From positions 3,339,001 through 3,403,000 of the forward strand of contig NZ_QWDD01000001.1 in the NCBI RefSeq assembly GCF_003722355.1: a stretch of 64,000 nt of DNA, read 5' to 3'. Position numbers and translations under genes: made by a program. Of the stretch, positions 1-64,000 are shown piece after piece. Origin of the DNA: Methylocystis hirsuta (GTDB lineage: Bacteria > Pseudomonadota > Alphaproteobacteria > Rhizobiales > Beijerinckiaceae). Position 1 is the stretch's first letter. Each line of letters begins with the position of its first letter. The notes under the pieces are model-generated. The model had not been told where the DNA came from, did not search any database, and worked only from the letters and a program-made list of their open reading frames with translations.

Positions 1-2105
1 CTGCCGAGCACCTCAAGCCCCCTGAAGCCGAAGTTGTCCTTCTGAAACGCCACTTCGACGCCGCTGTTGCGAATGCGCTGGACGTTCGTCGGCGTTTGCA
101 CCAGTTGCGCGGGCGCCGCGGGCACGGAGACCAGCTGGTTGATGATGGCGTCGCGCACTTTTTCGTCGAAGAAGGAGATGCGCGCGGCTCCGTCCCGTCC
201 GAGCTTGCGCTCGATCATCAGCTCTTTGCTGAGCGCCGACTCGGGACGCAGATTCGGATTTGGGTTGGTCGCGACGCCATTAACGCCGACGGTCGCGAGG
301 TTGTAGAGCTCGCGCACAGTGGGGAAGCGGTTCGCCATGCCGATCGAACCAACGGCGCGCCAATCGTCGTCGAACTTGTATTCGAGCGATCCTTTTGGCG
401 AGAAGCGGGTGCTGTAGAGATTGGGCTGGTAGATCGGCAGCCATGAGCGTGTCGAGCCGGTCAGCGCGGTACCGAAATTGTTGACGCCCGCCGCCTGATT
501 GTAGCCGTTCGACGCTGTCCAATGCTCGCCGCGAAGACCGGCCGTGAACTTCAGGTCCGGCGTGATGAAGAAGGCGTCCTGGAACCAGAGCGCCTGCGTG
601 CGCGTCGTGCCCTGAGCGATCGTGATCGCTGCGCCTGTGCTTGCATCGGTCCCGGCGGTCCAATTTGTCGTCAGCCAGACCGGATTGTTCAGGTGAAACT
701 GATCGCCATGCACGCCGAAGGAGATGTCGTGGCCCTGCAGGAGTCCTTCTGGCGGCCGCACGATGCCCTTGGCGTCGAAGAGCGTCCAATAAGTGCCGGT
801 GAAGACCGTATCGCGGCCGGTCTGCGTGTAGCCGCCAAAGGGCACGGCGGCTGACCAGGGCGAAATTTGATCGGACTGCAAATAGGTGAAATTCGAAGCC
901 GAAACTTCGAAGTCAAACGGACCGCCGCTGTTGGACCGCACCGCCGCCGCGTTGACCATGATCTTTTCCTGGATCCGGTAACGGCCCTGCGTCGCGAAAT
1001 TCTGCAGAATGGCGTTGCTCAGGCCGCGCCCCGTGGTCGTCACGCCCCAGTAGGGGCCAGAGCCCGCAGTAAGGTAGTTCTCGGGATAAGACTGGCCGTC
1101 GTTGGACCAGAAGCCGAATGTGTACGTGCCGCGGATCGTGTTGGTGAAGTCATAGGCGAATTTGAGTTTCGCATTGACTTGATCGTTGGCGAGATTGCCT
1201 GTCGAGCCGATGACGTTGGCGAATGTGGTGCCATAGACATTCGTCGCCAGATAGCCGCCGGGATAGAAGTTGGGCGTCGTGACATAGGAGAGCGGCTGCT
1301 GCGATCCGCGCTGCCAGTTGCCGGAGACCGTCCAGAGAAAGTCGCCGACCTTATCGCCGATAAAGAAGCTCGAGACGTTATTGACGAAGCCTCTCGATGT
1401 TCCCCACTGCGAGAAATCCTGGATCGTCGTGGTGTTCTTGACCGAGACTTCGAGCTTTTCGGGCATGCGCGTCGTGATTTTCAACACGCCGCCCATCGAG
1501 TTGCCGGGGTATTGCGCCGCGAAAGGTCCGTAAAGGAAATCGACGCGCTCGATTTCCTCCGGCGCGACCAGGCCCCAGCGCGGCGCGCCGATCGTATTGT
1601 CGTTGCCGATGAGCGCCGTCAGCAGCAGATCGTCCGCATAGACAAGACTGCGCGCCGAGGAGCCGACGCCCCAGGTGCGGGTCTGCAAAACCGCCTGAGT
1701 GTCGCCGCTGTTGCGTTTGCGCACGAAAAGGCTCGGCATGTATCGAACCGCGTCTTCCGTGTCGACGATGTTGATCTGGCGCTGGATCTGCTGGCGCGTC
1801 ACGCTCGCGACCGTGTTGGGCAGTTGCCACTTCTGAACGAAGGCCGGCTTGCCGTCGGGAAGCGTCGCCGCCCAAATCGATGGCGGCGAAGGCGCTGAGG
1901 CCGGGGCCGGGCTCGGAGCCACATTCCTGGTTGTCGCAGGGCCTGCGACGCGCTCGGTTCCCCGTCGAACGCCACGGCGCTGACCGCCGACGTCGATGGT
2001 CGGCAGCGATTGCTGCGCGGCGGCGGGCGTGACGCTAAGTTCCGAAAGCGCAAGAAGCGTGAGAGCGCCGGCGGAGACGCCGCGCAAGAGCGAGTGGCGA
2101 GACAT
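1..2105 (-). CDS. TonB-dependent outer-membrane receptor, C-terminus cut by window edge
   Basis: An open minus-strand frame starts at the ATG at 2103-2105 and has no stop before base 1, so the C-terminal part of the barrel is missing. About 701 residues are visible. A signal peptide ending near AAAQQ is followed by a Pro/Ala-rich stretch, then a plug domain (VASVTRQQIQRQINIVDTED, and later EIERVDFLYGPFAAQYPGNS) and many aromatic beta-barrel strands. There is no N-terminal STN signalling domain. The family imports siderophores, cobalamin, copper or lanthanide chelates using TonB energy. A tonB/exbBD set lies 1.2 kb away on the other strand, and a small Cys-rich gene sits just upstream on the same strand. 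The substrate cannot be told from sequence. Confidence 0.93.
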   Translation of the reverse strand, partial: MSRHSLLRGVSAGALTLLALSELSVTPAAAQQSLPTIDVGGQRRGVRRGTERVAGPATTRNVAPSPAPASAPSPPSIWAATLPDGKPAFVQKWQLPNTVASVTRQQIQRQINIVDTEDAVRYMPSLFVRKRNSGDTQAVLQTRTWGVGSSARSLVYADDLLLTALIGNDNTIGAPRWGLVAPEEIERVDFLYGPFAAQYPGNSMGGVLKITTRMPEKLEVSVKNTTTIQDFSQWGTSRGFVNNVSSFFIGDKVGDFLWTVSGNWQRGSQQPLSYVTTPNFYPGGYLATNVYGTTFANVIGSTGNLANDQVNAKLKFAYDFTNTIRGTYTFGFWSNDGQSYPENYLTAGSGPYWGVTTTGRGLSNAILQNFATQGRYRIQEKIMVNAAAVRSNSGGPFDFEVSASNFTYLQSDQISPWSAAVPFGGYTQTGRDTVFTGTYWTLFDAKGIVRPPEGLLQGHDISFGVHGDQFHLNNPVWLTTNWTAGTDASTGAAITIAQGTTRTQALWFQDAFFITPDLKFTAGLRGEHWTASNGYNQAAGVNNFGTALTGSTRSWLPIYQPNLYSTRFSPKGSLEYKFDDDWRAVGSIGMANRFPTVRELYNLATVGVNGVATNPNPNLRPESALSKELMIERKLGRDGAARISFFDEKVRDAIINQLVSVPAAPAQLVQTPTNVQRIRNSGVEVAFQKDNFGFRGLEVLG

Positions 2106-2181
2106 GAGAAGCTTCCTTCTGGCGCCGCCGGTCAAGGCGGCGCGACTGACCTGAACGGCTTTCGCCGTGGCGTTCGGCTGA

Positions 2182-2556
2182 TCAGGTGAAGGAAGGAGGT
2201 CCGCGCGTCGGGGCGCCGCGGTTTGGCCGTAACAGGACCAGCGCCCGCGCCGACGGCGCCCGCGGCGCGAGATTGTATTCCACGCCAGGGATCGTAAAAA
2301 CGGCGTCCGCCGGCGGCAACGGGCTCCAGCCGAGTTGGCAGAGCGCGCAAGAGCACCCGTCGCGATCCGCATTGTCCAGAGGCGCTTGATCCGAATCGCT
2401 CTGCGCCGCAGGCGATGTGTTCGCCAGCAAATGGCACTTGGCGATCGGCGCGTTCGGCGCGTCAACGGATCTCGACGCCAGCGCCTCGCAAGGCGAAGCG
2501 AGCCTCGCGATGAGCGCAATGAAAATAAAGAGCGACGCGAGTCGGCGGATGCGCAT
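2182..2556 (-). CDS. Small exported Cys-rich DUF2946-like protein
   Basis: This is a 124-residue protein when started at the ATG at 2556 (MRIRRLASLFIF); an in-frame ATG 16 codons upstream would add a basic non-signal-like segment. An N-terminal hydrophobic signal or membrane segment is followed by a Cys/His-containing middle (AKCHLL) and a compact cysteine motif, DGCSCALCQLGW, near residues 75-86. The C-terminus ends TRGPPSFT. The CxC-x-x-C cluster and terminal RGPP resemble DUF2946 proteins, which often sit beside TonB-dependent receptors and copper genes. It lies directly upstream of the truncated receptor in the same orientation, so the two may be co-transcribed. Function unknown; metal binding is an inference. 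Confidence 0.7.
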   Translation of the reverse strand: MRIRRLASLFIFIALIARLASPCEALASRSVDAPNAPIAKCHLLANTSPAAQSDSDQAPLDNADRDGCSCALCQLGWSPLPPADAVFTIPGVEYNLAPRAPSARALVLLRPNRGAPTRGPPSFT

Positions 2557-2681
2557 GGGATCTCTGCAAGTCCGGCGCACATTAACTGTAGCGGCGCGGC
2601 GCATGCAGATGAACCGGTAAACCGAGACTTTCCAAGTCTGCGCGCGTTGTCAAAGGTTAAAAAATCAACTAAGAGACATTT

Positions 2682-3110
2682 ATGTCACAGTTGCGCGCCA
2701 TGCGTCGGGAATTCCGTGCGGCACTCGCCGTCGCGGCCGTTTGCGCGCTGATGCTCTCGCTTCTTCTGTCAGGCGCTACGCGGCCCGCGCACGCATTCGC
2801 GGACCAAGGCGGAATCGCCTGCGATCATGCCGCTTATGTCGCAGGCCTGCACGCAACCGCCGCGCAGAAGGGAAGTTCGACGCAACGCGACGGCTCGCCA
2901 ACGCATTCTACGCGCAGCTGTCCGGACTGTTGCCTGAACGCCCATGCAGGCCACGCCGTTCTTCCAGAGCGCCTGATTTCCGTCGCACGGCCCAACGCCG
3001 AACGCGCGGCTCCGATCCAACCTAGCGCGGTCGCCGCGCAGCCGCCCGAGAGTTTCGCCGCGAATGGCGCAAATGGCGCGCGCGCTCCACCCTCAATTCA
3101 TGTTTCCTGA
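2682..3110 (+). CDS. Small exported Cys-rich DUF2946-like protein
   Basis: The 142-residue product has a long hydrophobic signal segment (AVAAVCALMLSLLLSG, about residues 17-32). It then has a Cys/His stretch (GGIACDHAAY) and the cluster RSCPDCCLNAHAGH near residues 78-91, and ends ARAPPSIHVS. That ending matches the TRGPPSFT end of its divergent neighbour and the SRAPPSLLS end of the protein at 47856-48269, which suggests one family. It sits between the divergent TonB-receptor block and exbB and reads toward exbB. A 7-bp inverted repeat (3094-3100 with 3108-3114) overlaps its stop codon. Family assignment is by motif only; function unknown. Confidence 0.65.
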   Translation: MSQLRAMRREFRAALAVAAVCALMLSLLLSGATRPAHAFADQGGIACDHAAYVAGLHATAAQKGSSTQRDGSPTHSTRSCPDCCLNAHAGHAVLPERLISVARPNAERAAPIQPSAVAAQPPESFAANGANGARAPPSIHVS

Positions 3111-3257
3111 ATTGCGTTAGGCTCCAGGGCGCGCCGCGCCGGAGTCTGATTGCGGGCTTTCGCCGCTTTGCGGCCTCTCGTCTCGCGAAGACATAACAAA
3201 ACAAAAACTGACGCTTCGCCTGCGCGGTCGCCGCAAGCGCGTCCTCAAAACGAGTGA

Positions 3258-3908
3258 GTGAAAATGGATTACAACACGCTTTCCCCTCTCGCCATGTTCC
3301 TCAACGCCGGTCCTGTCGGAAAGGCCGTCATGGCGCTGCTGCTGCTCGCGTCGATCTGGACGTGGGTGCTTATCGTCGAAGGCGTGGTGGCTGTCACCCG
3401 CATCACCAAATCCGCGCGCTCGGCGCGTCAGGGCGGAGACGTCGGCGTTCTCGCGCCCGTCGCCGAAGCGGGCCGCGAAGCTTTTGCGCTTGATCTCCCG
3501 GACGAGACGATCGGCGACAAGCGCGCCCGCATCGCCGACCATATGAGCCGCGCCGCGCGCGAGTTCCTGACCAAGGCGGAGGGCGGCCTGCCGAATCTCG
3601 CCGTCATTTCGTCGGTCGCGCCCTTCGTCGGCCTGTTCGGCACGGTGTGGGGAATCATGACGAGCTTCGCCAGCATCGCTCAGTCGCAGGACACGAGCCT
3701 CGCGGTCGTCGCGCCCGGCATCGCCGAGGCGCTTGCGGCCACGGCCTACGGACTTGCCGCCGCCATCCCCGCCTCGGTCGGCTACAACCGCATCGGCGCC
3801 GCCTTCGCGCGCGTCGGCCAGCAGGTCGCGCATTACATCGAAGACGAGTCTCTCCTGATGTGCAGCGGCCATCAGTCGCGTCCGCGTCGCGATCGGGAGG
3901 CTGCATAA
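3258..3908 (+). CDS. exbB: ExbB/TolQ-family proton channel subunit
   Basis: ExbB is the inner-membrane proton-channel subunit that energises TonB. The 216-residue protein starts at GTG 3258 or ATG 3264 (MDYNTLSP). It shows a first membrane segment near residues 22-42, a cytoplasmic loop with Arg and Glu, then two further membrane segments. The signature VAPFVGLFGTVWGIM in TM2 and the Ala-rich AEALAATAYGLAAAIPA in TM3 are typical of the MotA/TolQ/ExbB family. Its stop overlaps the exbD start by one base (TAATG at 3906-3910), so the two are translationally coupled. TolQ is the main alternative, but the gene order exbB-exbD-tonB favours ExbB. Confidence 0.93.
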   Translation: MKMDYNTLSPLAMFLNAGPVGKAVMALLLLASIWTWVLIVEGVVAVTRITKSARSARQGGDVGVLAPVAEAGREAFALDLPDETIGDKRARIADHMSRAAREFLTKAEGGLPNLAVISSVAPFVGLFGTVWGIMTSFASIAQSQDTSLAVVAPGIAEALAATAYGLAAAIPASVGYNRIGAAFARVGQQVAHYIEDESLLMCSGHQSRPRRDREAA

Positions 3909-4438
3909 TGGGCATGCCCTCACGCCAGCGCCAGAGCGCAACCGAAGGCCTTTATCAGCCGCTCGCCGATATCAATGTGACGCCGCTCGTCGACGTCATG
4001 CTGGTGCTGCTGATCATTTTCATGATCACGGCGCCATTGCTCGCCAAGGGCGTCAAGGTGAACTTGCCGCAGGCGAGCGCCGCGATGCCGATCAACCAAA
4101 AAGACCCGATCGTCGTGACAGTGGGCAAGGACGGCAAGATCGCGCTTGGCGCGGACGAGCTCTCAGCGGAGGCGCTCATCGACGGCATCAAGGTGATGAT
4201 GGGCGACGACCATGCCCGCGTCGTGCACATTCGCGGCGATACGGAGGCAGTCTATGGCGAGGTCGTCGCGGTGATGGATAAGCTTGCGACGAACGGCATC
4301 ACCCATATCGCGATCATGACCAACTCGCGCAGCAAGACCGGCCCGGCCACGAAGGCCGCGCCCGGCCGCGCCGCGCCTACGCCTGGCGGCGCTGCGCCGG
4401 CGCAAGTCCCGGCGGCGCCGGCAGGAGCGCTGAAATGA
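3908..4438 (+). CDS. exbD: ExbD/TolR-family energy-transducing protein
   Basis: This 176-residue protein has one N-terminal membrane anchor (VDVMLVLLIIFMITAPLL) preceded by the classic ADINVTPLVDVM motif, whose Asp is the essential protonatable residue of ExbD. A periplasmic domain with YGEVVAVMDKLATNGI follows. The last 35 residues are a Pro/Ala/Gly-rich tail that typical ExbD proteins lack. It overlaps exbB by one base and tonB by four (ATGA at 4435-4438), so the three genes form a coupled operon. Confidence 0.94.
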   Translation: MGMPSRQRQSATEGLYQPLADINVTPLVDVMLVLLIIFMITAPLLAKGVKVNLPQASAAMPINQKDPIVVTVGKDGKIALGADELSAEALIDGIKVMMGDDHARVVHIRGDTEAVYGEVVAVMDKLATNGITHIAIMTNSRSKTGPATKAAPGRAAPTPGGAAPAQVPAAPAGALK

Positions 4439-5154
4439 CCGACCTCGCGCTAAGTCCGCAAGGCATGGCGCGAGAGGGCGACCACCACCCGCCTTCGGGT
4501 CCGGAGCCGGTCAAGCCCTCCTGGCTGCGCTCGGTGACGACCGTCCTCGTCATCGCGGCGCATGTCATGGTCTTCGGCATACTCGCCTATTCGGCGAAGC
4601 CAACGGCCGTATCGCTCGACTCCGTCAGCATGGACCTCGTGCCGGAAGGCGATTTCTTCGAGCAGGAGGAAGTCGCCGAGGCCGACGACACGCCGCCGCC
4701 CGAAGCGGTCGAGGAGCCTGACATCGCGCTTCCGCCGCCGGTGGTGATGGCGCCCGACGCCGTGCCCTTGCCGGCCAAGAAGGAAGACGTCGACAAGGTC
4801 AAGAAGAAGGTCGAGCAGCAACAGGTCCAGCGCGCGCAGCAACGTCAGGAGGCGCAGGCGCGTCGGCGCTACGGCGCGCCTGAGGGACAGGCCGGGAATT
4901 CGGGCGCGTCGCAAGCGACGTGTCTTGCCCATATCGGCGCAGCGCTTCGCCGCCATACGCCAGGCAGCACCAGCCTTGGTCCCGGCAGCGCTAGCGTGAC
5001 GTTCCATGTCAATCCGGGCGGCGGTCTGTCGGGGATCTCCGCCTCTGGGTCGAGTCCGGGGCATGCGGCGCTCGCGCGGCGAATCGTGTCATCGGCTCGC
5101 GGCCCCAGCATGTGCGGCTCAGCCTTCATCAGCCAGCCGTTCGTCTTCCATTGA
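4435..5154 (+). CDS. tonB: TonB energy transducer
   Basis: This 239-residue TonB has a cytoplasmic N-terminus and one membrane helix near residues 34-53 (TTVLVIAAHVMVFGILAYSA). An acidic and Pro-rich periplasmic linker (DDTPPPEAVEEPDIALPPP) is followed by a basic, Gln-rich stretch (KKKVEQQQVQRAQQRQ). The C-terminal domain includes YGAPEG and a region matching TonB CTDs (VTFHVNPGGGLSGISASGSS). It is the only one of the four TonB-domain proteins here with a normal transmembrane anchor, so it is the probable true energy transducer for the neighbouring receptor. The start overlaps the exbD stop. Confidence 0.9.
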   Translation: MTDLALSPQGMAREGDHHPPSGPEPVKPSWLRSVTTVLVIAAHVMVFGILAYSAKPTAVSLDSVSMDLVPEGDFFEQEEVAEADDTPPPEAVEEPDIALPPPVVMAPDAVPLPAKKEDVDKVKKKVEQQQVQRAQQRQEAQARRRYGAPEGQAGNSGASQATCLAHIGAALRRHTPGSTSLGPGSASVTFHVNPGGGLSGISASGSSPGHAALARRIVSSARGPSMCGSAFISQPFVFH

Positions 5155-5213
5155 CGCGAAGCGGCGGACGCTTGCGCCCGCCGCCTGAGATCGTTCCGGA
5201 TATAGGGGGCCTG

Positions 5214-5684
5214 ATGAAGCTCGCGCGATTGCTTACCCTCGCCGCGGCGCTCGCCGCTTGCGCCGCGCACGCAGAGGACGCCAAGCCCGCGGCATTGGCG
5301 CCCGCGCCACCGCGAACCGCAGCGCCAACGCAAACCACGGCCCCGGCGCGCGCCGCAGCGCCAAAGCCCGCCGCGCCCGCGGCGACGGGGAGCGTGGCAG
5401 CCCCAGCCGCTCCGGCGATGTCAGAGAGCAAGTTCCTCGGCGTGCTCTATACGGCGATCGCCAAGCAAACCCCTTCGGAAAGTCCTGCCGGCGACGGCGA
5501 GGTGACGGCCAGCTTTCACGTCAACGCGCAAGGCAAGATCGACAAGGTGACGATCGACAAGACGACAAGTCCAGCGCTTTCAGAAACGGTGAAGAAGATC
5601 CTGTCGAGCGTCGAAGCGCCGTCGCCGCCGGGCGGATCGATGGACGTGGGACAAACTTTCAAGTTCCGCGGGACGCCGAAATGA
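5214..5684 (+). CDS. Secreted TonB C-terminal-domain protein 1
   Basis: Starting at ATG 5214 the protein is 156 residues. It has a cleavable-looking signal peptide (MKLARLLTLAAALAACAAHA), an Ala/Pro-rich linker, and a C-terminal domain like TonB/TolA CTDs (VTASFHVNAQGKIDKVTIDK) ending PSPPGGSMDVGQTFKFRG. It lacks the cytoplasmic segment and stable membrane anchor needed to couple to ExbBD, so it is unlikely to transduce energy itself. It lies 59 bases after tonB and is probably in the same operon. It may be a lipoprotein, since a Cys is present near residue 16 (LAACAAHA), though the lipobox is imperfect. Confidence 0.75.
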   Translation: MKLARLLTLAAALAACAAHAEDAKPAALAPAPPRTAAPTQTTAPARAAAPKPAAPAATGSVAAPAAPAMSESKFLGVLYTAIAKQTPSESPAGDGEVTASFHVNAQGKIDKVTIDKTTSPALSETVKKILSSVEAPSPPGGSMDVGQTFKFRGTPK

Positions 5685-5704
5685 GTCGGTCGCGCCGTTC
5701 AAAA

Positions 5705-5754
5705 CTTTCAGTCCGTGACTGAAAGATCCATGCGCATGAGGCCCGCGCATTTTT
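5705..5754 (+). terminator. Two hairpins after the tonB gene group; the second is terminator-like
   Basis: A perfect 8-bp inverted repeat (CTTTCAGT/ACTGAAAG, 5705-5725) is followed by a 6-bp stem (ATGCGC/GCGCAT, 5730-5750) that runs directly into TTTT. The second has the form of a weak intrinsic terminator and would lower transcription into the next TonB-domain gene at 5771. Confidence 0.45.
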
Positions 5755-5770
5755 AAAAAAGGAGAGGAAA

Positions 5771-6295
5771 ATGCGGCACATTTCTCGACTGACACTGAGT
5801 CTTTCTGCATTGGCGTTCGCCTGCACGCTTGGCGCGAGCGGACCGGCGCGCGCGCTCGACGAGGCGCAAAAGCCCAAGGCCGAAGACAGCGCCGAACCGA
5901 AGCGCGAAGACAGCAAGGAGACCAAGCCCGAGGAGAAGACCGAAAAGCGCGAGGAGAAGACCGACGCCGGACGCGAACAGAAGCCGAAGGCCACGCGGGA
6001 CGAGAAGTCGGCCGAGAAGTCGGCAGATAAAAAGAAACATGCCGACGCCAGCGCCTATCTGCGCAAGCTCGGCCAACTCATCCGGGCGCGCTCGCCGGGC
6101 ACGACAAGTCTTGGCGAAGGAAGCGCCGTCGTTCGCTTTCGTGTTGGCGCCTCAGGCGCGACTGACAGCGTCACGCTCGTTTCCGCTTCGACGCCCCGCC
6201 ATGGCCAATTGGCGCGCTCCATCGTCTCGGGCCTGCGGGCGCCGCCGCCGCCCGGCGGCTCCTACGACGGCGTGCAGAGTTTCAGATTTCACTAG
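5771..6295 (+). CDS. Secreted TonB C-terminal-domain protein 2 with charged linker
   Basis: The 174-residue product has a signal peptide (LSLSALAFACTLGASGPARA) and then about 65 residues made almost entirely of Lys, Glu, Asp and Ala. This is a highly charged, probably extended or helical spacer. A TonB-type C-terminal domain follows (SAVVRFRVGASGATDSVTLV) and ends RAPPPPGGSYDGVQSFRFH. The closing motif APPPPGG-x(4-5)-Q-x-F-R-F is shared with the next gene and, more weakly, with the previous one. A GGAGAGGAAA ribosome-binding site precedes the ATG. The signal peptide and lack of a stable anchor suggest a periplasmic protein; function unknown. Confidence 0.75.
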   Translation: MRHISRLTLSLSALAFACTLGASGPARALDEAQKPKAEDSAEPKREDSKETKPEEKTEKREEKTDAGREQKPKATRDEKSAEKSADKKKHADASAYLRKLGQLIRARSPGTTSLGEGSAVVRFRVGASGATDSVTLVSASTPRHGQLARSIVSGLRAPPPPGGSYDGVQSFRFH

Positions 6296-6363
6296 CGAAG
6301 TAGCGCGCGCATGAAAGGCGCGCGACGTCGCTCCGCGGCTGAGCCAAAAAATTGGAGAGAAGG

Positions 6364-6759
6364 ATGAAACGCAAAGGAAGAAAAATGCGTCGCCTTCTCC
6401 CACTAACATGGGCTCTTGCCTCGCTCGTCGCTGGAATAGGAACGACGCCAGCGCGCGCAGCATCGGATCGCGAGGCTGCGCGCGCCGCTTACGCAGCCCG
6501 CGTTTCGCAAATTTTGTACGCGCGCACCTATCTCGACAGGTCCGCACAAGGCTTCCGAATGGACTTGCGACGTCCTGCTCGGGGCTTTGTGCGCATTCGG
6601 TTCGAGATTGATTCATCGGGCAGTGTGCAAAAGTTCAGAGTCTTGGAGGCGAGCAGCGACCTGCACGCCAGGAAGGCGGAAGAGATCGTTTCCGGCTTAC
6701 GCGCGCCGCCGCCGCCCGGCGGCGGCTTTACAGTCGAACAGATGTTCCGCTTTAGATGA
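6364..6759 (+). CDS. Secreted TonB C-terminal-domain protein 3
   Basis: This is a 131-residue protein from the ATG at 6364; GGAGAGAAGG lies just before it, and a later ATG at 6385 is also possible. It has a basic n-region, a signal peptide (LPLTWALASLVAGIGTTPARA), a short helical segment and a TonB-like CTD (GFVRIRFEIDSSGSVQKFRV) ending RAPPPPGGGFTVEQMFRFR. It is the shortest of the three and has almost no linker. It is followed at 37 bases by the Asp-box protein gene, so it probably belongs to the same transcript. Energy coupling through ExbBD looks impossible without a membrane anchor. Confidence 0.72.
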   Translation: MKRKGRKMRRLLPLTWALASLVAGIGTTPARAASDREAARAAYAARVSQILYARTYLDRSAQGFRMDLRRPARGFVRIRFEIDSSGSVQKFRVLEASSDLHARKAEEIVSGLRAPPPPGGGFTVEQMFRFR

Positions 6760-6795
6760 CGGCGCCGCTACACATGAATGAGATCGGGAGGAACA

Positions 6796-8085
6796 ATGAA
6801 GCGTCTAGCTCTTGCCCTACTGGCGTTCGCGGCCTCGGGCGCCGCCATAGCGGAACAAGGCGCGCCGTCCGCAGACGCTGCTAAGGACGCGGCGCCGCCG
6901 GCTCAATCAGCGCCGCCGGCCGCGATGAGTCACCATCCCGCCGCCGCCTGCGCCGAGGCGAAGGTGGATTGCGCGGCGACCGCCGTTCCCGCCTTTGCGA
7001 AGGACGGACGACTGTGGGTCGCCTTTTCCGTCGGCAAGAGCGTCTGCGCCGCCGCCTCTTCGGATAATGGCGCGACGTTTTCCGCGCCGACTGCAATCGC
7101 CACGGTCGGCGACGGCATGATCGACGCGCATGGCGACGCGCGTCCGAAAATCTTCGCGCTCAAAGACGGGACGCTGCTCGCGACCTATACGACGCGGCCC
7201 GACAAGCAGATGATCGGCACGATCTTCACCGCCCGATCGACGGACGGCGGCAAGACCTTTTCAGCGCCGCAGGCGCTTCTGAGCGAAGGCGGTCAGCGCT
7301 TCGACAGCATCGTCGTCAACCGCAAGGGGCGCATTTACGCCGGCTGGCTCGACAAGACGCATGCGCTCAAAGCCAAGGCCGAAGGCAAGGAGTTTCTCGG
7401 CAGCGGCGTCGCCTTCGCCTATTCGGACGACGGCGGCAAGACCTTCAAAGGCAAGTCGATCCTGATTGATCACGCTTGCGAATGCTGCCGCATGTCAGGC
7501 GCGCTCGACAAGGACGGAACGCCGGTTTTCGCCTGGCGACAGGTGCTGGACGGCAATGTTCGCGACCATATGGTCGCGAAGCTGTCCGCCGACGCCGCGC
7601 AAGCGACGGCGACGCGCGTGTCCGACGACGACTGGGCGATCAACAGCTGCCCGCATCACGGACCATCGATCGCGATCGACGCCGCCGGCGATTGGCATGT
7701 GGTCTGGTTCACCAAGGGCAAGAAGCGCCAGGGGCTCTATTACGCGCGCAGCCTCGACGCGGGCAAAAGCTTCTCGGAGCCGGAAAAATTCGGCGACGAC
7801 GCGCGCGCCGCCGGACATCCGACGCTGGTCGCGGCCAAAGGCCGCCTGTATCGCGTCTGGAAGGAGTTCGACGGAACGACGACGACGATCGCCATGCAAA
7901 TGTCGCGCGACAACGGCAAGAGCTGGAGCGCGCCGCGCGTCTTGGCGGAAACGTTGGACGCCTCCGACCATCCGGAACTCATCGCCCATAATGGCGCGGC
8001 GTATCTATCCTGGTTAACGCATAAGGAAGGCTATCGCCTTCTGCCGCTGCCGCGAGACGAAAAAAGCGCGGCGGCGGCGCGGTGA
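6796..8085 (+). CDS. Exported Asp-box (sialidase-fold) repeat protein with Cys/His motifs
   Basis: The 429-residue protein starts at ATG 6796 behind a GGGAGGAAC site and has an N-terminal signal peptide. At least five Asp-box/BNR repeats are visible (SSDNGATFS, STDGGKTFS, SDDGGKTFK, SLDAGKSFS, SRDNGKSWS), consistent with a six-bladed beta-propeller. The Arg triad of true sialidases could not be confirmed. Two unusual motifs suggest a metal or redox site: DHACECCRMSG near residue 230 and NSCPHHGPS near residue 290. It is flanked by TonB-domain genes upstream and a thioredoxin-like gene downstream, so a role in periplasmic metal handling is more plausible than glycan cleavage, but this is inference. 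Confidence 0.72.
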   Translation: MKRLALALLAFAASGAAIAEQGAPSADAAKDAAPPAQSAPPAAMSHHPAAACAEAKVDCAATAVPAFAKDGRLWVAFSVGKSVCAAASSDNGATFSAPTAIATVGDGMIDAHGDARPKIFALKDGTLLATYTTRPDKQMIGTIFTARSTDGGKTFSAPQALLSEGGQRFDSIVVNRKGRIYAGWLDKTHALKAKAEGKEFLGSGVAFAYSDDGGKTFKGKSILIDHACECCRMSGALDKDGTPVFAWRQVLDGNVRDHMVAKLSADAAQATATRVSDDDWAINSCPHHGPSIAIDAAGDWHVVWFTKGKKRQGLYYARSLDAGKSFSEPEKFGDDARAAGHPTLVAAKGRLYRVWKEFDGTTTTIAMQMSRDNGKSWSAPRVLAETLDASDHPELIAHNGAAYLSWLTHKEGYRLLPLPRDEKSAAAAR

Positions 8086-8252
8086 CGCCAATTCGTGTGG
8101 GCGCGGCCTTGTCCTTCGCGCCGCGCGCTCTGCGCGTGACCGGAACTCCAGAAACGACCAACGGCGCGAGCTTTATCACTCTCAATTCCCGGTCGGGCCT
8201 GCAGCCTACCGGGAGTAACAAGAACCGTAATAGTTCAGAGGGACTTCGCCGC

Positions 8253-8732
8253 ATGCGCCTCACGTCTCTCGCCCTCGCCTTCGCGCTCCTTGCAGGAGGA
8301 GGCGCCTTCGCCATGGACTTCAAGCCCTACGGCCGAGGCGCGTTCGGGCAATTGACCAAGGCTCACGCCGGCAGGCCGCTCGTCGTGCATTTCTGGTCGG
8401 TGACCTGTCCGCCCTGCCTCGTCGAATTGCCGCAATGGGCGAAGATCGCCGCGGAGAAAAAGGGATTCGATGTCGTCTTCGTCAACACCGACGGCGACGA
8501 CGACCGCGCCCGCGCGCAGGCTCGCATCGAGAAGGTCGGGCTTTCGAGCGCGGATCACTACGGCTTTGCCGACGACTTTGTCGAAAAGCTCTATTTCGAA
8601 GCGGACAGCGCCTGGCGCGGAGAATTGCCCTTCACGGCGCTCGTCGCCCCGGACGGCGGCGTCGTGACGGTGACGGGCGCGGTCGACGATCCGCTCATTG
8701 TCGAATGGCTGGAGAAGCGCGTAGCCAAGTGA
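8253..8732 (+). CDS. TlpA-like periplasmic thioredoxin-fold protein
   Basis: Starting at ATG 8253 the product is 159 residues with a signal peptide (SLALAFALLAGGGAFA). It has a thioredoxin fold with the active site VTCPPCLVELP, cysteines at about residues 52 and 55. The strand VVFVNTDGD and the cis-Pro region (ELPFTALVAPDG) also fit the TlpA/ResA class, which reduces or exchanges disulfides in the periplasm. It lies 168 bases after the Cys-rich Asp-box protein, whose CECC cluster is a possible client. An in-frame start at 8082 would give a non-signal N-terminus and is less likely. Confidence 0.85.
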   Translation: MRLTSLALAFALLAGGGAFAMDFKPYGRGAFGQLTKAHAGRPLVVHFWSVTCPPCLVELPQWAKIAAEKKGFDVVFVNTDGDDDRARAQARIEKVGLSSADHYGFADDFVEKLYFEADSAWRGELPFTALVAPDGGVVTVTGAVDDPLIVEWLEKRVAK

Positions 8733-8739
8733 AGCGGGC

Positions 8740-8940
8740 TTACCAGCGGCCTCTCGCGTAAAGCACGCCGAGAACGATGAGAAGCGCCAGCAATTGCAGA
8801 CCGACGCGCCAACGCATCAGCTTCTGCGAGCGGGCGGGCGCGCCCTCGCCGCCGCGGAACATATTGATGAAGCCGGCGACGACGACGAGAATCACCGCCG
8901 CGACGGCGACGACGACCAATAGATTTGAAGAACTTGGCAT
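8740..8940 (-). CDS. Twin-transmembrane HIG1-like small membrane protein
   Basis: The 66-residue protein has two hydrophobic helices (LLVVVAVAAVILVVVAGFIN and LQLLALLIVLGVLYA) joined by a short polar loop with SQKLMRWRV. This architecture matches the alphaproteobacterial twin-transmembrane/HIG1-domain proteins, which in other organisms associate with respiratory complexes. It runs convergently against the thioredoxin-like gene, with only 7 bases between the stops. Its precise role here is unknown. Confidence 0.75.
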   Translation of the reverse strand: MPSSSNLLVVVAVAAVILVVVAGFINMFRGGEGAPARSQKLMRWRVGLQLLALLIVLGVLYARGRW

Positions 8941-9000
8941 GAGCGGCGCTTCTCCCTACCCGCTGCGCTGTAGAGAAGCGCGCGCCCGCCGGCAAGGCGT

Positions 9001-11469
9001 TTATCGCCGCAGCAGGCGCTGCAGATAATCGAGCTCTTCCTGCGGGCGTTCAGGCTGACCGAGCCTGCGGCGCAGCTCTTCCTGCACGCGATGGGCGCGC
9101 TGCGCCGGCGGCAGGCCGAGCGGATCATATTTCCCAAAGGCGTCGGGACGATTGCCGTCGCCGGGCGCCCGCCCGAGCGGATCGCGGCCCCTGCCGCGGC
9201 GCCCGCGCCTGCCCGGGCTTCCGCCCTCTTCTTCCGCGTTTTGGTCGCCATCGCCGCGCATCTGCTGCGCCAGCCTGTCGGCGCCCTTGCGCAACGCCTG
9301 CACCGCGCGCCCTTGCGCGTCGACCGCCCTGGCGCCGCCTTCGCCGGCTTTGCCGAGCGCGTCCTCCGCTTCCTTCATCGCGCGGCGCGCGTCGTCGAGC
9401 TCTTCGGCGGCTTCGACGCCGCCCTCGCGCAGCGCGTCCTGCTGGCGCTCGAGCCGCTCGCGAAGCGCCTGCTGGCGCTGGCGCTCGTCGCTGAGCGCCT
9501 CGTTCTGCGGCTGGCCCTTCTGACGATGGCTGCGCGCGCCACGTGATTCCATATCGCTCGGCGCGTTCATCCCCTGGAACGTCTCATCGCGCAATTGCTG
9601 CTCTTCGCGCGACAACTGATCGAGTTCGTTGAGCGCGCGCGCCATTTCGCGCCCGCGCCCGCGACGCTGGCCCGCGGCCTGCGCGGTCTGCACATTTTCG
9701 AGAATGTCCTGGAGTTCCTCCAGGAGCCTTTGCGCTTGCGCCATGTCGCCCGACTTCATGGCTCGGTTCATCTCGTCGAGCATCGCCTGCAACTCGTCCG
9801 GCGTGACGGTGTCGCCGCCGCCCTCCGACTCCTGGCGCGGCGAACCTTCCGGCGGCAATCGGCTGCCGAGTTGCTGGAGGAATTTATCGAGCGCGGCGCG
9901 AAGCTCCTCGGCGCGATTGGCGATCTCCTGCTCGCTGTCGCCGCGCGCGATCGCATCCTTCAATTCGCGCTCCGCCGCGCGCAGTTCGCGCTCCGCTTGG
10001 GAGGTGTCGCCCTCTTCCAGGCCGAGCGCCATCGCCCACAGCATTTCACAGACGCCGCGCAATTCGTCGTCGCTGCGCGGACCCTCGAGACCGCGGCGCG
10101 CCTCGCGGAGGCCGAGATGGACGGCGGCAGGCGTATCGAATGCTTCGGGCGCGATCGACAGCGCCTCGAGCGCCGCGCGGACGCTTGAACGCGAATCCGG
10201 ATCGAGCGCGAGGATGCGCCTCTGTTCGGCGAGCGCGCGGGCGAGCGGCTTGACGAAGCGGCGCTGCGGCAGAGTCACTTCGATCGATTCAGAAGCGCCT
10301 TCATTGTCCGCGGCGTCCTTGGCGACGAGGCGCATCGCGAGCTTCGCGCCGCCGAAAGGACTGTCGGCGAGATCGATTGTCGCCTTGGCCTCGCCCTGGC
10401 CGCCTCCGCCGGGCGGCAAAGCGAGCGCAAGACGCGGCGGCTCGTAGAGCGCGCGCCGCCCGCTGGGCGGGCCGCTAAACACCGCTTGGGCGCCGACGAC
10501 GCCGTAATCGTCCGTGGCGCGGAACGCGAGCGTCATCGAGCCCCGAACATTGTTACGGGGATTTTCCGTCAAAGCGATGCTCGGCGGCTTGTCTGGGATC
10601 GCCGCGAGATCGAAACGCCGACCGTCGGAAAGCGAGACGCGCGCCGCGCTGGAGAGTTTGAACGCCTGCTCTTTCGACGCGCCCTTTTGCGAGTCCTCGA
10701 CGGCGGCCTGCGCGGCGACCAGTCCGCCGGAGACAGATACGCCTGAGTCCGGGGGGCGGATCCGCAGCGTCGAATTGACCGGCGCCTCGATGGGCGCGTC
10801 GGTGTCTTTTGCCAGCACGATCGGCGGACGTCCGGTATAGGCAGGCGGTTCGAGCCAGGCGTCGACGCGCGCACTGGTCCCGAAGCTCGCGGAAGCCCGC
10901 CAGTCAAACGCGGCGGCGATGCGCGCGCGCTTTTCATCGCCCGCCGCGAATCCGGCGGCAACCGCCGCGACGAGCGCCAGCGCGCGCAGCGCGTAAGGGT
11001 CGCGCTGTGGGACGCGCGGATGCGGCGCTTCGATAGGCGTCTGCGCCAGCGCCGTCTCCAGGCGCTGGCGATGCAACGCCCAGAGCGCCTCGACCCCCGC
11101 GTCGGCGTTTGGGCTGGCGAGCCGATCCTCGAGTGAAGACGCAGGACGCAGCGCGGCGTCTGCGCCGCGGTCCAGCCGTTCGAGCGCGGCGGCGCGATGC
11201 GGCCAACCGCGCGCCGACTCTCGCGCGACGACATAGAGCGCGGCGAAGCCGAAGAGCGCCACGCCGCCGACGCGCGCCTCGAGCGGCGCGGCCTGCCAAA
11301 GTCCCAGCCAGGAGAGCGCCAGGAAGACGAGGACAATCGTGGCGAGCGCCAAGCCGGCCCGCCAGATGCGCTCGGCAAGAATCGCGAACGCCGACTGGCG
11401 CAGCATCCCCTCGAGACGCGGCGAGGTCTTTTTCCCCGAGGGCGCATTCTGGTGCTGAAGCTCGTCCAT
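9001..11469 (-). CDS. DUF4175 (TIGR02302-type) large membrane protein
   Basis: The 822-residue protein has a cytoplasmic N-terminus and two membrane helices near residues 38-80 (LALATIVLVFLALSWLGLW and VGGVALFGFAALYVV). A third lies near residue 160. A long periplasmic Ala/Arg/Glu-rich region rich in coiled coil follows (LRAAERELKDAIARGDSEQE, QALRERLERQQDALREG), and the C-terminus is Gly/Arg-rich (GRRGRRGRGRDPLGR). Length and layout match the DUF4175 proteins of Rhizobiales. Their function is not established; envelope organisation is a common guess. It stands alone on the minus strand. Confidence 0.82.
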   Translation of the reverse strand: MDELQHQNAPSGKKTSPRLEGMLRQSAFAILAERIWRAGLALATIVLVFLALSWLGLWQAAPLEARVGGVALFGFAALYVVARESARGWPHRAAALERLDRGADAALRPASSLEDRLASPNADAGVEALWALHRQRLETALAQTPIEAPHPRVPQRDPYALRALALVAAVAAGFAAGDEKRARIAAAFDWRASASFGTSARVDAWLEPPAYTGRPPIVLAKDTDAPIEAPVNSTLRIRPPDSGVSVSGGLVAAQAAVEDSQKGASKEQAFKLSSAARVSLSDGRRFDLAAIPDKPPSIALTENPRNNVRGSMTLAFRATDDYGVVGAQAVFSGPPSGRRALYEPPRLALALPPGGGGQGEAKATIDLADSPFGGAKLAMRLVAKDAADNEGASESIEVTLPQRRFVKPLARALAEQRRILALDPDSRSSVRAALEALSIAPEAFDTPAAVHLGLREARRGLEGPRSDDELRGVCEMLWAMALGLEEGDTSQAERELRAAERELKDAIARGDSEQEIANRAEELRAALDKFLQQLGSRLPPEGSPRQESEGGGDTVTPDELQAMLDEMNRAMKSGDMAQAQRLLEELQDILENVQTAQAAGQRRGRGREMARALNELDQLSREEQQLRDETFQGMNAPSDMESRGARSHRQKGQPQNEALSDERQRQQALRERLERQQDALREGGVEAAEELDDARRAMKEAEDALGKAGEGGARAVDAQGRAVQALRKGADRLAQQMRGDGDQNAEEEGGSPGRRGRRGRGRDPLGRAPGDGNRPDAFGKYDPLGLPPAQRAHRVQEELRRRLGQPERPQEELDYLQRLLRR

Positions 11470-11594
11470 TTACTCTCCGAGAGACGCGCAAATGACAATG
11501 GCGGTTTCGTTACGGGCAGACAATCTTGGCCGTAGGAAAATGGTCAAATTCAGCGCATTGGCGCATCAAGGCCGGCGCGCGCTATCATTGCCGA

Positions 11595-12107
11595 ATGATC
11601 CGTAAACCCAAGGGCGACGTCATCGGCGACGTCATTTCTCCCCCGATCGGCGATCTCGCGCTTCTGCCTGCGCCCGTCGCCAGGATCCGCGACAAGATTC
11701 TCGCCGCGACCGAGACTGGGGAGGTCGAGGCGCTCCGCATTCCGATCGACTGGAATGAGACGCGCCCGCTGTTCGCCAAGAGCGGCGCCTTCAAGGCCGG
11801 AACCGATCCCATCGAGATTTTGAAGACGCTTTCCTTCGATCGCAAGGGGCAAGAAACGATTTCGCTCATCCGTTCGATTCTTGCGCAGCCCTTCGTCAAG
11901 ATCGTCCGCGGGCCGACGACGCTCTACGAATGGCCGGCCTTCGCGCGCCACCCTAAGGCGGCGGCCAATGAGGACGAGGCGCGCGCGAGATGGCGCTGTG
12001 TGCGTTTCGCCGATCTTATACGCTCAAATGCCGAAGGAAAGCCGCGCGCGATGCGCATCGGCATCGCGGCGGACGGCGTTTGGCACTATTTCTGGAGCGA
12101 GGACTGA
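11595..12107 (+). CDS. Hypothetical protein of about 170 residues
   Basis: From the ATG at 11595 the product has 170 residues, no signal peptide and no membrane segment. Its composition is soluble and mixed alpha/beta, with several Trp residues near the end (RARWRCVRFADLIR, GVWHYFWSED). Codon use matches neighbouring genes and the frame is cleanly open, so it is probably real. No family was recognised. It is divergent from the DUF4175 gene, sharing the 125-base space at 11470-11594. Confidence 0.6.
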   Translation: MIRKPKGDVIGDVISPPIGDLALLPAPVARIRDKILAATETGEVEALRIPIDWNETRPLFAKSGAFKAGTDPIEILKTLSFDRKGQETISLIRSILAQPFVKIVRGPTTLYEWPAFARHPKAAANEDEARARWRCVRFADLIRSNAEGKPRAMRIGIAADGVWHYFWSED

Positions 12108-12197
12108 CCCTCGGCGGAACGGCAGACAGACGAACGGCGGCGCTTCGACATGTCGACAGCGCCGCAGTTCGTTGGAGAGTCGCGGACAACCGCGCGG

Positions 12198-12425
12198 CTA
12201 GATCTCGCGTTCCTGCTCATGCGGCGCGGCGTGCGCGCGGCCTTCGTCTTCGGCGCGTTTCAGCTCTTCCGCCTCGTCGCCTTCGATCGCCCGCTCGGCG
12301 TCCTTCGCCGCTTTGTCGACCTTGCCGCTTTCGACAAATTTCCTCGTCGCCTCGTTATACTGCTTGGCGGCGGTACGGCTGCCTTCGCCTTCGTTCTGCG
12401 GCTGCACGTCCTTCTGCGCGGTCAT
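12198..12425 (-). CDS. Small acidic soluble hypothetical protein
   Basis: The 75-residue protein is rich in Glu, Lys and Ala (QYNEATRKFVESGKVDKAAKDA) and is predicted mostly helical, without membrane segments. Short proteins of this type are common in Rhizobiales and are often near stress-related or plasmid-stabilisation-like genes, as here. It may share a transcript with the gene at 12462. Function unknown. Confidence 0.55.
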   Translation of the reverse strand: MTAQKDVQPQNEGEGSRTAAKQYNEATRKFVESGKVDKAAKDAERAIEGDEAEELKRAEDEGRAHAAPHEQEREI

Positions 12426-12461
12426 TGCGTGTTCTCCTGGGTTCGCATCATTGACGCCGCG

Positions 12462-12773
12462 TCAGCTGGCGCGCCGTTCATTTCGCTTGCGTGTAGCCGC
12501 GGCCTTTTTGGCGGAAGCCGAGCGTTCGGTTGCCGGGCGCGACGCGGAAGCTTCGCCGCCCCGCTTGCCGCCCTTGCGCGCCGCCGCATTGCTGCTCTTC
12601 GCGCCGCGGCCGGACCCTGACTTCTTGCCGCCGCCGTCATCCTTGTTGACCGTCGCCCAGGCCCGGCGCTCGGCTTCCTTCTCAGGCACGCCGCGCTTCT
12701 CGTAGCCTTCCTCGATGTGCTCGGCCTTGCGTTTCTGCTTGTCGGTATAGGCCGAGTTATCTCCCTGCGGCAT
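12462..12773 (-). CDS. Small Lys/Arg-rich protein, plasmid-stabilisation-like N-terminus
   Basis: The 103-residue protein begins with the conserved block TDKQKRKAEHIEEGYEKRGV followed by EKEAERRAWATVNK. This block is typical of short proteins often labelled plasmid stabilisation protein. The C-terminal half is a low-complexity, very basic Ala/Lys/Arg/Ser tail that could bind nucleic acid. The start at 12773 is preceded by CAGGAG. The name in databases is historical; no function is shown by sequence. Confidence 0.65.
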   Translation of the reverse strand: MPQGDNSAYTDKQKRKAEHIEEGYEKRGVPEKEAERRAWATVNKDDGGGKKSGSGRGAKSSNAAARKGGKRGGEASASRPATERSASAKKAAATRKRNERRAS

Positions 12774-12878
12774 GGCTCATCTCCTGTAGCGCGCAATTGG
12801 GCGCGCAATCGGAATGAGCGACTAACCGCGCGCGAGGCCGCAATGTTCCAGGCGTTCGCGCAACTTTGCAAAAGGAGC

Positions 12879-14204
12879 TTAGAGAGCGTTCCAGAAGCGC
12901 ATCGCCGCGCCTTGCGACGGCGTTACGAGTTCGCCCTCCCACATGACCTTGGCGCCGCGCACGAACGTCCCGACCGGCCAGCCGACGACTTCTTTGCCGT
13001 CATAGGGCGTCCAGCCGACGCGCGAGGCGATCCAGGAATTGCGGATCGTCTCGCGTCGCTTCATGTCGACGATTGTGAGATCGGCGTCGTAGCCCACCGC
13101 GACGCGCCCCTTGCGGGCGATGCCGAAAAGCCGCGCGGGACCGGCGCTCGTCAGGTCGACGAAGCGCTGCAAGGTCAATCGACCGGCGTTGACGTGATCG
13201 AGCAGCAGAGGAACGAGCGTCTGCACGCCTGTCATCCCCGACGGGCTATTGGGATAAGGCTTGGCCTTCTCTTCGAGCGTATGAGGCGCGTGATCGGAAC
13301 CGAGCACGTCGACGACGCCTTGCGCGACGCCGCGCCAGAGGGCTTCGCGGTGGCGCGCCTCGCGCACCGGCGGATTCATCTGCGCCAGCGTGCCGATCCG
13401 CGCATAGTCGCTCGCGTCCATCGTCAAATGATGCGGGGTCACTTCGACGCTGGCGATGTCCTTATGCTCGGCGAGCAGCGCGATCTCTTCTTGCGTCGTC
13501 ACATGCAGCACATGCACGAGCGCGCCCTTCTCGCGCGCGATATGCATGAGCCGGCGCGTCGCGCGCACCGCCGTCTCCACGTCGCGCCAGACCGGATGCG
13601 ACGACGGGTCGCCGTCGATGCGCAAAGACTTGCGCAGATTTAGCCGGTCTTCGTCTTCGCTGTGAAAGGCGGCGCGCCGGCGTGTATGCGACAGCACGTC
13701 CGCGACGCCGGCGTCGTCGGCGATGAGCAGCGAGCCGGTCGAGGAGCCCATGAACACTTTGATGCCGGCCGCGCCGGGCAGGCGCTCCAACTCGCCCAGA
13801 TGCGCGGCGTTCTCATGCGTGCCGCCGACCCAGAAGGCGAAATCGCAATGCATGCGCCCGCTCGCGCGCGCCACCTTGTCGGCCAGCTCCGCTTCGCCCG
13901 TCGTCAGCGGATTGGTGTTGGGCATGTCGAAGACGCCGACGACGCCGCCCAGAACCGCGCCGCGCGACCCCGATTCAAGGTCTTCCTTATGCGGCGCGCC
14001 GGGCTCGCGGAAATGCACCTGGCTGTCGATGACGCCGGGCAGAATATGCAGGCCGCGACAGTCGATCGTCTCACCGGCCGAGGCGCGCGACAGATCGCCG
14101 ATTTCGGCGATCTTGCCGTCGCGGACGCCGACGTCGCGCGCGCCCTCGCCGTCCTGATTGACGAGCGCGCCGCCGGAGAGGATGACGTCGAAAACCTGCG
14201 GCAT
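12879..14204 (-). CDS. pyrC: Dihydroorotase-family amidohydrolase
   Basis: The 441-residue amidohydrolase-fold protein starts at ATG 14204 (MPQVFDVILSGG); the longer open frame upstream lacks homologous features. Class I dihydroorotase motifs are DSQVHFREPG near residue 60, GIKVFMGSSTG with the bridging Lys, VHVLHVTT, VTPHHLTM and GSDHAPHT with the catalytic Asp. The first His of the usual HxH metal motif is Gln here (QVH), as in a subset of bacterial dihydroorotases and allantoinase relatives, so the metal centre may be altered. It would catalyse ring closure of carbamoyl-aspartate in pyrimidine synthesis; a related hydrolase activity is possible. Confidence 0.85.
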   Translation of the reverse strand: MPQVFDVILSGGALVNQDGEGARDVGVRDGKIAEIGDLSRASAGETIDCRGLHILPGVIDSQVHFREPGAPHKEDLESGSRGAVLGGVVGVFDMPNTNPLTTGEAELADKVARASGRMHCDFAFWVGGTHENAAHLGELERLPGAAGIKVFMGSSTGSLLIADDAGVADVLSHTRRRAAFHSEDEDRLNLRKSLRIDGDPSSHPVWRDVETAVRATRRLMHIAREKGALVHVLHVTTQEEIALLAEHKDIASVEVTPHHLTMDASDYARIGTLAQMNPPVREARHREALWRGVAQGVVDVLGSDHAPHTLEEKAKPYPNSPSGMTGVQTLVPLLLDHVNAGRLTLQRFVDLTSAGPARLFGIARKGRVAVGYDADLTIVDMKRRETIRNSWIASRVGWTPYDGKEVVGWPVGTFVRGAKVMWEGELVTPSQGAAMRFWNAL

Positions 14205-14308
14205 GAGTGGCGCCTCGCTTGCGATGTCGTCGCGGGGTGGAGTTTTGTTGCTAATGCGCCAAAGGCGCGCGAGACTCAAGCAGCTGGCGGCGGAGGCGGA
14301 CGAGAGAC

Positions 14309-15142
14309 ATGACGACGGCGATCCTGCTCGATGACCGCGCAATCATCGAGGTTGCGGGCGAAGACGCGGGCAAATTCCTGCATAATCTGGTGACCAACGA
14401 CGTCGCCTCGCTCAAGGCCGGAGAGGCGCGCTTCGCCGCGCTGCTGACGCCGCAGGGCAAGATCTTATTCGATTTTCTGGTCTTAGCGGCGGGCGAAGGA
14501 GGCTATCTGCTCGACTGTCCGCTCGCCCTCGCCGCCGATCTCGAAAAACGTCTGAACATCTACAAGCTGCGTTCGAAAGTGACGGTGACGAACCGCAGCG
14601 GCGAACTCGACGCGATCGCCTTTCCCGACTCGACCGAAGCGCCGAAGGTCGAGGCCGTCGCCATCGCCGCCGATCCGCGCGGCCCGCTTGGATTCCGCGC
14701 CCTCGCGGCAAAAGGCAAGATACCGACGGAGGACGGGCGGAGCGCCTACGAGGCCCGGCGCATCCATGCCGGCGTGCCGCTCGGCGGCGTCGATTTCGAC
14801 TATGGCGCAACCTTTCCGCACGAAGCCAACATGGATTTGCTCTCGGGGCTCGACTTCAAGAAGGGCTGCTATGTCGGGCAGGAAGTGGTGTCGCGGATGA
14901 AGCACCGCGGCCTGGTGCGCAAGCGGGTCACGAAATATCGCGCGGAAGGCGGCGCGCCCGCGCCGGGCGAAACGATCCGCGCCGGCGACGTTGAAATCGG
15001 CGTCACCGGCTCGCGCCTTCATGAAGAGGGTCTCGCCTTGATCCGTCTCGATCGTCTCGGCGACGCCCTGGCGGCAGGCGCGACGCCCGTGGCGGCGGGG
15101 GCGGATTTGTCTTTTGAGACGCCAGATAAGCCGCCGCCATAA
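14309..15142 (+). CDS. ygfZ: YgfZ/GcvT-family folate-binding iron-sulfur assembly protein
   Basis: The 277-residue protein carries the YgfZ signature KGCYVGQEVVSRMKHRG at about residues 185-201 and an N-terminal GcvT-like fold (FLHNLVTNDVASLKAG). YgfZ proteins use tetrahydrofolate to help repair or assemble Fe-S clusters. The gene is divergent from the dihydroorotase gene, an arrangement I recall as frequent in Alphaproteobacteria. The start MTTAILLDDR at 14309 follows a GAGAGAC site. Confidence 0.9.
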   Translation: MTTAILLDDRAIIEVAGEDAGKFLHNLVTNDVASLKAGEARFAALLTPQGKILFDFLVLAAGEGGYLLDCPLALAADLEKRLNIYKLRSKVTVTNRSGELDAIAFPDSTEAPKVEAVAIAADPRGPLGFRALAAKGKIPTEDGRSAYEARRIHAGVPLGGVDFDYGATFPHEANMDLLSGLDFKKGCYVGQEVVSRMKHRGLVRKRVTKYRAEGGAPAPGETIRAGDVEIGVTGSRLHEEGLALIRLDRLGDALAAGATPVAAGADLSFETPDKPPP

Positions 15143-15184
15143 AGATGCGACGGAAGCCGGTTCAGTGCAGCGAATGAAGCGCCA

Positions 15185-15781
15185 TCACGCTTTCCCGAGC
15201 TTGGTCTTCTCGGATCCTTTCCTGCGGAGGGAGTGTGCGTACCAGCCTGCGCCGAGAGCAAGCGCCACGCCGGTGGCGATGGCGACTGCGGTCCAATCGC
15301 GCAGAAACTCTTCGCCGACCGAGAAGGCGAAACGTGCGTTGTATTCCTTGCGGCCATCCGGGCTCCGCGCCCGCACCAGGGCGACGAAGTCTCCCTTTCG
15401 CTTAAAGTCGTGTTCGAGCTGGATGACCCCGCTCCGGAACTGCGCGGGGGGGAGATAGGCTTCGTTCGGCGCCGCGTCTTCGTCCCGCTTCGGATCAGCC
15501 TCGACGATGCGGATTTCCACCGTCATGTCCCGCAACTCGTCCTGCAACGTGTCGATCACCATCGTCGTCGGACCCGTTTCGGGAATGTCCTCGCAGAACT
15601 GGCTTCTAGATTGCGTCGGCTGGTAGAAGCTGAAGGTAATGACGTCCGGCCCCATCTGGGCCGAGCATTCCCGAACTTTCTGGAACGCCTTGGCGGAATC
15701 CCTGCGCACCGCTTGCGCGTCCGCGCGGGCGATCGAGCCGATCGCCGCGACGAGAATGAAGAAGAGCCTAATTCTGAACAT
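15185..15781 (-). CDS. Exported hypothetical protein with C-terminal membrane anchor
   Basis: The 198-residue product has a signal peptide (RLFFILVAAIGSIARADAQA) and a periplasmic domain with two Cys (RECSAQM, QFCEDIP). One membrane helix lies near the end (DWTAVAIATGVALALGAGWYA) and is followed by a basic cytoplasmic tail. This tail-anchored periplasmic layout resembles small accessory proteins of respiratory or methane-oxidation systems, but no family was recognised with confidence. It runs convergently with ygfZ (42 bases apart). Confidence 0.6.
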   Translation of the reverse strand: MFRIRLFFILVAAIGSIARADAQAVRRDSAKAFQKVRECSAQMGPDVITFSFYQPTQSRSQFCEDIPETGPTTMVIDTLQDELRDMTVEIRIVEADPKRDEDAAPNEAYLPPAQFRSGVIQLEHDFKRKGDFVALVRARSPDGRKEYNARFAFSVGEEFLRDWTAVAIATGVALALGAGWYAHSLRRKGSEKTKLGKA

Positions 15782-16153
15782 GTCTCCGCCCGGCTTCGAC
15801 AGCGTGTTTCGAAAATCGAGAATGCCGTGTTTTAGGGCCCGCCGTCCATCGCGTGCCGACGCCGAAGGCGACGAGAGGCGACGAAATGAGTTCGATCCGG
15901 GGAGTCCGCGAGCCCAAGCCGGGCGCGTGTCGCAGCTGGCCGCAGGCCCGGCGCGGAATCAAATAAGCGCGCTGCGTGACGAGCTTTTGGATCGAACGGG
16001 CGCCGAGAAGCTGCGCGGCGCCGTCCTTCGTAGACGACGTTCCCGGAGCGTATGGTTGTCGATTGCAGCAACCGCCGGAACGAACCATGTCTGACGGGTC
16101 TTGCTCTCCGCCCGCCGACCTTCATCAACCCGCTCGCGGCCGTTCGGCGCCGC
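15782..16153. other. Intergenic stretch without a supported gene
   Basis: Several open frames of 70-100 codons cross this 372-base stretch, but all have Arg/Pro-rich translations typical of GC-rich shadow frames, and none has a convincing ribosome-binding site. I see no RNA gene or strong hairpin. It probably holds the promoter of the minus-strand gene ending at 15185. Confidence 0.5.
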
Positions 16154-16315
16154 CTATCGGGCCAAGGAATCGAGCGCGACGTCCATAGCGCGGACGAGCG
16201 CCATATTGCCGAAGAGAATCACCGCAATCGCGAGCGCGACGTAAAGCACGTCGGTCAACGCAAGATGTCCAGCCGTATGCTCGGCGACGTCCCGTTCAGT
16301 CGGCTGCACGTCCAT
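16154..16315 (-). CDS. Small single-helix membrane protein
   Basis: The 53-residue product begins at the ATG at 16315 behind a good GGAAGGAAG site. It has a polar N-terminus (MDVQPTERDVAEHTAGH) and one membrane helix (DVLYVALAIAVILFGNMALV). The longer frame to 16399 lacks a suitable site. No family was recognised. It is divergent from mch. Confidence 0.55.
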   Translation of the reverse strand: MDVQPTERDVAEHTAGHLALTDVLYVALAIAVILFGNMALVRAMDVALDSLAR

Positions 16316-16660
16316 CTCATCTTCCTTCCAGCTTAAAAATATATCGTACTGGTCGCTTTTCGCAGAAAACCCGCCTGCTTGATGTGCGAAAACACACAAG
16401 CGATGCTCAACGTTTCAGCCGCCGATTGGTTGCCTTAATAAACCCACAAAGATTGAAGTTTTGTGACACTCGACCTCAAACTTCATGGCCAACATCATGG
16501 CCAAGCGGCTCGCGTCCGCGACATGCTGCGACGCGGCCTGGCTTTCGTTTCGGCGGAAAAGCTCTATAAGCTCAGGGCTCGAACCGGCTGCAGGCTCATG
16601 CTTAGAACGGCCGGGCAAGGGTGGACAGCGCCACAGAGCGAAAGAAGGGAAGGGCCACAC
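16316..16660. other. AT-richer intergenic region upstream of mch
   Basis: This 345-base region separates the small membrane protein gene from mch. The part near 16335-16460 is clearly AT-richer than its surroundings (AAAAATATATCG, TGCCTTAATAAACC) and is a plausible promoter region for both genes. An open frame in phase with mch from 16463 has a non-homologous translation and is rejected as an N-terminal extension. Confidence 0.45.
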
Positions 16661-17641
16661 GTGAGCGGAAGCCTGAACATCAGCGGCCGCACGACCGATA
16701 GCGTCAACGCGCTCGCGGGCGCGCTGGTCGACCGTCTCGTCGCCGGCGCGGCGAAATATCGGATCGCCGTCGAGCGCGGCAGTCTCGGCGAATTGCTGAT
16801 CGACGCCGGCGCCAAGGTCCCGGGCGGCATTGAGGCCGGCCTGCTGCTGACCGAGATTTGCATGGGCGGACTTGGCAGCGTCACCCTTTCCCACGCGCCG
16901 GCCGCGCCCAAATGGCCGTTTTGGTTGACCGTGACCAGCGCCGATCCCGTCGTCGCCTGCCTCGCCAGCCAATACGCCGGCTGGAGCCTGAGCCACGAAA
17001 AATTCTTCGCTCTCGGTTCGGGCCCAGGCCGCGCCCAGGCGCGGGCCGAAAAGCTCTTCGATGAGCTGTCGTATCGCGATCTCGCCGACCGCGTCACCAT
17101 CGTCCTCGAAAGCGGCTCTCCCCCGCCCAAGGAAGTCGTCGAGAAGGTCGCCGCGCGCTCAGGCGTGACGCCAGACAAAGTCGCCTTCATTTATGCGCCA
17201 ACGCAGTCGCTCGCCGGCGGCGTCCAGGTGGTCGGCCGGGTGCTCGAAGTTGCGTTGCACAAGGCGCATGAGCTGCATTTTCCGCTCGACGACATTATCG
17301 ACGGCGTCGCGACGGCGCCGCTCTCGCCGCCCCACCCCGACTTCGTGCAGGCGATGGGCCGGACCAATGACGCCATCATCTACGCCGGGCGCGCGCATCT
17401 TTTCGTGAAGGGCTCGGCGGCCGCCGCCAAGGAGCTGGCCGAGAAGCTGCCGAGCGACACCTCGCGCGACTATGGCCGGCCGTTCGCCGAAATCTTCAAG
17501 GCATACAAGGGCGACTTCTATAAGATCGACGGCAGCCTGTTTTCGCCGGCCGAAGCGCTGGTGACGGCGGTCGAGACTGGCGAGACCTTCCGCGCCGGCG
17601 AGGTCAACCTGGCGCTGCTGGATAAATCGTTTGGCGAGTGA
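16661..17641 (+). CDS. mch: Methenyl-tetrahydromethanopterin cyclohydrolase
   Basis: Mch converts methenyl-H4MPT to formyl-H4MPT in the formaldehyde oxidation route of methylotrophs. From GTG 16661 ([16 protein letters not shown]), preceded by AAGAAGGGAAGGG, the protein is 326 residues, the normal length. Recognisable blocks are [20 protein letters not shown], the ASQYAGWSL segment and [14 protein letters not shown]. An upstream ATG at 16463 would add 66 residues with no Mch features and is rejected. It leads the group mch-orf5-orf7-fae, an order recalled from Methylobacterium. Confidence 0.95.
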
Positions 17642-17656
17642 TCGCCGGGGCGTTTG

Positions 17657-18616
17657 GTGACTGCGTTCGACCTGCTCGATAGATCCGACCCCACCGCTCC
17701 TCTGCGTGAGGACAGAGGGCCGCCGCCGCGCGTGGCGGTCTTCACCGACAAGCTCGACTGGCATGTGATCCGCACGCTCCGCGCCTTGCGGGCGCAGGGC
17801 GCGACGCCCGTCGCCGTTAGGCTTTCCGCCTGCAAGATCGAGACGGGCCGCGCCCAGGGCCTCATCATCCCCGGATTTCGCGACCTGCCCGATCTCGCCA
17901 TTGTTCGCGCCATCGGCGACGGGTCGCTCGAAGCGATCACCATGCGGCTCGGGGTTCTGCACGCCCTGGAGGCGCTCGGCGTTCCTGTCGTGAACAGCGC
18001 GCGCGCGATCGAACGCTGCACCGATAAATCCATGGCGAGCTTTCTTCTGGCGCGGGCAGGATTGCCGACGCCTCAGACCTTCGCGGCGCAAACGCTCGCG
18101 CAGGCGCGCGCCGTCGCGCGGCGCGAATGCGCCAAGGGCCCGCTCGTGATGAAGCCGCTCTTCGGGGCGCAGGGCTGGGGACTGCGATTGATCGAACGCG
18201 AAGGCGATTTGCCGTCGCTTCAGGAGGCGCGCGGCGTGTTCTATCTCCAGCGCTTCGTCGGCCCGGCGCGGCCGCCCTTCGAAGATATGCGCATTCTCGT
18301 TTCAGGCGGCGAAACCATCGCCGCCATGCGCCGGCGCTCGAGCCATTGGATCACCAATGTACGGCAGGGCGCGAAGCCGCTCGCCGTCGAGCCGTCAGAG
18401 CGGGAGGCTGAGATCGCGCTCGCCGCCGCGGCGGCGCTCGGCGTCGACTTCGCGGGCGTCGACATCATCAATGACGACCGCGGCGAGCCGCTTATTCTTG
18501 AGGTCAACAGCATGGCGGGCTGGAGCGGACTGCAGCGGGTGACGCCCTTCTCGATCGCCGACAGAGTCACCGGCGACGCGCTTGCGCAAATGACGCGCGC
18601 GCGACGTCGCGGCTGA
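17657..18616 (+). CDS. orf5: ATP-grasp (RimK-like) ligase of the H4MPT cluster
   Basis: The 319-residue protein (GTG 17657; TTG 17654 is equally possible) has the ATP-grasp fold. It shows the DKSMASFLLARAGLPTPQTF segment, the PLVMKPLFGAQGWGL Lys/Gly loop, an EDMRILV strand and the C-terminal metal-binding EVNSMAGWSG. It lies 15 bases after mch and two bases before orf7, matching the conserved mch-orf5-orf7-fae order of methylotrophs. In archaea related enzymes add glutamate to H4MPT or F420; a corresponding role in finishing the cofactor side chain is inferred. Confidence 0.88.
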   Translation: MTAFDLLDRSDPTAPLREDRGPPPRVAVFTDKLDWHVIRTLRALRAQGATPVAVRLSACKIETGRAQGLIIPGFRDLPDLAIVRAIGDGSLEAITMRLGVLHALEALGVPVVNSARAIERCTDKSMASFLLARAGLPTPQTFAAQTLAQARAVARRECAKGPLVMKPLFGAQGWGLRLIEREGDLPSLQEARGVFYLQRFVGPARPPFEDMRILVSGGETIAAMRRRSSHWITNVRQGAKPLAVEPSEREAEIALAAAAALGVDFAGVDIINDDRGEPLILEVNSMAGWSGLQRVTPFSIADRVTGDALAQMTRARRRG

Positions 18617-18617
18617 C

Positions 18618-19490
18618 GTGGCGACGTTCGCAGCCGACCCGCAAGAGATCGCGACCGCCTTCGTCGCCGCCTGCGAGGCGGAGCTGCAAGCGCCCAAGCC
18701 CGGCAACGTCCATGTCTTCGCCGACGGCCATGGCATGACCACGGCGGATTTCCTCGCGAGCGCCGAGGCCGCCGCCCCCTTCATCGGCGCGGAGCGATCG
18801 ACCGTCGGCGCCCGCATCGCCGGCGCGATCGAAGCGACGCGGGCGCGCGTCGGGCAAAACACCAATCTCGGCATCGTCCTGCTCTGCGCGCCGCTGGCGC
18901 AAGCCGCGACGACCGCGCAAAGCGCCGATCTGCGTCGAGAGACGGGGCGCGTCCTGCAGGGCCTCGATATAAACGACGCCGACGCCGCGTTTCGCGCCAT
19001 CGCCCACGCGCGGCCGGCGGGGCTTGGAGATGCGCCGCAGCATGACGTCCATGCGCCGGCCGAAACGACCCTCCTCGAAGCGATGCGCGCCGCCGCAGAC
19101 CGCGACCGTATCGCCTGGCAATACGCCAATGGCTTCGCCGATATTTTCGACCTTGGCCTTACGACGCTCGGGGAGGCGCGCGCGCGAAGCGCCGATGCGG
19201 CGCTCGCGACGCTCGCCGTTTACGCGGCCTTTCTCGCCGCTTTTCCCGATAGCCATATTGCGCGCAAACATGGGGCCGCCGCCGAGGCGGTCCGCGGCGA
19301 GGCGGCGCGTTTTGAAAAGAGGCTCAGAAACGCCAAAAGCCGCGAGGCGGCGTTCGAACTGGCCTTGGACTTCGATCGCGCGCTGAAACAGCGTGGGTTG
19401 AATCCCGGCACAAGCGCCGATCTGACCGTCGCGGTTCTTTTCGCCGATTATCTTGGGGCCATCTTGGCAAGGCCGCGCAAAAATGGTTGA
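18618..19490 (+). CDS. orf7: Triphosphoribosyl-dephospho-CoA synthase-like protein (CitG/MdcB family)
   Basis: The 290-residue product starts at GTG 18618, one base after the orf5 stop. It shows the CitG/MdcB-like KPGNVHVFADGHGMTTADF motif, VGQNTNLGIVLLCAPLA, and DIFDLGLTTLGEA. In citrate or malonate decarboxylation this family builds the prosthetic group, but no such enzymes are nearby. In methylotrophs the gene is a regular member of H4MPT clusters, where genetic work implicates it in cofactor synthesis. A ribosyl-phosphate transfer step is plausible. Confidence 0.87.
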   Translation: MATFAADPQEIATAFVAACEAELQAPKPGNVHVFADGHGMTTADFLASAEAAAPFIGAERSTVGARIAGAIEATRARVGQNTNLGIVLLCAPLAQAATTAQSADLRRETGRVLQGLDINDADAAFRAIAHARPAGLGDAPQHDVHAPAETTLLEAMRAAADRDRIAWQYANGFADIFDLGLTTLGEARARSADAALATLAVYAAFLAAFPDSHIARKHGAAAEAVRGEAARFEKRLRNAKSREAAFELALDFDRALKQRGLNPGTSADLTVAVLFADYLGAILARPRKNG

Positions 19491-19609
19491 GTCCGCCGCG
19501 CGCGGGATGGACTCGCGGCTATCTGACCACCGGTCCGATCGGGCTTTTTTCGCTCGGCGCCGAAGAGGGGATAGAGGCGCTCGGGACCGAATGGCGCGCG
19601 CGATCATGA
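19487..19609 (+). pseudogene. Short coding-like segment between orf7 and fae
   Basis: In frame with TTG 19487, and continuing an open frame from inside orf7, the sequence reads a smooth peptide (GWTRGYLTTGPIGLFSLGAE, then [14 protein letters not shown]) up to the stop at 19607-19609. Codon choice has the strong G/C third-position pattern of real genes here, unlike the Arg-rich frame +1 reading from the ATG at 19483 (MVESAARGMDSR). There is no ATG in frame. A one-base frameshift joining the ATG at 19483 to this frame, or a remnant of a longer gene, would explain it. I did not recognise a family. Confidence 0.4.
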
Positions 19610-19628
19610 GGAATTCTGGGAGGAACAC

Positions 19629-20138
19629 ATGGCTTTAATCAACAAGATGCTGGTCGGCGAGTCGCTGGTCGGCGACGGCAATGAAGTTGCGCATATCGAC
19701 CTGATCATGGGTCCGCGCGGCTCGGCGGCCGAGCTCGCCTTCGCCAATGCGCTCGTCAACAACAAGGACGGCTTCACGACGCTGCTCGCCGTCGTCGCGC
19801 CGAACCTGCTCTGCAAGCCCAACACGATCCTCTTCAACAAGGTGACGATCAAGGGCGCTAAGCAGGCGGTGCAGATGTTCGGCCCGGCGCAGCATGGCGT
19901 CGCCAAGGCGGTCGCGGATTCTGTCGCCGAGGGCGTGATCCCGATCGACGAAGCCGACGACATCTTCATTGCGGTCGGCGTGTTCATTCACTGGGACGCT
20001 TCGGACGACAAGAAGATCCAGGACTACAATTATACCGCGACGAAGGAAGCGATCGCCCGCGCCGTCAAGGGCGAGCCGAAGGCTTCGGAAGTCGTCGCCA
20101 AGCGCAACGAAGCCAAGCACCCCTTCGCGCCGAACTGA
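19629..20138 (+). CDS. fae: Formaldehyde-activating enzyme
   Basis: Fae condenses formaldehyde with H4MPT to methylene-H4MPT. This 169-residue protein has the standard length and all the expected blocks: [20 protein letters not shown] with the catalytic His near residue 22, [37 protein letters not shown] and [21 protein letters not shown] strong GGGAGG ribosome-binding site precedes the ATG, as expected for a highly expressed enzyme. It follows orf7 and is the canonical copy of the two here. Confidence 0.97.
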
Positions 20139-20158
20139 ACCGCGCAGGAACATGCGCA

Positions 20159-20181
20159 GCGGGGAGCCGAACGCTCCCCGC
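20159..20181 (+). terminator. GC-rich hairpin after fae
   Basis: A perfect 9-bp stem (GCGGGGAGC/GCTCCCCGC) with a 5-base loop lies 20 bases after the fae stop. No T-tract follows, so it is more likely an mRNA-stabilising or partial terminator structure than a full intrinsic terminator. Confidence 0.5.
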
Positions 20182-20400
20182 CGCCGCGCTCGCAGCCGAC
20201 CGACGCCGCCGCTCAAGCGGCCAAGCTTCGACGCTGCAAGACGATGACGCCGGCAGAGTTCTAAAGTCTGGCGCGCGGGGGCGGTCGCCAGCAGAAATTT
20301 CGTCTTCCCCGAGGGAGGGCGCAACCAGCAATAGGGGCATTCCGCGCGCGCAAAATCAGAGACGCCGCAGGGACGCGAACGCACCGGAAGGGATGGGATC

Positions 20401-20970
20401 ATGGCTTCGTTCTTTGAGAAAATATTGGGCGCGCTCTTTCCGAAGCCGTCGTCCGGCTTCACGTCGAGCAGCGCCAAGACCAGCGTCGGCGAATCGCTCG
20501 TCGGCGATGGCAATGAGGTCGCGCATATCGACCTGATCATGGGCCCGCGCGGCTCCGCCGCCGAGAAGGCCTTCGCCAACGGCCTCGTCAACAACAAGGA
20601 CGGCTTCACGACGCTTCTCGCCGTCATCGCGCCAAACCTGTTGGTGAAGCCCTATACGATGATGTTCAACAAGGTGACCATCAAGAACGCCAAGCAGGCC
20701 GTTCAGATGTTCGGCCCGGCGCAATATGGCGTCGCCAAGGCGGTCGCCGACAGCGTCGCCGAGGGCGTCATTCCGATGAGCCAGGCGGACGACCTCTTCA
20801 TCTGCGTCGGCGTGTTCATCCACTGGGAAGCCAACGACGATCAGAAGATTCAGGACTTCAATTACTCTGCGACGAAGGAAGCCATCGCCCGCGCGATGAA
20901 AGGCGATCCGAGCGCGCGCAGCGTGTTGTCGGCCCGCGTCACCGCGAAACATCCTTTCGCCGCCAACTGA
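20401..20970 (+). CDS. fae2: Fae paralogue with N-terminal extension
   Basis: The 189-residue protein matches the first Fae over its whole length, including [39 protein letters not shown] and [20 protein letters not shown]. It carries about 20 extra N-terminal residues ([20 protein letters not shown]) that look amphipathic or hydrophobic. The catalytic His and surrounding residues are kept, so it is probably active. The ATG is preceded by AAGGGATGGGATC. The extension could direct partner or membrane association, or be a recently acquired leader. The pair look like a tandem duplication. Confidence 0.92.
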
Positions 20971-20991
20971 GTTTTGGCGGTTCGCTTTTCA

Positions 20992-21017
20992 AGGGAGCCT
21001 CAGGGCTCCCTTTTTTT
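20992..21017. terminator. Strong intrinsic terminator shared by convergent genes
   Basis: The stem AGGGAGC/GCTCCCT is followed by seven Ts (21011-21017). This is a textbook rho-independent terminator for the fae2 transcript. The stop codon of the convergent HisA-like gene (21000-21002) sits in the loop, and its last codons (KKREP) are read from the stem and T-tract, so the element is shared with coding sequence. Confidence 0.88.
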
Positions 21018-21707
21018 GTGCGCCGTCGTGAACCGATCGAGATCGGCGCGCCTCAGAGCGCCGTCATGCAGCGCCGTGGCGACAAGCGCGCCCGCGGCGC
21101 CGATCGCCTCAAGCCGCTCCAGATCGTTCGCGTCGCGAACGCCGCCGGCCGCAAAGACCCGCCGGTCGCCCGCGCGCTCGACGATCTGCGAGACGCGCGC
21201 GAAGTCGGGACCCGCGCTGACGCCGACGCGCGTCAGCGTCATGACGATGATTTGACGCGGCCACAGCTTGGGACATTCGTGCAGCGCATTCGGGCCCAAA
21301 AAAACATCGTCGCGAAAATCGAGCGAGAGAACGACATTGGGATCATGCGTCGCAGCATGCAGGGATTGGCTGTCGCGTAAGGATTCGCTGCCGATGACGC
21401 AATCGACGCGCGCCGCGCCGCGCCAGTCGCAGGACGCGGCGCCGGCGTCGACCATAAAGCGAAGCGATGCAAATCGCTCTGTCAGCGCGCCGATCTCGCG
21501 GCGGTTGTCGCCGCTTCCCTGGATCGCGTCGAGATCGGCGATATAAATTTTCTCGAATGGATGAAGCGCCAGAAATCCGGCGACGACATCGGCCGGCGCG
21601 CTCGTCGCCGCAAGCGGCGAGGCGATCGGCCTATAGCTGTCGCGGTCGCCGGCGCGGGCGCGCATGACCGCGCCGCTGCGAATATCGATGACGGGGATGA
21701 TCTGCAT
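21000..21707 (-). CDS. HisA/HisF-like TIM-barrel protein of the methylotroph cofactor cluster
   Basis: The 235-residue protein begins MQIIPVIDIRSGAVMRARAG, the HisA-type first strand with its phosphate-proximal region. It also has KIYIADLDAIQGSGDN and RRVFAAGGVRDANDL. It is shorter and more divergent than a true HisA, and no other histidine genes are near. HisA-like proteins recur in H4MPT and methanofuran gene sets of methylotrophs, and this one adjoins fae2, so a step in C1-cofactor synthesis is likelier than histidine synthesis. The exact reaction is unknown. Confidence 0.8.
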   Translation of the reverse strand: MQIIPVIDIRSGAVMRARAGDRDSYRPIASPLAATSAPADVVAGFLALHPFEKIYIADLDAIQGSGDNRREIGALTERFASLRFMVDAGAASCDWRGAARVDCVIGSESLRDSQSLHAATHDPNVVLSLDFRDDVFLGPNALHECPKLWPRQIIVMTLTRVGVSAGPDFARVSQIVERAGDRRVFAAGGVRDANDLERLEAIGAAGALVATALHDGALRRADLDRFTTAHKKREP

Positions 21708-21784
21708 GGGGCATTATAGCGCGTCGCGATCCAGCGACGTCCGGCGAACTTCATGACGCATCATAGCCTGCTTCTCGCTCTTTT

Positions 21785-22372
21785 TTGCTCGTCTTCGCCG
21801 ACGCTGCGATGGCGCAGGCCCCGCCTCAGCAAAGCCAGCCGGACTGGCCGTGCCGACAGGTGCGCGTGCCCGAACTCGCGGTCGGGGGCGTCTGGGCCGG
21901 TCCGCCGCTCGACGACGCCGTGAAACATTGGCGCGACGATGCAACGATCGCCGAACTCGTCACGCGTCTCGCGCAGCGACGCACGCCGATGGACGAAGCC
22001 GAGCGGCTTGTTGCGCAATTCGCCAAATCGGCGGGCGACACGCGCAAGGAACGCCTGACGACGCTATTCGCCGGCGTCTATGAGCGCATGAATGACGAGC
22101 GGCGCGACCTGGTCAACGGCCTCGACCGTTTTGGCCGGCGCCTGAAAGCCATGGCGGGCGCGGCGCGCGAGCAGACGCAGACGCTGCGGGAACTGCAGGA
22201 TAAAAAGCCGCCGGACCCCGAAGCGATCAAAAAGGCGAGCGAAACCGTGCAGTGGCGGCTGCGGCTGTTCGAGGAGCAGCGACGCATGGTCGGCTATGTG
22301 TGCGAGAGCCCGGCGCTGATCGAGCAGCGTTTCGGCGCGCTCGCGCGCGCAATCCAGCAGGCGATGGAATAG
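21785..22372 (+). CDS. Exported hypothetical protein, 5' end possibly frameshifted
   Basis: About 195 residues are readable from TTG 21785. The start of this frame (LLVFADAAMAQAPPQ) looks like the second half of a signal peptide. Its first half (MTHHSLLLALF) lies in another frame from ATG 21753. One extra T in the T6 run at 21781-21786 would join them into a normal signal peptide, so a sequencing indel or a real frameshift is likely. The mature part is helical with few Cys (DWPCRQVRV, GYVCESPAL). It is divergent from the HisA-like gene. No family recognised. Confidence 0.6.
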   Translation: MLVFADAAMAQAPPQQSQPDWPCRQVRVPELAVGGVWAGPPLDDAVKHWRDDATIAELVTRLAQRRTPMDEAERLVAQFAKSAGDTRKERLTTLFAGVYERMNDERRDLVNGLDRFGRRLKAMAGAAREQTQTLRELQDKKPPDPEAIKKASETVQWRLRLFEEQRRMVGYVCESPALIEQRFGALARAIQQAME

Positions 22373-22406
22373 TATCGATTGCGGCTGATCCGTTCGCTTG
22401 GACCTT

Positions 22407-22513
22407 GTCATTCCCGGCAGGCCGAAGGCCCTGACCGGGAATCCAGAGCCAATCCAAGAACGCTGATCTTGCTCTGGATTCCCGATCGCGCGCGTTGCGC
22501 GCGTCGGAATGAC
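22407..22513. repeat. Intergenic palindromic repeat (REP/BIME-like)
   Basis: Nested inverted repeats are present. GTCATTCC (22407-22414) pairs with GGAATGAC (22506-22513), and GGGAATCCAGAGC (22437-22449) pairs perfectly with GCTCTGGATTCCC (22471-22483). This is the pattern of the dispersed GTCATTCCCG-type intergenic palindromes of Alphaproteobacteria. It lies between convergent genes, where it could act as a bidirectional terminator. Confidence 0.8.
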
Positions 22514-22535
22514 GCCCTCGCTGAATGAGTTTGCC

Positions 22536-23105
22536 CTACTCGCGCGGCTCGGGCTGGCGCTCCTCGAGCGGATGGCCGGCCTGCTCCCAGGCGTCGGCGC
22601 CGGGCGGATACCACAGCACATGCGTATAGCCGAGGGTGAGCGCGCGTTTCGCGGCGTTCCAGGACGCCCAGCAATTGGTGCGGCAATAGAAGACGAGCGG
22701 CTTCGATGTGTCGCCGCCGCTGGCGCGCGCCACGCCTTGCTCGAAATAGCGCGCCATCGGTTCGGAGAGTTCGCCAAAGCCGGTGTCGGGAAGCCAGACG
22801 CTGCCGGGAATGTCGAAGCGCTTCGGATCCCGCCACACCGCGTTCTTCGGCAGGCCTTCCGGCTTTGGCGGCCGCGACAAGGCGTCGATGAAAACCGCCT
22901 TCTTGCCGCTCCACAGTTCAAACGCCTGCGGGGTGTCGACCACGGTCGCGCCTTTGAGCGTTGCAGGCGTCGGCGCATGATAATTGTCGAGGCGATAGCC
23001 ATCCGGCTCCGGCGGCGCTTGGGCGATAGCCGGCGAGGCGCAAAGCGCGACCGCCACGCAAAGCGCGAGAACGCCGCGAGCCAAATGATTCGCCAGACTC
23101 ATCAC
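22536..23105 (-). CDS. PQQ-dependent catabolism-associated rhodanese-like CXXCW protein
   Basis: The 189-residue exported protein has a signal peptide, a rhodanese-like fold (GATVVDTPQAFELWSGKKAV, DIPGSVWLPDTG) and the signature FYCRTNCWASWNAAKRA near residues 139-155. It matches the family named PQQ-dependent catabolism-associated CXXCW motif protein (TIGR03865), seen beside quinoprotein alcohol dehydrogenases. It overlaps the xoxJ stop by four bases and is the last gene of the xoxF-G-J block. Its role is not established; periplasmic redox or sulfur handling has been suggested. Confidence 0.88.
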   Translation of the reverse strand: MMSLANHLARGVLALCVAVALCASPAIAQAPPEPDGYRLDNYHAPTPATLKGATVVDTPQAFELWSGKKAVFIDALSRPPKPEGLPKNAVWRDPKRFDIPGSVWLPDTGFGELSEPMARYFEQGVARASGGDTSKPLVFYCRTNCWASWNAAKRALTLGYTHVLWYPPGADAWEQAGHPLEERQPEPRE

Positions 23106-24004
23106 GGAACCGTGATCGCATGTCCCGACTCATCGAGCAACGGGACGCCAAAATCGCGAAGAATGCGCTCCAGCTCGATTTTGTTCTGGGCGATCAGCGT
23201 ATTGAGTTCGCGCTTCCAGTTCTGATCGGAATGGCGAACCCCGAAGCCGATGCGGAAGGCCATGCGCGCGCCGGGCGTCTCCGGCAGCGGCGTCACATTC
23301 AGCTTCACGCTCGAATGTCTGGCGTAGTAGCCGGCGATCGGTCCCCACAGCAGCGCGACGTCGATGTCTCCCTTTTCGAGATCATGCATCATCGCCGCGC
23401 CGGAGGATTCGACGCGCGTGTCGACCATCAGTGCATAGGGCTTCACCGACGCCATCAGACCATTCATCGCCAGCACATTTCCGGGCGGCGTGTTGGCGAC
23501 AAGGCCGATGCGATGCGGCTTTTCCTTCAGACGGGGATCGTCGAGCGTCTTTAGGCCGTCCAGCTCCGAGCCCACGCGGGTCACGATGGCGTAGGTCGTC
23601 CGGTAATAGGGATTGGTGGTCTGCACGGCGTCATTGCCCTGCGGCATGCCGAGGACAACGTCGCAAAGATGCGCGTTGAGCGTGTTGCGCACAAAGCCGG
23701 TGGCGCCCGGATAATACGTATAGGCGAGATCCTTGCCGAGCTTCTTGGCGAGGAATTCGGCGATTCTGTTCTCGAAGCCTTCGCCCTTGTCATTTGAAAA
23801 GGGCAGATTGTTCGGATCGGCGCACACGCGCAGCGTCTTGGGATCGACGAGTTCGATCGAACCCTGATTGTCGTCGCCCTTGGCGCCGAAGTCGGGCCCC
23901 ATATGCTGCGCCGAGGCGGGGGCCGCCACAGAAAGGATCGCGGCGGCCCAGCCCATCGAGAGCAGCGCGGAAAAACCGCGCCGGCGGATGTCAAAGCGGA
24001 TCAT
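23102..24004 (-). CDS. xoxJ: XoxJ periplasmic accessory protein of lanthanide methanol dehydrogenase
   Basis: The 300-residue protein has a signal peptide and a solute-binding fold. LVDPKTLRVCADPNNLPFSN, GFENRIAEFLAKKLGKDL, VVLGMPQGNDAVQTTNPYYR and DIDVALLWGPIAGYYAR are hallmarks of the MoxJ/XoxJ family. XoxJ proteins are thought to act in maturation or activation of XoxF. It lies 18 bases after xoxG. The separate xoxF-G-J order supports XoxJ over MxaJ. Confidence 0.93.
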   Translation of the reverse strand: MIRFDIRRRGFSALLSMGWAAAILSVAAPASAQHMGPDFGAKGDDNQGSIELVDPKTLRVCADPNNLPFSNDKGEGFENRIAEFLAKKLGKDLAYTYYPGATGFVRNTLNAHLCDVVLGMPQGNDAVQTTNPYYRTTYAIVTRVGSELDGLKTLDDPRLKEKPHRIGLVANTPPGNVLAMNGLMASVKPYALMVDTRVESSGAAMMHDLEKGDIDVALLWGPIAGYYARHSSVKLNVTPLPETPGARMAFRIGFGVRHSDQNWKRELNTLIAQNKIELERILRDFGVPLLDESGHAITVP

Positions 24005-24022
24005 GCGATCGTTTCGACGCCC

Positions 24023-24532
24023 TTATTTCTGGCTCATGCACTCGGTCTCGGCCTTGGCGAAGGCCTCCGGGCGGTCTTCCTTCTTCCCCGGACGGCCGGG
24101 CTCGATGGCGCCGGTCGAGAGCGCGCGCAGATAGACATAGAGATCGTCGATGTAGCAGGAGGCGTTCTTGTTATCGGCGAAGGCGGGCATGACGCTGTTG
24201 CCGTTCTGGCGGCCGCCGATGACGATGCCGGCGAACTCGGCGTAGTCGAACCGCTTCACCGAATCCTTGAGCGCCGGCGCATAGGTCGAACCGCCGCCGT
24301 TGGGGCCGTGGCAGACGTGGCATTCCGCGTGATAGCGGCGATAGCCGGAGAAGGTGTACCAATCCACCTTGCCGTCAGGACCGACGTTGTAGGTGGGGTC
24401 GCCTTTGGCGTCGAAATATTTGCCGTCGGTCGATTTGACGGCCTTGGGGTCTCCCGGCGCCTCGGCCATTGCGGAGCTTCCCACGCACATGATGACGCCC
24501 AGAGCTAACGCTCCGGCCAGCGACGATCTCAT
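24023..24532 (-). CDS. xoxG: XoxG c-type cytochrome, electron acceptor of XoxF
   Basis: The 169-residue protein, starting at ATG 24532, has a signal peptide (MRSSLAGALALGVIMCVGSS). One haem-binding site is present (AECHVCHGPNGGGS, residues 69-82), with a probable axial Met in GNSVMPAF near residue 115. The block KFFDAKGDP-like DGKYFDAKGDPTYNVGPDG is typical of XoxG/MxaG-type cytochromes. It accepts electrons from PQQ in XoxF. It lies 106 bases downstream of xoxF. Confidence 0.93.
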   Translation of the reverse strand: MRSSLAGALALGVIMCVGSSAMAEAPGDPKAVKSTDGKYFDAKGDPTYNVGPDGKVDWYTFSGYRRYHAECHVCHGPNGGGSTYAPALKDSVKRFDYAEFAGIVIGGRQNGNSVMPAFADNKNASCYIDDLYVYLRALSTGAIEPGRPGKKEDRPEAFAKAETECMSQK

Positions 24533-24638
24533 TACCTCTCTCCTTGGTCTCTTCTCTTCCCACACAGTGTAAACGCCGACGCTCGGCGGCACCTTGACGG
24601 TGCGCCGAGCGCCGGCTTTTAATTGCTTCGCGTCTCGC

Positions 24639-26447
24639 TTAGTTCGGCAGAGCGAAGACAGTCAAGACGCCGCCAAGAGCCGTATAGTTGGCCAGCGACG
24701 CATAGTTGCCCACGGCGCCGAGTCCCTCGTTGCTCTTCGAGAGGCCAGCCGCCAAGCCGATGCCGGCCCAGCCGCCAACGCCCGAGAGCACCGCGACATA
24801 CTGCTTGCCGCCGGACTCATAGGTGGTGACGTTGCCGATGATTCCCGACGGAGTCTTGTACTTATAGAGCTCCTTGCCGGTCTTCGTGTCGACGGCCTTC
24901 AGATAGCCCTCGAGCGTGCCGTAGAAGGTGACGCCGCCGTCGGTCGACGTGGCGCCGCCCCAGACCGAGAACTGCTCCTTGTTGGACCAGACGATCTTGC
25001 CGGCCTTGGCGTCCCAGGCGATGAAGTTGCCGGTGTGGGTCTCGCCCTTGTCCTTGCCCGCGGGGAACATTTCCAGCGTCGCGCCGACATAGGGCTGGCC
25101 CGCCGTATAGCTCACGCGGAACGGCTCATAGTCCATGCAGACGTGGTTGGTCGGAACCAGGAACAGTCCCGTCGTCGCGTCGTAGCTCGCCGGCTGCTGG
25201 TCCTTGGAGCCAAGCGCCGCCGGGCAGACATATTGCGTATTGACGTCTTCGCCGTTCTGCTCCGTCGAATATTTCGCCACGCCGAGCGGACGGCCATAGG
25301 TCTTGGAGCTCTTGTCCATATCGACCTTGCTCGCCCAGTTCACCGCCGGATCAAATTTCTCGGCGACGAGCAGCTCGCCGGTGGCGCGGTCAAGCGTATA
25401 GGCGAAGCCGTTGCGGTCGAAGTGGACGAGAGTCTTGCGCTTCTGGCCGCCCATGTCCTGGTCGGCGAGAATCATCTCGTTGATGCCGTCATAGTCCCAC
25501 TCGTCGTGGGGCGTCATCTGGTAAACCCACTTCGCCTTGCCGGTGTCGAGGTCGCGCGCCCAGATGGTCATCGACCAGCGATTGTCGCCCGGACGCTGCT
25601 TGGGGTTCCAGGTCGAGGGATTGCCCGAGCCGTAGTAGACGAGATTGAGGTCCGGATCATAGCTGTACCAGCCCCAGGTGGTGCCGCCGCCGATCTTCCA
25701 CTGCTCGCCTTCCCAGGTCGTGATCCCTGAGTCCTTCTCGACCGGCTTGCCGAGATGGGTGGTCTTGCCCGGCTCGATGAGCGTGTCGGCGTCGGGACCC
25801 ATCGAATAGCCGCGCCACACCTGCTGGCCGGTCTTCACGTCATAGGCCGTGATGTGGCCGCGCACGCCGAATTCGCCGCCGGCGATGCCCACGAACACCT
25901 TGTCCTTGAAGACATGCGGGGCCGCGGTCGAGGTCTGGCCCTTGGAAGGATCGCCGTTCTTGACCGACCAAAGGAGCTTGCCGGTCTTGGCGTCGAGCGC
26001 GACGAGCGTCGTGTCCGCCTGCGCCAGGAAGATCTTGCCGTCGCCATAGGCGAGGCCGCGGTTCACCGTGTCGCAGCACATCACCGGCACGACCGACGGA
26101 TCTTGCTTGGGCTCATACTTCCAGAGGATCTTGTGGTCCGGATCCTTCAGGTCGAGCGCATAAACATTGTTGGGGAACGGCGTATGCAGATACATGACGT
26201 CGCCGATGACGAGCGGCGCGCCTTCATGGCCGCGCAGAACGCCGGTGGAGAACTGCCACGCCGGCGCGAGCTTGCCGACGTTCTCGGTGGTGATCTGCTT
26301 AAGAGCGGAATGGCGCAGGTTGGCGTAATCGCCCGTCGGCATCACCCACTGCTTGGGATCCTTCTGCAGGGTCAGCAAATCGTCGGCCTTCGCCGCGCCG
26401 GCGAGCGCGAGTACAGCCACCGAAGTCGACAACAACAGTTTATGCAT
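24639..26447 (-). CDS. xoxF: XoxF lanthanide-dependent methanol dehydrogenase
   Basis: XoxF oxidises methanol in the periplasm with PQQ and a lanthanide. The 602-residue protein (ATG 26447) has a signal peptide, tryptophan-docking propeller motifs, the vicinal disulfide pair MCCDTVN (Cys124-125) and metal ligands Glu192 (GGEFGVRG) and Asn276 (GSGNPSTW). The catalytic Asp318 is followed by Asp320 in HDEWDYDG. The second Asp is the extra lanthanide ligand; calcium-type MxaF has Ala there. This is strong evidence for lanthanide use. Gene order xoxF-xoxG-xoxJ supports the XoxF5 clade, an inference. A longer antisense open frame on the plus strand is a shadow. Confidence 0.97.
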
Positions 26448-26738
26448 GAGCTTTTCCTCCTGACGACGCCCGGGGCGCATTTTTATGCGCCGCCGCCGAC
26501 GTCGTGCCTCCTAGGCGCCTCGACATTGGGAAGGCGATTTCCGTTTATGTCTCATGCCGGCGGGACAAAACGTCCGCCAGCGGCGAGAAGCTCCCGGTTC
26601 CCGTCCGGAAGACATCTTTTAACTCGGAAACGGCGGGATAATATGTCGCTAGCTCTTGAATCGCAATCGCAAAAAACAATGGCGCGGCCGTGCGATGCAG
26701 CGCATCGGCCAGCCCGCGAAACAGCCAAGGCTAACAAC
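26448..26738. promoter_or_regulatory. Divergent promoter region between xoxF and the zinc hydrolase gene
   Basis: These 291 bases separate the minus-strand xoxF block from the plus-strand hydrolase gene and must contain the promoters of both. A GGAGGAAAAG site (26453-26462 on the minus strand) serves xoxF. I could not pick -35/-10 elements with confidence. An in-frame ATG at 26643 would give the hydrolase a 32-residue extension before its signal peptide and is rejected. Confidence 0.5.
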
Positions 26739-27662
26739 ATGTTGCGTCCCATGCTGGCGCTCGTTGCGGCCCTCGCGCCGCTCGTCGCCGGGAACCCCGC
26801 CCGCGCCTTTTCCTTAAGCGAAATCACCTCCGGCGTTTACGCGCATCAGGGCAAAACTTCCCTCATGACCCGGGAAAATGCGGGCGACATCGCCAATCTC
26901 GGCGCCATCGTCGGGGACGAAGCGGTCGCGGTGATCGATACGGGCGGCAGCCTGATCGAAGGCCGCGCCTTCCTCGCGGCGCTGCGCGAAAAGACGCAGA
27001 AGCCCATTCGCTACGTCATCAACACCCACGCGCATCCCGACCATATTTTCGGCAATGGCGCCTTCGTCGAGAGCGGCGCGACCTTCGTCGGACATAAAAA
27101 TCTGCCGCGCGCGCTGGCGGCGCGCGGGCCGCATTATCTTTCGGCCTTTCGCGATCAGATGGGCGACGCGCTCGACGGCGTCACGATCGTGCCCCCGACA
27201 AAGACCGTCGACCAAACCATGACGCTCGATCTCGGCCATCGCGAGATCGTCCTGCAGGCGTGGCGCACGGCGCACAGCGAATGCGACCTCACCATTCTCG
27301 ATCCGAAAAGCGGCGTGCTCTTTTCCGGCGATCTGCTCTTTTTACAGCATGTGCCGGTCGTCGACGGGAGTCTGCTCGGCTTCCTCGACGTCGCCGACAG
27401 GCTCGCGGCGATCGAGGCGACGCAGGTCGTCGCCGGGCATGGCCCCCTCCCCGCGCCTTGGCCTAAGGCGCTCGAGGATCAGCGCGCCTATCTGACGCGG
27501 CTCACCGCCGACCTGCGGGCCGCGATCAAGAAGGGCGAGGGCGTCGCCGCGGTGGCGAAGACCGCCGGCGCTGAGGAACGGGAGAAATGGAAGCTTTTCG
27601 ACGATTACAACGCCCGCAACGCGACGGCAGGATTCGCGGAGCTCGAATGGGAGGGGCCATGA
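26739..27662 (+). CDS. Quinoprotein-associated zinc metallohydrolase (MBL fold)
   Basis: The 307-residue exported protein (ATG 26739) has a signal peptide (LALVAALAPLVAGNPARA) and a metallo-beta-lactamase fold: metal motif INTHAHPDHIFGNG (His97, His99, Asp101, His102), AWRTAHSECDLTI, SGDLLFLQHVPVVDGS and VVAGHGPLP. It fits the quinoprotein relay system zinc metallohydrolase families (TIGR04558/04559), which occur beside PQQ dehydrogenases and SoxYZ-like carriers. Both neighbours are here, so a periplasmic sulfur or redox relay linked to XoxF is inferred. Confidence 0.87.
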   Translation: MLRPMLALVAALAPLVAGNPARAFSLSEITSGVYAHQGKTSLMTRENAGDIANLGAIVGDEAVAVIDTGGSLIEGRAFLAALREKTQKPIRYVINTHAHPDHIFGNGAFVESGATFVGHKNLPRALAARGPHYLSAFRDQMGDALDGVTIVPPTKTVDQTMTLDLGHREIVLQAWRTAHSECDLTILDPKSGVLFSGDLLFLQHVPVVDGSLLGFLDVADRLAAIEATQVVAGHGPLPAPWPKALEDQRAYLTRLTADLRAAIKKGEGVAAVAKTAGAEEREKWKLFDDYNARNATAGFAELEWEGP

Positions 27663-27730
27663 GGATGACTTTGTCACGTGACGGCGACCAGAGTTGGCGC
27701 TTATTCTTGCCAGTAGATCAGCGCTCTTGC

Positions 27731-27840
27731 CGTCATTGCGAGGAGCTTTATTCGAAGTCGGGCTTACCCGACTTCGCAAGAAGCCGACGAAGCAAGCCAC
27801 AGCCGGGGCGGCTTTCGATGGATTGCTTCGCTACGCTCGC
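27731..27840. repeat. Intergenic repeat element with hairpin
   Basis: The element opens with CGTCATTGCGAGGAGC and contains a perfect 10-bp hairpin (CGAAGTCGGG/CCCGACTTCG, loop CTTA, 27753-27776). It ends GGATTGCTTCGCTACGCTCGC, which pairs in part with GACGAAGCAAGCC. This is a well-known type of dispersed Alphaproteobacterial intergenic repeat. It lies between two co-directional genes of the quinoprotein relay group. Confidence 0.8.
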
Positions 27841-27860
27841 TAGACGAAGTTGTTAGGAGA

Positions 27861-28655
27861 ATGCCGGATATGAACACAGCAGCCCGTTCCGCCGCCGGCG
27901 CCCTCTTCGCTCTCCTTTCGAGCGCGGCCCTCGCCCAAACCGCACCTGATCCCTGGCCCGAGCTCGTCGTCGATATTTTCCACAGCCGGCCGATCGCGGC
28001 GGCTGACGGCGTCATCGCGCTCGACGCGCCGGCGCGGGCGGAGGACGCGGCGATCGTGCCGATGACCATGCGCTTCGCCGACCCGACGCAAATCAAACTC
28101 GCGACGCTGGTCATCGACCAGAACCCGATGCCGATGGCCGCGGCCTTCACGCTCGGCGACACATCCGGCGTCGGCTTCATCGAAACCCGCGTGCGGGTAA
28201 ATTCCTACTCCAACGTCCATGCGGTGGCGGAAACGGGCGACGGCAAACTGCGCGCCGACGCCAAATTCGTCAAAGCCTCGGGCGGCTGTTCGGCGCCCGC
28301 GGTCAAGGACGAGGACGAGGCGGTCGCCAATCTCGGCAAGATGAAATATCGCGAATTCAAGAGCGCCGATCCGGGAAAGCGCGAGGCGCAGATCATGATC
28401 CGCCACCCGAACGCCTCGGGCATGCAGATGGACCCGGTCTCGCGCGCCTATCTGCCGGCGCATTTCATCGACTCTGTCGAAGTCTTTCAGGGCGAGACGC
28501 CGATCTTCAAGATGGAAGGCGGCATCTCGCTCTCTGAAGACCCGACCTTCCGCTTCACCTATGCGCCGAACGGCGCGAAGACGATCCGCGTCGAAGCCCA
28601 TGACAACAAGGGCGGCGTCTACAAGGGCGAATGGCCGATCGGCGAAGCGTCCTGA
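27861..28655 (+). CDS. Quinoprotein dehydrogenase-associated SoxYZ-like carrier protein
   Basis: The 264-residue exported protein joins a SoxY-like domain (DPWPELVVDIFHSRPIAAAD, FTLGDTSGVGFIETRVRVNS, with ASGGCSAPAV carrying the likely carrier Cys) to a SoxZ-like domain (REAQIMIRHPNASGMQMD, AHFIDSVEVFQG). This matches the SoxYZ-like carriers found with PQQ dehydrogenases (TIGR04557). The usual C-terminal GGCG arm of SoxY is replaced by an internal GGC. It probably works with the upstream zinc hydrolase. Confidence 0.88.
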   Translation: MPDMNTAARSAAGALFALLSSAALAQTAPDPWPELVVDIFHSRPIAAADGVIALDAPARAEDAAIVPMTMRFADPTQIKLATLVIDQNPMPMAAAFTLGDTSGVGFIETRVRVNSYSNVHAVAETGDGKLRADAKFVKASGGCSAPAVKDEDEAVANLGKMKYREFKSADPGKREAQIMIRHPNASGMQMDPVSRAYLPAHFIDSVEVFQGETPIFKMEGGISLSEDPTFRFTYAPNGAKTIRVEAHDNKGGVYKGEWPIGEAS

Positions 28656-28662
28656 GCCGCGC

Positions 28663-28974
28663 TCAATAGGTCGCGGCGAGATAATCGACGATGGCGGCGG
28701 CGTCGGGTTCGTCGATCTGCGCATGGTAGGACGCGATCATCTTTTTCACGACGCCCTCCCAGAACGCCCGGCCCATCTTCGGCGGCTGGCGCTCGATATA
28801 GTCGACGGAGTGGCAGGCGGCGCAATGGCTCTGCGCGGTTTCCTGGCCCGGTCCGGCGCGCAGCGTCGCGGTTTCTTCCGGCAGCGAATAGGTCAGCGTC
28901 TCGGCGGCGCCGAGCGCCGGCGCGAGAGCCGCCGCGGTCGCCACCAGGATGAGCGTTTTGCGAAAGCGCGGCAT
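28663..28974 (-). CDS. sorB: Sulfite dehydrogenase cytochrome subunit (SorB-like)
   Basis: The 103-residue exported monohaem cytochrome has a signal peptide and one haem site, HCAACHSVDYI (residues 50-60). A C-terminal helix DEPDAAAIVDYLAATY and a likely axial Met in MIASYHAQ follow. Position 7 bases after the sulfite oxidase gene and its small size match SorB of the SorAB sulfite:cytochrome c oxidoreductase. Confidence 0.87.
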   Translation of the reverse strand: MPRFRKTLILVATAAALAPALGAAETLTYSLPEETATLRAGPGQETAQSHCAACHSVDYIERQPPKMGRAFWEGVVKKMIASYHAQIDEPDAAAIVDYLAATY

Positions 28975-28981
28975 GTTTTCG

Positions 28982-30199
28982 TTAGACCGCCTCTATCCGA
29001 ACCGTCTCCACCACGTTCCGCATATAGCCGGCGTGGTTCCATAAGGGCGCCAAGGGCTGTGACTGGCCGACGCGATTGACGGCGCGGGATTTCAAATGAT
29101 GCACGCCGGGCCGCAGGGACAGTTCGGTCCGCCATTCGCGGAAGGAATACCGGCCAAGATCCTCGCCGAGCCGAGCCGCCGCCCAGCTCGCGCCGTCGTC
29201 GGCTGAGAGCAACACCGCTTCGACGCCATGGCCGCCATCGAAGGCGATGCCCCTGACCTCGAATGCGACATAGGCCGCGACTTTCGTGTCTTCGGCCGGC
29301 CGAGTCACGAAACTGCGGACATTGAGCCGCTTGATCGGCCGCGTCGCCCCCTTCGGCGCGCCGGGCGTGACGCAGACGCAGTCATTATCGGGGATGCGAT
29401 AGGCGCTCGACATCCAGAAGCCGCTGAAATCGCTGTCGAGCACCTCGATGTCGTTGAGGTGCTTCACCCAATAGGTCCCGTAGCAGCCGGGAACCACCAG
29501 CCGCAACGGGAAGCCGTTGAGCCAGGGCAGGTCTTCGCCATTCATGGCGTAAGCGAGCATCACTTCGCCGTCGCCGGCGTGGCCTAGGTCGAGCGTCTTC
29601 ATGAAATCCGGCGTCTCCGGCGCCACTGGCGCGTCGAGCCCGTTGAAGGCGACGGACTGAGCCCCCGGCTTCGGTCCGGCCTTTTCGAGCAGCGTCTTGA
29701 GCGCGACCCCGCGCCAGCGAGCGTTGCCCATCGCGCCATGGCCAAATTGTCCGCCGCCGACGCGCGGCTCGACGAAGCCGCGGCTGTTGCCGGAACATTG
29801 GTTCACGGCGACGATCTCGATCGGTTCGAAATCGCGCTTGAGTTCTTCGAGCGAAAGCGACAGCGGCGTCTCGACATGGCCCCGCACCTCGAGGCGAAAA
29901 GCTTCTGGATCAATGCTGAGCGGGACGCCGGCGAGGTGATAGCGCACGAAAAAGGCGTCGTTCGGGGTCAACACGCCTTCATCGTAAACGGAGAAAGGGG
30001 TTTCAAGCTGAGGCGGCCTGACGGTCTGCTCGATCAGCGCACGTTTCCCGGGGTAGCGCACGAGGGGCCGCTCGCCATTAGCGAACCCCAGTCGAGCGCT
30101 TTCGGCCGAGTACGCGCGCCGTCCCTCTAACGAGGACAGAGCCGCGAGCCCAAGGCTTGCGCCGCGCAGAAATGATCGCCTGCTCGTGGCTCGGGGCAT
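28982..30199 (-). CDS. sorA: Sulfite dehydrogenase molybdenum subunit (SorA-like)
   Basis: The 405-residue protein has a twin-arginine signal (SRRSFLRGASLG, residues 6-17), a molybdopterin sulfite-oxidase domain with the Mo-ligand Cys135 in VNQCSGNSRG, and the conserved GCYGTYWVKHLNDIEV. A C-terminal dimerisation Ig-like domain also follows (YVAFEVRGIAFDG, HHLKSRAVNRVG). It oxidises sulfite to sulfate in the periplasm, passing electrons to the adjacent cytochrome. Sulfite could arise from nearby sulfur-relay proteins or from sulfonate metabolism. Confidence 0.92.
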   Translation of the reverse strand: MPRATSRRSFLRGASLGLAALSSLEGRRAYSAESARLGFANGERPLVRYPGKRALIEQTVRPPQLETPFSVYDEGVLTPNDAFFVRYHLAGVPLSIDPEAFRLEVRGHVETPLSLSLEELKRDFEPIEIVAVNQCSGNSRGFVEPRVGGGQFGHGAMGNARWRGVALKTLLEKAGPKPGAQSVAFNGLDAPVAPETPDFMKTLDLGHAGDGEVMLAYAMNGEDLPWLNGFPLRLVVPGCYGTYWVKHLNDIEVLDSDFSGFWMSSAYRIPDNDCVCVTPGAPKGATRPIKRLNVRSFVTRPAEDTKVAAYVAFEVRGIAFDGGHGVEAVLLSADDGASWAAARLGEDLGRYSFREWRTELSLRPGVHHLKSRAVNRVGQSQPLAPLWNHAGYMRNVVETVRIEAV

Positions 30200-30249
30200 C
30201 GTTCACGCCGCTCGCGCCGGCGCTCTGCAGCGACCGCGCGGCGAGACCG

Positions 30250-30390
30250 TCACGAACCCCAGATCGTCAGCGCCGCGCATAGCGCGAACGGCAGCGTCGC
30301 AAGCGCGAGAACGCCCGTAACGCACAGAAACCGCTCCGTTTCGCTCGCCTCTCTCGGAGCCGCCTTGTCCTGCCAGTTGATGAACGCCAT
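30250..30390 (-). CDS. Short single-helix membrane protein
   Basis: The 46-residue protein (MAFINWQDKAAPREASETER, then helix FLCVTGVLALATLPFALCAA) starts at ATG 30390 after an AAGGGGATC site. It resembles small subunit-like membrane peptides found with respiratory enzymes, but no family was identified. Confidence 0.5.
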   Translation of the reverse strand: MAFINWQDKAAPREASETERFLCVTGVLALATLPFALCAALTIWGS

Positions 30391-30518
30391 CACGATCCCC
30401 TTACAATTCCACGCGGGCGCCCCTGCCGTTTGGCTCAGCAAGAGAGGCGCCCGCATAGGAACGCGCGAGGCGGCGAATCGTTGCAATATCGTTAAAAAAG
30501 GCTGAAGCGCCGGCTGTG

Positions 30519-32447
30519 TCACCGACGCGCGGCGGCGAGCGGCGCGTGGGAGCGGCGCTGGGTCGGCGGCGGCGCGGGCTGGGCGCTTTCGCTGAACAGC
30601 TCGGCGAGCTTTTCGGTCATGGCGCCGCCCAACTCCTCGGCGTCGACGATCGTCACCGCGCGGCGGTAATAGCGGGTGACGTCATGGCCGATGCCGATGG
30701 CGATGAGTTCGACCGGCGACTTGCTCTCGATCTCGTGAATGATTTGGCGCAGGTGCCGCTCCAGATAGTTGCCGGCGTTAACCGAAAGCGTCGAGTCGTC
30801 CACCGGCGCGCCGTCCGAGATCATCATCAAGATGCGCCGCTGCTCCGTGCGCGCGAGCAGACGGCGATGCGCCCAGTCCAGGGCCTCGCCGTCGATATTC
30901 TCCTTGAGCAGCCCTTCCCGCATCATCAGGCCGAGGTTGCGTCTGGCGCGGCGCCAAGGCGCGTCGGCGGCCTTATAGATGATGTGGCGGATGTCATTGA
31001 GGCGACCAGGATTGGCCCTCTTCCCTTCGGCGATCCAGGCCTCGCGAGACTGGCCGCCCTTCCAGGCGCGGGTGGTGAAGCCGAGGATCTCGACCTTGAC
31101 GCCGCAGCGCTCCAGCGTGCGCGCCAGAATGTCGGCGCAGGTGGCGGCGACCGTGATCGGGCGCCCGCGCATCGAGCCGGAATTGTCCAGAAGCAGCGTC
31201 ACCACCGTGTCGCGAAAATCCATGTCCTTTTCGCGTTTGAAAGAGAGCGGCTGCTGGGGATCGATGATGATCCGCGGCAGACGCGCGGGGTCGAGCATGC
31301 CTTCCTCGAGGTCGAACTCCCAGGAACGGCTCTGCTGCGCCATCAGCCGGCGCTGCAGCCGATTCGCCAGCCGTCCGACGACCGAGGAGAGATGCAGCAG
31401 CTGCTTGTCCAGATAGGCGCGAAGCCGGTCCAGCTCCTCGACGTCGCAGAGCTCCTCGGCGCGAATGATCTCGTCGAAGCGGGTGGTGTAGGCGTGATAA
31501 TCTGCGCCGGCGCGCTCGGCGGCGTTCGTCGCCGGGTGACGCGCCTCGGCGGCCTCTTCGGCGTCTCCGGCGTCGGCCTCTCGCTCGGTCTCGCCATAGG
31601 GCGCTTCCGCGGAGTCGCTTTCGCCTTCCTGCTCGGCGTCTTCGGCCGCGAGCGCCGTATCCATCTCGGCGGCGCTCTTGGACTCCTCGTCGTCCCGATC
31701 GTCGCTCTCGCTCTGGTCGGGATTTTGGGGCGCGTCCTCGCTTTCCTCGTCGGACGTTGTCTCGTCCGGCGCTTCGCCGCTCGCCATATCGAGATGCGAA
31801 AGCAGCTCACGCACGATCTGGGCGAAAAGCTTCTGGTCCTCCACCGCCCCGGACAGTCGGTCGAGATCTGCGCCGGCGCGCTCTTCGATCGTATCGCGCC
31901 ACAGCTCGACGATTTTTTGCGCGTGCTGCGGCGGATTGAGTCCGGTCAGGCGTTGGCGCGCGAGCAGCGCCAGCGCGTCTTCGAGCCGCGCGTCGTCGCG
32001 GCCTGAGATTTCATCGGCGTGGCTGCGCTGATAGCGGTCGTCGAGCATGGCGCTGATATTCGCGGCGACGCCGGGCATCCGCATCGCGCCGATCGACTCG
32101 CAGCGCGCCTGCTCCAGGGCGTCAAAGGCGGCCCGCGCCGCCATGGGTTCCGGCGAATAGCGGCGATGCAACGCGTCGTCGTGACAGGCGAGGCGCAGCG
32201 CCAGAGAATCCGCCTGACCGCGCAGAATCGCGGCGTCCCTTACGTTCAGCTTTCGCGGCGGCTCCGTCAGCCGCGCCTTCGCCCCATCGGCGCCGGCGAC
32301 GAGCGAGGGCCGCTCGGGGGCAAAATTCACCTCGAGCGCTGGCGAGCGCGCCATGGCGCGCATGGCGCCGGCGACGGCGCGCTTGAACGGCTCCTGCGGC
32401 GCCTCCTTGGGCGAGGCGGGCCGTCGGTTTGTCGGGGCGGGGGGCAT
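30519..32447 (-). CDS. cobT: Cobaltochelatase subunit CobT
   Basis: CobT, with CobS and CobN, inserts cobalt into hydrogenobyrinic acid diamide in aerobic cobalamin synthesis. The 642-residue protein, from ATG 32447, has an N-terminal helical domain and a long acidic linker rich in Asp, Glu and Ser. A C-terminal von Willebrand A domain carries the MIDAS motif [14 protein letters not shown]. It is in the same orientation as cobS, but about 880 bases holding a FmdB-like gene and a toxin-antitoxin pair lie between. Confidence 0.93.
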
Positions 32448-32510
32448 GACGGAACTATATGCGCGCCGCTCAGCGAAGCCGCAAGTCAATATGGCGTCTT
32501 GGCGGAAAGC

Positions 32511-32738
32511 TTACAATTTGCGTTCGGCCTTGCTGAAGTTCGACAGATCGCCTTCCGCCGCGGCGCGCCGGCGCCAGGATTTCGCTATGGCGGGATATTT
32601 GATTTCCTTGGAGATGCGGGAAACCTGCTGCTGCAGTTTCTCGCTCCCGCAGGACGGACAGGCTGGAACGTCCGATCCGCGCACCAGCAGTTCGAATTCC
32701 GCCGCGCAGGCGTCGCAAACATAGGCGTAAAGCGGCAT
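32511..32738 (-). CDS. FmdB-family zinc-ribbon protein
   Basis: The 75-residue protein begins MPLYAYVCDACAAEFELL and has a second pair of cysteines in PACPSCGSEKL, forming a zinc ribbon. It is typical of the FmdB/CxxC-CxxC regulatory-protein-like family. The gene precedes cobT on the same strand. Function of the family is poorly known. Confidence 0.87.
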   Translation of the reverse strand: MPLYAYVCDACAAEFELLVRGSDVPACPSCGSEKLQQQVSRISKEIKYPAIAKSWRRRAAAEGDLSNFSKAERKL

Positions 32739-32805
32739 GAGGGCCTCGCGTCATAGCATTCGCGCCTACGCGAGCAATTTTCGTTCCGCATGCGGGAAGG
32801 ATTGA

Positions 32806-33057
32806 CTAGCGGATGCTTGCCTTCTTCAAGGCTTCGTTCATGCGATCTCGCCAGTTCGGACCGGCCGATTGGAAACGCTCCAGAACTGAACGGTCGATAT
32901 CGAGCGTCACCGAGACAGTTTCGTCTGGGCGCCTAGTCAGCGCCTCATACAATTCACTCGGCAGGACGTCCTTCGCCGGACGGCCGCGCGCAATCGCCGC
33001 CGCCTCAAGTTCGGGATTTTCCTCATCGGTCAGATAAGGATCAGGCCGTCTCGCCAT
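32806..33057 (-). CDS. brnA: BrnA-type antitoxin
   Basis: The 83-residue protein contains the BrnA pattern: DEENPELEAAAIARGRPAKD, VSVTLDIDRSVLERFQSAG and WRDRMNEALKKA. The last two form a ribbon-helix-helix DNA-binding unit. It follows and overlaps the toxin gene by 17 bases, as is usual for brnTA, and would neutralise the toxin and repress the operon. Confidence 0.87.
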   Translation of the reverse strand: MARRPDPYLTDEENPELEAAAIARGRPAKDVLPSELYEALTRRPDETVSVTLDIDRSVLERFQSAGPNWRDRMNEALKKASIR

Positions 33058-33310
33058 AGGCCAGGCGCTCCTTTCTGCTCGCCTTGCGCAACGAAATCAC
33101 GCGGATCGCCTTCGGGCGCGGCGTGAAAACCAAAGTATATAGGTCTTCCCCGATAAATCCGAGCGCCCAGAAGCGCTCCTCGCCATAGTCCCGCCTGTCG
33201 TCTCGGCCAACGATCGCGGTCTCCCAGCGAAAATCATTTACGAGTTCGAAGGAGAGACCACGAATCTCTCGGTTGCGAGCGTCCTTTTGCGGGTCATATT
33301 CGATCGCCAT
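33041..33310 (-). CDS. brnT: BrnT-type ribonuclease toxin
   Basis: The 89-residue protein shows the BrnT layout: IEYDPQKDARNREIRGLSFE, DYGEERFWALGFIGEDLYTL and IRVISLRKASRKERLAY. The Arg/Lys near the end belong to the RelE-like active site. It lies between cobS (16 bases downstream on the map, upstream in transcription) and brnA, so this mobile-type module interrupts the cobS-cobT pair. Confidence 0.9.
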   Translation of the reverse strand: MAIEYDPQKDARNREIRGLSFELVNDFRWETAIVGRDDRRDYGEERFWALGFIGEDLYTLVFTPRPKAIRVISLRKASRKERLAYGETA

Positions 33311-33325
33311 GCAGCGCCGCAGCGG

Positions 33326-34324
33326 CTACGTCATCACCACATTCACGGCGCTTTCCGGCAGCTCCTTGCCGAAGCAGCGCTGATAGAATTCGGCGACGAG
33401 CGGACGCTCGAGCTCGTCGCATTTGTTCAAAAACGTCATCCGGAAGGCGAAACCGATGTCTCCGAAAATCTCGGCGTTCTCCGCCCAGGTGATCACCGTG
33501 CGCGGACTCATCACCGTCGAAAGGTCGCCGGCCATGAAGGCGTTGCGGGTGAGGTCGGCGACCCGCACCATCTTATTGGCGACGTCGCGGCCTTCCTTCG
33601 TCGCGCCATAGGATTTCGCCTTTGCGAGCACGATATTGGTCTCGGCGTCATGCGGCAGGTAATTCAGCGTCGCGACGATCGACCAGCGGTCCATCTGCGC
33701 CTGGTTGATCTGCTGCGTGCCGTGGTAGAGGCCCGACGTGTCGCCGAGCCCGACAGTATTGGCGGTCGCGAACAGACGGAACGCCGGATGCGGCCGGATC
33801 ACCCGGTTCTGGTCGAGCAGGGTGAGGCGGCCGGAGACTTCGAGCACGCGCTGGATCACGAACATCACATCCGGCCGGCCGGCGTCATATTCGTCGAAAC
33901 ACAAAGCGACGCAATGCTGCACCGCCCACGGCAGGATGCCGTCGCGAAACTCGGTGACCTGTTTGCCGTCCTTCAGAACGATGGCGTCCTTGCCGACAAG
34001 GTCGATTCGCGAGATGTGGCTGTCGAGATTGACGCGGACGAAAGGCCAGTTGAGCCGCGCCGCCACCTGCTCGATATGCGTCGACTTTCCGGTGCCGTGA
34101 TAGCCGGTCACCATCACGCGCCGATTCCTGGCGAAGCCGGCGAGAATGGCGAGCGTCGTCTGCCGATCGAAGAGGTAGTCCGGGTCAAGGTCCGGCACAT
34201 GTTCGTTGCGCTCGGAAAAGGCGGGAACCTCCATATCGGAGTCGATTCCGAACACCTGGCGCACCGAGATCTTCATGTCCGGCGTGCTCTCGAGGCCCGT
34301 TGCGGCGTATTCTACAGCGACCAA
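33326..34324 (-). CDS. cobS: Cobaltochelatase subunit CobS
   Basis: The 332-residue AAA+ ATPase has Walker [11 protein letters not shown], Walker [15 protein letters not shown] and the CobS-specific [17 protein letters not shown]-terminus. It forms the hexameric motor of the aerobic cobaltochelatase with CobT. The normal length for CobS is about 330. Cobalamin is needed by the serine-cycle and ethylmalonyl-CoA-type mutases of such methanotrophs; that need is background inference. Confidence 0.95.
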
Positions 34325-34417
34325 AATGCGTCCTCCTTGCGCGGACTGTTTCGTCCCCGCATGATTGCGCCGAAGATGTCTGCGCCGGCGCGGAAAAGCG
34401 CCGCGCGCGACGAGCGC

Positions 34418-35014
34418 TCAGACCAGCCGGGCGGCCCTCAGCGTCTTATAGGCATGGATGATTTCCCGCAATTTTTCCTCGCGCGAGCGGTCGCCGCCAT
34501 TGGCGTCGGGATGATGGCGCTTGACGAGCTCCTTGTAGCGGGCGCGGATCGTCACGGCGTCCGCCGTCTCCTCAAGCCCCATCGCGACGAACGCCCTGAT
34601 CGTCACTGGCGAATGATGCGGACCGCGACGCTCGGCGGGCTGAGGACGGCGGAAGCGCTGGCGATAGACGCCAAGCGGATCGGCCGCCGTCATCGTGTCC
34701 TCGCGAAAACCCGCCCGTCCGCGTTTCGTCCCCATGGACCAGGTCGGCCGGTGTCCGACCGTCGCGTCCTTCATGTAACGGGCGACTGAAGCGTCATCCA
34801 TCCCGTTGAAATAATTGTATGTGGAGTTGTATTCGCGGACATGTTCGAGGCAGAAGCAGAGATACTGCCCCTCACGCAGCCGGCCCATTGGCGCGCGGTG
34901 GACGCCCTCCGCCTCACAGCCGGGAGAATCGCACCGCGTCACGATCTCGCGCCGAGTTTCGCGCGGCTGGCGCTGCGCTCGGATGCGATCGAAGAGGGGC
35001 GAATTCAGGTCCAT
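34418..35014 (-). CDS. DnaJ-domain protein
   Basis: The 198-residue protein has an N-terminal region with paired Cys (TRCDSPGCEAEGVHRAP, LCFCLEHVREY) and a C-terminal J-like domain with the HPD motif (YKELVKRHHPDANGGDRSRE). This combination is a conserved Alphaproteobacterial family usually found beside bolA and cobS, as here. It may be a co-chaperone; its client is unknown. Confidence 0.88.
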   Translation of the reverse strand: MDLNSPLFDRIRAQRQPRETRREIVTRCDSPGCEAEGVHRAPMGRLREGQYLCFCLEHVREYNSTYNYFNGMDDASVARYMKDATVGHRPTWSMGTKRGRAGFREDTMTAADPLGVYRQRFRRPQPAERRGPHHSPVTIRAFVAMGLEETADAVTIRARYKELVKRHHPDANGGDRSREEKLREIIHAYKTLRAARLV

Positions 35015-35099
35015 TTCATTCCATTATGATGGCGCCGCAGCGCGCCGCAAGCGCAACCAAGCGCCAATGTGCTAAATCGGCGTCGACCGGGAGATAAAC

Positions 35100-35396
35100 A
35101 TGACGGATCAGGGTAAAGGCGTCGTCAAGACGCGCATCGCACAGAAACTCACCCAAGCCCTCGCGCCAGCGGCGCTCAACGTGATCGACGAATCGCACAG
35201 CCACGCGGGGCATGGGCATCACCATCCGGACGGCGAAACCCACTTCAGAGTGGAGGTGGTGAGCGCGGCTTTCGAGGGCAAGAGCTTGATCGAGCGGCAT
35301 CGTCTCGTCAATGCGCTTCTCTCCGACGAGTTGGCCGACCGCGTTCACGCTCTGGCGATCAGCGCCAAAACTCCGCACGAGGCCGCGCCCGTCTAA
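35100..35396 (+). CDS. bolA: BolA-family protein
   Basis: The 98-residue protein shows the BolA fold: IAQKLTQALAPAALNVIDES, a His-rich loop (HSHAGHGHHHPDGETHF), and GKSLIERHRLVNALLSDELA. BolA proteins work with monothiol glutaredoxins in iron-sulfur trafficking. The gene is divergent from the DnaJ-domain gene. Confidence 0.93.
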   Translation: MTDQGKGVVKTRIAQKLTQALAPAALNVIDESHSHAGHGHHHPDGETHFRVEVVSAAFEGKSLIERHRLVNALLSDELADRVHALAISAKTPHEAAPV

Positions 35397-35401
35397 CGCC
35401 G

Positions 35402-35719
35402 TCAACTGCGCAGCGGGGCGCCGTCAGCGCCGCAGTCGATTTCGGAAACGTCCTCGCCCATGGCGATGCGGGCGCGCGCCAGCACGCCGTCGGCGCTATA
35501 GGAATAATCATGGCGCAGCTCCACTTCGCCATAGACGAGCTTCTCGCAACTGACGATCTTGCCCTCGGCATCATAAGTCGCACGAAAATACGTATTGCGG
35601 TTCTTAAGCTCGCTCGCCTCGAGCGGCCCCAGGAGCTTCAATGGCAAGCGAACCCCGGAATAGGAGAGAAAATACCGGCATTCTTCTTCATTACGCGCTT
35701 CATGAATCTCCGACATCAT
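35402..35719 (-). CDS. DUF6156-like small protein
   Basis: The 105-residue product from ATG 35719 (or 35716) shows the block CRYFLSYSGVRLPLKLLGPL followed by NRNTYFRATYD and HDYSYSADGVLARARI, which resembles DUF6156. No signal or membrane segment is visible. It runs convergently with bolA with 5 bases between. Function unknown. The longer open frame to 36064 overlaps serC and is rejected. Confidence 0.65.
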   Translation of the reverse strand: MMSEIHEARNEEECRYFLSYSGVRLPLKLLGPLEASELKNRNTYFRATYDAEGKIVSCEKLVYGEVELRHDYSYSADGVLARARIAMGEDVSEIDCGADGAPLRS

Positions 35720-35764
35720 CGCTCTCCCTCGTCCCCGGCGTTTCTTTAAGCGACGCCGCGCAAT

Positions 35765-35872
35765 TTGGTACGAGAAAATCGCGCCAACCTGATGGCTCCC
35801 CGCGCGCGGCTGTAACCAGCGGCTCTTGACGGTCGGCTGGGCAGCGCGTAGCGCGAGCGGCGGCGACGCTGC
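35765..35872 (+). ncRNA. Structured leader upstream of serC (candidate serC RNA motif)
   Basis: The serC 5' region can fold into a first hairpin TTGG-TA-CGA-GAAAA-TCG-CG-CCAA (35765-35787) and a later one with the stem GCAGCG/CGCTGC (35841-35846 with 35867-35872) just before the start codon at 35895. A serC RNA motif upstream of serC genes is known from Rhizobiales. I could not compare the consensus, so identity with that motif is a suggestion only. Confidence 0.4.
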
Positions 35873-35894
35873 GCCGCATCGAGAGGGCTGCACC

Positions 35895-37076
35895 ATGGCC
35901 GCCGCCGACAAAATGGCGAAACCCGCCGCCAAGCCGGCCAATCCCTGCTTTTCCTCCGGCCCTTGCGCCAAGCGCCCGGGGTGGGCGCTGGCACATCTCG
36001 CCGGGGCGGCGCTCGGACGTTCCCACCGATCGAAGGCCGGCAAAGAGAAACTGGCGCAGGCCATCGCGCTGACGCGGGAGACGCTGCGCGTTCCTGCCGA
36101 TTACCGCATCGGCATCGTGCCGGCGTCCGACACCGGCGCCGTGGAGATCGCGCTCTGGTCGCTTCTCGGCCCCAGGGGCGTCGATGTCGTCGCTTGGGAG
36201 AGCTTCTCGAAAGACTGGGTCAATGATGTCTTGAACCAGTTGAAGATCGAGAAAGCGCGAAGCCTCGCCGCGCCCTACGGCGAATTGCCAGATCTGTCAC
36301 AGATCGACTTCGACAATGACGTCGTTTTCGCCTGGAACGGCACGACGTCGGGCGTGCGCGCGCCGAACGCCGATTTCATTCCGGCGGATCGCAAAGGCCT
36401 GACGATCTGCGACGCGACGTCGGCGGCCTTCGCGCAGCCGCTCGACTTCGCCAAGCTCGATGTGACGACCTACAGCTGGCAAAAGGTGCTCGGCGGCGAG
36501 GCCGCGCATGGCATGCTGATTCTCTCGCCGCGCGCGGTCGAGCGGCTCGAGAGCTATGCGCCGCCCTGGCCGATGCCGAAGATTTTCCGGCTGACGAAAC
36601 AGGGGAAGCTGAACGAGGGGATTTTCCGGGGCGAGACGATCAACACGCCCTCGCTTCTCGCGGTCGAAGATTATCTCGACGCGCTGTCCTGGGCGCAATC
36701 GATCGGCGGGCTTGAGGCGCTGTTTGCGCGCTCTGACGCCAGTGCGCAGGCGGTCGGCGATTGGGTCGAAACTACTCCCTGGGTCGATTTCCTCGCCAAG
36801 GATCCGGCGACCCGCTCCAACACCAGCGTCTGCCTCATCTTCTCTGCAGAGAGCGCGGCGGCAGACGCCGACGCGCAGGCGGCCCTCGCCAAGAAAATGG
36901 TCGCGATGATCGAACAGGAGGGCGCAGGCTATGATTTCGGCGCCTATCGCGACGCGCCGCCGGGCTTTCGCATCTGGTGCGGCGCGACGGTGGAAACCGC
37001 CGACGTGGCGCTGCTGACCAAATGGCTCGATTGGGCCTATGCGCAGGCTTGCGCCGAGGTCTCGCGCGCGGCGTGA
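35895..37076 (+). CDS. serC: Phosphoserine aminotransferase
   Basis: The 393-residue protein (ATG 35895) matches the alphaproteobacterial SerC type: [49 protein letters not shown] and the PLP-Lys site [17 protein letters not shown]. It makes phosphoserine from phosphohydroxypyruvate. The open frame upstream to 35826 lacks homology. serA lies 870 bases downstream on the same strand, separated only by an inverted toxin-antitoxin pair. Confidence 0.94.
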
Positions 37077-37098
37077 CGAGCAGTCGCGAGCAGCCGCC

Positions 37099-37509
37099 TT
37101 ATCGATCGTTCCAGTCTGTCACCATCAGGCCCGGCACGCGGTCGAACTCGCGGCGGTTGGCGGTGACGAGAACGGCGCCGCGCCGGCGCGCTTGTGCGGC
37201 GATCAAAACGTCATAGGGGCCGATCGGTTTTCCATGACCTTCAAGATAAGCGCGAATGTCGCCTGCGGCATGCGCGTCATCAGCGTCGAAAGCCGCGATT
37301 TCGGGAACTGCCGAGAGGAAGTCGTCGAGTCGAGCATGATTCCTCTCGGGCGCCTCGCTTTTCGCTGCGCCATAGCGAAGCTCGGCAAGGACCGGCGCGG
37401 GGACGAGCAAGCGCGATCCGCAAAGCAGCTCGGCTCTCAGCCGCTCGTCGAGGCGAGGCGCGCGCCGGGTCATTGCGCCTATGATCACATTCGTATCGAG
37501 ACAAAACAT
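37099..37509 (-). CDS. vapC: VapC-type PIN-domain toxin
   Basis: The 136-residue PIN-domain protein starts MFCLDTNVIIGAM with the first catalytic Asp, has the Glu in VLAELRYGA, and the last acidic residues in GPYDVLIAAQARRRGAVLVTANRREFDRV-type order (Asp in GPYDVLIA and Asn/Arg in VTANRREF). VapC toxins cut tRNA or rRNA. It follows vapB by 8 bases. Confidence 0.92.
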   Translation of the reverse strand: MFCLDTNVIIGAMTRRAPRLDERLRAELLCGSRLLVPAPVLAELRYGAAKSEAPERNHARLDDFLSAVPEIAAFDADDAHAAGDIRAYLEGHGKPIGPYDVLIAAQARRRGAVLVTANRREFDRVPGLMVTDWNDR

Positions 37510-37517
37510 GCGCCGCC

Positions 37518-37769
37518 TTAATCGAAAGTGACTTCGTCATCAGGTTCGAGCGGAGGTTCGTCCGGGAGCTCCGGAAAGTCCACATCGAGATAGGCGTCGA
37601 GCTTTGCACGCCACGCCTCGACGTCGAAGGGCGGCTTTTCCAACGGCTCCAGAATGACTTTATTGCCGACTTTGCTGACGCGCACTTCCGTGCCCGGCAT
37701 CCGAAATTCCTTGGGAAGCCGAACGGCTTGGCTGCGGCCATGCTTGAATAATTTCGCGGTGGCGGCCAT
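37518..37769 (-). CDS. vapB: VapB-type antitoxin (AbrB/MazE fold)
   Basis: The 83-residue protein has an N-terminal swapped-hairpin DNA-binding domain (KLFKHGRSQAVRLPKEFRM, VSKVGNKVILEPLEK) and an acidic C-terminal tail rich in Asp, Glu and Pro that would wrap the toxin. It precedes vapC. A perfect palindrome immediately upstream is the likely operator. Confidence 0.92.
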   Translation of the reverse strand: MAATAKLFKHGRSQAVRLPKEFRMPGTEVRVSKVGNKVILEPLEKPPFDVEAWRAKLDAYLDVDFPELPDEPPLEPDDEVTFD

Positions 37770-37781
37770 GTCGCCTCTCTT

Positions 37782-37804
37782 GATATCTATTCATGGTAGA
37801 TATC
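37782..37804. promoter_or_regulatory. Palindromic operator of vapBC
   Basis: A perfect 8-bp inverted repeat, GATATCTA (37782-37789) and TAGATATC (37797-37804), with a 7-base spacer lies 13 bases upstream of the vapB start. It is followed by a further GATAT. Such AT-rich palindromes are the usual autoregulatory sites of VapBC complexes. Confidence 0.7.
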
Positions 37805-37946
37805 AGATATTGGGCCGCTGTCCACCGGCAATATTTTTAAAAGAGTCCCGCGTCATACCGCGCCTGTGAAATCTTGATTAAGCTGATCGCTCGGCGGCCT
37901 TCCAAGAAAGCTACGCCCGTGGCTCCTCTCTTCATAGGATGAACAC

Positions 37947-39533
37947 ATGCCGCCGCGCGTCCTCATCTCAGATTCCCTTTCGCCCGCCGCCGCGCAGATT
38001 TTTCGGCTGCGCGGCCTCGACGTCGATTTCGAACCGACGCTCGGCAAGGATAAAGACAAGCTCGCCGCCGTAATCGGCGACTATGACGGACTCGCCATCC
38101 GTTCGGCGACGAAGGTGACCGCCGACATCTTTGCGCGGGCGCCGCGGCTCAAGGTCGTCGGCCGCGCCGGCATCGGCGTCGACAATGTCGATGTCGCCGC
38201 CGCCACCGCGCGCGGCGTCATCGTCATGAACACGCCCTTCGGCAATTCCATCACCACCGCCGAACACGCCATCGCGCTAATGTTCGCCTTGGCGCGCGAA
38301 ATTCCCGCCGCCGACGCCTCGACCCAGGCCGGCAAATGGGAAAAGAACCGCTTCATGGGCGTCGAGATCACCGGCAAGACGCTTGGCGTCATCGGCTGCG
38401 GCAATGTCGGCGCGAATGTCGCCGAACGCGCGCTCGGCCTCAAGATGCGCGTCATCGCCTTCGACCCCTATCTCACCGAAGAACGCGCCGAAGAGCTTGG
38501 CGTCGAAAAGATCGACCTCGACGAGCTTTTGGCGCGCGCCGATTTCATCACCCTGCATACGCCGCTGACCACGCAGACCAAGAACATCCTCTCGGCCGAA
38601 AACATCGCCAAGACCTGCAAGGGCGTACGCATCGTCAATTGCGCGCGCGGCGGACTCGTCGATGAAGAGGCGCTGCGCAAGGCCCTCGATGAGGGACATG
38701 TCGCCGGCGCGGCTTTCGACGTGTTCGCGCAGGAGCCGGCGACCGAAAATCCGCTGTTCGGCCATCCGCATGTCGTCTGCACGCCGCATCTCGGCGCGTC
38801 GACGAGCGAGGCGCAGGAAAAGGTCGCGCTGCAGATCGCCGAGCAGATGGCGGATTATCTGATGCGCGGCGCGATCGCCAACGCGGTGAATTTCCCCTCG
38901 ATCAGCGCCGAAGAGGCGCCGCGGCTGAAGCCCTTCGTCGAACTCGCCGAAAAGCTCGGTCTCTTCGTGGGTCAGGTCGCCGTCGCCGGCGTCGACACAT
39001 TGTCGATCGTCTACGAAGGGGCCGTCGCGTTGCAGAAGACGCGGCCGATTACGGCGGCTGCGATCTCGGGGCTACTTCGACCCATTCTCGAAGACGTCAA
39101 TCCGGTGTCGGCGCCGATCCTCGCCAAGGAGCGCGGCCTGGCCATTGAGGAAATCACCCGCGAGGCGCAAGGCGACTACGAATCTCTTGTCACGCTCAGC
39201 GCGCATACGGCGCAAGGCGAGATTTGCGTTTCGGGCACGGTTTTCCACGACGGCAAGCCGCGTATTGTGGGCATCGGCGACATTGCAGTCGACGCCGAAT
39301 TCGCGCCGTCGATGATCTATCTGACGAATGAAGACAGGCCTGGATTCATTGGCAGATTTGCCGGCGTGCTGGGCGAAGCCGAAGTCAATATCGCCACGTT
39401 CGCGCTAGGCCGCGACAGGCCCGGCGGCGGCGCTGTCGCGCTCGTCGCTATCGACGGCGAACTGCCGCCGCTGGCGCTCACAGCCCTGAAAAGCCTGCCT
39501 GGCGTCAAACAGGCGACGACGCTCAAATTCTGA
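37947..39533 (+). CDS. serA: D-3-phosphoglycerate dehydrogenase
   Basis: The 528-residue long-form SerA has the substrate-binding N-terminus (RVLISDSLSPAAAQIFRLRG) and the NAD-binding Rossmann motif GVIGCGNVGANVAERALG. The catalytic residues lie in NCARGGLVDEEAL, and the His in TPHLGASTSEAQ. An intermediate domain and a C-terminal ACT domain follow (MIYLTNEDRPGFIGRFAGVL). It starts serine synthesis from 3-phosphoglycerate and would pair with serC. The ATG is preceded by ATAGGATGA. Confidence 0.96.
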   Translation: MPPRVLISDSLSPAAAQIFRLRGLDVDFEPTLGKDKDKLAAVIGDYDGLAIRSATKVTADIFARAPRLKVVGRAGIGVDNVDVAAATARGVIVMNTPFGNSITTAEHAIALMFALAREIPAADASTQAGKWEKNRFMGVEITGKTLGVIGCGNVGANVAERALGLKMRVIAFDPYLTEERAEELGVEKIDLDELLARADFITLHTPLTTQTKNILSAENIAKTCKGVRIVNCARGGLVDEEALRKALDEGHVAGAAFDVFAQEPATENPLFGHPHVVCTPHLGASTSEAQEKVALQIAEQMADYLMRGAIANAVNFPSISAEEAPRLKPFVELAEKLGLFVGQVAVAGVDTLSIVYEGAVALQKTRPITAAAISGLLRPILEDVNPVSAPILAKERGLAIEEITREAQGDYESLVTLSAHTAQGEICVSGTVFHDGKPRIVGIGDIAVDAEFAPSMIYLTNEDRPGFIGRFAGVLGEAEVNIATFALGRDRPGGGAVALVAIDGELPPLALTALKSLPGVKQATTLKF

Positions 39534-39737
39534 GTAACGCGCCTTGTTGATAAGCCGTCGTCGCGCGGCGGCAGTGTTGCAAGTCTGCCACTATCGCCGA
39601 AGAAACGCGGCTTGTCCTGAGTTTCGCGCGTCGGCCCGCTTGCTTGCGCGGGCGGCCTGCGGGAGTAATCATCAGCGCGTCTGCGTCGCAAATTCGGGTC
39701 GGCGCGACGTCCGCCCACACTTGGACAAGGGAAAACC

Positions 39738-40361
39738 ATGCGGCGTCTCGCTTTTGCACTGATTTGCGCATTCGGCGCGCTCGGGGCCCTTTCGTCTCCG
39801 GCATCCGCGCGCAGCCCTGCCCCGCAGCCGGCCCCGGCGCCGGTCGTCGATCCTTTCGCCGCGCTATTCGGCGGCGGCTCCTTCGCCCCGCAAACCAGCG
39901 ACGGGCGTCCGCAGGCGGTCGCCGTTCCGCGCGAGACCGTCGCCTTCGACGCCAGATATGCGCCCGGCACGGTGATCATCGCCACCAATGAGCGTCGCCT
40001 CTATTATGTGCTCGGCAATGGCCAAGCGATCCGCTACGGCGTCGGCGTCGGCCGCCCCGGCTTCGAATGGGCCGGCACCCGCTTCGTCGCCCACAAGCGC
40101 GAGTGGCCCGATTGGACGCCGCCGGCGCAAATGCTGCGTCGCCGCCCCGACCTGCCGCGGCATATGGAGGGCGGCCTCAACAACCCGCTCGGCGCACGCG
40201 CCATGTATCTCTCCGGAACGCTGTACCGCATCCACGGCTCCAACGAGCCCTGGACCATCGGCCAGGCCGTGTCGTCGGGCTGCATCCGGATGACCAATGA
40301 CGACGTGGTCGACCTCTACAACCGCGTCAAAGTCGGCACCCGCGTGGTCGTGACGCGATAA
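39738..40361 (+). CDS. L,D-transpeptidase (YkuD family)
   Basis: The 207-residue exported protein has a signal peptide ending near PASARS, a Pro-rich spacer, and a YkuD domain. The domain has YAPGTVIIATNERRLYYVLG, the conserved RIHGSNEPWTIG and the catalytic motif SSGCIRMTNDDV (Cys near residue 183). It forms 3-3 peptidoglycan cross-links or attaches proteins to peptidoglycan. It is one of several paralogues usually present in Rhizobiales. Confidence 0.93.
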   Translation: MRRLAFALICAFGALGALSSPASARSPAPQPAPAPVVDPFAALFGGGSFAPQTSDGRPQAVAVPRETVAFDARYAPGTVIIATNERRLYYVLGNGQAIRYGVGVGRPGFEWAGTRFVAHKREWPDWTPPAQMLRRRPDLPRHMEGGLNNPLGARAMYLSGTLYRIHGSNEPWTIGQAVSSGCIRMTNDDVVDLYNRVKVGTRVVVTR

Positions 40362-40384
40362 GAATACTACGGCGACGTTTTGAA

Positions 40385-40410
40385 CGGCCGGCGCTCGCGT
40401 CGGCCGATTC
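40385..40410 (+). terminator. Weak terminator-like hairpin after the L,D-transpeptidase gene
   Basis: The stem CGGCCG/CGGCCG with a 10-base loop is followed by ATTCATTTT. The T-run is interrupted, so termination strength is uncertain. Confidence 0.35.
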
Positions 40411-40437
40411 ATTTTGCAGGACTATTTTTTTGAAGAA

Positions 40438-40812
40438 TTATTTTTCTCCAGGCCGGTCGCGATCGAGGCCCTTCGCTGCAAGCTCTTCGAGATAAAACGA
40501 AAACCGCTCCGGCGCCGTCTCGCCAAGCTCGCGCAGATACCGCCACGTGTAGATTCCGGTGCGGTGCATGTCGTCGAAGTCGAGCCGCACGGCGTAATTG
40601 CCGACCGGCGCGACCGCGATGATCGCGACGTTGCGCTTGCCGCCGACGGTCTTGCGTTCCGCCGCAGAATGACCCTGAACTTCCGCGCTCGGACTCTGCG
40701 TGCGCAACAGCTCGGCGCTGAGCGCGAACTGCGCGCCATCGTCGAAGGAGACGTTCAGCATCCGTCCGCCTTCTGAGAGGCGCAATTCAGTTGGCCAGGG
40801 CTCCTGCCCCAT
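40438..40812 (-). CDS. DUF971 protein (gamma-butyrobetaine hydroxylase-like N-terminal domain)
   Basis: The 124-residue protein shows the DUF971 pattern: WPTELRLSEGGRMLNVSFDD, LSAELLRTQSPSAEVQGH, and YAVRLDFDDMHRTGIYTWRY. Such proteins often lie near Mrp or iron-sulfur factors. Function is not established. Confidence 0.9.
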   Translation of the reverse strand: MGQEPWPTELRLSEGGRMLNVSFDDGAQFALSAELLRTQSPSAEVQGHSAAERKTVGGKRNVAIIAVAPVGNYAVRLDFDDMHRTGIYTWRYLRELGETAPERFSFYLEELAAKGLDRDRPGEK

Positions 40813-40922
40813 AAGGCTCTCCAGCCTTTGTCGCGCATGGCGGTTTCAAGTCGCCGCGGCGCGCCGCCTACAGCCGCCGCCAATCATGTCTATCGCCTTC
40901 CGGCGAAAGGCGCCAATCGAAC

Positions 40923-42788
40923 TCAACGGACGTCGGCTTTCTCGCTCCACCAGTTCTCCAGGGTGAAGCCGAAGGGCAGCATCGGAGAAAGCGGCATGTG
41001 CGCAGGATGGCGGAGCGCGGCGCTGTACGCGCACCAGATGGCGTTCACGTGCTGCAGAGGCACGAAATAGTATCCAGAGAGCAGTATGCGATCGAGCGCG
41101 CGCGCCGCCGCGAAGCTGTCTTCCTGCGTGCGCGACGCGAGCAGATTGTCGAGAGCGGCGTCGAGCGCCGGCGAAGCGGCGCCGGCGAGATTAAACGAAT
41201 TTTTCCGGTTGAGACTTTCCGTGCTCCACCGGTTCAACTGCTCCTGACCGGGAACAGCGTACGCCAGCCACTGCCCGGTCATCATGTCATATTCGAAGCG
41301 CTGCCGCCGGCGCTGGTACTGGACTTCGTCATATAAGCGCGGATTGGCTTCGATGCCGATGCGCTTCAACGAAGCGGCGAAATTGAGCGCAAGCCGCTCT
41401 TCGTCGCGATCGCGAATCATGATCTCGAATACCACCGGAACGCCATTTTTTTGCAGACGCCCGTCGACCAGGACGTAGCCGGCGTCGGCGAGAAGCGTTT
41501 GCGCGCGCTTCGCGACCGTGCGATCGCGCCCCGAACCGTCGTGCTGAACGGGTCGCCAACGCCCCTCGAGAATGTCGTCGCGAACGACGCCCGGAAAATT
41601 CGCAAGAAAGCCGCGCTCGGCGGCGCTCGCAGGGCGCCCCGTCGAGGCATAGTCCGACTCGCCGAAGTAACTTTCCGTGCGCGTATAGAGTCCGCCGTAG
41701 AAATTGGCGTTGATCCACTCGAAGTCATACATCATCGCGATGGCTTCGCGCAGCCGCACGTCGCGAAAGATCTCTTTGCGCAGATTGAAGACGAAGCCTT
41801 CCATCCCCGTCGGCCGGCCGGGGCGCAGCGCCTCTTTCACAATGGCGCCGTTGCGAACGGAGGGGAAATCATAACCCGTCGACCAACGCGCGGCGCTCGT
41901 CTCCTCGCGATAGTCGAGGAGGCCCGCCTTCAGCGCCTCGAACAACGCCGCGCCGTCGCGATAGTAATCGACGTCGATCTCGTCGAAATTATAGAGTCCT
42001 CTTTGGCTTGGTATGTCACGGCCCCAATAGTCGGGGTCGCGGCGCAGGACGAGACGTTCGCCGACTTTCGCCTCGGAAATCACATAAGGACCCGAGCCGA
42101 GCGGGATCGTCATGTCGAGCTCGTCGAAGCGCTCAACATTGATCGCCTTCTTCGACAGAACCGGCATGTCGGCGAGAATGAGCGGCGCTTCGCGATCCTT
42201 GACGCCGGTCAGGTCGAAACGCACCGTATGATCGTCGAGGGCGACGGCGGATTTCACGAGAGCGAAAATCGCGCGATGGTTCGGCCGACCTTTCGACTTC
42301 AGCAAGTCGAAGGAAAAAAGAACGTCCGAGGCGAGGATCGGCGTCTTGTCGGAAAAGCGCGCCCGAGGGTCGATGTGAAAGGCGACGTGTTCGCGCGCGT
42401 CGTCGATATCGACGGACTGGGCGATCAGCGGATAAAACGAATAGGGTTCGTCCTGCGACCGCGTCATCAGGCTTTGCAGCACATTGCCGACGATGAGTTG
42501 CGGCGCGTCGCCGAATCTTGCGTTGAACGGATTGAGACTCGCAAATCCGCCGCGCTGGCCGAGCCGCAGCCTCCCGCCTTTCGGCGCGTGGGGATAGGCG
42601 TAAGGAAAATGAGCGAAATCCTTCGGCAACGCAGGTTCGCCATAGAGCGCGAGACCATGCGTGACGGGAGCGCTCAAAGACTTATCGGCAAGCGCCGAAG
42701 CGGGCAACAAGACCGCGACGGCGTGGAGGAGCGCCGCAAAACCCGCGGCGGCGATCATGCGTGCGATTGTGGGACCAGCGCAAAGCAT
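40923..42788 (-). CDS. mbnE: MbnE-like extracellular solute-binding protein (family 5)
   Basis: The 621-residue protein has a signal peptide and the SBP_bac_5 fold used for peptide uptake. THGLALYGEPALPKDFAHFP, GKRL-like GGRLRLGQRGGFASLNPFN and VVFEIMIRDRDEERLALNFA resemble the YejA/YcjA-like group. The gene lies in line with a TonB receptor and mbnH/mbnP, and in Methylosinus a family 5 protein called MbnE binds copper-methanobactin, so this is a good MbnE candidate. General peptide binding is the alternative. GGAGG lies 7 bases before the ATG at 42788. Confidence 0.82.
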   Translation of the reverse strand: MLCAGPTIARMIAAAGFAALLHAVAVLLPASALADKSLSAPVTHGLALYGEPALPKDFAHFPYAYPHAPKGGRLRLGQRGGFASLNPFNARFGDAPQLIVGNVLQSLMTRSQDEPYSFYPLIAQSVDIDDAREHVAFHIDPRARFSDKTPILASDVLFSFDLLKSKGRPNHRAIFALVKSAVALDDHTVRFDLTGVKDREAPLILADMPVLSKKAINVERFDELDMTIPLGSGPYVISEAKVGERLVLRRDPDYWGRDIPSQRGLYNFDEIDVDYYRDGAALFEALKAGLLDYREETSAARWSTGYDFPSVRNGAIVKEALRPGRPTGMEGFVFNLRKEIFRDVRLREAIAMMYDFEWINANFYGGLYTRTESYFGESDYASTGRPASAAERGFLANFPGVVRDDILEGRWRPVQHDGSGRDRTVAKRAQTLLADAGYVLVDGRLQKNGVPVVFEIMIRDRDEERLALNFAASLKRIGIEANPRLYDEVQYQRRRQRFEYDMMTGQWLAYAVPGQEQLNRWSTESLNRKNSFNLAGAASPALDAALDNLLASRTQEDSFAAARALDRILLSGYYFVPLQHVNAIWCAYSAALRHPAHMPLSPMLPFGFTLENWWSEKADVR

Positions 42789-42960
42789 TGCATCGCCTCC
42801 TTCGCCAAATTGGCGGATCGAAACCTTCCGGCCCGGGCAATCTCCGATTCGAAAAATGACTGATCGCTATTGCCGCATCGCACGGCGCATTATTGGTTCA
42901 GAGAGGATGTCATGGCGGAAGCGTTCTCGAAGCTTCGCTGAATGGCGCTCGTCTGGCGGG

Positions 42961-42987
42961 GCGCCGCCCCAAAGACGGGGGCGGCGC
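42961..42987 (-). terminator. Strong GC hairpin between the TonB receptor and mbnE genes
   Basis: A perfect 10-bp inverted repeat (GCGCCGCCCC/GGGGCGGCGC, 7-base loop) lies 9 bases beyond the receptor stop. No T-tract is present, so it may attenuate rather than end transcription, and would lower mbnE expression relative to the receptor. Confidence 0.55.
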
Positions 42988-42996
42988 ACGATCTTG

Positions 42997-45411
42997 TCAG
43001 AACTTGAGTTTGACGCCTCCCGTGAAAGCGCGCGGTTGGCCAGCGAGGATGCCGGCGCCCTGCGCCGTCGCCAGCCCGCCGGTCGGCCAGACGAGCGGCG
43101 TTTGTATCGGGGTGCCGGCAAGGAGCGAGTTGGCCATCACGAATGCGCCGGAGACATAAGTCCGATTGAAAATGTTCGAGACGTCGAAATAGAGTTCGAT
43201 ATTCTTGATATAGAAGTCTGCGATGTCGTGATTATAGTGAGCGTTGAGATTGACTAGGCTGTAGCTCGGCACAGTGGTGAAATTGGCGTTGTCGATCGTA
43301 TAGTCGCTTTTGAAAATATATTCGACATAGGCGCCGAGACCGGCGAGATCGCCGTGCGGCTGATCATATCCATAGCGCAGCGTCAGCGTATGCGGCGGCA
43401 CATTGGGAATCCGGTTTCCGGCGCGATTATATAAGACTGCTCGCCCGCCGACTGTTCCAAGATCATCCCAAAAATTGGTGACGAACTGGTTGTTGAACGT
43501 ATAGGCCGCGATCAGCCGCCATCCCTCGAAGGGCCGCCAATCGGCGTTGAGTTCGACGCCGCGGTGGAGAGAGGCGGGAATGTTCTGCTGATAAGACACA
43601 AGACCATTGCTCAACGTCAAGATTTCATTGCGGTGCCATTCATTGAAGCCGGTCACGCTGAAATTAAGCTCGGGGCTCGGCGTCCAGTCGATCCCGAGAT
43701 CGACGCCCATATTGGTCTGGGCCTTCAGCGGATTTTGTCCGACACCGTTTCGCGTATTGGTCAGGAAGACGAATGTCGGCGTGCTGTAGCCCGTCGCGTA
43801 ACGCGCCCGCACTTGCCACTCGGGGTTATAGCGATAAGTGAGCGACGCTTCGGGCGCCGTGTTCCAATAGTCGTTGTCGACGGCGACCTGGGTAGGAAAT
43901 CTGGGCGCCAGATTGGTCGGGTAATTATAGGCGGTATTGACGCCCCAGACTCGATTCCAGTTGGAGCTGAAGCCGATGACGCCGGTCAGGCCCGGCGCCA
44001 AAGCAATCTCTTCGCGCGCACGCAAACTGATGTTCGACGTGTAGGAATCCATCTTGCCGATCTGCGCGCCAATCGCGCCGCTGTACCACATATTGGGGAT
44101 CTGGTTAAAGGTCGGATTGGCGGTTTTGGCGTTGTTATAGAAGAACTGGAGGAAATGCGTCGCCGGAAATCCGAAGATCGGAACGTGACTGGTAATGTCG
44201 GTCTGCGCGGTGATGCCCACCGTCGGACCTCTCAGGGCCACCGGGCCGCCCTGGCCGTTCGGTCCAAAGATCGGCGGCGGCCAAGATGCGCTAATGTTAT
44301 CGAGATAGTCGTATGTGAACTGCGACCGCCACGTGGTGTCGTTATTAAAATCATGTTCGAACTGAACGCCGCCGATCTGTCTGAGGATGTTCGCATGCGT
44401 GCCAAGCTGCCAGACGCTTTGGCGAACGAGCGGGGTCGTTATTCCTTTCGCCGGCACGTTGAGATTGTTGCACAAATTGAGGTTCAGAGAGGTCGGGATG
44501 GCGCAACCGTTTTGAAAAGGATTGAGGTAGAAGACCGTTAAATTTTCTCGGTTGATGTACTGGGACCTCATGTCGTTGACGATATATTTCAGGGTGACGC
44601 GATCGGCAGGGGTCACCTCCCATCTGCCAAGAAACTTGGCTTGTTTGCCTGAGTAGGCGCCGTGATCTACAAAGCCGTTGCCATTGAGGTCGGAGGCGAA
44701 AAACGACAGATCGAAGCCGCCGAGCACGGCGTCCTTCACCGCCTTGCCGACGCGGACGTAATTGTTGACATAGCCGAAGCTGCCAAATTCCGAACCGGTA
44801 TGGACGCCGTCGATTTCGGCGCCGGTGAAGGAACGGAAATTGATCGCGCCGTCATAGGCGTAATTGCCGAAGAGCGCGGACGAGGGGCCGCGATAGACGT
44901 CGACGGCCGCAAAGGCGTGCGGATCGAGCAGGTCGGTGCGGCCATTGCCGTCGGCCGTCATGATCGGAAAACCGTCTTCCCACAGCATGATGTTGCGGAT
45001 GCCGAATGGAAAGGAGGATCCAAGACGGTTTCCGGACCCGCGAATCGAGATCATAAGATCGCGCGCATTATTGCCTTGCTGCACGGAGACGCCGGGGCTG
45101 TATTCCAACACCCTCCGGACATCCGCCAGGGGCGTCGGCCTGAGGAACTTGGTGTTGACGATCGTCACCGTCTCGCCAGGCGGATCACGATAGATCGGCA
45201 GTTTCGCGCGGACGGGATTAAAGCCGGGCGCGATTCCTTCTTCGCCCGCCGTCGACTCTCTTACAGCCGGAGTCGCGACCGGCGGTGGCCGCCGTGCGGC
45301 GCCGATCGTGATCTGCGGAAGCGCCTGCTGCGCGTGCGCGGCGGAGGCGGCGGACAAGAGCGCGAGAGCGCTGAGCGCTGCGCCATGCATCAATTTCGAC
45401 CGGGACGTCAT
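42997..45411 (-). CDS. mbnT: TonB-dependent receptor, methanobactin-uptake candidate (MbnT-like)
   Basis: The 804-residue outer-membrane receptor has a signal peptide and a plug with VRRVLEYSPGVSVQQGNNAR and FAAVDVYRGPSSALFGNYAY. The 22-strand barrel ends AFTGGVKLKF with a C-terminal Phe. Only about 65 residues precede the plug, so the STN signalling domain used by sigma/anti-sigma coupled receptors is absent. Position between mbnH and mbnE, all in one direction, makes it the likely importer of copper-methanobactin. The specific substrate is inferred from context. Confidence 0.85.
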   Translation of the reverse strand: MTSRSKLMHGAALSALALLSAASAAHAQQALPQITIGAARRPPPVATPAVRESTAGEEGIAPGFNPVRAKLPIYRDPPGETVTIVNTKFLRPTPLADVRRVLEYSPGVSVQQGNNARDLMISIRGSGNRLGSSFPFGIRNIMLWEDGFPIMTADGNGRTDLLDPHAFAAVDVYRGPSSALFGNYAYDGAINFRSFTGAEIDGVHTGSEFGSFGYVNNYVRVGKAVKDAVLGGFDLSFFASDLNGNGFVDHGAYSGKQAKFLGRWEVTPADRVTLKYIVNDMRSQYINRENLTVFYLNPFQNGCAIPTSLNLNLCNNLNVPAKGITTPLVRQSVWQLGTHANILRQIGGVQFEHDFNNDTTWRSQFTYDYLDNISASWPPPIFGPNGQGGPVALRGPTVGITAQTDITSHVPIFGFPATHFLQFFYNNAKTANPTFNQIPNMWYSGAIGAQIGKMDSYTSNISLRAREEIALAPGLTGVIGFSSNWNRVWGVNTAYNYPTNLAPRFPTQVAVDNDYWNTAPEASLTYRYNPEWQVRARYATGYSTPTFVFLTNTRNGVGQNPLKAQTNMGVDLGIDWTPSPELNFSVTGFNEWHRNEILTLSNGLVSYQQNIPASLHRGVELNADWRPFEGWRLIAAYTFNNQFVTNFWDDLGTVGGRAVLYNRAGNRIPNVPPHTLTLRYGYDQPHGDLAGLGAYVEYIFKSDYTIDNANFTTVPSYSLVNLNAHYNHDIADFYIKNIELYFDVSNIFNRTYVSGAFVMANSLLAGTPIQTPLVWPTGGLATAQGAGILAGQPRAFTGGVKLKF

Positions 45412-45442
45412 CTTCTTGTCTTTCCTAATTCAGGGTTGAAAC

Positions 45443-46621
45443 TCATTGAACAGGCGCACGCGTTGATCCGCTTGCCGTCGACGCCGGTTTCCAGGGGTCG
45501 GCGAAGCGGGGAGATGTCAGCAGGGAGTTGTCGGTCAGCGTTTTCAGAAAGGCGATCAGATCGCTCTTTTCCTGCGGCGACAGATCGATGGGCACGATCA
45601 GCGCGCTTTTGTTCGGATTGTACCTGCCGTCGCCCTTGAGAGGGCCGCTCGCGACATTGCGTCCGCCGGCCGCGTAAATGTCGATCACGTCCTCGAGCGT
45701 CGCGGCGCTGCCGTCGTGCATGTAAGGCGCGGTGACAGCGATATTGCGCAGGCTCGGCGCGCGAAACGCCCCCATCTCGGCAGGGTTGTGCGTGTTCTCG
45801 AAAACGCCGCGATTGGGCTCGGGATAGGCGCCCTTGCCATCGAGATCATAGAGTCCCGTGTTGTGAAACGGCGTCTCGATCTCGCGCGTTTTGGCGTGAT
45901 AGAACTGATCGTCGAAATTCACGCTGCCGTGGCAGTGATGGCATTCGGCCTTCTCGCCGAAGAAGAGATCCTTGCCGCGCGTCTCTTCAGGAGAGAGCGT
46001 CGCTTTGCCTTCAAGATAGAGATCATATTTCGAGGACGCCGAGACGACGCCGCGCTCAAAGGCGGAGATCGCCTTGATGACGTTGCCGAAGCTGATTGGA
46101 TCCGCCTCGCCGGGAAAAGCCGCCGCAAAGTCGCGGCGATAATCTGCGTCACTGTCGAAACGCGCGAGGATCTCTTTGCGGTTCTTGTCATTGACGCCCA
46201 TCTCGATCGGCTCTTCGCCAAACAGCGGGCCTTCCATCTGCCTTTCGAGGGTCACCATCGCCGGATTCGCCCAGGTGAGCGTGGCGCGCCAGGCGGCGTT
46301 GGCGATGCTGGGCGAATTGCGCGGCGTATGCTGGCCCGTGGCTCCGACGGCGACCGGGCGACCATCGGTGAACGCCAGCCGCTGCTCATGGCAGGAGGCG
46401 CAACTCTCCTTCCCGTTTCCCGACAGACGCGGGTCATAGAAGAGCTTGCGCCCGAGCTGAAAGCGCGCCTCCGACATTCCGTTGTCAGCTGGAACCCGTG
46501 GCGGCGGCATGAACTCGGGCAAGGTCCAGCGCCACGATTCCGCGCTCGGGGCCGTATCGCCTTGCGCGCCGCCCGCGATCAGAGTTGTGGCGAAGAGGAG
46601 GATGAGAGTTTCGCGCTTCAT
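45443..46621 (-). CDS. mbnH: MbnH di-haem cytochrome c peroxidase-family protein
   Basis: The 392-residue exported protein carries two haem sites, ESCASCHEQRL and AECHHCHGSVNFDD. MauG/CcpA-family features also occur: LGRKLFYDPRLSGNGKESC, NSPSIANAAWRATLTWANPA, GAFRAPSLRNIAVTAPYMHD. In methanobactin and related operons MbnH oxidises a Trp of its partner MbnP to kynurenine, as shown for the Methylosinus pair. It overlaps mbnP by four bases (ATGA), so translation is coupled. Confidence 0.92.
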   Translation of the reverse strand: MKRETLILLFATTLIAGGAQGDTAPSAESWRWTLPEFMPPPRVPADNGMSEARFQLGRKLFYDPRLSGNGKESCASCHEQRLAFTDGRPVAVGATGQHTPRNSPSIANAAWRATLTWANPAMVTLERQMEGPLFGEEPIEMGVNDKNRKEILARFDSDADYRRDFAAAFPGEADPISFGNVIKAISAFERGVVSASSKYDLYLEGKATLSPEETRGKDLFFGEKAECHHCHGSVNFDDQFYHAKTREIETPFHNTGLYDLDGKGAYPEPNRGVFENTHNPAEMGAFRAPSLRNIAVTAPYMHDGSAATLEDVIDIYAAGGRNVASGPLKGDGRYNPNKSALIVPIDLSPQEKSDLIAFLKTLTDNSLLTSPRFADPWKPASTASGSTRAPVQ

Positions 46622-47697
46622 TTCGTGGCCTCCACGCGGAAAATCTTCGTCGACGCGCCGGAGGACTGGCCGGCGTCATTGGCGTCAGGCGCGGTTTCCT
46701 TGAGCCGAAGCCCGAGATTTTCGAACATCGGCGCGCATTCGGGATCGGCCGGACCGCTCATGCAGCCGGTGGAGAATCCCTGGTCTTTCCCAAGATCGAT
46801 GCCGGCGAAGAGCGGCTTCAGATCGAGAACGACGCGCTGCCGCCCCGAATCGAAGGACGAGAGTTTCACGGGAATGCGATTTGGATTGGCGCAGGAGGTG
46901 ATTTCGCCTTTCGTCGCGTCGCCGCGACAGCCCGTCGAGCCAAGGTGCAGCATCCAGGTCGAGACTGTGATCGTCCCATCCGAGTTGACGCGCAGCGGCG
47001 CCGCCTTGGGCGCGTCGGCCATCGCCGGCGCGCCGCCGTCGGACTTGTCGCCGGACTTGTCGCCTTGCGCGCCTGCGCCATTCGCTGCGTCCGCCGGGCT
47101 TTTCGGCTTGGGCGGCGGACGGGTCACGCCGCCCTCGGGATCGACTTCGATCTTTATGAATTTGCGGCCAGCCTGCCAATTCCACGTCATCGACTGAAGA
47201 TCGAGCGGCGCGGGCGCGGTGGCGAAATTCGAGTGGTTGAGAATGACGTCCTTGCCGTCCTTGTCCTTGACGACGCTGGGAACGCCAATGACGAAGCTGA
47301 ACCCTTTGTAGCGGCCGCGCGGCGCCGATCCCTTGATCGTGTCGTTGACGTCGGCGCTCCCGACGCATTTGCCAGTCTTGTTTTCGAAATCGAGCAGGGC
47401 AAGGTTGGCGTATTGCCAGTCGTTTTGTTCGAGTTCGATGGGAACTTCATGGCCGGCGGCGTCGATCAGAACCGGCGCGGCGATGTAGAACCTGGCGTCG
47501 TGGAGCTGCGCCGGCTGTCCGCCGGTTCCGAGCCCGGCGATGTCGTGGCCGCATTCGACCGGTTGATCGCCCGCCGCAAGCGCAAAGCGTATCGCAACCG
47601 GCTGTCTTTCGCTCGCGTCGGGTTTGTTGGCGGCATGCGCGACGCTAATCGCGGCAAGCCCGCCGATGGCGACGGCAAATCGGTTGAATGCGCTCAT
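46618..47697 (-). CDS. mbnP: MbnP copper-binding partner of MbnH
   Basis: The 359-residue protein (ATG 47697) has a signal peptide (AVAIGGLAAISVAHA) and the MbnP/DUF layout QPVAIRFALAAGDQPVECGH, LHDARFYIAAPVLIDAAGHE, GRYKGFSFVIGVPS, WNWQAGRKFIKIEVD and GSTGCRGDATKGEITSCANP. A low-complexity Asp/Gly/Ala insert of about 40 residues (GAGAQGDKSGDKSDG) separates two halves. Conserved Trp residues (NDWQYAN, TWNW, STWMLHLG) include the candidate for kynurenine formation. Located directly before mbnH. Confidence 0.9.
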   Translation of the reverse strand: MSAFNRFAVAIGGLAAISVAHAANKPDASERQPVAIRFALAAGDQPVECGHDIAGLGTGGQPAQLHDARFYIAAPVLIDAAGHEVPIELEQNDWQYANLALLDFENKTGKCVGSADVNDTIKGSAPRGRYKGFSFVIGVPSVVKDKDGKDVILNHSNFATAPAPLDLQSMTWNWQAGRKFIKIEVDPEGGVTRPPPKPKSPADAANGAGAQGDKSGDKSDGGAPAMADAPKAAPLRVNSDGTITVSTWMLHLGSTGCRGDATKGEITSCANPNRIPVKLSSFDSGRQRVVLDLKPLFAGIDLGKDQGFSTGCMSGPADPECAPMFENLGLRLKETAPDANDAGQSSGASTKIFRVEATK

Positions 47698-47855
47698 GAT
47701 TACTCTCCTGTCGACGACGAGCGTTGAGATTTGTCTTGGCCACGCGCAAGCGGCGACGACCGGCGGCGCGTGTGAAAACACGCGCGGCGCACATCAAACG
47801 CGAGGGATTGGCGAGTGGGGTCGAGGACCCGGCAGCCGGCCGCTAACGCGCTCTC

Positions 47856-48269
47856 TTAGGAGAGAAGCGACGGGGGTGCGCGAGAGAGCCTATTTCTGGG
47901 CCATTGCGTGGTCGGCGGCGCGATATCGCGCTCTTCCGGCCAAAGAGGGGGAGTCTCAGACAAGGGCGCCAGCACGAGAACGACGGCGGATAAGAGAACC
48001 TTTGCTCCGAGGTCGTCGCTTCGGTCGCTGAGAAAGCAAGCCATGCAGTGCATGTGCTGAACGTGCGGAGCCTTGCCGTCGCCATTGGTTTGGTCGGCGC
48101 AAAGCTCATTCGCCATCGCTACGGGAGAGCTTAGGAACGCGCTGAAATCGCCGCCGTGGCGTCCGTGGGAAAAAATAAGACCCAAAGCTTGTTGAAACAG
48201 CAGACAAGCGACGGCGGCCGCCACAATCGGACGCATGAATCGCCGCATTTGTTTCTTGTCTTGCCGCAT
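47856..48269 (-). CDS. Small exported Cys/His DUF2946-like protein upstream of mbnP
   Basis: The 137-residue product, when started at 48269 (other in-frame ATGs at 48248 and 48236 are possible), has a hydrophobic N-terminal segment (PIVAAAVACLLFQQALGLIF). A Cys/His motif PHVQHMHCMACFLSD and a second hydrophobic segment follow, and it ends SRAPPSLLS. The CMACF block and RAPP end fit the DUF2946 type and match the two genes flanking the first TonB locus. It probably leads the mbnP-mbnH-receptor-mbnE transcript. Function unknown; copper binding is an inference. Confidence 0.65.
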   Translation of the reverse strand: MRQDKKQMRRFMRPIVAAAVACLLFQQALGLIFSHGRHGGDFSAFLSSPVAMANELCADQTNGDGKAPHVQHMHCMACFLSDRSDDLGAKVLLSAVVLVLAPLSETPPLWPEERDIAPPTTQWPRNRLSRAPPSLLS

Positions 48270-48673
48270 ATCGAATTCTGAGTGCACAAGGATTAACTTG
48301 TCAACGACGGTTATCGCCCAACTTTTGCAATATTTTGAACTGTTGCGCTGCAGCCACACTTGGTCTTTGCAATTTGTCTTTGTCGTTCAATTGACGGGCG
48401 CGAAGAGGCCGTGCGCTCCGACATCACTCCAAATGGCGGCGCGACCGCCGGCGCAGCATCTCTCGCACAGACCTTTCGTCCGTAATGAAGATCCTGTGGC
48501 GACTTGAGACCGCGCAGCAGGGCCGCCGACCGTTGCTGTTTGTCAACGCGTCTCCGCCTTGTCGGACCCTAATCGTTCCGCCATGCGCGCATCGTATAAG
48601 GAGTTTCCGTATTGCCGCGCACGAGTTTCGCGCCTATGATCCGCGCACCGTAGGCAATGGTTGGCGGCAATCC
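48270..48673. promoter_or_regulatory. Divergent promoter region of the methanobactin locus
   Basis: These 404 bases lie between the minus-strand arm (DUF2946-like gene, mbnP, mbnH, receptor, mbnE) and the plus-strand arm. The first part is AT-richer than its surroundings (around 48285-48390). No convincing gene, RNA or long inverted repeat was seen. Copper-responsive promoters for both arms are expected here, but I could not identify -35/-10 elements or an ECF promoter by eye. Confidence 0.5.
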
Positions 48674-49009
48674 ATGCTCGTTCGGCTCATTCTTTTCGTT
48701 GCGATATTGCTGCAAGTCGCTGGCGTTTCGACTGTCGCCGCGCGCGCTCAATCTCATTCTATGTCGTTCCGGGCCGTTGTCTGCAAAAGCGATGCGATTC
48801 CCGCGGCGCCTCACGCGCCGGGCGAACACGACGGCTCTTGCTCGGACTGCATCGCGTGCTGCAACGCTCAGCCGCAGATCTTCTGCGTCTATGATCAGGT
48901 TGCGCGCCTGTCCTTTCCAACGGCGCGAATCAGCGTTCTCGCGCTTCCGATCCTTCCCGTTTCCCGAACGCCGTCGGCAACGCCGCCAGCGCGCGCCTCC
49001 CCCGTCTAA
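48674..49009 (+). CDS. Small exported Cys-rich protein at the head of the mbn plus-strand arm
   Basis: The 111-residue protein (ATG 48674) has a signal peptide (LILFVAILLQVAGVSTVAA) and the cluster SCSDCIACCNAQPQIFCVYD near residues 55-74. Five cysteines within 18 residues suggest metal or disulfide chemistry. The C-terminal Pro/Arg/Ala-rich tail resembles DUF2946-like proteins. It lies 135 bases before the ECF sigma gene on the same strand. No function is known. Confidence 0.65.
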   Translation: MLVRLILFVAILLQVAGVSTVAARAQSHSMSFRAVVCKSDAIPAAPHAPGEHDGSCSDCIACCNAQPQIFCVYDQVARLSFPTARISVLALPILPVSRTPSATPPARASPV

Positions 49010-49144
49010 AGCCACGGCCGTACGTCCGCGCCGGAAGCAATGACGTCCGCGGATCGAAACCACGCATCGCCGATGCCCCTGGGGCCGCTCGGCGTGATGC
49101 GTTTTGAATATTCGGCGCGCTTGGAGACAAGCGGGGAGGCGCTG

Positions 49145-49972
49145 ATGCAGAAGTCCCATGAGACGATCGACCGACTGTTTAGAAGCCATCATCGCGATCT
49201 GATAACGCGGGCGCGCCGCGTGATCGGCTCGGGAGACGCAGAAGACCTGGTCCAGGAAGCCTATCTCAAAATGCTGGAAAGCGACCGTGGCGAACTGATT
49301 TCGAATGCGCGCGGCTATGTGTCGAAGATGACGTGCACGCTCGCGATCGACAATCTTCGAAGGCAAAGAACGCACGCTCGAGCGCTTGCCGAAGACGGCG
49401 CATGGTTCCAGTCGCCCGCTCGAGACGCGCAAATCACGTCGGCCCTCGACGCATTCGGCCTGGCGCAGGACGTTCAAGCAGCCCTGGCGCGGCTGCCGCG
49501 ATGCTGTCGTCAGATATTCCTGATGAGTCGGATTCTAGGTTTCAGCCATTCGGAGATCGTACAGGAACTCGGCGTTTCCTTGAGGACGGTCAATCGCAGC
49601 CTGGGTCGGGCGCTCGAGCATTTCGATCGCGCCTTCGATATTCCGCGGCCGAGCGACCCCATGGGCGCGCCGCCTCTCGAGGCGGCGGCTTCGCCGCGCG
49701 AGCGCTTGGCGGCGCCATCGGTCGCCCGGGATGCGACGGACATAACAGTCCCCTCGGCCCGAAAAAAATCTCGCCGCATGCTGTCCGATTTTTGCGAGCC
49801 CGCTCGTCATACCATTCGGGTTCCGCGTTCTGCGGCGCCCGTCTGGACTTTCCAGACGAACTCAAAAGGGGAGGCCCCTATGACCATCCGTATCGCCAAG
49901 CGCATTACTCTTAACGTTGTTGGCCGCGCCGGCGCCATGTGCGCTTCGACCTGCGCCGCCACGAACGGCTAA
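49145..49972 (+). CDS. mbnI: ECF sigma factor (MbnI-like), frame open through mbnA
   Basis: The ECF sigma-70 protein starts at ATG 49145 behind a strong GGGGAGG site; a start at 49040 is also open. Region 2 (DAEDLVQEAYLKMLESD) and region 4 (LPRCCRQIFLMSRILGFSHS, then EIVQELGVSLRTVNRSL) are complete within about 165 residues. Beyond that the frame stays open for about 80 residues of Pro/Ala/Arg-rich sequence and enters the mbnA frame, ending only at the mbnA stop. The usual stop is therefore missing and a sigma-MbnA fusion of 275 residues could be read. Alternatives are a lost stop, an indel, or chance openness of GC-rich spacer. No anti-sigma (FecR/MbnR) gene follows. Confidence 0.82.
   Translation: MQKSHETIDRLFRSHHRDLITRARRVIGSGDAEDLVQEAYLKMLESDRGELISNARGYVSKMTCTLAIDNLRRQRTHARALAEDGAWFQSPARDAQITSALDAFGLAQDVQAALARLPRCCRQIFLMSRILGFSHSEIVQELGVSLRTVNRSLGRALEHFDRAFDIPRPSDPMGAPPLEAAASPRERLAAPSVARDATDITVPSARKKSRRMLSDFCEPARHTIRVPRSAAPVWTFQTNSKGEAPMTIRIAKRITLNVVGRAGAMCASTCAATNG
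49640..49879 (+). other. Spacer between sigma-factor domains and mbnA
   Basis: This stretch encodes the non-conserved tail of the sigma frame. It holds a hairpin CCGCCTC-TC-GAGGCGG near 49670-49686 and a run of seven As near 49764-49770. A dedicated mbnA promoter could lie between these and the ribosome-binding site, but none was identified with confidence. Confidence 0.35.
49864..49874 (+). promoter_or_regulatory. Ribosome-binding site of mbnA
   Basis: AAAAGGGGAGG ends 5 bases before the mbnA ATG at 49880. This near-perfect Shine-Dalgarno sequence shows that mbnA is translated from its own start rather than only as the tail of the sigma frame. Confidence 0.8.
49880..49972 (+). CDS. mbnA: Methanobactin precursor peptide MbnA
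   Basis: The 30-residue precursor has a leader (MTIRIAKRITLNVVGRAGA) and a putative core MCASTCAATNG. The leader and the core C-A-S-T-C-A-A-T-N-G resemble the Methylocystis (group II) precursors known to me. The two Cys would be converted by MbnBC into two heterocycle/thioamide pairs that bind Cu(I), and the Thr between them is the expected sulfation site. The core here starts with Met where other Methylocystis sequences I recall have Arg; cleavage position is not visible. It is followed by mbnB after 77 bases. Confidence 0.93.
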   Translation: MTIRIAKRITLNVVGRAGAMCASTCAATNG

Positions 49973-50049
49973 GGACGGTCAGTTTGCGCCGTCGGCCCCC
50001 GGCCTGCGGCGCAAGCGACGTTCGGCCAGCAAAACGAAGGCGACAATAG

Positions 50050-50877
50050 ATGCGGCTTGGCTTCAATTTCACGCTCGGCGACACCTATGACATGGTTCAG
50101 AGGCTGCTCGCGGAAGGGCATATCGACTACTGCGAATTCCTGATCGACAATTTTTTCTGCGTCGATCCGGAGGAACTGGCCAAGGCGTTCGATTGTCCCA
50201 TCGGCCTGCATATTATGTATTCAAAGTTTCTAGAAGCCAATCGGCCGACGCTGGTCGATTTTGCGGCGCGGCTTCGAGACTACATCGATGTGCTGAATCC
50301 GATGTACGTCTCCGACCACATTCTGCGCTTCACTCATGAAGGGCGCGCTTTTTTTCACTTGGGTGAAATCGACTATTCCACCGAATATGAATCCGTCCGC
50401 GACCGGGTCGTCGCCTGGCAGGAAATCGTCGGACACCGCATCCATTTTGAAAATTATCCCTCCATCATGGACGGGGGCAGAGAGGCGCCCGCTTTCTTCG
50501 AGCGCCTGATGAAGGAAACCGGCGCCGGCGTGCTGTTCGACGCGTCCAACGCCGTTTGCTCCCATCGCAATTGCGGGACGCCGTTCGAAGCCTGGCGTAA
50601 CGTCATCGCCGAGGCCCGGCATTTCCATGTCGCGGGCTACAGGCATTCCCTGGTCGAGCCTTTCATCTCGCTGGACACTCACGCAGAGGCTCTGGCGCCG
50701 GATACGCTCGCCTTCCTAAAAGATTTCCGATCGGTCTTCGACAAGCCCGGCGCAACAATGACCTATGAGCGCGACGACCGGATCGAATTTGACGATGTCG
50801 TCGCTGATCTGAAGTTGTTGCGAGAGCTGTTCGGCCAACCGGAAGAAAGGCGTCATGATCTTGCTCTCTCTGCCTAG
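50050..50877 (+). CDS. mbnB: Methanobactin biosynthesis oxidase MbnB (DUF692)
   Basis: MbnB, with MbnC, is an iron-dependent enzyme that oxidises precursor cysteines to oxazolone and thioamide groups. The 275-residue TIM-barrel protein shows DUF692 residues typical of metal binding: His54, His90 (YVSDHILRF), Glu134 (HFENYP), Asp164 and Asn167 (FDASNAVCS), His193 (HFHVAGY), Asp209/His211 (LDTHAE) and Glu240. Its end overlaps the mbnC start by 23 bases. Numbering is from this sequence; ligand assignment is by family analogy. Confidence 0.96.
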   Translation: MRLGFNFTLGDTYDMVQRLLAEGHIDYCEFLIDNFFCVDPEELAKAFDCPIGLHIMYSKFLEANRPTLVDFAARLRDYIDVLNPMYVSDHILRFTHEGRAFFHLGEIDYSTEYESVRDRVVAWQEIVGHRIHFENYPSIMDGGREAPAFFERLMKETGAGVLFDASNAVCSHRNCGTPFEAWRNVIAEARHFHVAGYRHSLVEPFISLDTHAEALAPDTLAFLKDFRSVFDKPGATMTYERDDRIEFDDVVADLKLLRELFGQPEERRHDLALSA

Positions 50878-51436
50878 TCGAACTGATCGCGATCTCTACC
50901 CGGCGCTGATGTCGCCGGAACTGAACGCAAAATATCCTACGGACCAAAAGGCCTTCGTGCGGATCGACGTGAGCCTGCGCATGTATTGGCACACGCTCTT
51001 CGACATCTGCCCCGAACTGTTGGAGCTTTCCGGTCTCGACGGGATGTCGATCTTCCGGCCCTTTATGGCCTGGGCCGGAGAGAAGAAGCTCGCCTTTGAC
51101 TGGTCCTATTATCTGTGGGTCTACGCTTGGCTGCGCCAATCGCCGTTCAAAGAGCGGTTGCTCGCCGACGACAAATATCTGCGGTCGGTCATGGCGGCGT
51201 CGGCCGCGCGTTGGGCGATCCTCGATCGCGGCAGAGATTGCGGAATCGTCATCGGATGCGCAGACACGACGAATCTTGTCATCGGCTGGAAATGCCGCAG
51301 CGTTCGTTTGGGACGCGAGATCGAACTTATCGAACCCGAGGAGCCGCTGCCGGCGCCTCCGGATCTTTTCGGCTACTTTACGCTGCAGTCCTTTGAACTT
51401 GACATATTTCCGGGGTGGCAGAGCCTGGCGCGATGA
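50855..51436 (+). CDS. mbnC: Methanobactin biosynthesis partner MbnC
   Basis: The 193-residue protein is the recognition partner of MbnB, forming the MbnBC complex that binds the MbnA leader. Recognisable stretches are VRIDVSLRMYWHTLFDICPE, FDWSYYLWVYAWLRQSPFKE and VIGWKCRSVRLGREIEL. It lies within the overlapping mbnB-mbnC-mbnM run: its start overlaps mbnB, and its stop overlaps the mbnM ATG (ATGA at 51433-51436). Confidence 0.95.
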   Translation: MILLSLPSRTDRDLYPALMSPELNAKYPTDQKAFVRIDVSLRMYWHTLFDICPELLELSGLDGMSIFRPFMAWAGEKKLAFDWSYYLWVYAWLRQSPFKERLLADDKYLRSVMAASAARWAILDRGRDCGIVIGCADTTNLVIGWKCRSVRLGREIELIEPEEPLPAPPDLFGYFTLQSFELDIFPGWQSLAR

Positions 51437-52734
51437 CAAGCGCGCCGCTGTGGCGCGGATACTGGCACCTATTCGCCAGCACGTCCGCGGCCGCCTTTAT
51501 TATGCAAATCGATCTCGCCATGGTCGCGAGACTGGGCGGCCGCGCGTCGGGAGCTTATGCGATTCTGATGCGCATCGCGTTGCTCGATGTCGCCCTCACC
51601 ATCGCTTGCGCCGCCGTTGCGGCGATTGCGCTCGGCCATGCGCAAAAGAATGGCGAGACCGCCGAGGCAATCGAAAAGACTTGCGCGCTCTCCCTCGCGC
51701 TTGGCGTCGCGACGGCGATTTTCGGCTTCTTCGCCTATCCGATCTTTCTTGACGCCCTGATGGGCGACGCCGCAGCCGCTCCCTATATCGGCGCCCCTAT
51801 CGTTTGGCTCGTTGCCGGCACGCCTTTTCGCGTTCTTTCGAATACGCAAGGATTCTTGTTGCACGCCCTCGGACGCGGCGGCTCGGCGCTCACATGGAAA
51901 CTCGCGGAAATTCCCGTGAAAGCCGGGGCCAACGTCCTTTTCATGCAGGCCCTCGGCTTTGGTTTCGCGGGATGTTTTCTCGCGAGCTGCATCGTTTCGG
52001 CCATCGCTTCGATTTGGCTGTGGAGTCGGCTGGAAGCGCATGGCGCGCGTAGAATACGCGTCCCGGAAATCGCGTTCGTCCGCTGTTTTCTAAGCGGGAC
52101 GTTTTGGGAAGCGTTGCGCGTGCTCTCCCCGCGGGCGGCGATGCTCTTCACGCTGGCCCTCTTTTCGCTCCCCTGGCAGAACGGCGCCAACGGCCAGCGT
52201 CTCGACTCATTTGCCGCCGCCCAAACTTTCATGCTGTTCGTAATTGGTCCGCTGATTACGCTGACGCGCTTTCTCGCCATCCGCCTTCCGGCGAAAGCTC
52301 AACTCGACTGGACGCCGGCGCTCGCGCCAGTGGTGCGGCTCGGCGCGCCAATCACACTTGCCGCCGCAGTCATACTGCTGTTCGGGCGCGATTGGATCGG
52401 CGCGACTCTTTACCGTCAACATGGAGCCTGGTGGTCCGTATTCGTCGCCTGCTTGGCGCTCTCCCTGCCAATCCGCTTCGTCGGCAGCATCGTCCGAGGA
52501 CTGACGCTCGCGCAGAGCTCATTCGCAGAACTGACCTCTGTCGATGTGCTTGCGCAGTGGCTCATCGCGCCGCTGTTCATTCTATTTGGACTCGCCGTGA
52601 ACCGTCCGGAGATCGCCTATCAATCTCTGATCTGGCCTGAAGCCCTCGCCGTTTTCTTGATCTGGCTTAACCTTCGATCCGCGCCCGAGGAGCCGGCTGG
52701 CGTCCCGTTGCGCTTGAAAGGACGTGTCCAATGA
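51433..52734 (+). CDS. mbnM: MATE-family exporter MbnM
   Basis: The 433-residue integral membrane protein has about 12 hydrophobic helices and a MATE-type N-terminal region (GYWHLFASTSAAAFIMQIDL, RLGGRASGAYAILMRIALLD). It is the probable exporter of finished methanobactin. Start/stop overlaps of four bases on both sides (with mbnC and mbnF) show tight coupling. The substrate is inferred from operon position. Confidence 0.93.
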   Translation: MTSAPLWRGYWHLFASTSAAAFIMQIDLAMVARLGGRASGAYAILMRIALLDVALTIACAAVAAIALGHAQKNGETAEAIEKTCALSLALGVATAIFGFFAYPIFLDALMGDAAAAPYIGAPIVWLVAGTPFRVLSNTQGFLLHALGRGGSALTWKLAEIPVKAGANVLFMQALGFGFAGCFLASCIVSAIASIWLWSRLEAHGARRIRVPEIAFVRCFLSGTFWEALRVLSPRAAMLFTLALFSLPWQNGANGQRLDSFAAAQTFMLFVIGPLITLTRFLAIRLPAKAQLDWTPALAPVVRLGAPITLAAAVILLFGRDWIGATLYRQHGAWWSVFVACLALSLPIRFVGSIVRGLTLAQSSFAELTSVDVLAQWLIAPLFILFGLAVNRPEIAYQSLIWPEALAVFLIWLNLRSAPEEPAGVPLRLKGRVQ

Positions 52735-54377
52735 GCGTGGAACGAGTCCCTGTTCTCATTGTCGGCGCAGGCTATGCCGGTCTGTCCGCGGCGACGCTCC
52801 TCGCCTGGCGCGGCGTTCCTTGCATCCTCGTGGAGCGACGCGCGTCAACGTCGCTGCTGCCGAAAGCGCACGGGCTGAACCGGCGCAGCATGGAGGTTCT
52901 GCGCGTCGTCGATGGCCTGGAGGATGCGCTGTTCGCAGCAAGCCGCACCGGCGCAAACGATACAACCGTGATCATTGCGGAGACCGTTACGGGTCCGGCG
53001 ATTGAGACGCTGGTGACCAAGATGTCGCTCGATGCGACTCGCGTGTCGCCGAGCAAGATATGCACCGCGGGCCAGGACCGGGTCGAGCCCGTGCTGCTGC
53101 GCTTCGCCCGCAGGAACGGCGCCGATGTCAGATTTTCGACGGCGCTGGCGCGCTTCTCCCAAGGAGAGGACGGCGTTGAAGCGATTTTGCGCGACGAGGC
53201 GTCGGGACGAGAGACGACGGTTCTTGCGGACTACATGATCGCCGCCGACGGCGCCGGCGGAACGATCCGCGACGCCGGCGCCGTGAAGATGGAAGGTCCG
53301 GGAGTGATCGCGGATGCGATGTCGGTGCTGTTCGAGGCCGATCTCGACGCAATCCTGCGGAGAGACGGGTTTGCTCTCTATTATTTTCGCAACAAGGCGT
53401 TCAGCGGCGCCTTCGTCACTTGCGACGAGCCCAATCGCGGCCAGATCAACATCGAATATGATTCCTCCCGCGATCAGGCATCCGATTTCGACGAAGAACG
53501 ATGCCGAGAACTGGTTCGACAATCTCTTGGCGTCCCTGATCTCGCGGTCAAGATTCTCGACATTCGTCCTTGGCGGATGGCCGCTCTTCTTGCCGATCGC
53601 ATGTCCTTTGGCCGGGTGTTTCTTGCCGGCGACTCCGCGCATATCGTGCCGCCGGTCGGCGGCTTGGGCGGACAAACCGCGATCCAGGACGCCGCGGACT
53701 TAGCTTGGAAGCTGGCGCTTGTCGTGAATGGCCATGCCGCTCCCACGCTGCTCGATAGCTATCAGATTGAGCGCAAGCCCGTGGCGCGAATCGCGATCGC
53801 AAGAGCCTTCGCCAATTACGTCGAGCGTCTCCTGCCCGATCGTCAGGAGCTGCGCATTCGGGAAGACGAATACGGTCTGCTCGAAACCGCGATCGGCTAT
53901 CGGTATCGCTCCGACGCGATCATCGCCGACGAAATCGACGACGGCGCAGCGGTCGAAGACCCTCTTCGTCCGAGCGGCGCGCCGGGAACGCGCCTCGCGC
54001 ATGTCTGGCTGCGGCGGGGCGAGGAGACGATCTCCTCTCACGATCTGATCGGACGCGGTTTCATGCTCTTCGCCGGTCCGGACGGCGGCGACTGGATCGA
54101 GGCGGCGCAGCGTGTCGGCCTGCGTTCAGGCGCGCCGCTTGGCGTCTGCCGCTTGGGATTTGACGTCGACGATCCCGAAGGGCTGCTTCTGCCGCGTCTC
54201 GGCGTTTCGCCAGAAGGCGCGCTGCTCGTGCGGCCCGACGGATTCATCTGCTGGCGTTCGCGAGGCCGAAGCCCCGATCCGCTCGCGACGCTCGAAGCGC
54301 GTTTTGCGCGCGTGCGCGGCTTCGACACGCGCCAATCCAGCGGAAGTCTCAAGGCAACGCTCGTGAGCGCAACCTAG
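52731..54377 (+). CDS. mbnF: FAD-dependent monooxygenase MbnF
   Basis: The 548-residue flavoprotein has the GxGxxG dinucleotide motif VLIVGAGYAGLSAATLLAWR, the DG motif YMIAADGAGGTIRDAG and the FAD-ribityl motif FLAGDSAHIVPPVGGLGGQT, all of group A aromatic hydroxylases. In Methylocystis-type clusters MbnF is proposed to alter one heterocycle of the product. It overlaps mbnM and precedes mbnS by 55 bases. Its exact reaction was not derived here. Confidence 0.92.
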   Translation: MSVERVPVLIVGAGYAGLSAATLLAWRGVPCILVERRASTSLLPKAHGLNRRSMEVLRVVDGLEDALFAASRTGANDTTVIIAETVTGPAIETLVTKMSLDATRVSPSKICTAGQDRVEPVLLRFARRNGADVRFSTALARFSQGEDGVEAILRDEASGRETTVLADYMIAADGAGGTIRDAGAVKMEGPGVIADAMSVLFEADLDAILRRDGFALYYFRNKAFSGAFVTCDEPNRGQINIEYDSSRDQASDFDEERCRELVRQSLGVPDLAVKILDIRPWRMAALLADRMSFGRVFLAGDSAHIVPPVGGLGGQTAIQDAADLAWKLALVVNGHAAPTLLDSYQIERKPVARIAIARAFANYVERLLPDRQELRIREDEYGLLETAIGYRYRSDAIIADEIDDGAAVEDPLRPSGAPGTRLAHVWLRRGEETISSHDLIGRGFMLFAGPDGGDWIEAAQRVGLRSGAPLGVCRLGFDVDDPEGLLLPRLGVSPEGALLVRPDGFICWRSRGRSPDPLATLEARFARVRGFDTRQSSGSLKATLVSAT

Positions 54378-54432
54378 CCGCAACCGTGTCATCCTGCTCC
54401 AAAGAAAAATCTTCGCAAAGGAGAGTAGTCGA

Positions 54433-55440
54433 ATGTCCATCCTTTCGCCGGAGCTCCACGCGCCGTCCCAGCCGGAGCCGATTCCCGCGGTTGATCCAAA
54501 GCGGCTCGAAACGATCCAGACCCCCTACCAGGACTTCAACCGGCTATCGCGCGCCAGCGGCGCTTTGGAGACCCTGCCCCTTCGGGCCAAGCGTCAATTC
54601 CGCTCCTATTATTTTTTCAATCCGCCAAAATGGCGGGTCTGGGCGCGTTCGCTCGGCTCCAGCGAACGCATGGCGCCGTCCTTCGCATCGATCGGCGCGG
54701 TGCGCTCCGGCACGTCTTTCCTCTCCTCCTATATTTTCCAGCATCCGCACGTCGTGCTGCCGCTGTCGAAGGAAATCTCCTTCACGGACACGATGCGCGA
54801 ACTCATGGCGCATTTTCCGACGCTCGCGGCGCAAAGGGCGGCGGAGCGGCGAAACGGCGGCGCGATCACCGGCTACTGCACGCCGGTCATGCCCAATCCC
54901 CTCTGGATTTTTGTGGCCCAGTCGATGTTTCCAGACATGCGCATCATCTGCGTTCTGCGTGATCCGGTGGAGCGCACCTTTTCGCACTGGCGATGGGATC
55001 AGAAGCGTTTCAGCCGCAAGATGCAGGATCCGCACTGGAAGGGCTTTCCGGATTTCGAAACCTTGATCGAAGCGGAAAAGGCGACGATACGCGGTGGCGG
55101 CATGGAGCCGCACGCGTTTTCCGGCGCGCGCGCCGGCTATCTGCGCCACAGCATCTACGCGCCCTTTCTGCGCCTGCTGTTCGAAAAATTCGGCAGAGAC
55201 CGCGTTTTCATCGTCGATGCGGCGGAATTTTTTCGAGACCCGCGATCGACGGCGAAGGAGATTTACGCCTTTCTCGGCCTTCCCAAAGTCGAGCCGCTCG
55301 TGATCGAGGAGCAAAACCCGGGTCCGCCCGGAAAGCTTGACGACGGCGTTCGGGCGAATTTGGCCGCGTTCTTCCGGCCCTACAATGAAGAGCTCTACGC
55401 GCTGCTTGATAAGGATTTCGGCTGGGGCGCCGCCCGATAA
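54433..55440 (+). CDS. mbnS: PAPS-dependent sulfotransferase MbnS
   Basis: The 335-residue protein has the 5'-phosphosulfate binding loop [15 protein letters not shown] (near residues 86-100) and the 3'-phosphate site [16 protein letters not shown] (about 173-188). In Methylocystis methanobactins a Thr is sulfated, and MbnS is the expected enzyme; the core here has a Thr between the two Cys. It is the last gene of the mbn plus-strand operon. Confidence 0.93.
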
Positions 55441-55571
55441 GAGGCCGCATTCCGAGGCAGACCTCTCCTTGCTCCTGGTCCCAGCCCTTGGCGACCCAAC
55501 GGGTGGGCTTCACGGGACGGCGTTCCGGCAATATATGGAGGACGCCGAATTTCCACCGGTTCGAGGATAGG

Positions 55572-56609
55572 ATGAACGCCCACGCCAGGACGCCCGCGAC
55601 CGCCGCGCCGGCGCCGCTTGTCGACCCCTTCGGGCGGACGATTTCCTATCTGCGCGTCTCCGTCACCGACCGATGCGATTTTCGCTGCGTCTATTGCATG
55701 TCGGAACATATGCAATTCCTGCCACGGCGCGACCTGCTGACGCTCGAGGAGCTCGACAGGCTGTGCTCCGCTTTCGTCTCGCGTGGAACCAAGAGGCTGC
55801 GCATCACCGGCGGCGAGCCACTGGTGAGGCACGACGTGATGAAGCTGTTTCGCGCCCTCTCGCGCCATCTCGACACGGGCGCGTTGGAGGAGCTGACGCT
55901 CACCACCAACGGCTCGCAGCTTACGCGTTTCGCGGCCGAACTCGCCGATTGCGGCGTGCGGCGCGTCAATGTCTCTCTCGACACGCTCGACCCAGACCGC
56001 TTCAGGGCCCTGACCCGCACCGGCGCGCATGCGCAGGTTCTGGCGGGGATCGCCGCCGCCCGCGCCGCCGGCCTCAAAGTGAAGCTGAACGCCGTGGCGC
56101 TGAAAGGCGTGAACGAAGACGAATTCGTCCCGCTCGTGCGCTTCGCCCACGAAAACGGGATGGACATGACCTTCATCGAAGTGATGCCGCTCGGCGAACT
56201 CGACGGGCCGGAACGCGCCGACCAATATCTGCCGATGCAGGAGGTGCGCGATCGGCTGAGCGAAGCCTTCACGCTCGACGAGATCGACTATCGCACCGGC
56301 GGCCCCGCGCGCTACGTGCGGTCGCGCGAAACCGGCGGGCGCATCGGCTTCATCACGCCGCTCACCCATAATTTCTGCGAGAGCTGCAATCGCGTGCGCG
56401 TCACCTGCACCGGGACGCTTTATATGTGCCTCGGCCAGGAAGACGCGGCGGACCTTCGCGCGCCGCTGCGCGAAAGCGCCGACGACGCGCTGCTGCACCA
56501 GGCGATCGAGACCGCGATTCTGCGCAAGCCTAAGGGCCACGATTTTGTGATCGATCGAACCGTGCCGGCGCCCGCCGTCTCGCGCCACATGAGCATGACG
56601 GGCGGCTGA
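55572..56609 (+). CDS. moaA: GTP 3',8-cyclase (molybdenum cofactor biosynthesis)
   Basis: The 345-residue radical-SAM enzyme (ATG 55572) has the first cluster motif [18 protein letters not shown], and the second cluster Cys in [19 protein letters not shown]. It ends SRHMSMTGG, the conserved GG tail. It catalyses the first step of molybdopterin synthesis, needed by the sulfite dehydrogenase and arsenite oxidase in this window. It follows mbnS by 131 bases but is probably independent. Confidence 0.95.
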
Positions 56610-56805
56610 TAGAACGCCACTCACACCAAGTCTCGCCTGTGTCTATCCAGAGGTGAGACCAATATCTGTCAATTGAATCCCTCTTTGGGCTGGCAGCTTT
56701 GGCAAAGCTTGGATTGCTGTCCGATTCGGCCACCCAAATGCCCCATCGCATTGTGTCAACTCTAAATGCTGGTAGACTCATAGCTGATTTGCAAGGAGGC
56801 GCCGT

Positions 56806-57564
56806 GTGGCGCAAAGCTCGGATATCGAATGGACTGACGCGACGTGGAACCCGGTCACCGGTTGCACGAAGATCGGGCGCGGCTGCGACAACTGCTACGC
56901 TGAGCGTTTTGCCGAGCGGTGGCGGGGAATTGCAGGCCATCCGTACGAACAAGGATTTGACCTCACCCTTTGGCCAAGCCGACTGATGCAGCCCGAGGCT
57001 TGGAAAAAGCCCCGTATGATCTTCGTAAACTCGATGAGTGACCTGTTTCACAAAGAGGTGGAACGCGCTTTCATAGACCAAGTCTTTGACGTGATGGAGC
57101 GTGTCGACTGGCACGTCTATCAAGTCCTAACGAAGCGAAGCTCCCTGATGCGTGCCTATCTTCACAAGCGCTACGGTAGCTCCGCAGTTCCCTCCCACAT
57201 TTGGCTGGGTGTGTCTGTCGAGGACGAACAGCACAAAGGCCGGATTGACCATCTTAAGCAAGTAAACTCTGATGCAAGGTTTATTTCGTTTGAGCCTCTT
57301 CTAAGCCCACTCCATGCAATTGATTTGCGCGGAATCGCTTGGGCGATTGTCGGCGGTGAGAGTGGACCGCGTGCGCGACCCATGCAGGAGGCTTGGGTTC
57401 ACCAAATCCGCGACGCGTGCGAGCGCGATAGTGTCGCCTTTTTCTTTAAGCAATGGGGAGGTGCCCGCCCAAAATCAGGGGGCAGGCTTTTAGACGGCGA
57501 GGAATGGAATGGCTTTCCTTGGCAGATTGTACCGAAATCGATTATCGAGCAGTTGTCACTTTAA
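56806..57564 (+). CDS. Three-Cys-motif protein (phage Gp37/Gp68, DUF5131 family)
   Basis: The 252-residue protein begins at GTG 56806 after AAGGAGG. It carries the diagnostic SDIEWTDATWNPVTGCTKIG followed by GCDNCYAERFAERW, whose cysteines form the three-Cys motif, likely an Fe-S or radical-SAM-like site. FVNSMSDLFHKEVERAFIDQ, WLGVSVEDEQHKGRIDHLK and VGGESGPRARPM are further family marks. Composition is AT-richer with less biased codons than its neighbours, suggesting transfer. The next gene is its classic partner TcmP. Function is unresolved; phage or defence context is commonly seen. Confidence 0.93.
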   Translation: MAQSSDIEWTDATWNPVTGCTKIGRGCDNCYAERFAERWRGIAGHPYEQGFDLTLWPSRLMQPEAWKKPRMIFVNSMSDLFHKEVERAFIDQVFDVMERVDWHVYQVLTKRSSLMRAYLHKRYGSSAVPSHIWLGVSVEDEQHKGRIDHLKQVNSDARFISFEPLLSPLHAIDLRGIAWAIVGGESGPRARPMQEAWVHQIRDACERDSVAFFFKQWGGARPKSGGRLLDGEEWNGFPWQIVPKSIIEQLSL

Positions 57565-57579
57565 GCCGAGAGTGGCGCA

Positions 57580-58482
57580 TTGAAGAATTCGCACGTCAAA
57601 AACACTGTTGGGCCTTGGGCACGGCAAAAACTTGACGGGCTTGAAGCATACCTCGACGCATATACGACGGCGCTTTCGAAGCAAAAATTTGACCTGTACT
57701 ATATCGACGCTTTCGCTGGATCAGGAAAATCACGCTTACGTGGATCTTCGGACGACGACGACCTGCGAAATTCTCCGTTCCTTGACGAGGCGTTCGGAGC
57801 CAGCGAAGTTGAATTCATAGAAGGCTCGCCTCGTCGGGCGCTAGGCCTTTCCAGGCCATTCAAAAAATACTTCTTCTTCGACGCTGAACCCGTTCGAGCT
57901 CAGATTTTGGAGACAGTTGGCAAAGAATATCCGGGAAGAGAATTTTTAGTCGAAATCGGCGATGGTAACGAATTAATTCGCAGCTTGCTTCCTCGGATCG
58001 ACTCGCCGGCGACACGGGGGGTTGCGTTTCTTGATCCGTATGGACAGCATCTTCATTGGCGAACAATTGAAGCCTTAGCCGCAACAAAGCGCTTCGAAGT
58101 CATCATAAACTTTCCACTAGGAATGGCGATCAATCGTCTTATCACAAGATCCGGCGACATTCCGGCGAACTGGCGCAGGGACCTCGATGCATGCTTTGGC
58201 GGCAATGACTGGGATCGCCTCGTTTATGACGACACGCCAACCCTTTTTGGCGATACAGAACGACAAAAAGCTGAGAATGCGGGGCAGCGCCTGCTCGAAT
58301 ACTATTTGGGGCGTCTTAAGGAGATATTTGGTCACGCCGCGACGCCAAGCCTCGTCAGAAACACGCGCGGGGCCCCAATCTATTACATGCTCTGGGCCGG
58401 ACCGCATCCACTTGGCCTTAAAATCGCCGACCATGTTTTGAAGCTGGGAGAGCGCATCGCCTCAAGTCGAAAAAAAACCTAA
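57580..58482 (+). CDS. tcmP: Three-Cys-motif partner protein TcmP
   Basis: The 300-residue protein starts at TTG 57580, 15 bases after the three-Cys-motif gene. TcmP features are VGPWARQKLDGLEAYLDAYT, YYIDAFAGSGKSRLRGS, RGVAFLDPYGQHLHW, EVIINFPLGMAINRL and a methyltransferase-like Rossmann layout (YFFFDAEPVRAQILETVGKE). Its codon use is AT-leaning and atypical for the region. The pair recurs on mobile islands; what it modifies is unknown. Confidence 0.92.
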   Translation: MKNSHVKNTVGPWARQKLDGLEAYLDAYTTALSKQKFDLYYIDAFAGSGKSRLRGSSDDDDLRNSPFLDEAFGASEVEFIEGSPRRALGLSRPFKKYFFFDAEPVRAQILETVGKEYPGREFLVEIGDGNELIRSLLPRIDSPATRGVAFLDPYGQHLHWRTIEALAATKRFEVIINFPLGMAINRLITRSGDIPANWRRDLDACFGGNDWDRLVYDDTPTLFGDTERQKAENAGQRLLEYYLGRLKEIFGHAATPSLVRNTRGAPIYYMLWAGPHPLGLKIADHVLKLGERIASSRKKT

Positions 58483-58576
58483 ACCCCTTGCAAGCGCTGC
58501 TTCTCACCCGGCTTGCGCTCGCCGCACGTACCAAAAGGTGCGGAGTGGGTGATTTCACGCACCCGGAATAATCGAC

Positions 58577-59455
58577 ATGTCAGACTCTAGCACCGTCGCT
58601 TTTATCGGCCTTGGCGTCATGGGTTATCCCATGGCCGGCCACCTTCATCGCGCCGGCCATAAGGTGCGGGTCTATAACCGCACCGCCGCCAAGGCCGAGA
58701 AATTCGTGGCGGACTATCCCGGCGCGGCATGGTTTTCGGCGCCGGCCGAAGCGGCGATGGGCGCGGAGTTCGTCTTTTCCTGCGTCGGCAATGACGACGA
58801 TCTGCGCGCGGTGACGATTGGCGACGGCGGCGCCTTCGCCGGCATGTCGGTGGGAGCGATCTTCGTCGACCATACGACGGCTTCGGCGGAGGTCGCGCGG
58901 GAACTCCACGCCGCGGCGGCCGAGCGCGGGTTCGGCTTCATCGACGCGCCCATTTCCGGCGGGCAGGCCGGAGCCGAAAAGGGCGCGCTGACCGTCATGT
59001 GCGGCGGCGATCCGTCGCGCTTCGCCAAGGCGGAGCCGGTGATCGCCTGCTACGCGCGGGCGTGCCGGCTGATGGGGCCGCCGGGCGCCGGGCAGCTCAC
59101 CAAGATGGTCAACCAGATCGCCATCGCCGGCCTCGTCCAGAGCCTGGCGGAGGCGCTGCATTTCGCCGGCGCCGCCGGTCTCGACGCAGAGAACGTCATC
59201 GATCTCCTAAAGAACGGCGCGGCGCAATCGTGGCAGATGGAAAATCGCACGAAAACAATGCTCGCCGGCGAGTTCGACTTCGGCTTCGCCGTCGAATGGA
59301 TGCGCAAGGACCTTGCGATCTGCCTCGCCGAGGCGCGGCGCAACGGCGCGCGGCTGCCGGTCGCGGCCCTGGTCGACCAATTCTACGCCGAGGTCGAGAA
59401 GATGGGCGGGCGGCGCTGGGACACGTCGAGCCTCATCGCCCGCCTTGAGCGATAG
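58577..59455 (+). CDS. Beta-hydroxyacid dehydrogenase (3-hydroxyisobutyrate/glyoxylate-type reductase)
   Basis: The 292-residue protein has the N-terminal NADP motif VAFIGLGVMGYPMAGHLHRA, the substrate motif IDAPISGGQAGAEKGALTVM, and the catalytic Lys in GPPGAGQLTKMVNQIAIAG. It belongs to the 6-phosphogluconate/hydroxyisobutyrate dehydrogenase superfamily. GHR/GlxR-type tartronate or glyoxylate reduction is possible. It lies downstream of the transferred pair and codon use returns to normal. Confidence 0.9.
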   Translation: MSDSSTVAFIGLGVMGYPMAGHLHRAGHKVRVYNRTAAKAEKFVADYPGAAWFSAPAEAAMGAEFVFSCVGNDDDLRAVTIGDGGAFAGMSVGAIFVDHTTASAEVARELHAAAAERGFGFIDAPISGGQAGAEKGALTVMCGGDPSRFAKAEPVIACYARACRLMGPPGAGQLTKMVNQIAIAGLVQSLAEALHFAGAAGLDAENVIDLLKNGAAQSWQMENRTKTMLAGEFDFGFAVEWMRKDLAICLAEARRNGARLPVAALVDQFYAEVEKMGGRRWDTSSLIARLER

Positions 59456-59618
59456 GGCGGATTTGAGGCTAAATCTTAAACTTTCGTAAATTTCGTGACT
59501 GCGGCGGAACCATTAGCGGGCCGCTGCGTTTCTCCCCGGCAAAAAGAGGAAGCGTCCAGGTTCGCATCGTTTGAGTAGCGATCTGGGGAAATTCCCGATG
59601 ACCCTGTGGGAGCCCTAA

Positions 59619-59936
59619 ATGGCCGTTTCGCGCGAAAGCCCTTTCGCAAGCCGTACGTCGCGGATTATTCTCGGATTCACAGTCGCCATCTGCGCGGTTG
59701 CTGCTGTCGCAGCCGCGCCTTCAGCGTCTGATCCGAAGATTCAATCCACCGCCACTGGCGTCCAAGCCGCCGTGAGCCTGAGCGACGTCGGCATGCGACC
59801 GCTTGCGCGCGGACCGGCGATCCGAGTGGGGCGCGCCTTCGGCGCGGAGGATGAAGATTGCACGCTCGTCATCACGCCGAAAACTGACGAGCGGGGTCGC
59901 GTCCGTTACATGCGTAGCGTCTCCTGCGCCAATTGA
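59619..59936 (+). CDS. Small exported hypothetical protein
   Basis: The 105-residue product has a hydrophobic signal segment (ILGFTVAICAVAAVAAAPSA) and a mature part with two Cys (EDCTLVITPKTDERGRVRYM and SCAN at the end). No family was recognised. It stands alone between the dehydrogenase gene and the convergent ars block. Confidence 0.55.
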   Translation: MAVSRESPFASRTSRIILGFTVAICAVAAVAAAPSASDPKIQSTATGVQAAVSLSDVGMRPLARGPAIRVGRAFGAEDEDCTLVITPKTDERGRVRYMRSVSCAN

Positions 59937-60077
59937 CGCCGAGAGTCGCGCACCCGGATTAGGCCAAAGGGCTGGCCTTGGGCGAGGATCGTTCGGAAAC
60001 GGACGTCTTCGCCTTTTTCTTTTTTCCGGTCGAATGATCCGCTCGTTCCTTGCAGGCCGAACAGGATGACGAGCGTT

Positions 60078-61847
60078 TCAGGCGGGTTCAGTCGCGTGGC
60101 CAGCCAATTCGAGAAGGCGCGGCGCCCCGACCGGCTCGTCCCTGAGCAGCGGCACGACGGCGTAGCGGCGCGCATGGGTTGTCGCGACCTTTTCCATTTC
60201 CGCCAGCTCGTTCTCGGCGCGCTTGCGTAAGAGGGGCGAGCGCGGACGCGCCGCGGCCACGCTGTTATTGATGACCCACGCCCAAGGTTCGATGCCCGCA
60301 CGGCGCAAATCCGCTTGCAGGTTGGCGGCTTCCAAGACCGGCGTCGTTTCCGCGAGCGTCACGAGCAAAACCTTGGTTCTGCGCGCGTCCTGCAACTGCA
60401 TCATCGGCGTCGTGTAATGCGCGCCCCTGGCGTCCAGCATCCGCGCGACCTCGCGGTGATAGGCTCCTGTCGCATCCAGGAGCAGCAGCGTGTGGCCGGT
60501 CGGCGCGGTGTCCATGACCACGAATTTCTCGCCCGCCTCCCGGATGATGCGCGAGAAGGCCTGAAAGACGGCGATTTCCTCCGTGCAAGGCGAGCGCAAA
60601 TCCTCTTCGAGCAAAGCGCGGCCCTGCGCGTCGAGCTTTGCGCCCTTCGTCCTCAGCACCTCTTGCCGGTAGCGCTCGGTTTCCGCGCGCGGGTCGATGC
60701 GGCTCACGGTCAGATTGTCGAGCGAACCATGCAGCGTTTCGGCGAGATGCGCGGCAGGGTCGGAAGTGGTGAGATGGACGGGCAGTCCGCGATGCGCCAA
60801 CTCGACGGCGACCGCCGCCGCAAGCGTCGTCTTGCCGACGCCGCCCTTGCCCATCAGCATGACGAGGCCATGACCATCGGCGGCGACGCCGTCCACCAGT
60901 TCCGACAGGCTGGGCGCGTGCAGCTCGACAGCTTCGCCGACAGCGGCGTCCAGATGCGGCGGCGTCTCAACGAAGAGCTGACGCAACGCATCGATTCCAA
61001 CCAGATTGAACGGCTTCAAAGGCACATAGTCGCACGGCAAGCCGCGAAGCGCATCGGGCGTCGCCGCCAAAGCGGCTTGCTCGCGCGCGTAAAGCGCGGC
61101 GGCGAGCGCATCGAGCGCCGCCTCTTCCTTTGGCAGCAGACCATTCACAACGAGGAATTGCTGATGGAGGCCAATCGCCGCCAGCTCCACATGCGTGCGC
61201 GCGGCTTCGCGCAGCGCGGAGTTTTGGGCGCGGGCGACAAGGATCAGGCGGGTGCGCCGACCGTCGGCCAAAGCGTCGACCGCGGCGCTATATTGCGCGC
61301 GCTGCTTTTCCAATCCGGCAAGCGGACCAAGGCAGGAGGCGTCGCCTTTCCCCGCCTCAAGGAAGCCGCTCCACGCGACGGGAAGCTGCAAAAGGCGGAT
61401 GGTGTGTCCGGTCGGGGCCGTATCGAAAATGATATGGTCGTATCCCGATGTAATGGCTACGTCCGTCAACAGCGCAGTGAATTCATCGAAGGCGGCGATT
61501 TCCGTCGTGCAGGCTCCGGAAAGCTGCTCTTCAATGCCCTTCACCACGGCTTCCGGCAGCTTTCCGCGCACGGGGCCGACGATGCGGTCGCGATAGGCCT
61601 GGGCGGCGGCCTGCGGGTCGATTTCCAGCGCGAACAGGTTCGGCACAGCGTCAATCGCCGTGATTTTGTCGCCGATGCCGACCCCGAACGCCTGCCCGAC
61701 ATTCGAGGCCGGATCGGTGCTGACGAGCAGCACACGGCGTCCGGCTTCAGCGAGTTCTATCGCCGTCGCGCAGGCGATCGAGGTTTTCCCGACGCCGCCT
61801 TTGCCGGTGAAGAAAAGGAAGCGCGGAGCCTGTTCAAGAAATTTCAT
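60078..61847 (-). CDS. arsA: Arsenite-transporting ATPase ArsA
   Basis: The 589-residue, two-domain ATPase has two P-loops: FTGKGGVGKTSIACA near residue 14 and LMGKGGVGKTTLAAA near residue 330. Each has a DTAPTGHT signal, the paired layout of ArsA. It powers ArsB-mediated arsenite export; no arsB lies in this window. It follows arsD by 9 bases. Length matches the normal ArsA. Confidence 0.96.
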   Translation of the reverse strand: MKFLEQAPRFLFFTGKGGVGKTSIACATAIELAEAGRRVLLVSTDPASNVGQAFGVGIGDKITAIDAVPNLFALEIDPQAAAQAYRDRIVGPVRGKLPEAVVKGIEEQLSGACTTEIAAFDEFTALLTDVAITSGYDHIIFDTAPTGHTIRLLQLPVAWSGFLEAGKGDASCLGPLAGLEKQRAQYSAAVDALADGRRTRLILVARAQNSALREAARTHVELAAIGLHQQFLVVNGLLPKEEAALDALAAALYAREQAALAATPDALRGLPCDYVPLKPFNLVGIDALRQLFVETPPHLDAAVGEAVELHAPSLSELVDGVAADGHGLVMLMGKGGVGKTTLAAAVAVELAHRGLPVHLTTSDPAAHLAETLHGSLDNLTVSRIDPRAETERYRQEVLRTKGAKLDAQGRALLEEDLRSPCTEEIAVFQAFSRIIREAGEKFVVMDTAPTGHTLLLLDATGAYHREVARMLDARGAHYTTPMMQLQDARRTKVLLVTLAETTPVLEAANLQADLRRAGIEPWAWVINNSVAAARPRSPLLRKRAENELAEMEKVATTHARRYAVVPLLRDEPVGAPRLLELAGHATEPA

Positions 61848-61856
61848 GCCGACCTT

Positions 61857-62213
61857 TCAGCAGCAGGACGAGCCGCTACAGCACGCGCCTTGTTTTACGT
61901 CCTCGATCTCTTTGAGGCCCGCCCAGCGCGCAAGTTCCCCGCGGTTCGGATAGCGTCCGGCGAGCGCGATTTCGCCGTCAATGAGGATCAGCGGCAGAGC
62001 GTCCTGCCCCGAGCGTTCGAGGAAACCCTTAACGCTCGCATTTTCAGCAAAGACCATGGGCTCCTGGGCGAGATTGAAGCGCTCGATGTGCACGCCGTTC
62101 TGCTTTGCCCAATCAACGTCGGCGGCAAAGGTCACGAGCGCCTGATCGGTCTCGACGCCGCAGACGCCGGTGCTGCAACACAGGGCGGGATCAAAAACTT
62201 GAATGGTTGTCAT
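61857..62213 (-). CDS. arsD: Arsenic metallochaperone ArsD
   Basis: The 118-residue protein (ATG 62213) has the metal-transfer cysteines Cys12, Cys13 and Cys18 (ALCCSTGVCGV) and C-terminal vicinal pairs (ACCSGSSCC). ArsD binds As(III) and hands it to ArsA. All functional Cys are kept. It lies between arsC and arsA, consistent with an arsCDA operon. Confidence 0.95.
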   Translation of the reverse strand: MTTIQVFDPALCCSTGVCGVETDQALVTFAADVDWAKQNGVHIERFNLAQEPMVFAENASVKGFLERSGQDALPLILIDGEIALAGRYPNRGELARWAGLKEIEDVKQGACCSGSSCC

Positions 62214-62223
62214 TTTCGTCCTT

Positions 62224-62646
62224 TCAGGATCGAGGTTGCGGCGGCCTGCCGATGACGACTTCGCCATCTTCCTTGGTGAACTCGCCAATGGCGGGATTGG
62301 GCAGAATATCGAGCACGGTTTCCGAGGGACGGCACAGCCGTGCGCCCTTCGGCGTCACGACGATTGGACGGTTGATGAGAATCGGATGTTCGAGCATGAA
62401 GCCGATCAATTCCTCCTCCGTCCACTTTGGATCGCCGAGGCCGAGCGCGTCATAGGGCGCGCCTTTCTGGCGCAGCAGCTCGCGCGCTGAAATGCCCATG
62501 GCTTTGAGTAGCTCGACAAGTCGCTCGCGCGTCGGCGGGTCTTTCAGATATTCGATGACGACCGGCTCTTCGCCGCTTTGGCGGATCATCGCCAGCGTGT
62601 TGCGCGACGTGCCGCAGGCGGGGTTGTGATAGATGGTGATGGTCAT
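62224..62646 (-). CDS. arsC: Arsenate reductase, glutaredoxin-type
   Basis: The 140-residue ArsC shows the active-site Cys11 in YHNPACGTSRNTLAMI, the basic residues of the arsenate site in HPILINRPIVVTPKGARLC and the YLKDPPTRERLVELLK linker. It reduces arsenate to arsenite, a step that would oppose arsenite oxidase unless regulated separately. The ATG 62646 is 136 bases after the arsenite oxidase stop. Confidence 0.94.
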   Translation of the reverse strand: MTITIYHNPACGTSRNTLAMIRQSGEEPVVIEYLKDPPTRERLVELLKAMGISARELLRQKGAPYDALGLGDPKWTEEELIGFMLEHPILINRPIVVTPKGARLCRPSETVLDILPNPAIGEFTKEDGEVVIGRPPQPRS

Positions 62647-62782
62647 CGCTCAGGTCTCCGCGTTGTGGCCGTGTCTTGCGCCTTCAAGTTCGCCGATTTC
62701 ACGCAACGATCGATGAGCGCCTTTCTTGCAAGGCGATGTCGTCGCTGCAGAGAAACAAGCAAAGCCCTCATCTTGCGCTACG

Positions 62783-64000
62783 TCAGGCCAAAGCATATTC
62801 CATCGATTTAAATGTGAGATGCCGCACCCCTTCCGGCGCCTCGGCAATTTTTCGAATCGCGCCCCACGTCTGCTTGAAGTTCGGGATGAGGAGTTCATTC
62901 ACGCCGGGCGCCACCACATTGCCCTGCACGCCACTGGGATAGCCGAACAGCATGAACGTGTGCTTGCGCTTGGCAGTGGGAGTCGGATAGGCGATTGCTT
63001 GGGTCGAACCGTTATCGTTATAGACTTCGACGAGATCGCCGGCTTCGAGCTTCAACTCCGCCATGTCCTGCGGATTCATTTCGATGAAGGGGTAAGGCCA
63101 ACGATCCATGACAAAGTCATTCTGCTGATCGAGATAGGCGCTCTGCCAGATGTGATTCGTGCGGCCGCTATTGATGAGGAACGGCCATCTCTTGCGCTCG
63201 GCCCTTTTATCTGCGAACTGCAAGCCGCGCCATTTGGTTGGCATAAAGGCGGCCTTGCCATCCTCGGTGTCGAATTTGCCGTCAGCGTAAAGGCGCTTTG
63301 ACCCGATGATCTTGCCGTCCTCGAAAGCGACAGCCGGCTCTTGGAAGCCATTCGTGCCCATCCCGCGCAGCCGCTCATATGTGACGAACCGCCCGCCCTT
63401 GTTTTGCTGATGGTAACCGTCCAAGAACGCGTCTTCCTCGTTCTTCCAGTCGAACCCCTTGAATCGGTCAGCGTATTTATTCTTGCCCTGTTCACGCAGC
63501 ACACGCTCCATATGCTTGGCGATGCGAGCGGCGATCAGGCAGTCTGGCAGGGCCTGGCCGGGCGGGTCCATGTAGCGCTCGGTGAGTCGCATACGCCGCT
63601 CGCCGTTCATCGAAGTGAGATTCATCTCGCCCGACGTCGCCGCAGGCAGACAGACGTGACAGGCCTGACTGATTTGGCTCGGCACGATGTCGACGTCGAC
63701 GGCGAAGAGGCCACCCTTCTTGATCGCCGCCATGATCGTCTTCACCATGCGCGCGCGATCGCCGTAAGGCGCGGACATCATCGCATCCTTCACGATGTCC
63801 GTGCGTTTCTTGTAAGCCTGCTTGAACTTGAAGGCATTTAGCGTCGTCTTATAGTGATCGCAGCCCCAGATGTGGTGCACGCCGCCTTTGCCTGCGATGA
63901 GAAGCTTGTCGACGTAGTGGGCTGGCCGCGGCCCAGGGTAATCGGGCCGCGCATAGCCCTCCTGATGGCCGCCCATGCGCACGCAGCCGCCGCCCGGCCG
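62783..64000 (-). CDS. aioA: Arsenite oxidase large subunit AioA, N-terminus beyond window
   Basis: The frame is open to the right edge, so the N-terminal part (with the Fe-S motif) is outside. About 406 residues are visible, beginning RPGGGCVRMGGHQEGYARPD, with WGCDHYKTTLNAFKFKQAYK, FAVDVDIVPSQISQACHVCL and NSGRTNHIWQSAYLDQQNDF, and ending FKSMEYALA. These match the C-terminal two thirds of AioA of the DMSO-reductase family, which oxidises arsenite to arsenate with molybdopterin. The presumed small subunit aioB would lie beyond the edge. The gene heads the arsC-arsD-arsA direction. Confidence 0.93.
   Translation of the reverse strand, partial: RPGGGCVRMGGHQEGYARPDYPGPRPAHYVDKLLIAGKGGVHHIWGCDHYKTTLNAFKFKQAYKKRTDIVKDAMMSAPYGDRARMVKTIMAAIKKGGLFAVDVDIVPSQISQACHVCLPAATSGEMNLTSMNGERRMRLTERYMDPPGQALPDCLIAARIAKHMERVLREQGKNKYADRFKGFDWKNEEDAFLDGYHQQNKGGRFVTYERLRGMGTNGFQEPAVAFEDGKIIGSKRLYADGKFDTEDGKAAFMPTKWRGLQFADKRAERKRWPFLINSGRTNHIWQSAYLDQQNDFVMDRWPYPFIEMNPQDMAELKLEAGDLVEVYNDNGSTQAIAYPTPTAKRKHTFMLFGYPSGVQGNVVAPGVNELLIPNFKQTWGAIRKIAEAPEGVRHLTFKSMEYALA

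What the first reader, a model, noticed from the sequence alone, without database searches (positions are those of the whole stretch)
49145..49972. ECF sigma gene and methanobactin precursor share one unbroken reading frame
The sigma-factor frame has no stop after its region 4 and runs about 80 codons through the spacer, then exactly in phase through mbnA to the shared stop. mbnA also has its own strong ribosome-binding site. The cell could therefore make both MbnA and a sigma-MbnA fusion, or the sigma tail may be an accident of GC-rich spacer. If the phase is kept in relatives it would suggest feedback, for example modification of the sigma tail by MbnBC under copper limitation. An indel or lost stop is the simple alternative.
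Basis: partly seen in the sequence, partly recalled or inferred. Interest (0 to 1): 0.75.

Follow-up and report, generated by a model that had tools for sequence, protein, structure and literature searches.

The report
Sigma factor fused to copper-scavenger precursor
In Methylocystis methane-eating bacteria a gene-switch protein (an ECF sigma factor) runs without a stop into the precursor of the copper-scavenging peptide methanobactin; the join was noted in print in 2013, and here it is found in most relatives examined, with what looks like the methanobactin gene's own promoter lying inside the sigma gene.

Summary
One open frame (49145-49972) encodes an ECF sigma factor, an ~80-codon linker and all of MbnA, sharing one stop. 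It is not an accident of this genome: 18 of 19 Methylocystis loci of this type are open and in phase, including a clade at ~45% identity. Of 52 protein clusters at E<=1e-20, 48 end in an MbnA-like tail, three are frameshifted and one is unclear. The frame looks selected: in 16 main-clade genomes, 6 of 6 linker gap classes are multiples of 3, against 2 of 10 in the mbnA-mbnB spacer, and neutral simulation kept all 16 tips open in 0.3-0.5% of runs. New detail: the linker's second half is conserved as DNA. It holds an ECF-type promoter-like motif (TGTCCGA-N16-CGTC, 49782-49808) and two possible RNA hairpins before mbnA's own Shine-Dalgarno. So mbnA is probably expressed on its own, while any translated sigma carries an MbnA tail. 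The fusion is not new: Kenney & Rosenzweig 2013; NCBIfam NF040705. Whether the tail regulates sigma is untested.

The parts
49145..49972 (+). ECF sigma - linker - MbnA single open reading frame (275 aa, stop TAA)
   Evidence: translation without stop; NF040705 509.4 bits vs 350 cut-off; open in 18 of 19 genus loci
49133..49139 (+). GGGGAGG, probable Shine-Dalgarno of the sigma gene
   Evidence: read directly; GAGG stands before the ATG in 18 of 18 genes listed
49175..49369 (+). sigma region 2
   Evidence: PF04542 at residues 11-75
49466..49621 (+). sigma region 4
   Evidence: PF08281 at residues 108-159
49637..49750 (+). variable half of the linker (codons 165-202): fast-changing, frame-preserving gaps
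   Evidence: omega 0.70 (0.54-0.88); six gap classes, all multiples of 3, in 16 genomes
49751..49879 (+). conserved half of the linker (codons 203-245), overlapping the promoter-like motif and the mbnA leader
   Evidence: dS 0.20 vs 0.44 in sigma; codon positions similarly conserved
49782..49813 (+). ECF-type promoter-like motif TGTCCGA-N16-CGTC(ATACC), inferred promoter of mbnA
   Evidence: GTCCGA-N16-CGTC in 19 of 19 loci, 71-72 bases before mbnA; the motif also before unfused mbnA of G199 and G078, 2 of 8 unfused loci
49819..49839 (+). possible stem-loop 1 of the mbnA leader
   Evidence: fold of the window leader; pair counts 82.5% of cells
49840..49858 (+). possible stem-loop 2, CGTCTGG-N5-CCAGACG
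   Evidence: only exact match in window; 88.6% of cells paired; in the minimum-energy fold of 11 of 19 leaders, absent from that of 8
49870..49874 (+). Shine-Dalgarno GGAGG of mbnA
49880..49972 (+). mbnA, methanobactin precursor MTIRIAKRITLNVVGRAGAMCASTCAATNG
   Evidence: TIGR04071 57.6 bits vs 24
50050..50877 (+). mbnB
   Evidence: TIGR04159 448.4 bits vs 325
50855..51436 (+). mbnC
   Evidence: TIGR04160 291.2 bits vs 185
51415..52734 (+). mbnM, MATE exporter (start uncertain)
   Evidence: NF045578 544.6 bits vs 285
52731..54377 (+). mbnF, FAD monooxygenase
   Evidence: NF045577 887.6 bits vs 800
54433..55440 (+). sulfotransferase (mbnS-like)
   Evidence: PF13469, PF00685
42997..47781 (-). 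divergent mbnP-mbnH-TonB receptor (mbnT-like) genes; receptor shows plug and barrel hits only

Best explanation
The gene makes an ECF sigma factor whose C-terminus is a linker ending in a complete MbnA precursor. Nested in the same DNA is mbnA's own expression unit: an ECF-type promoter-like motif, a leader with two possible hairpins, a Shine-Dalgarno and a start codon, which supply free MbnA for methanobactin. Shown by computation: the frame, its retention in most of the sampled lineage, the nested motif. Near-inescapable: since sigma is under strong purifying selection (omega 0.15) and has no stop of its own, any translated sigma in these strains ends in MbnA. Inferred: the nested motif is a promoter used by this same sigma, so the operon is switched on from inside the gene of its own activator. 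Speculative, about 0.35: the tail is a regulatory extension. Its MbnA leader would dock MbnC/MbnB, or its modified core would bind Cu(I), so sigma is held back when free MbnA is short or copper is sufficient. This would replace the missing anti-sigma factor.
For: Open in 18 of 19 loci including a clade at ~45% identity; 48 of 52 clusters with an MbnA-like end. In 16 main-clade genomes 6 of 6 linker gap classes are multiples of 3 against 2 of 10 in the mbnA-mbnB spacer, one-sided Fisher p=0.0035. Neutral simulation: all 16 tips open in 0.3-0.5% of 400 runs from each of 4 roots, mean 6.9-8.6 tips with a stop; variable half alone 1.3-6.2%. Sigma omega 0.15, variable linker 0.70 (0.54-0.88); frame 0 lowest of three frames in each of five segments. 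The motif has one spacing in 19 of 19 loci, stands before mbnA in 2 unfused operons and has the ECF41 layout TGTCACA-n16-CGTC (PMC3426412, passages). dS is about halved over it. No FecR near the locus, one in the genome about 1.2 Mb away, and no receptor signalling domain among the Pfam hits, so the usual anti-sigma route is not seen. The MbnA leader recruits MbnBC by binding MbnC (PMC8888699, passages).
Against: Three natural breaks: P0041, P0042 and H62/P0043; P0045 is unclear. The linker is poorly conserved as protein, and the distant clade shares little of it. The gap test and the open frame are not independent: in-phase genes must have gaps summing to multiples of 3, and P0041/P0042 show that out-of-phase linker changes exist outside those 16 genomes. 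NG86 without transition bias may understate omega, and for the conserved linker the interval reaches 1.06. The motif has no experimental support; 6 of 8 unfused mbn loci lack it (best match 4-5 mismatches). Stem-loop 2 is absent from the minimum-energy fold in 8 of 19 leaders. I came across no expression, ribosome-profiling or protein data in the searches made. No call tests sigma-promoter recognition or tail modification.
Confidence: 0.6

Rival explanations
1. Passive overlap. A sigma gene landed or drifted against mbnA, lost its stop, and now reads through mbnA's promoter and leader. The tail is tolerated and does nothing.
For: Linker protein sequence is poorly conserved, and its conserved half can be explained by DNA/RNA signals. 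Breaks occur in P0041, P0042 and P0043. One GC-rich linker is open by chance in 6-50% of shuffles or Markov samples.
Against: Frame-preserving gaps and absence of stops across the 16 main-clade genomes are unlikely without selection; both the main and the distant clade keep the fusion.
Confidence: 0.27
2. The open frame is kept for translation, not for the protein tail. Ribosomes leaving sigma must run through the leader region to keep the long mRNA translated or to open the mbnA start; the MbnA end of sigma is a by-product.
For: Possible hairpins precede the mbnA SD. The P0041 and P0042 proteins run on in another frame and end in KPS, which fits a TGA overlapping the mbnA ATG (their DNA was not seen); 19 of 19 loci start ATGA, so that frame could couple sigma to mbnA.
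Against: Coupling does not need the same phase; a nested promoter would make most mbnA mRNA independent of sigma translation. Hairpin support is mixed.
Confidence: 0.15
3. Sequencing error, indel or recently lost stop in this genome.
Against: 17 other genomes have the same open frame; NCBIfam has a model for it.
Confidence: 0.01

Closest known systems
NCBIfam NF040705 sigma_mbnA, 'methanobactin precursor domain-containing sigma factor'
   Same: Same architecture end to end; 509.4 bits against a cut-off of 350
   Different: No difference; this gene is a member. The model's name says nothing of promoter, hairpins or selection
Methylocystis SC2 / M. rosea SV97 MbnA 'merged with' an ECF sigma factor (Kenney & Rosenzweig 2013, PMC3621798, passages)
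   Different: The paper left open whether the join is real beyond annotation, whether it is cleaved and whether sigma stays active; conservation and the nested motif are added here
CorE/CorE2 of Myxococcus (ECF238, formerly ECF44), sigma factors with a copper-sensing C-terminal extension (PMC8999054, passages)
   Same: ECF sigma without a nearby anti-sigma and with a cysteine-bearing, copper-linked C-terminal extension
   Different: CorE has a cysteine-rich domain and a CXC motif between regions 2 and 4; this one has a RiPP precursor and no cysteine at residues 81-107
ECF41 sigma factors (PMC3426412, passages)
   Same: Bipartite promoter layout TGTC...-n16-CGTC and a fused C-terminal regulatory domain
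   Different: -35 is TGTCACA in ECF41, TGTCCGA here; the only C-terminal domain found here is MbnA
Methylosinus MbnI-MbnR-MbnT (PMC3621798, PMC9601215, passages)
   Same: ECF sigma tied to methanobactin genes
   Different: There sigma is separate, has an anti-sigma MbnR and a receptor with a signalling domain; neither was found here

Membership tests
NF040705 sigma_mbnA | full-length score above curated cut-off | tested here: met
   509.4 vs 350 bits over residues 7-275
ECF sigma factor | regions 2 and 4 only | tested here: met
   PF04542 and PF08281 above cut-off; no other sigma-70 region (1 or 3) reported at E<=0.001
ECF sigma factor | binds RNA polymerase and a cognate promoter | not testable with these tools
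   needs biochemistry
Methanobactin precursor (MbnA) | TIGR04071 match beside mbnB and mbnC | tested here: met
   57.6 vs 24 bits; TIGR04159 and TIGR04160 downstream
CorE-like (ECF44/ECF238) | CXC motif between regions 2 and 4 (former ECF44 group) | tested here: not met
   no cysteine at residues 81-107 of P0001; feature from PMC8999054
CorE-like (ECF44/ECF238) | C-terminal extension controls activity by metal | not testable with these tools
   not tested; functional analogy only
ECF41 | -35 consensus TGTCACA | tested here: not met
   TGTCCGA here; spacing and CGTC agree
ECF41 | fused SnoaL-like regulatory domain (recalled) | tested here: not met
   no such Pfam hit in P0001
FecI/MbnI with FecR/MbnR | adjacent anti-sigma | tested here: not met
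   single FecR hit at C1:2174155, window is C1:3339001-3403000
FecI/MbnI with FecR/MbnR | receptor with N-terminal signalling domain | tested here: not met
   only plug and barrel reported for 42997-45411

The most novel reading that the evidence does not exclude
The sigma factor uses its own regulon's product as a built-in sensor. The MbnA tail is bound or modified by MbnBC and then binds Cu(I), turning sigma off, so a RiPP precursor serves both as secreted chalkophore and as regulatory domain of its activator, whose gene also contains the promoter it fires.
Probability: 0.28. Interest if true: 0.85.

Novelty: new member of a known kind. Interest (0 to 1): 0.5.

Why it matters
How Methylocystis controls methanobactin looks open: this locus lacks the anti-sigma and receptor signalling known from Methylosinus. 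The 2013 paper asked whether the sigma-MbnA join is real and what becomes of it. The evidence here says the join is largely kept, apparently by selection, and that mbnA carries its own start signals inside it. That turns the old question into a simple test: put a stop after region 4 and look at copper-dependent expression.

Tried and rejected
Rejected: assembly error or lost stop in this genome. Rejected: promoter-like motif or stem-loop 2 as a common repeat of the region; each has one exact match in the window (the stem pattern also has 11 matches with 2-3 mismatches, total 12 against 4.8 expected). In the genome the long motif has one exact match and one with 3 mismatches, and the reversed control also has one.

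Led nowhere: a wider regulon. The looser motif with up to 2 mismatches gave 53 forward and 58 reverse sites against 18 and 14 for the reversed control. I did not sort them by gene starts. The two exact sites are mbnA and C1:1009609, which I did not examine. No Rfam match at E<=1 in 47600-50100. Stem pairing: 85.3% of cells pair against 31-53% for slid versions, 7 of 500 shuffles as high; but two-sided changes are not in excess (1 pair, 407 of 500 shuffles as high), and the distant clade is misaligned by one base there. My statement that three of seven stem-2 pairs differ on both sides in that clade is my own reading. Stem-loop 2 is in the minimum-energy fold of 11 of 19 leaders only (counted by eye). 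Context of three nearest unfused sigma homologues gave nothing decisive; one lies before what looks by eye like a TonB receptor.

Own mistakes corrected: one search read minus-strand loci unturned and was redone. One search used one wrong stretch and was replaced.

Structure prediction (ticket) had not finished and is not used.

Literature searches. Papers opened by passages only: PMC3621798, PMC12452194, PMC9601215, PMC12668002, PMC12403871, PMC8999054, PMC3426412, PMC8888699. In those passages only PMC3621798 describes the fusion. Most subscription papers are not held; two papers asked for by id were not held.

Full report
WHAT IS THERE. The frame 49145-49972 is open: 275 aa, then TAA. It holds sigma region 2 (residues 11-75), region 4 (108-159) and MbnA (246-275). 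mbnA starts at 49880, has GGAGG at 49870-49874 and is followed by mbnB, mbnC, mbnM, mbnF and a sulfotransferase. A TonB receptor, mbnH and mbnP lie divergently upstream.

IT IS KNOWN. NCBIfam already has NF040705, 'methanobactin precursor domain-containing sigma factor', which this protein matches with 509.4 bits against a cut-off of 350. Kenney and Rosenzweig 2013 (PMC3621798; passages seen) wrote that MbnA of Methylocystis SC2 and M. rosea SV97 'appear to be merged' with an ECF sigma factor, at least by annotation, and that cleavage and activity were unclear. What follows adds to that.

IS THE PHASE KEPT? Of 39 genomes of the genus, 20 matched at E<=1e-20. One of these (G089) is a different sigma, 33% identical and aligned over 6-160 only, leaving 19 loci. 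In 18 (own included) the frame runs unbroken from sigma to MbnA. These include G151 and G177, only 44-45% identical, whose linker is a largely different protein sequence. Three other genomes of the genus, G199, G201 and G213, have more distant mbn operons (54-62% MbnB identity; four loci). In these four and in four further unfused loci of the family where an mbnA was found, the frame is open for only 3-128 codons before mbnA, too short for a fused sigma. In the protein collection, 52 clusters match at E<=1e-20: 47 end in a two-cysteine MbnA tail and one (P0040) in an MbnA tail with one core cysteine. P0041 and P0042 change frame in the linker, P0043 is H62, and P0045 (196 aa, 1,035-base contig) is unclear. 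A free sigma of 152 aa or more would have been within the length limits of that search. So the fusion is the rule in this lineage but not absolute.

IS IT SELECTED? In a nucleotide alignment of the 16 main-clade genes, not forced to codons, the six linker gap classes are 63, 24, 3, 12, 12 and 6 bases long, all multiples of 3 (a further 3-base gap at the start of the extract comes from a one-codon deletion of G219 before region 4). In the mbnA-mbnB spacer of 16 genomes (15 of those plus G215), 8 of 10 gap classes are not; one-sided Fisher p=0.0035. Caveats: classes are not strictly independent events; genes that are in phase must have gaps summing to a multiple of 3, so this restates the retained phase; and P0041 and P0042, outside the 16, do shift in the linker. 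Neutral evolution of open linkers along the tree leaves all 16 tips open in 0.3-0.5% of 400 runs from each of four roots, with 6.9-8.6 tips on average gaining a stop; for the variable half alone the figure is 1.3-6.2%. Omega is 0.15 (0.11-0.21) for sigma, 0.70 (0.54-0.88) for the variable linker and 0.63 (0.37-1.06) for the conserved linker. Frame 0 has the lowest omega of the three frames in each of five segments. These NG86 values ignore transition bias. Together: weak selection on the linker protein, clearer selection on its frame.

WHAT ELSE LIES IN THE LINKER. Codons 203-245 have dS 0.20 against 0.44 in sigma, with the codon positions similarly conserved, as expected of DNA or RNA signals. 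One is TGTCCGA-N16-CGTC (49782-49808): unique in the window, in 19 of 19 loci with one spacing, 71 or 72 bases before the mbnA ATG (G151 and G177 read AGTC instead of TGTC). It also stands 79 and 89 bases before mbnA in two operons without the fusion, G199 and G078. I looked at nine unfused loci; in eight an mbnA was found, and the six others of those have 4-5 mismatches at best. The pattern for that count was set after seeing the two sites. The layout equals that of ECF41 promoters, TGTCACA-n16-CGTC (PMC3426412, passages). I infer the promoter of mbnA. Which sigma uses it is not shown; self-use is the simplest guess. Downstream two hairpins are possible. The window leader folds with z -2.18 (3 of 200 shuffles as good). 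85.3% of cells pair, against 31-53% for slid versions, but two-sided changes are not in excess in that alignment, and stem-loop 2 is missing from the minimum-energy fold of 8 of 19 leaders. In G151 and G177 a hairpin with partly other letters sits at the same place. I hold the hairpins as tentative.

HOW IT LIKELY WORKS. Two products are expected: free MbnA from the nested start, and sigma-linker-MbnA from the long frame. The second follows if sigma is translated at all, since it has no other stop and is plainly under purifying selection. The genome's one FecR is about 1.2 Mb away and the receptor shows no signalling domain, so sigma has no visible partner to hold it. ECF factors with C-terminal extensions that replace an anti-sigma are known, CorE being copper-responsive (PMC8999054, passages). 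MbnA's leader is the docking strand for MbnC (PMC8888699, passages). A tail that reports MbnBC load or copper is thus plausible, about 0.35, but nothing here tests it. The passive and translational rivals remain open.

VERDICT. Real, largely conserved, apparently selected, and already in print as an observation. The added value is the evidence on frame retention, the nested promoter-like motif and the natural breaks, which make the function directly testable.

Noticed in passing
   Followed up: partly
P0040 (protein cluster): Fused MbnA tail keeps the leader, but the second core cysteine is absent (CGASSSGKNG).
   Followed up: no
P0041 and P0042 (protein clusters): The protein changes frame in the linker and ends in ...KPS; this fits a stop overlapping the mbnA ATG, which would couple the two genes (DNA not seen).
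   Followed up: partly
window 47856-48359 (-) and 48485-49009 (+): Two small ORFs with HxxC/CxxC-type motifs in the divergent region; no NCBIfam hit.
   Followed up: no
window 56806-57564 and 57580-58482 (+): TIGR04471-like protein (74.8 bits, below its cut-off of 355) beside a three-Cys-motif partner protein TcmP (TIGR04474, 185.4 vs 53 bits), downstream of the mbn genes.
   Followed up: no
L108 (G201) and L023 (G161), upstream of mbnA: A different shared inverted-repeat-like motif, TCTTCCG...CGGAAGA, precedes mbnA in these unfused operons (by eye).
   Followed up: no
L023 (G161), upstream of mbnA: The frame before this unfused mbnA is open for 128 codons; what it encodes was not examined.
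   Followed up: no
L090 and L091 (G177): Two identically scoring distant homologues of the sigma factor on two contigs of one genome.
   Followed up: no
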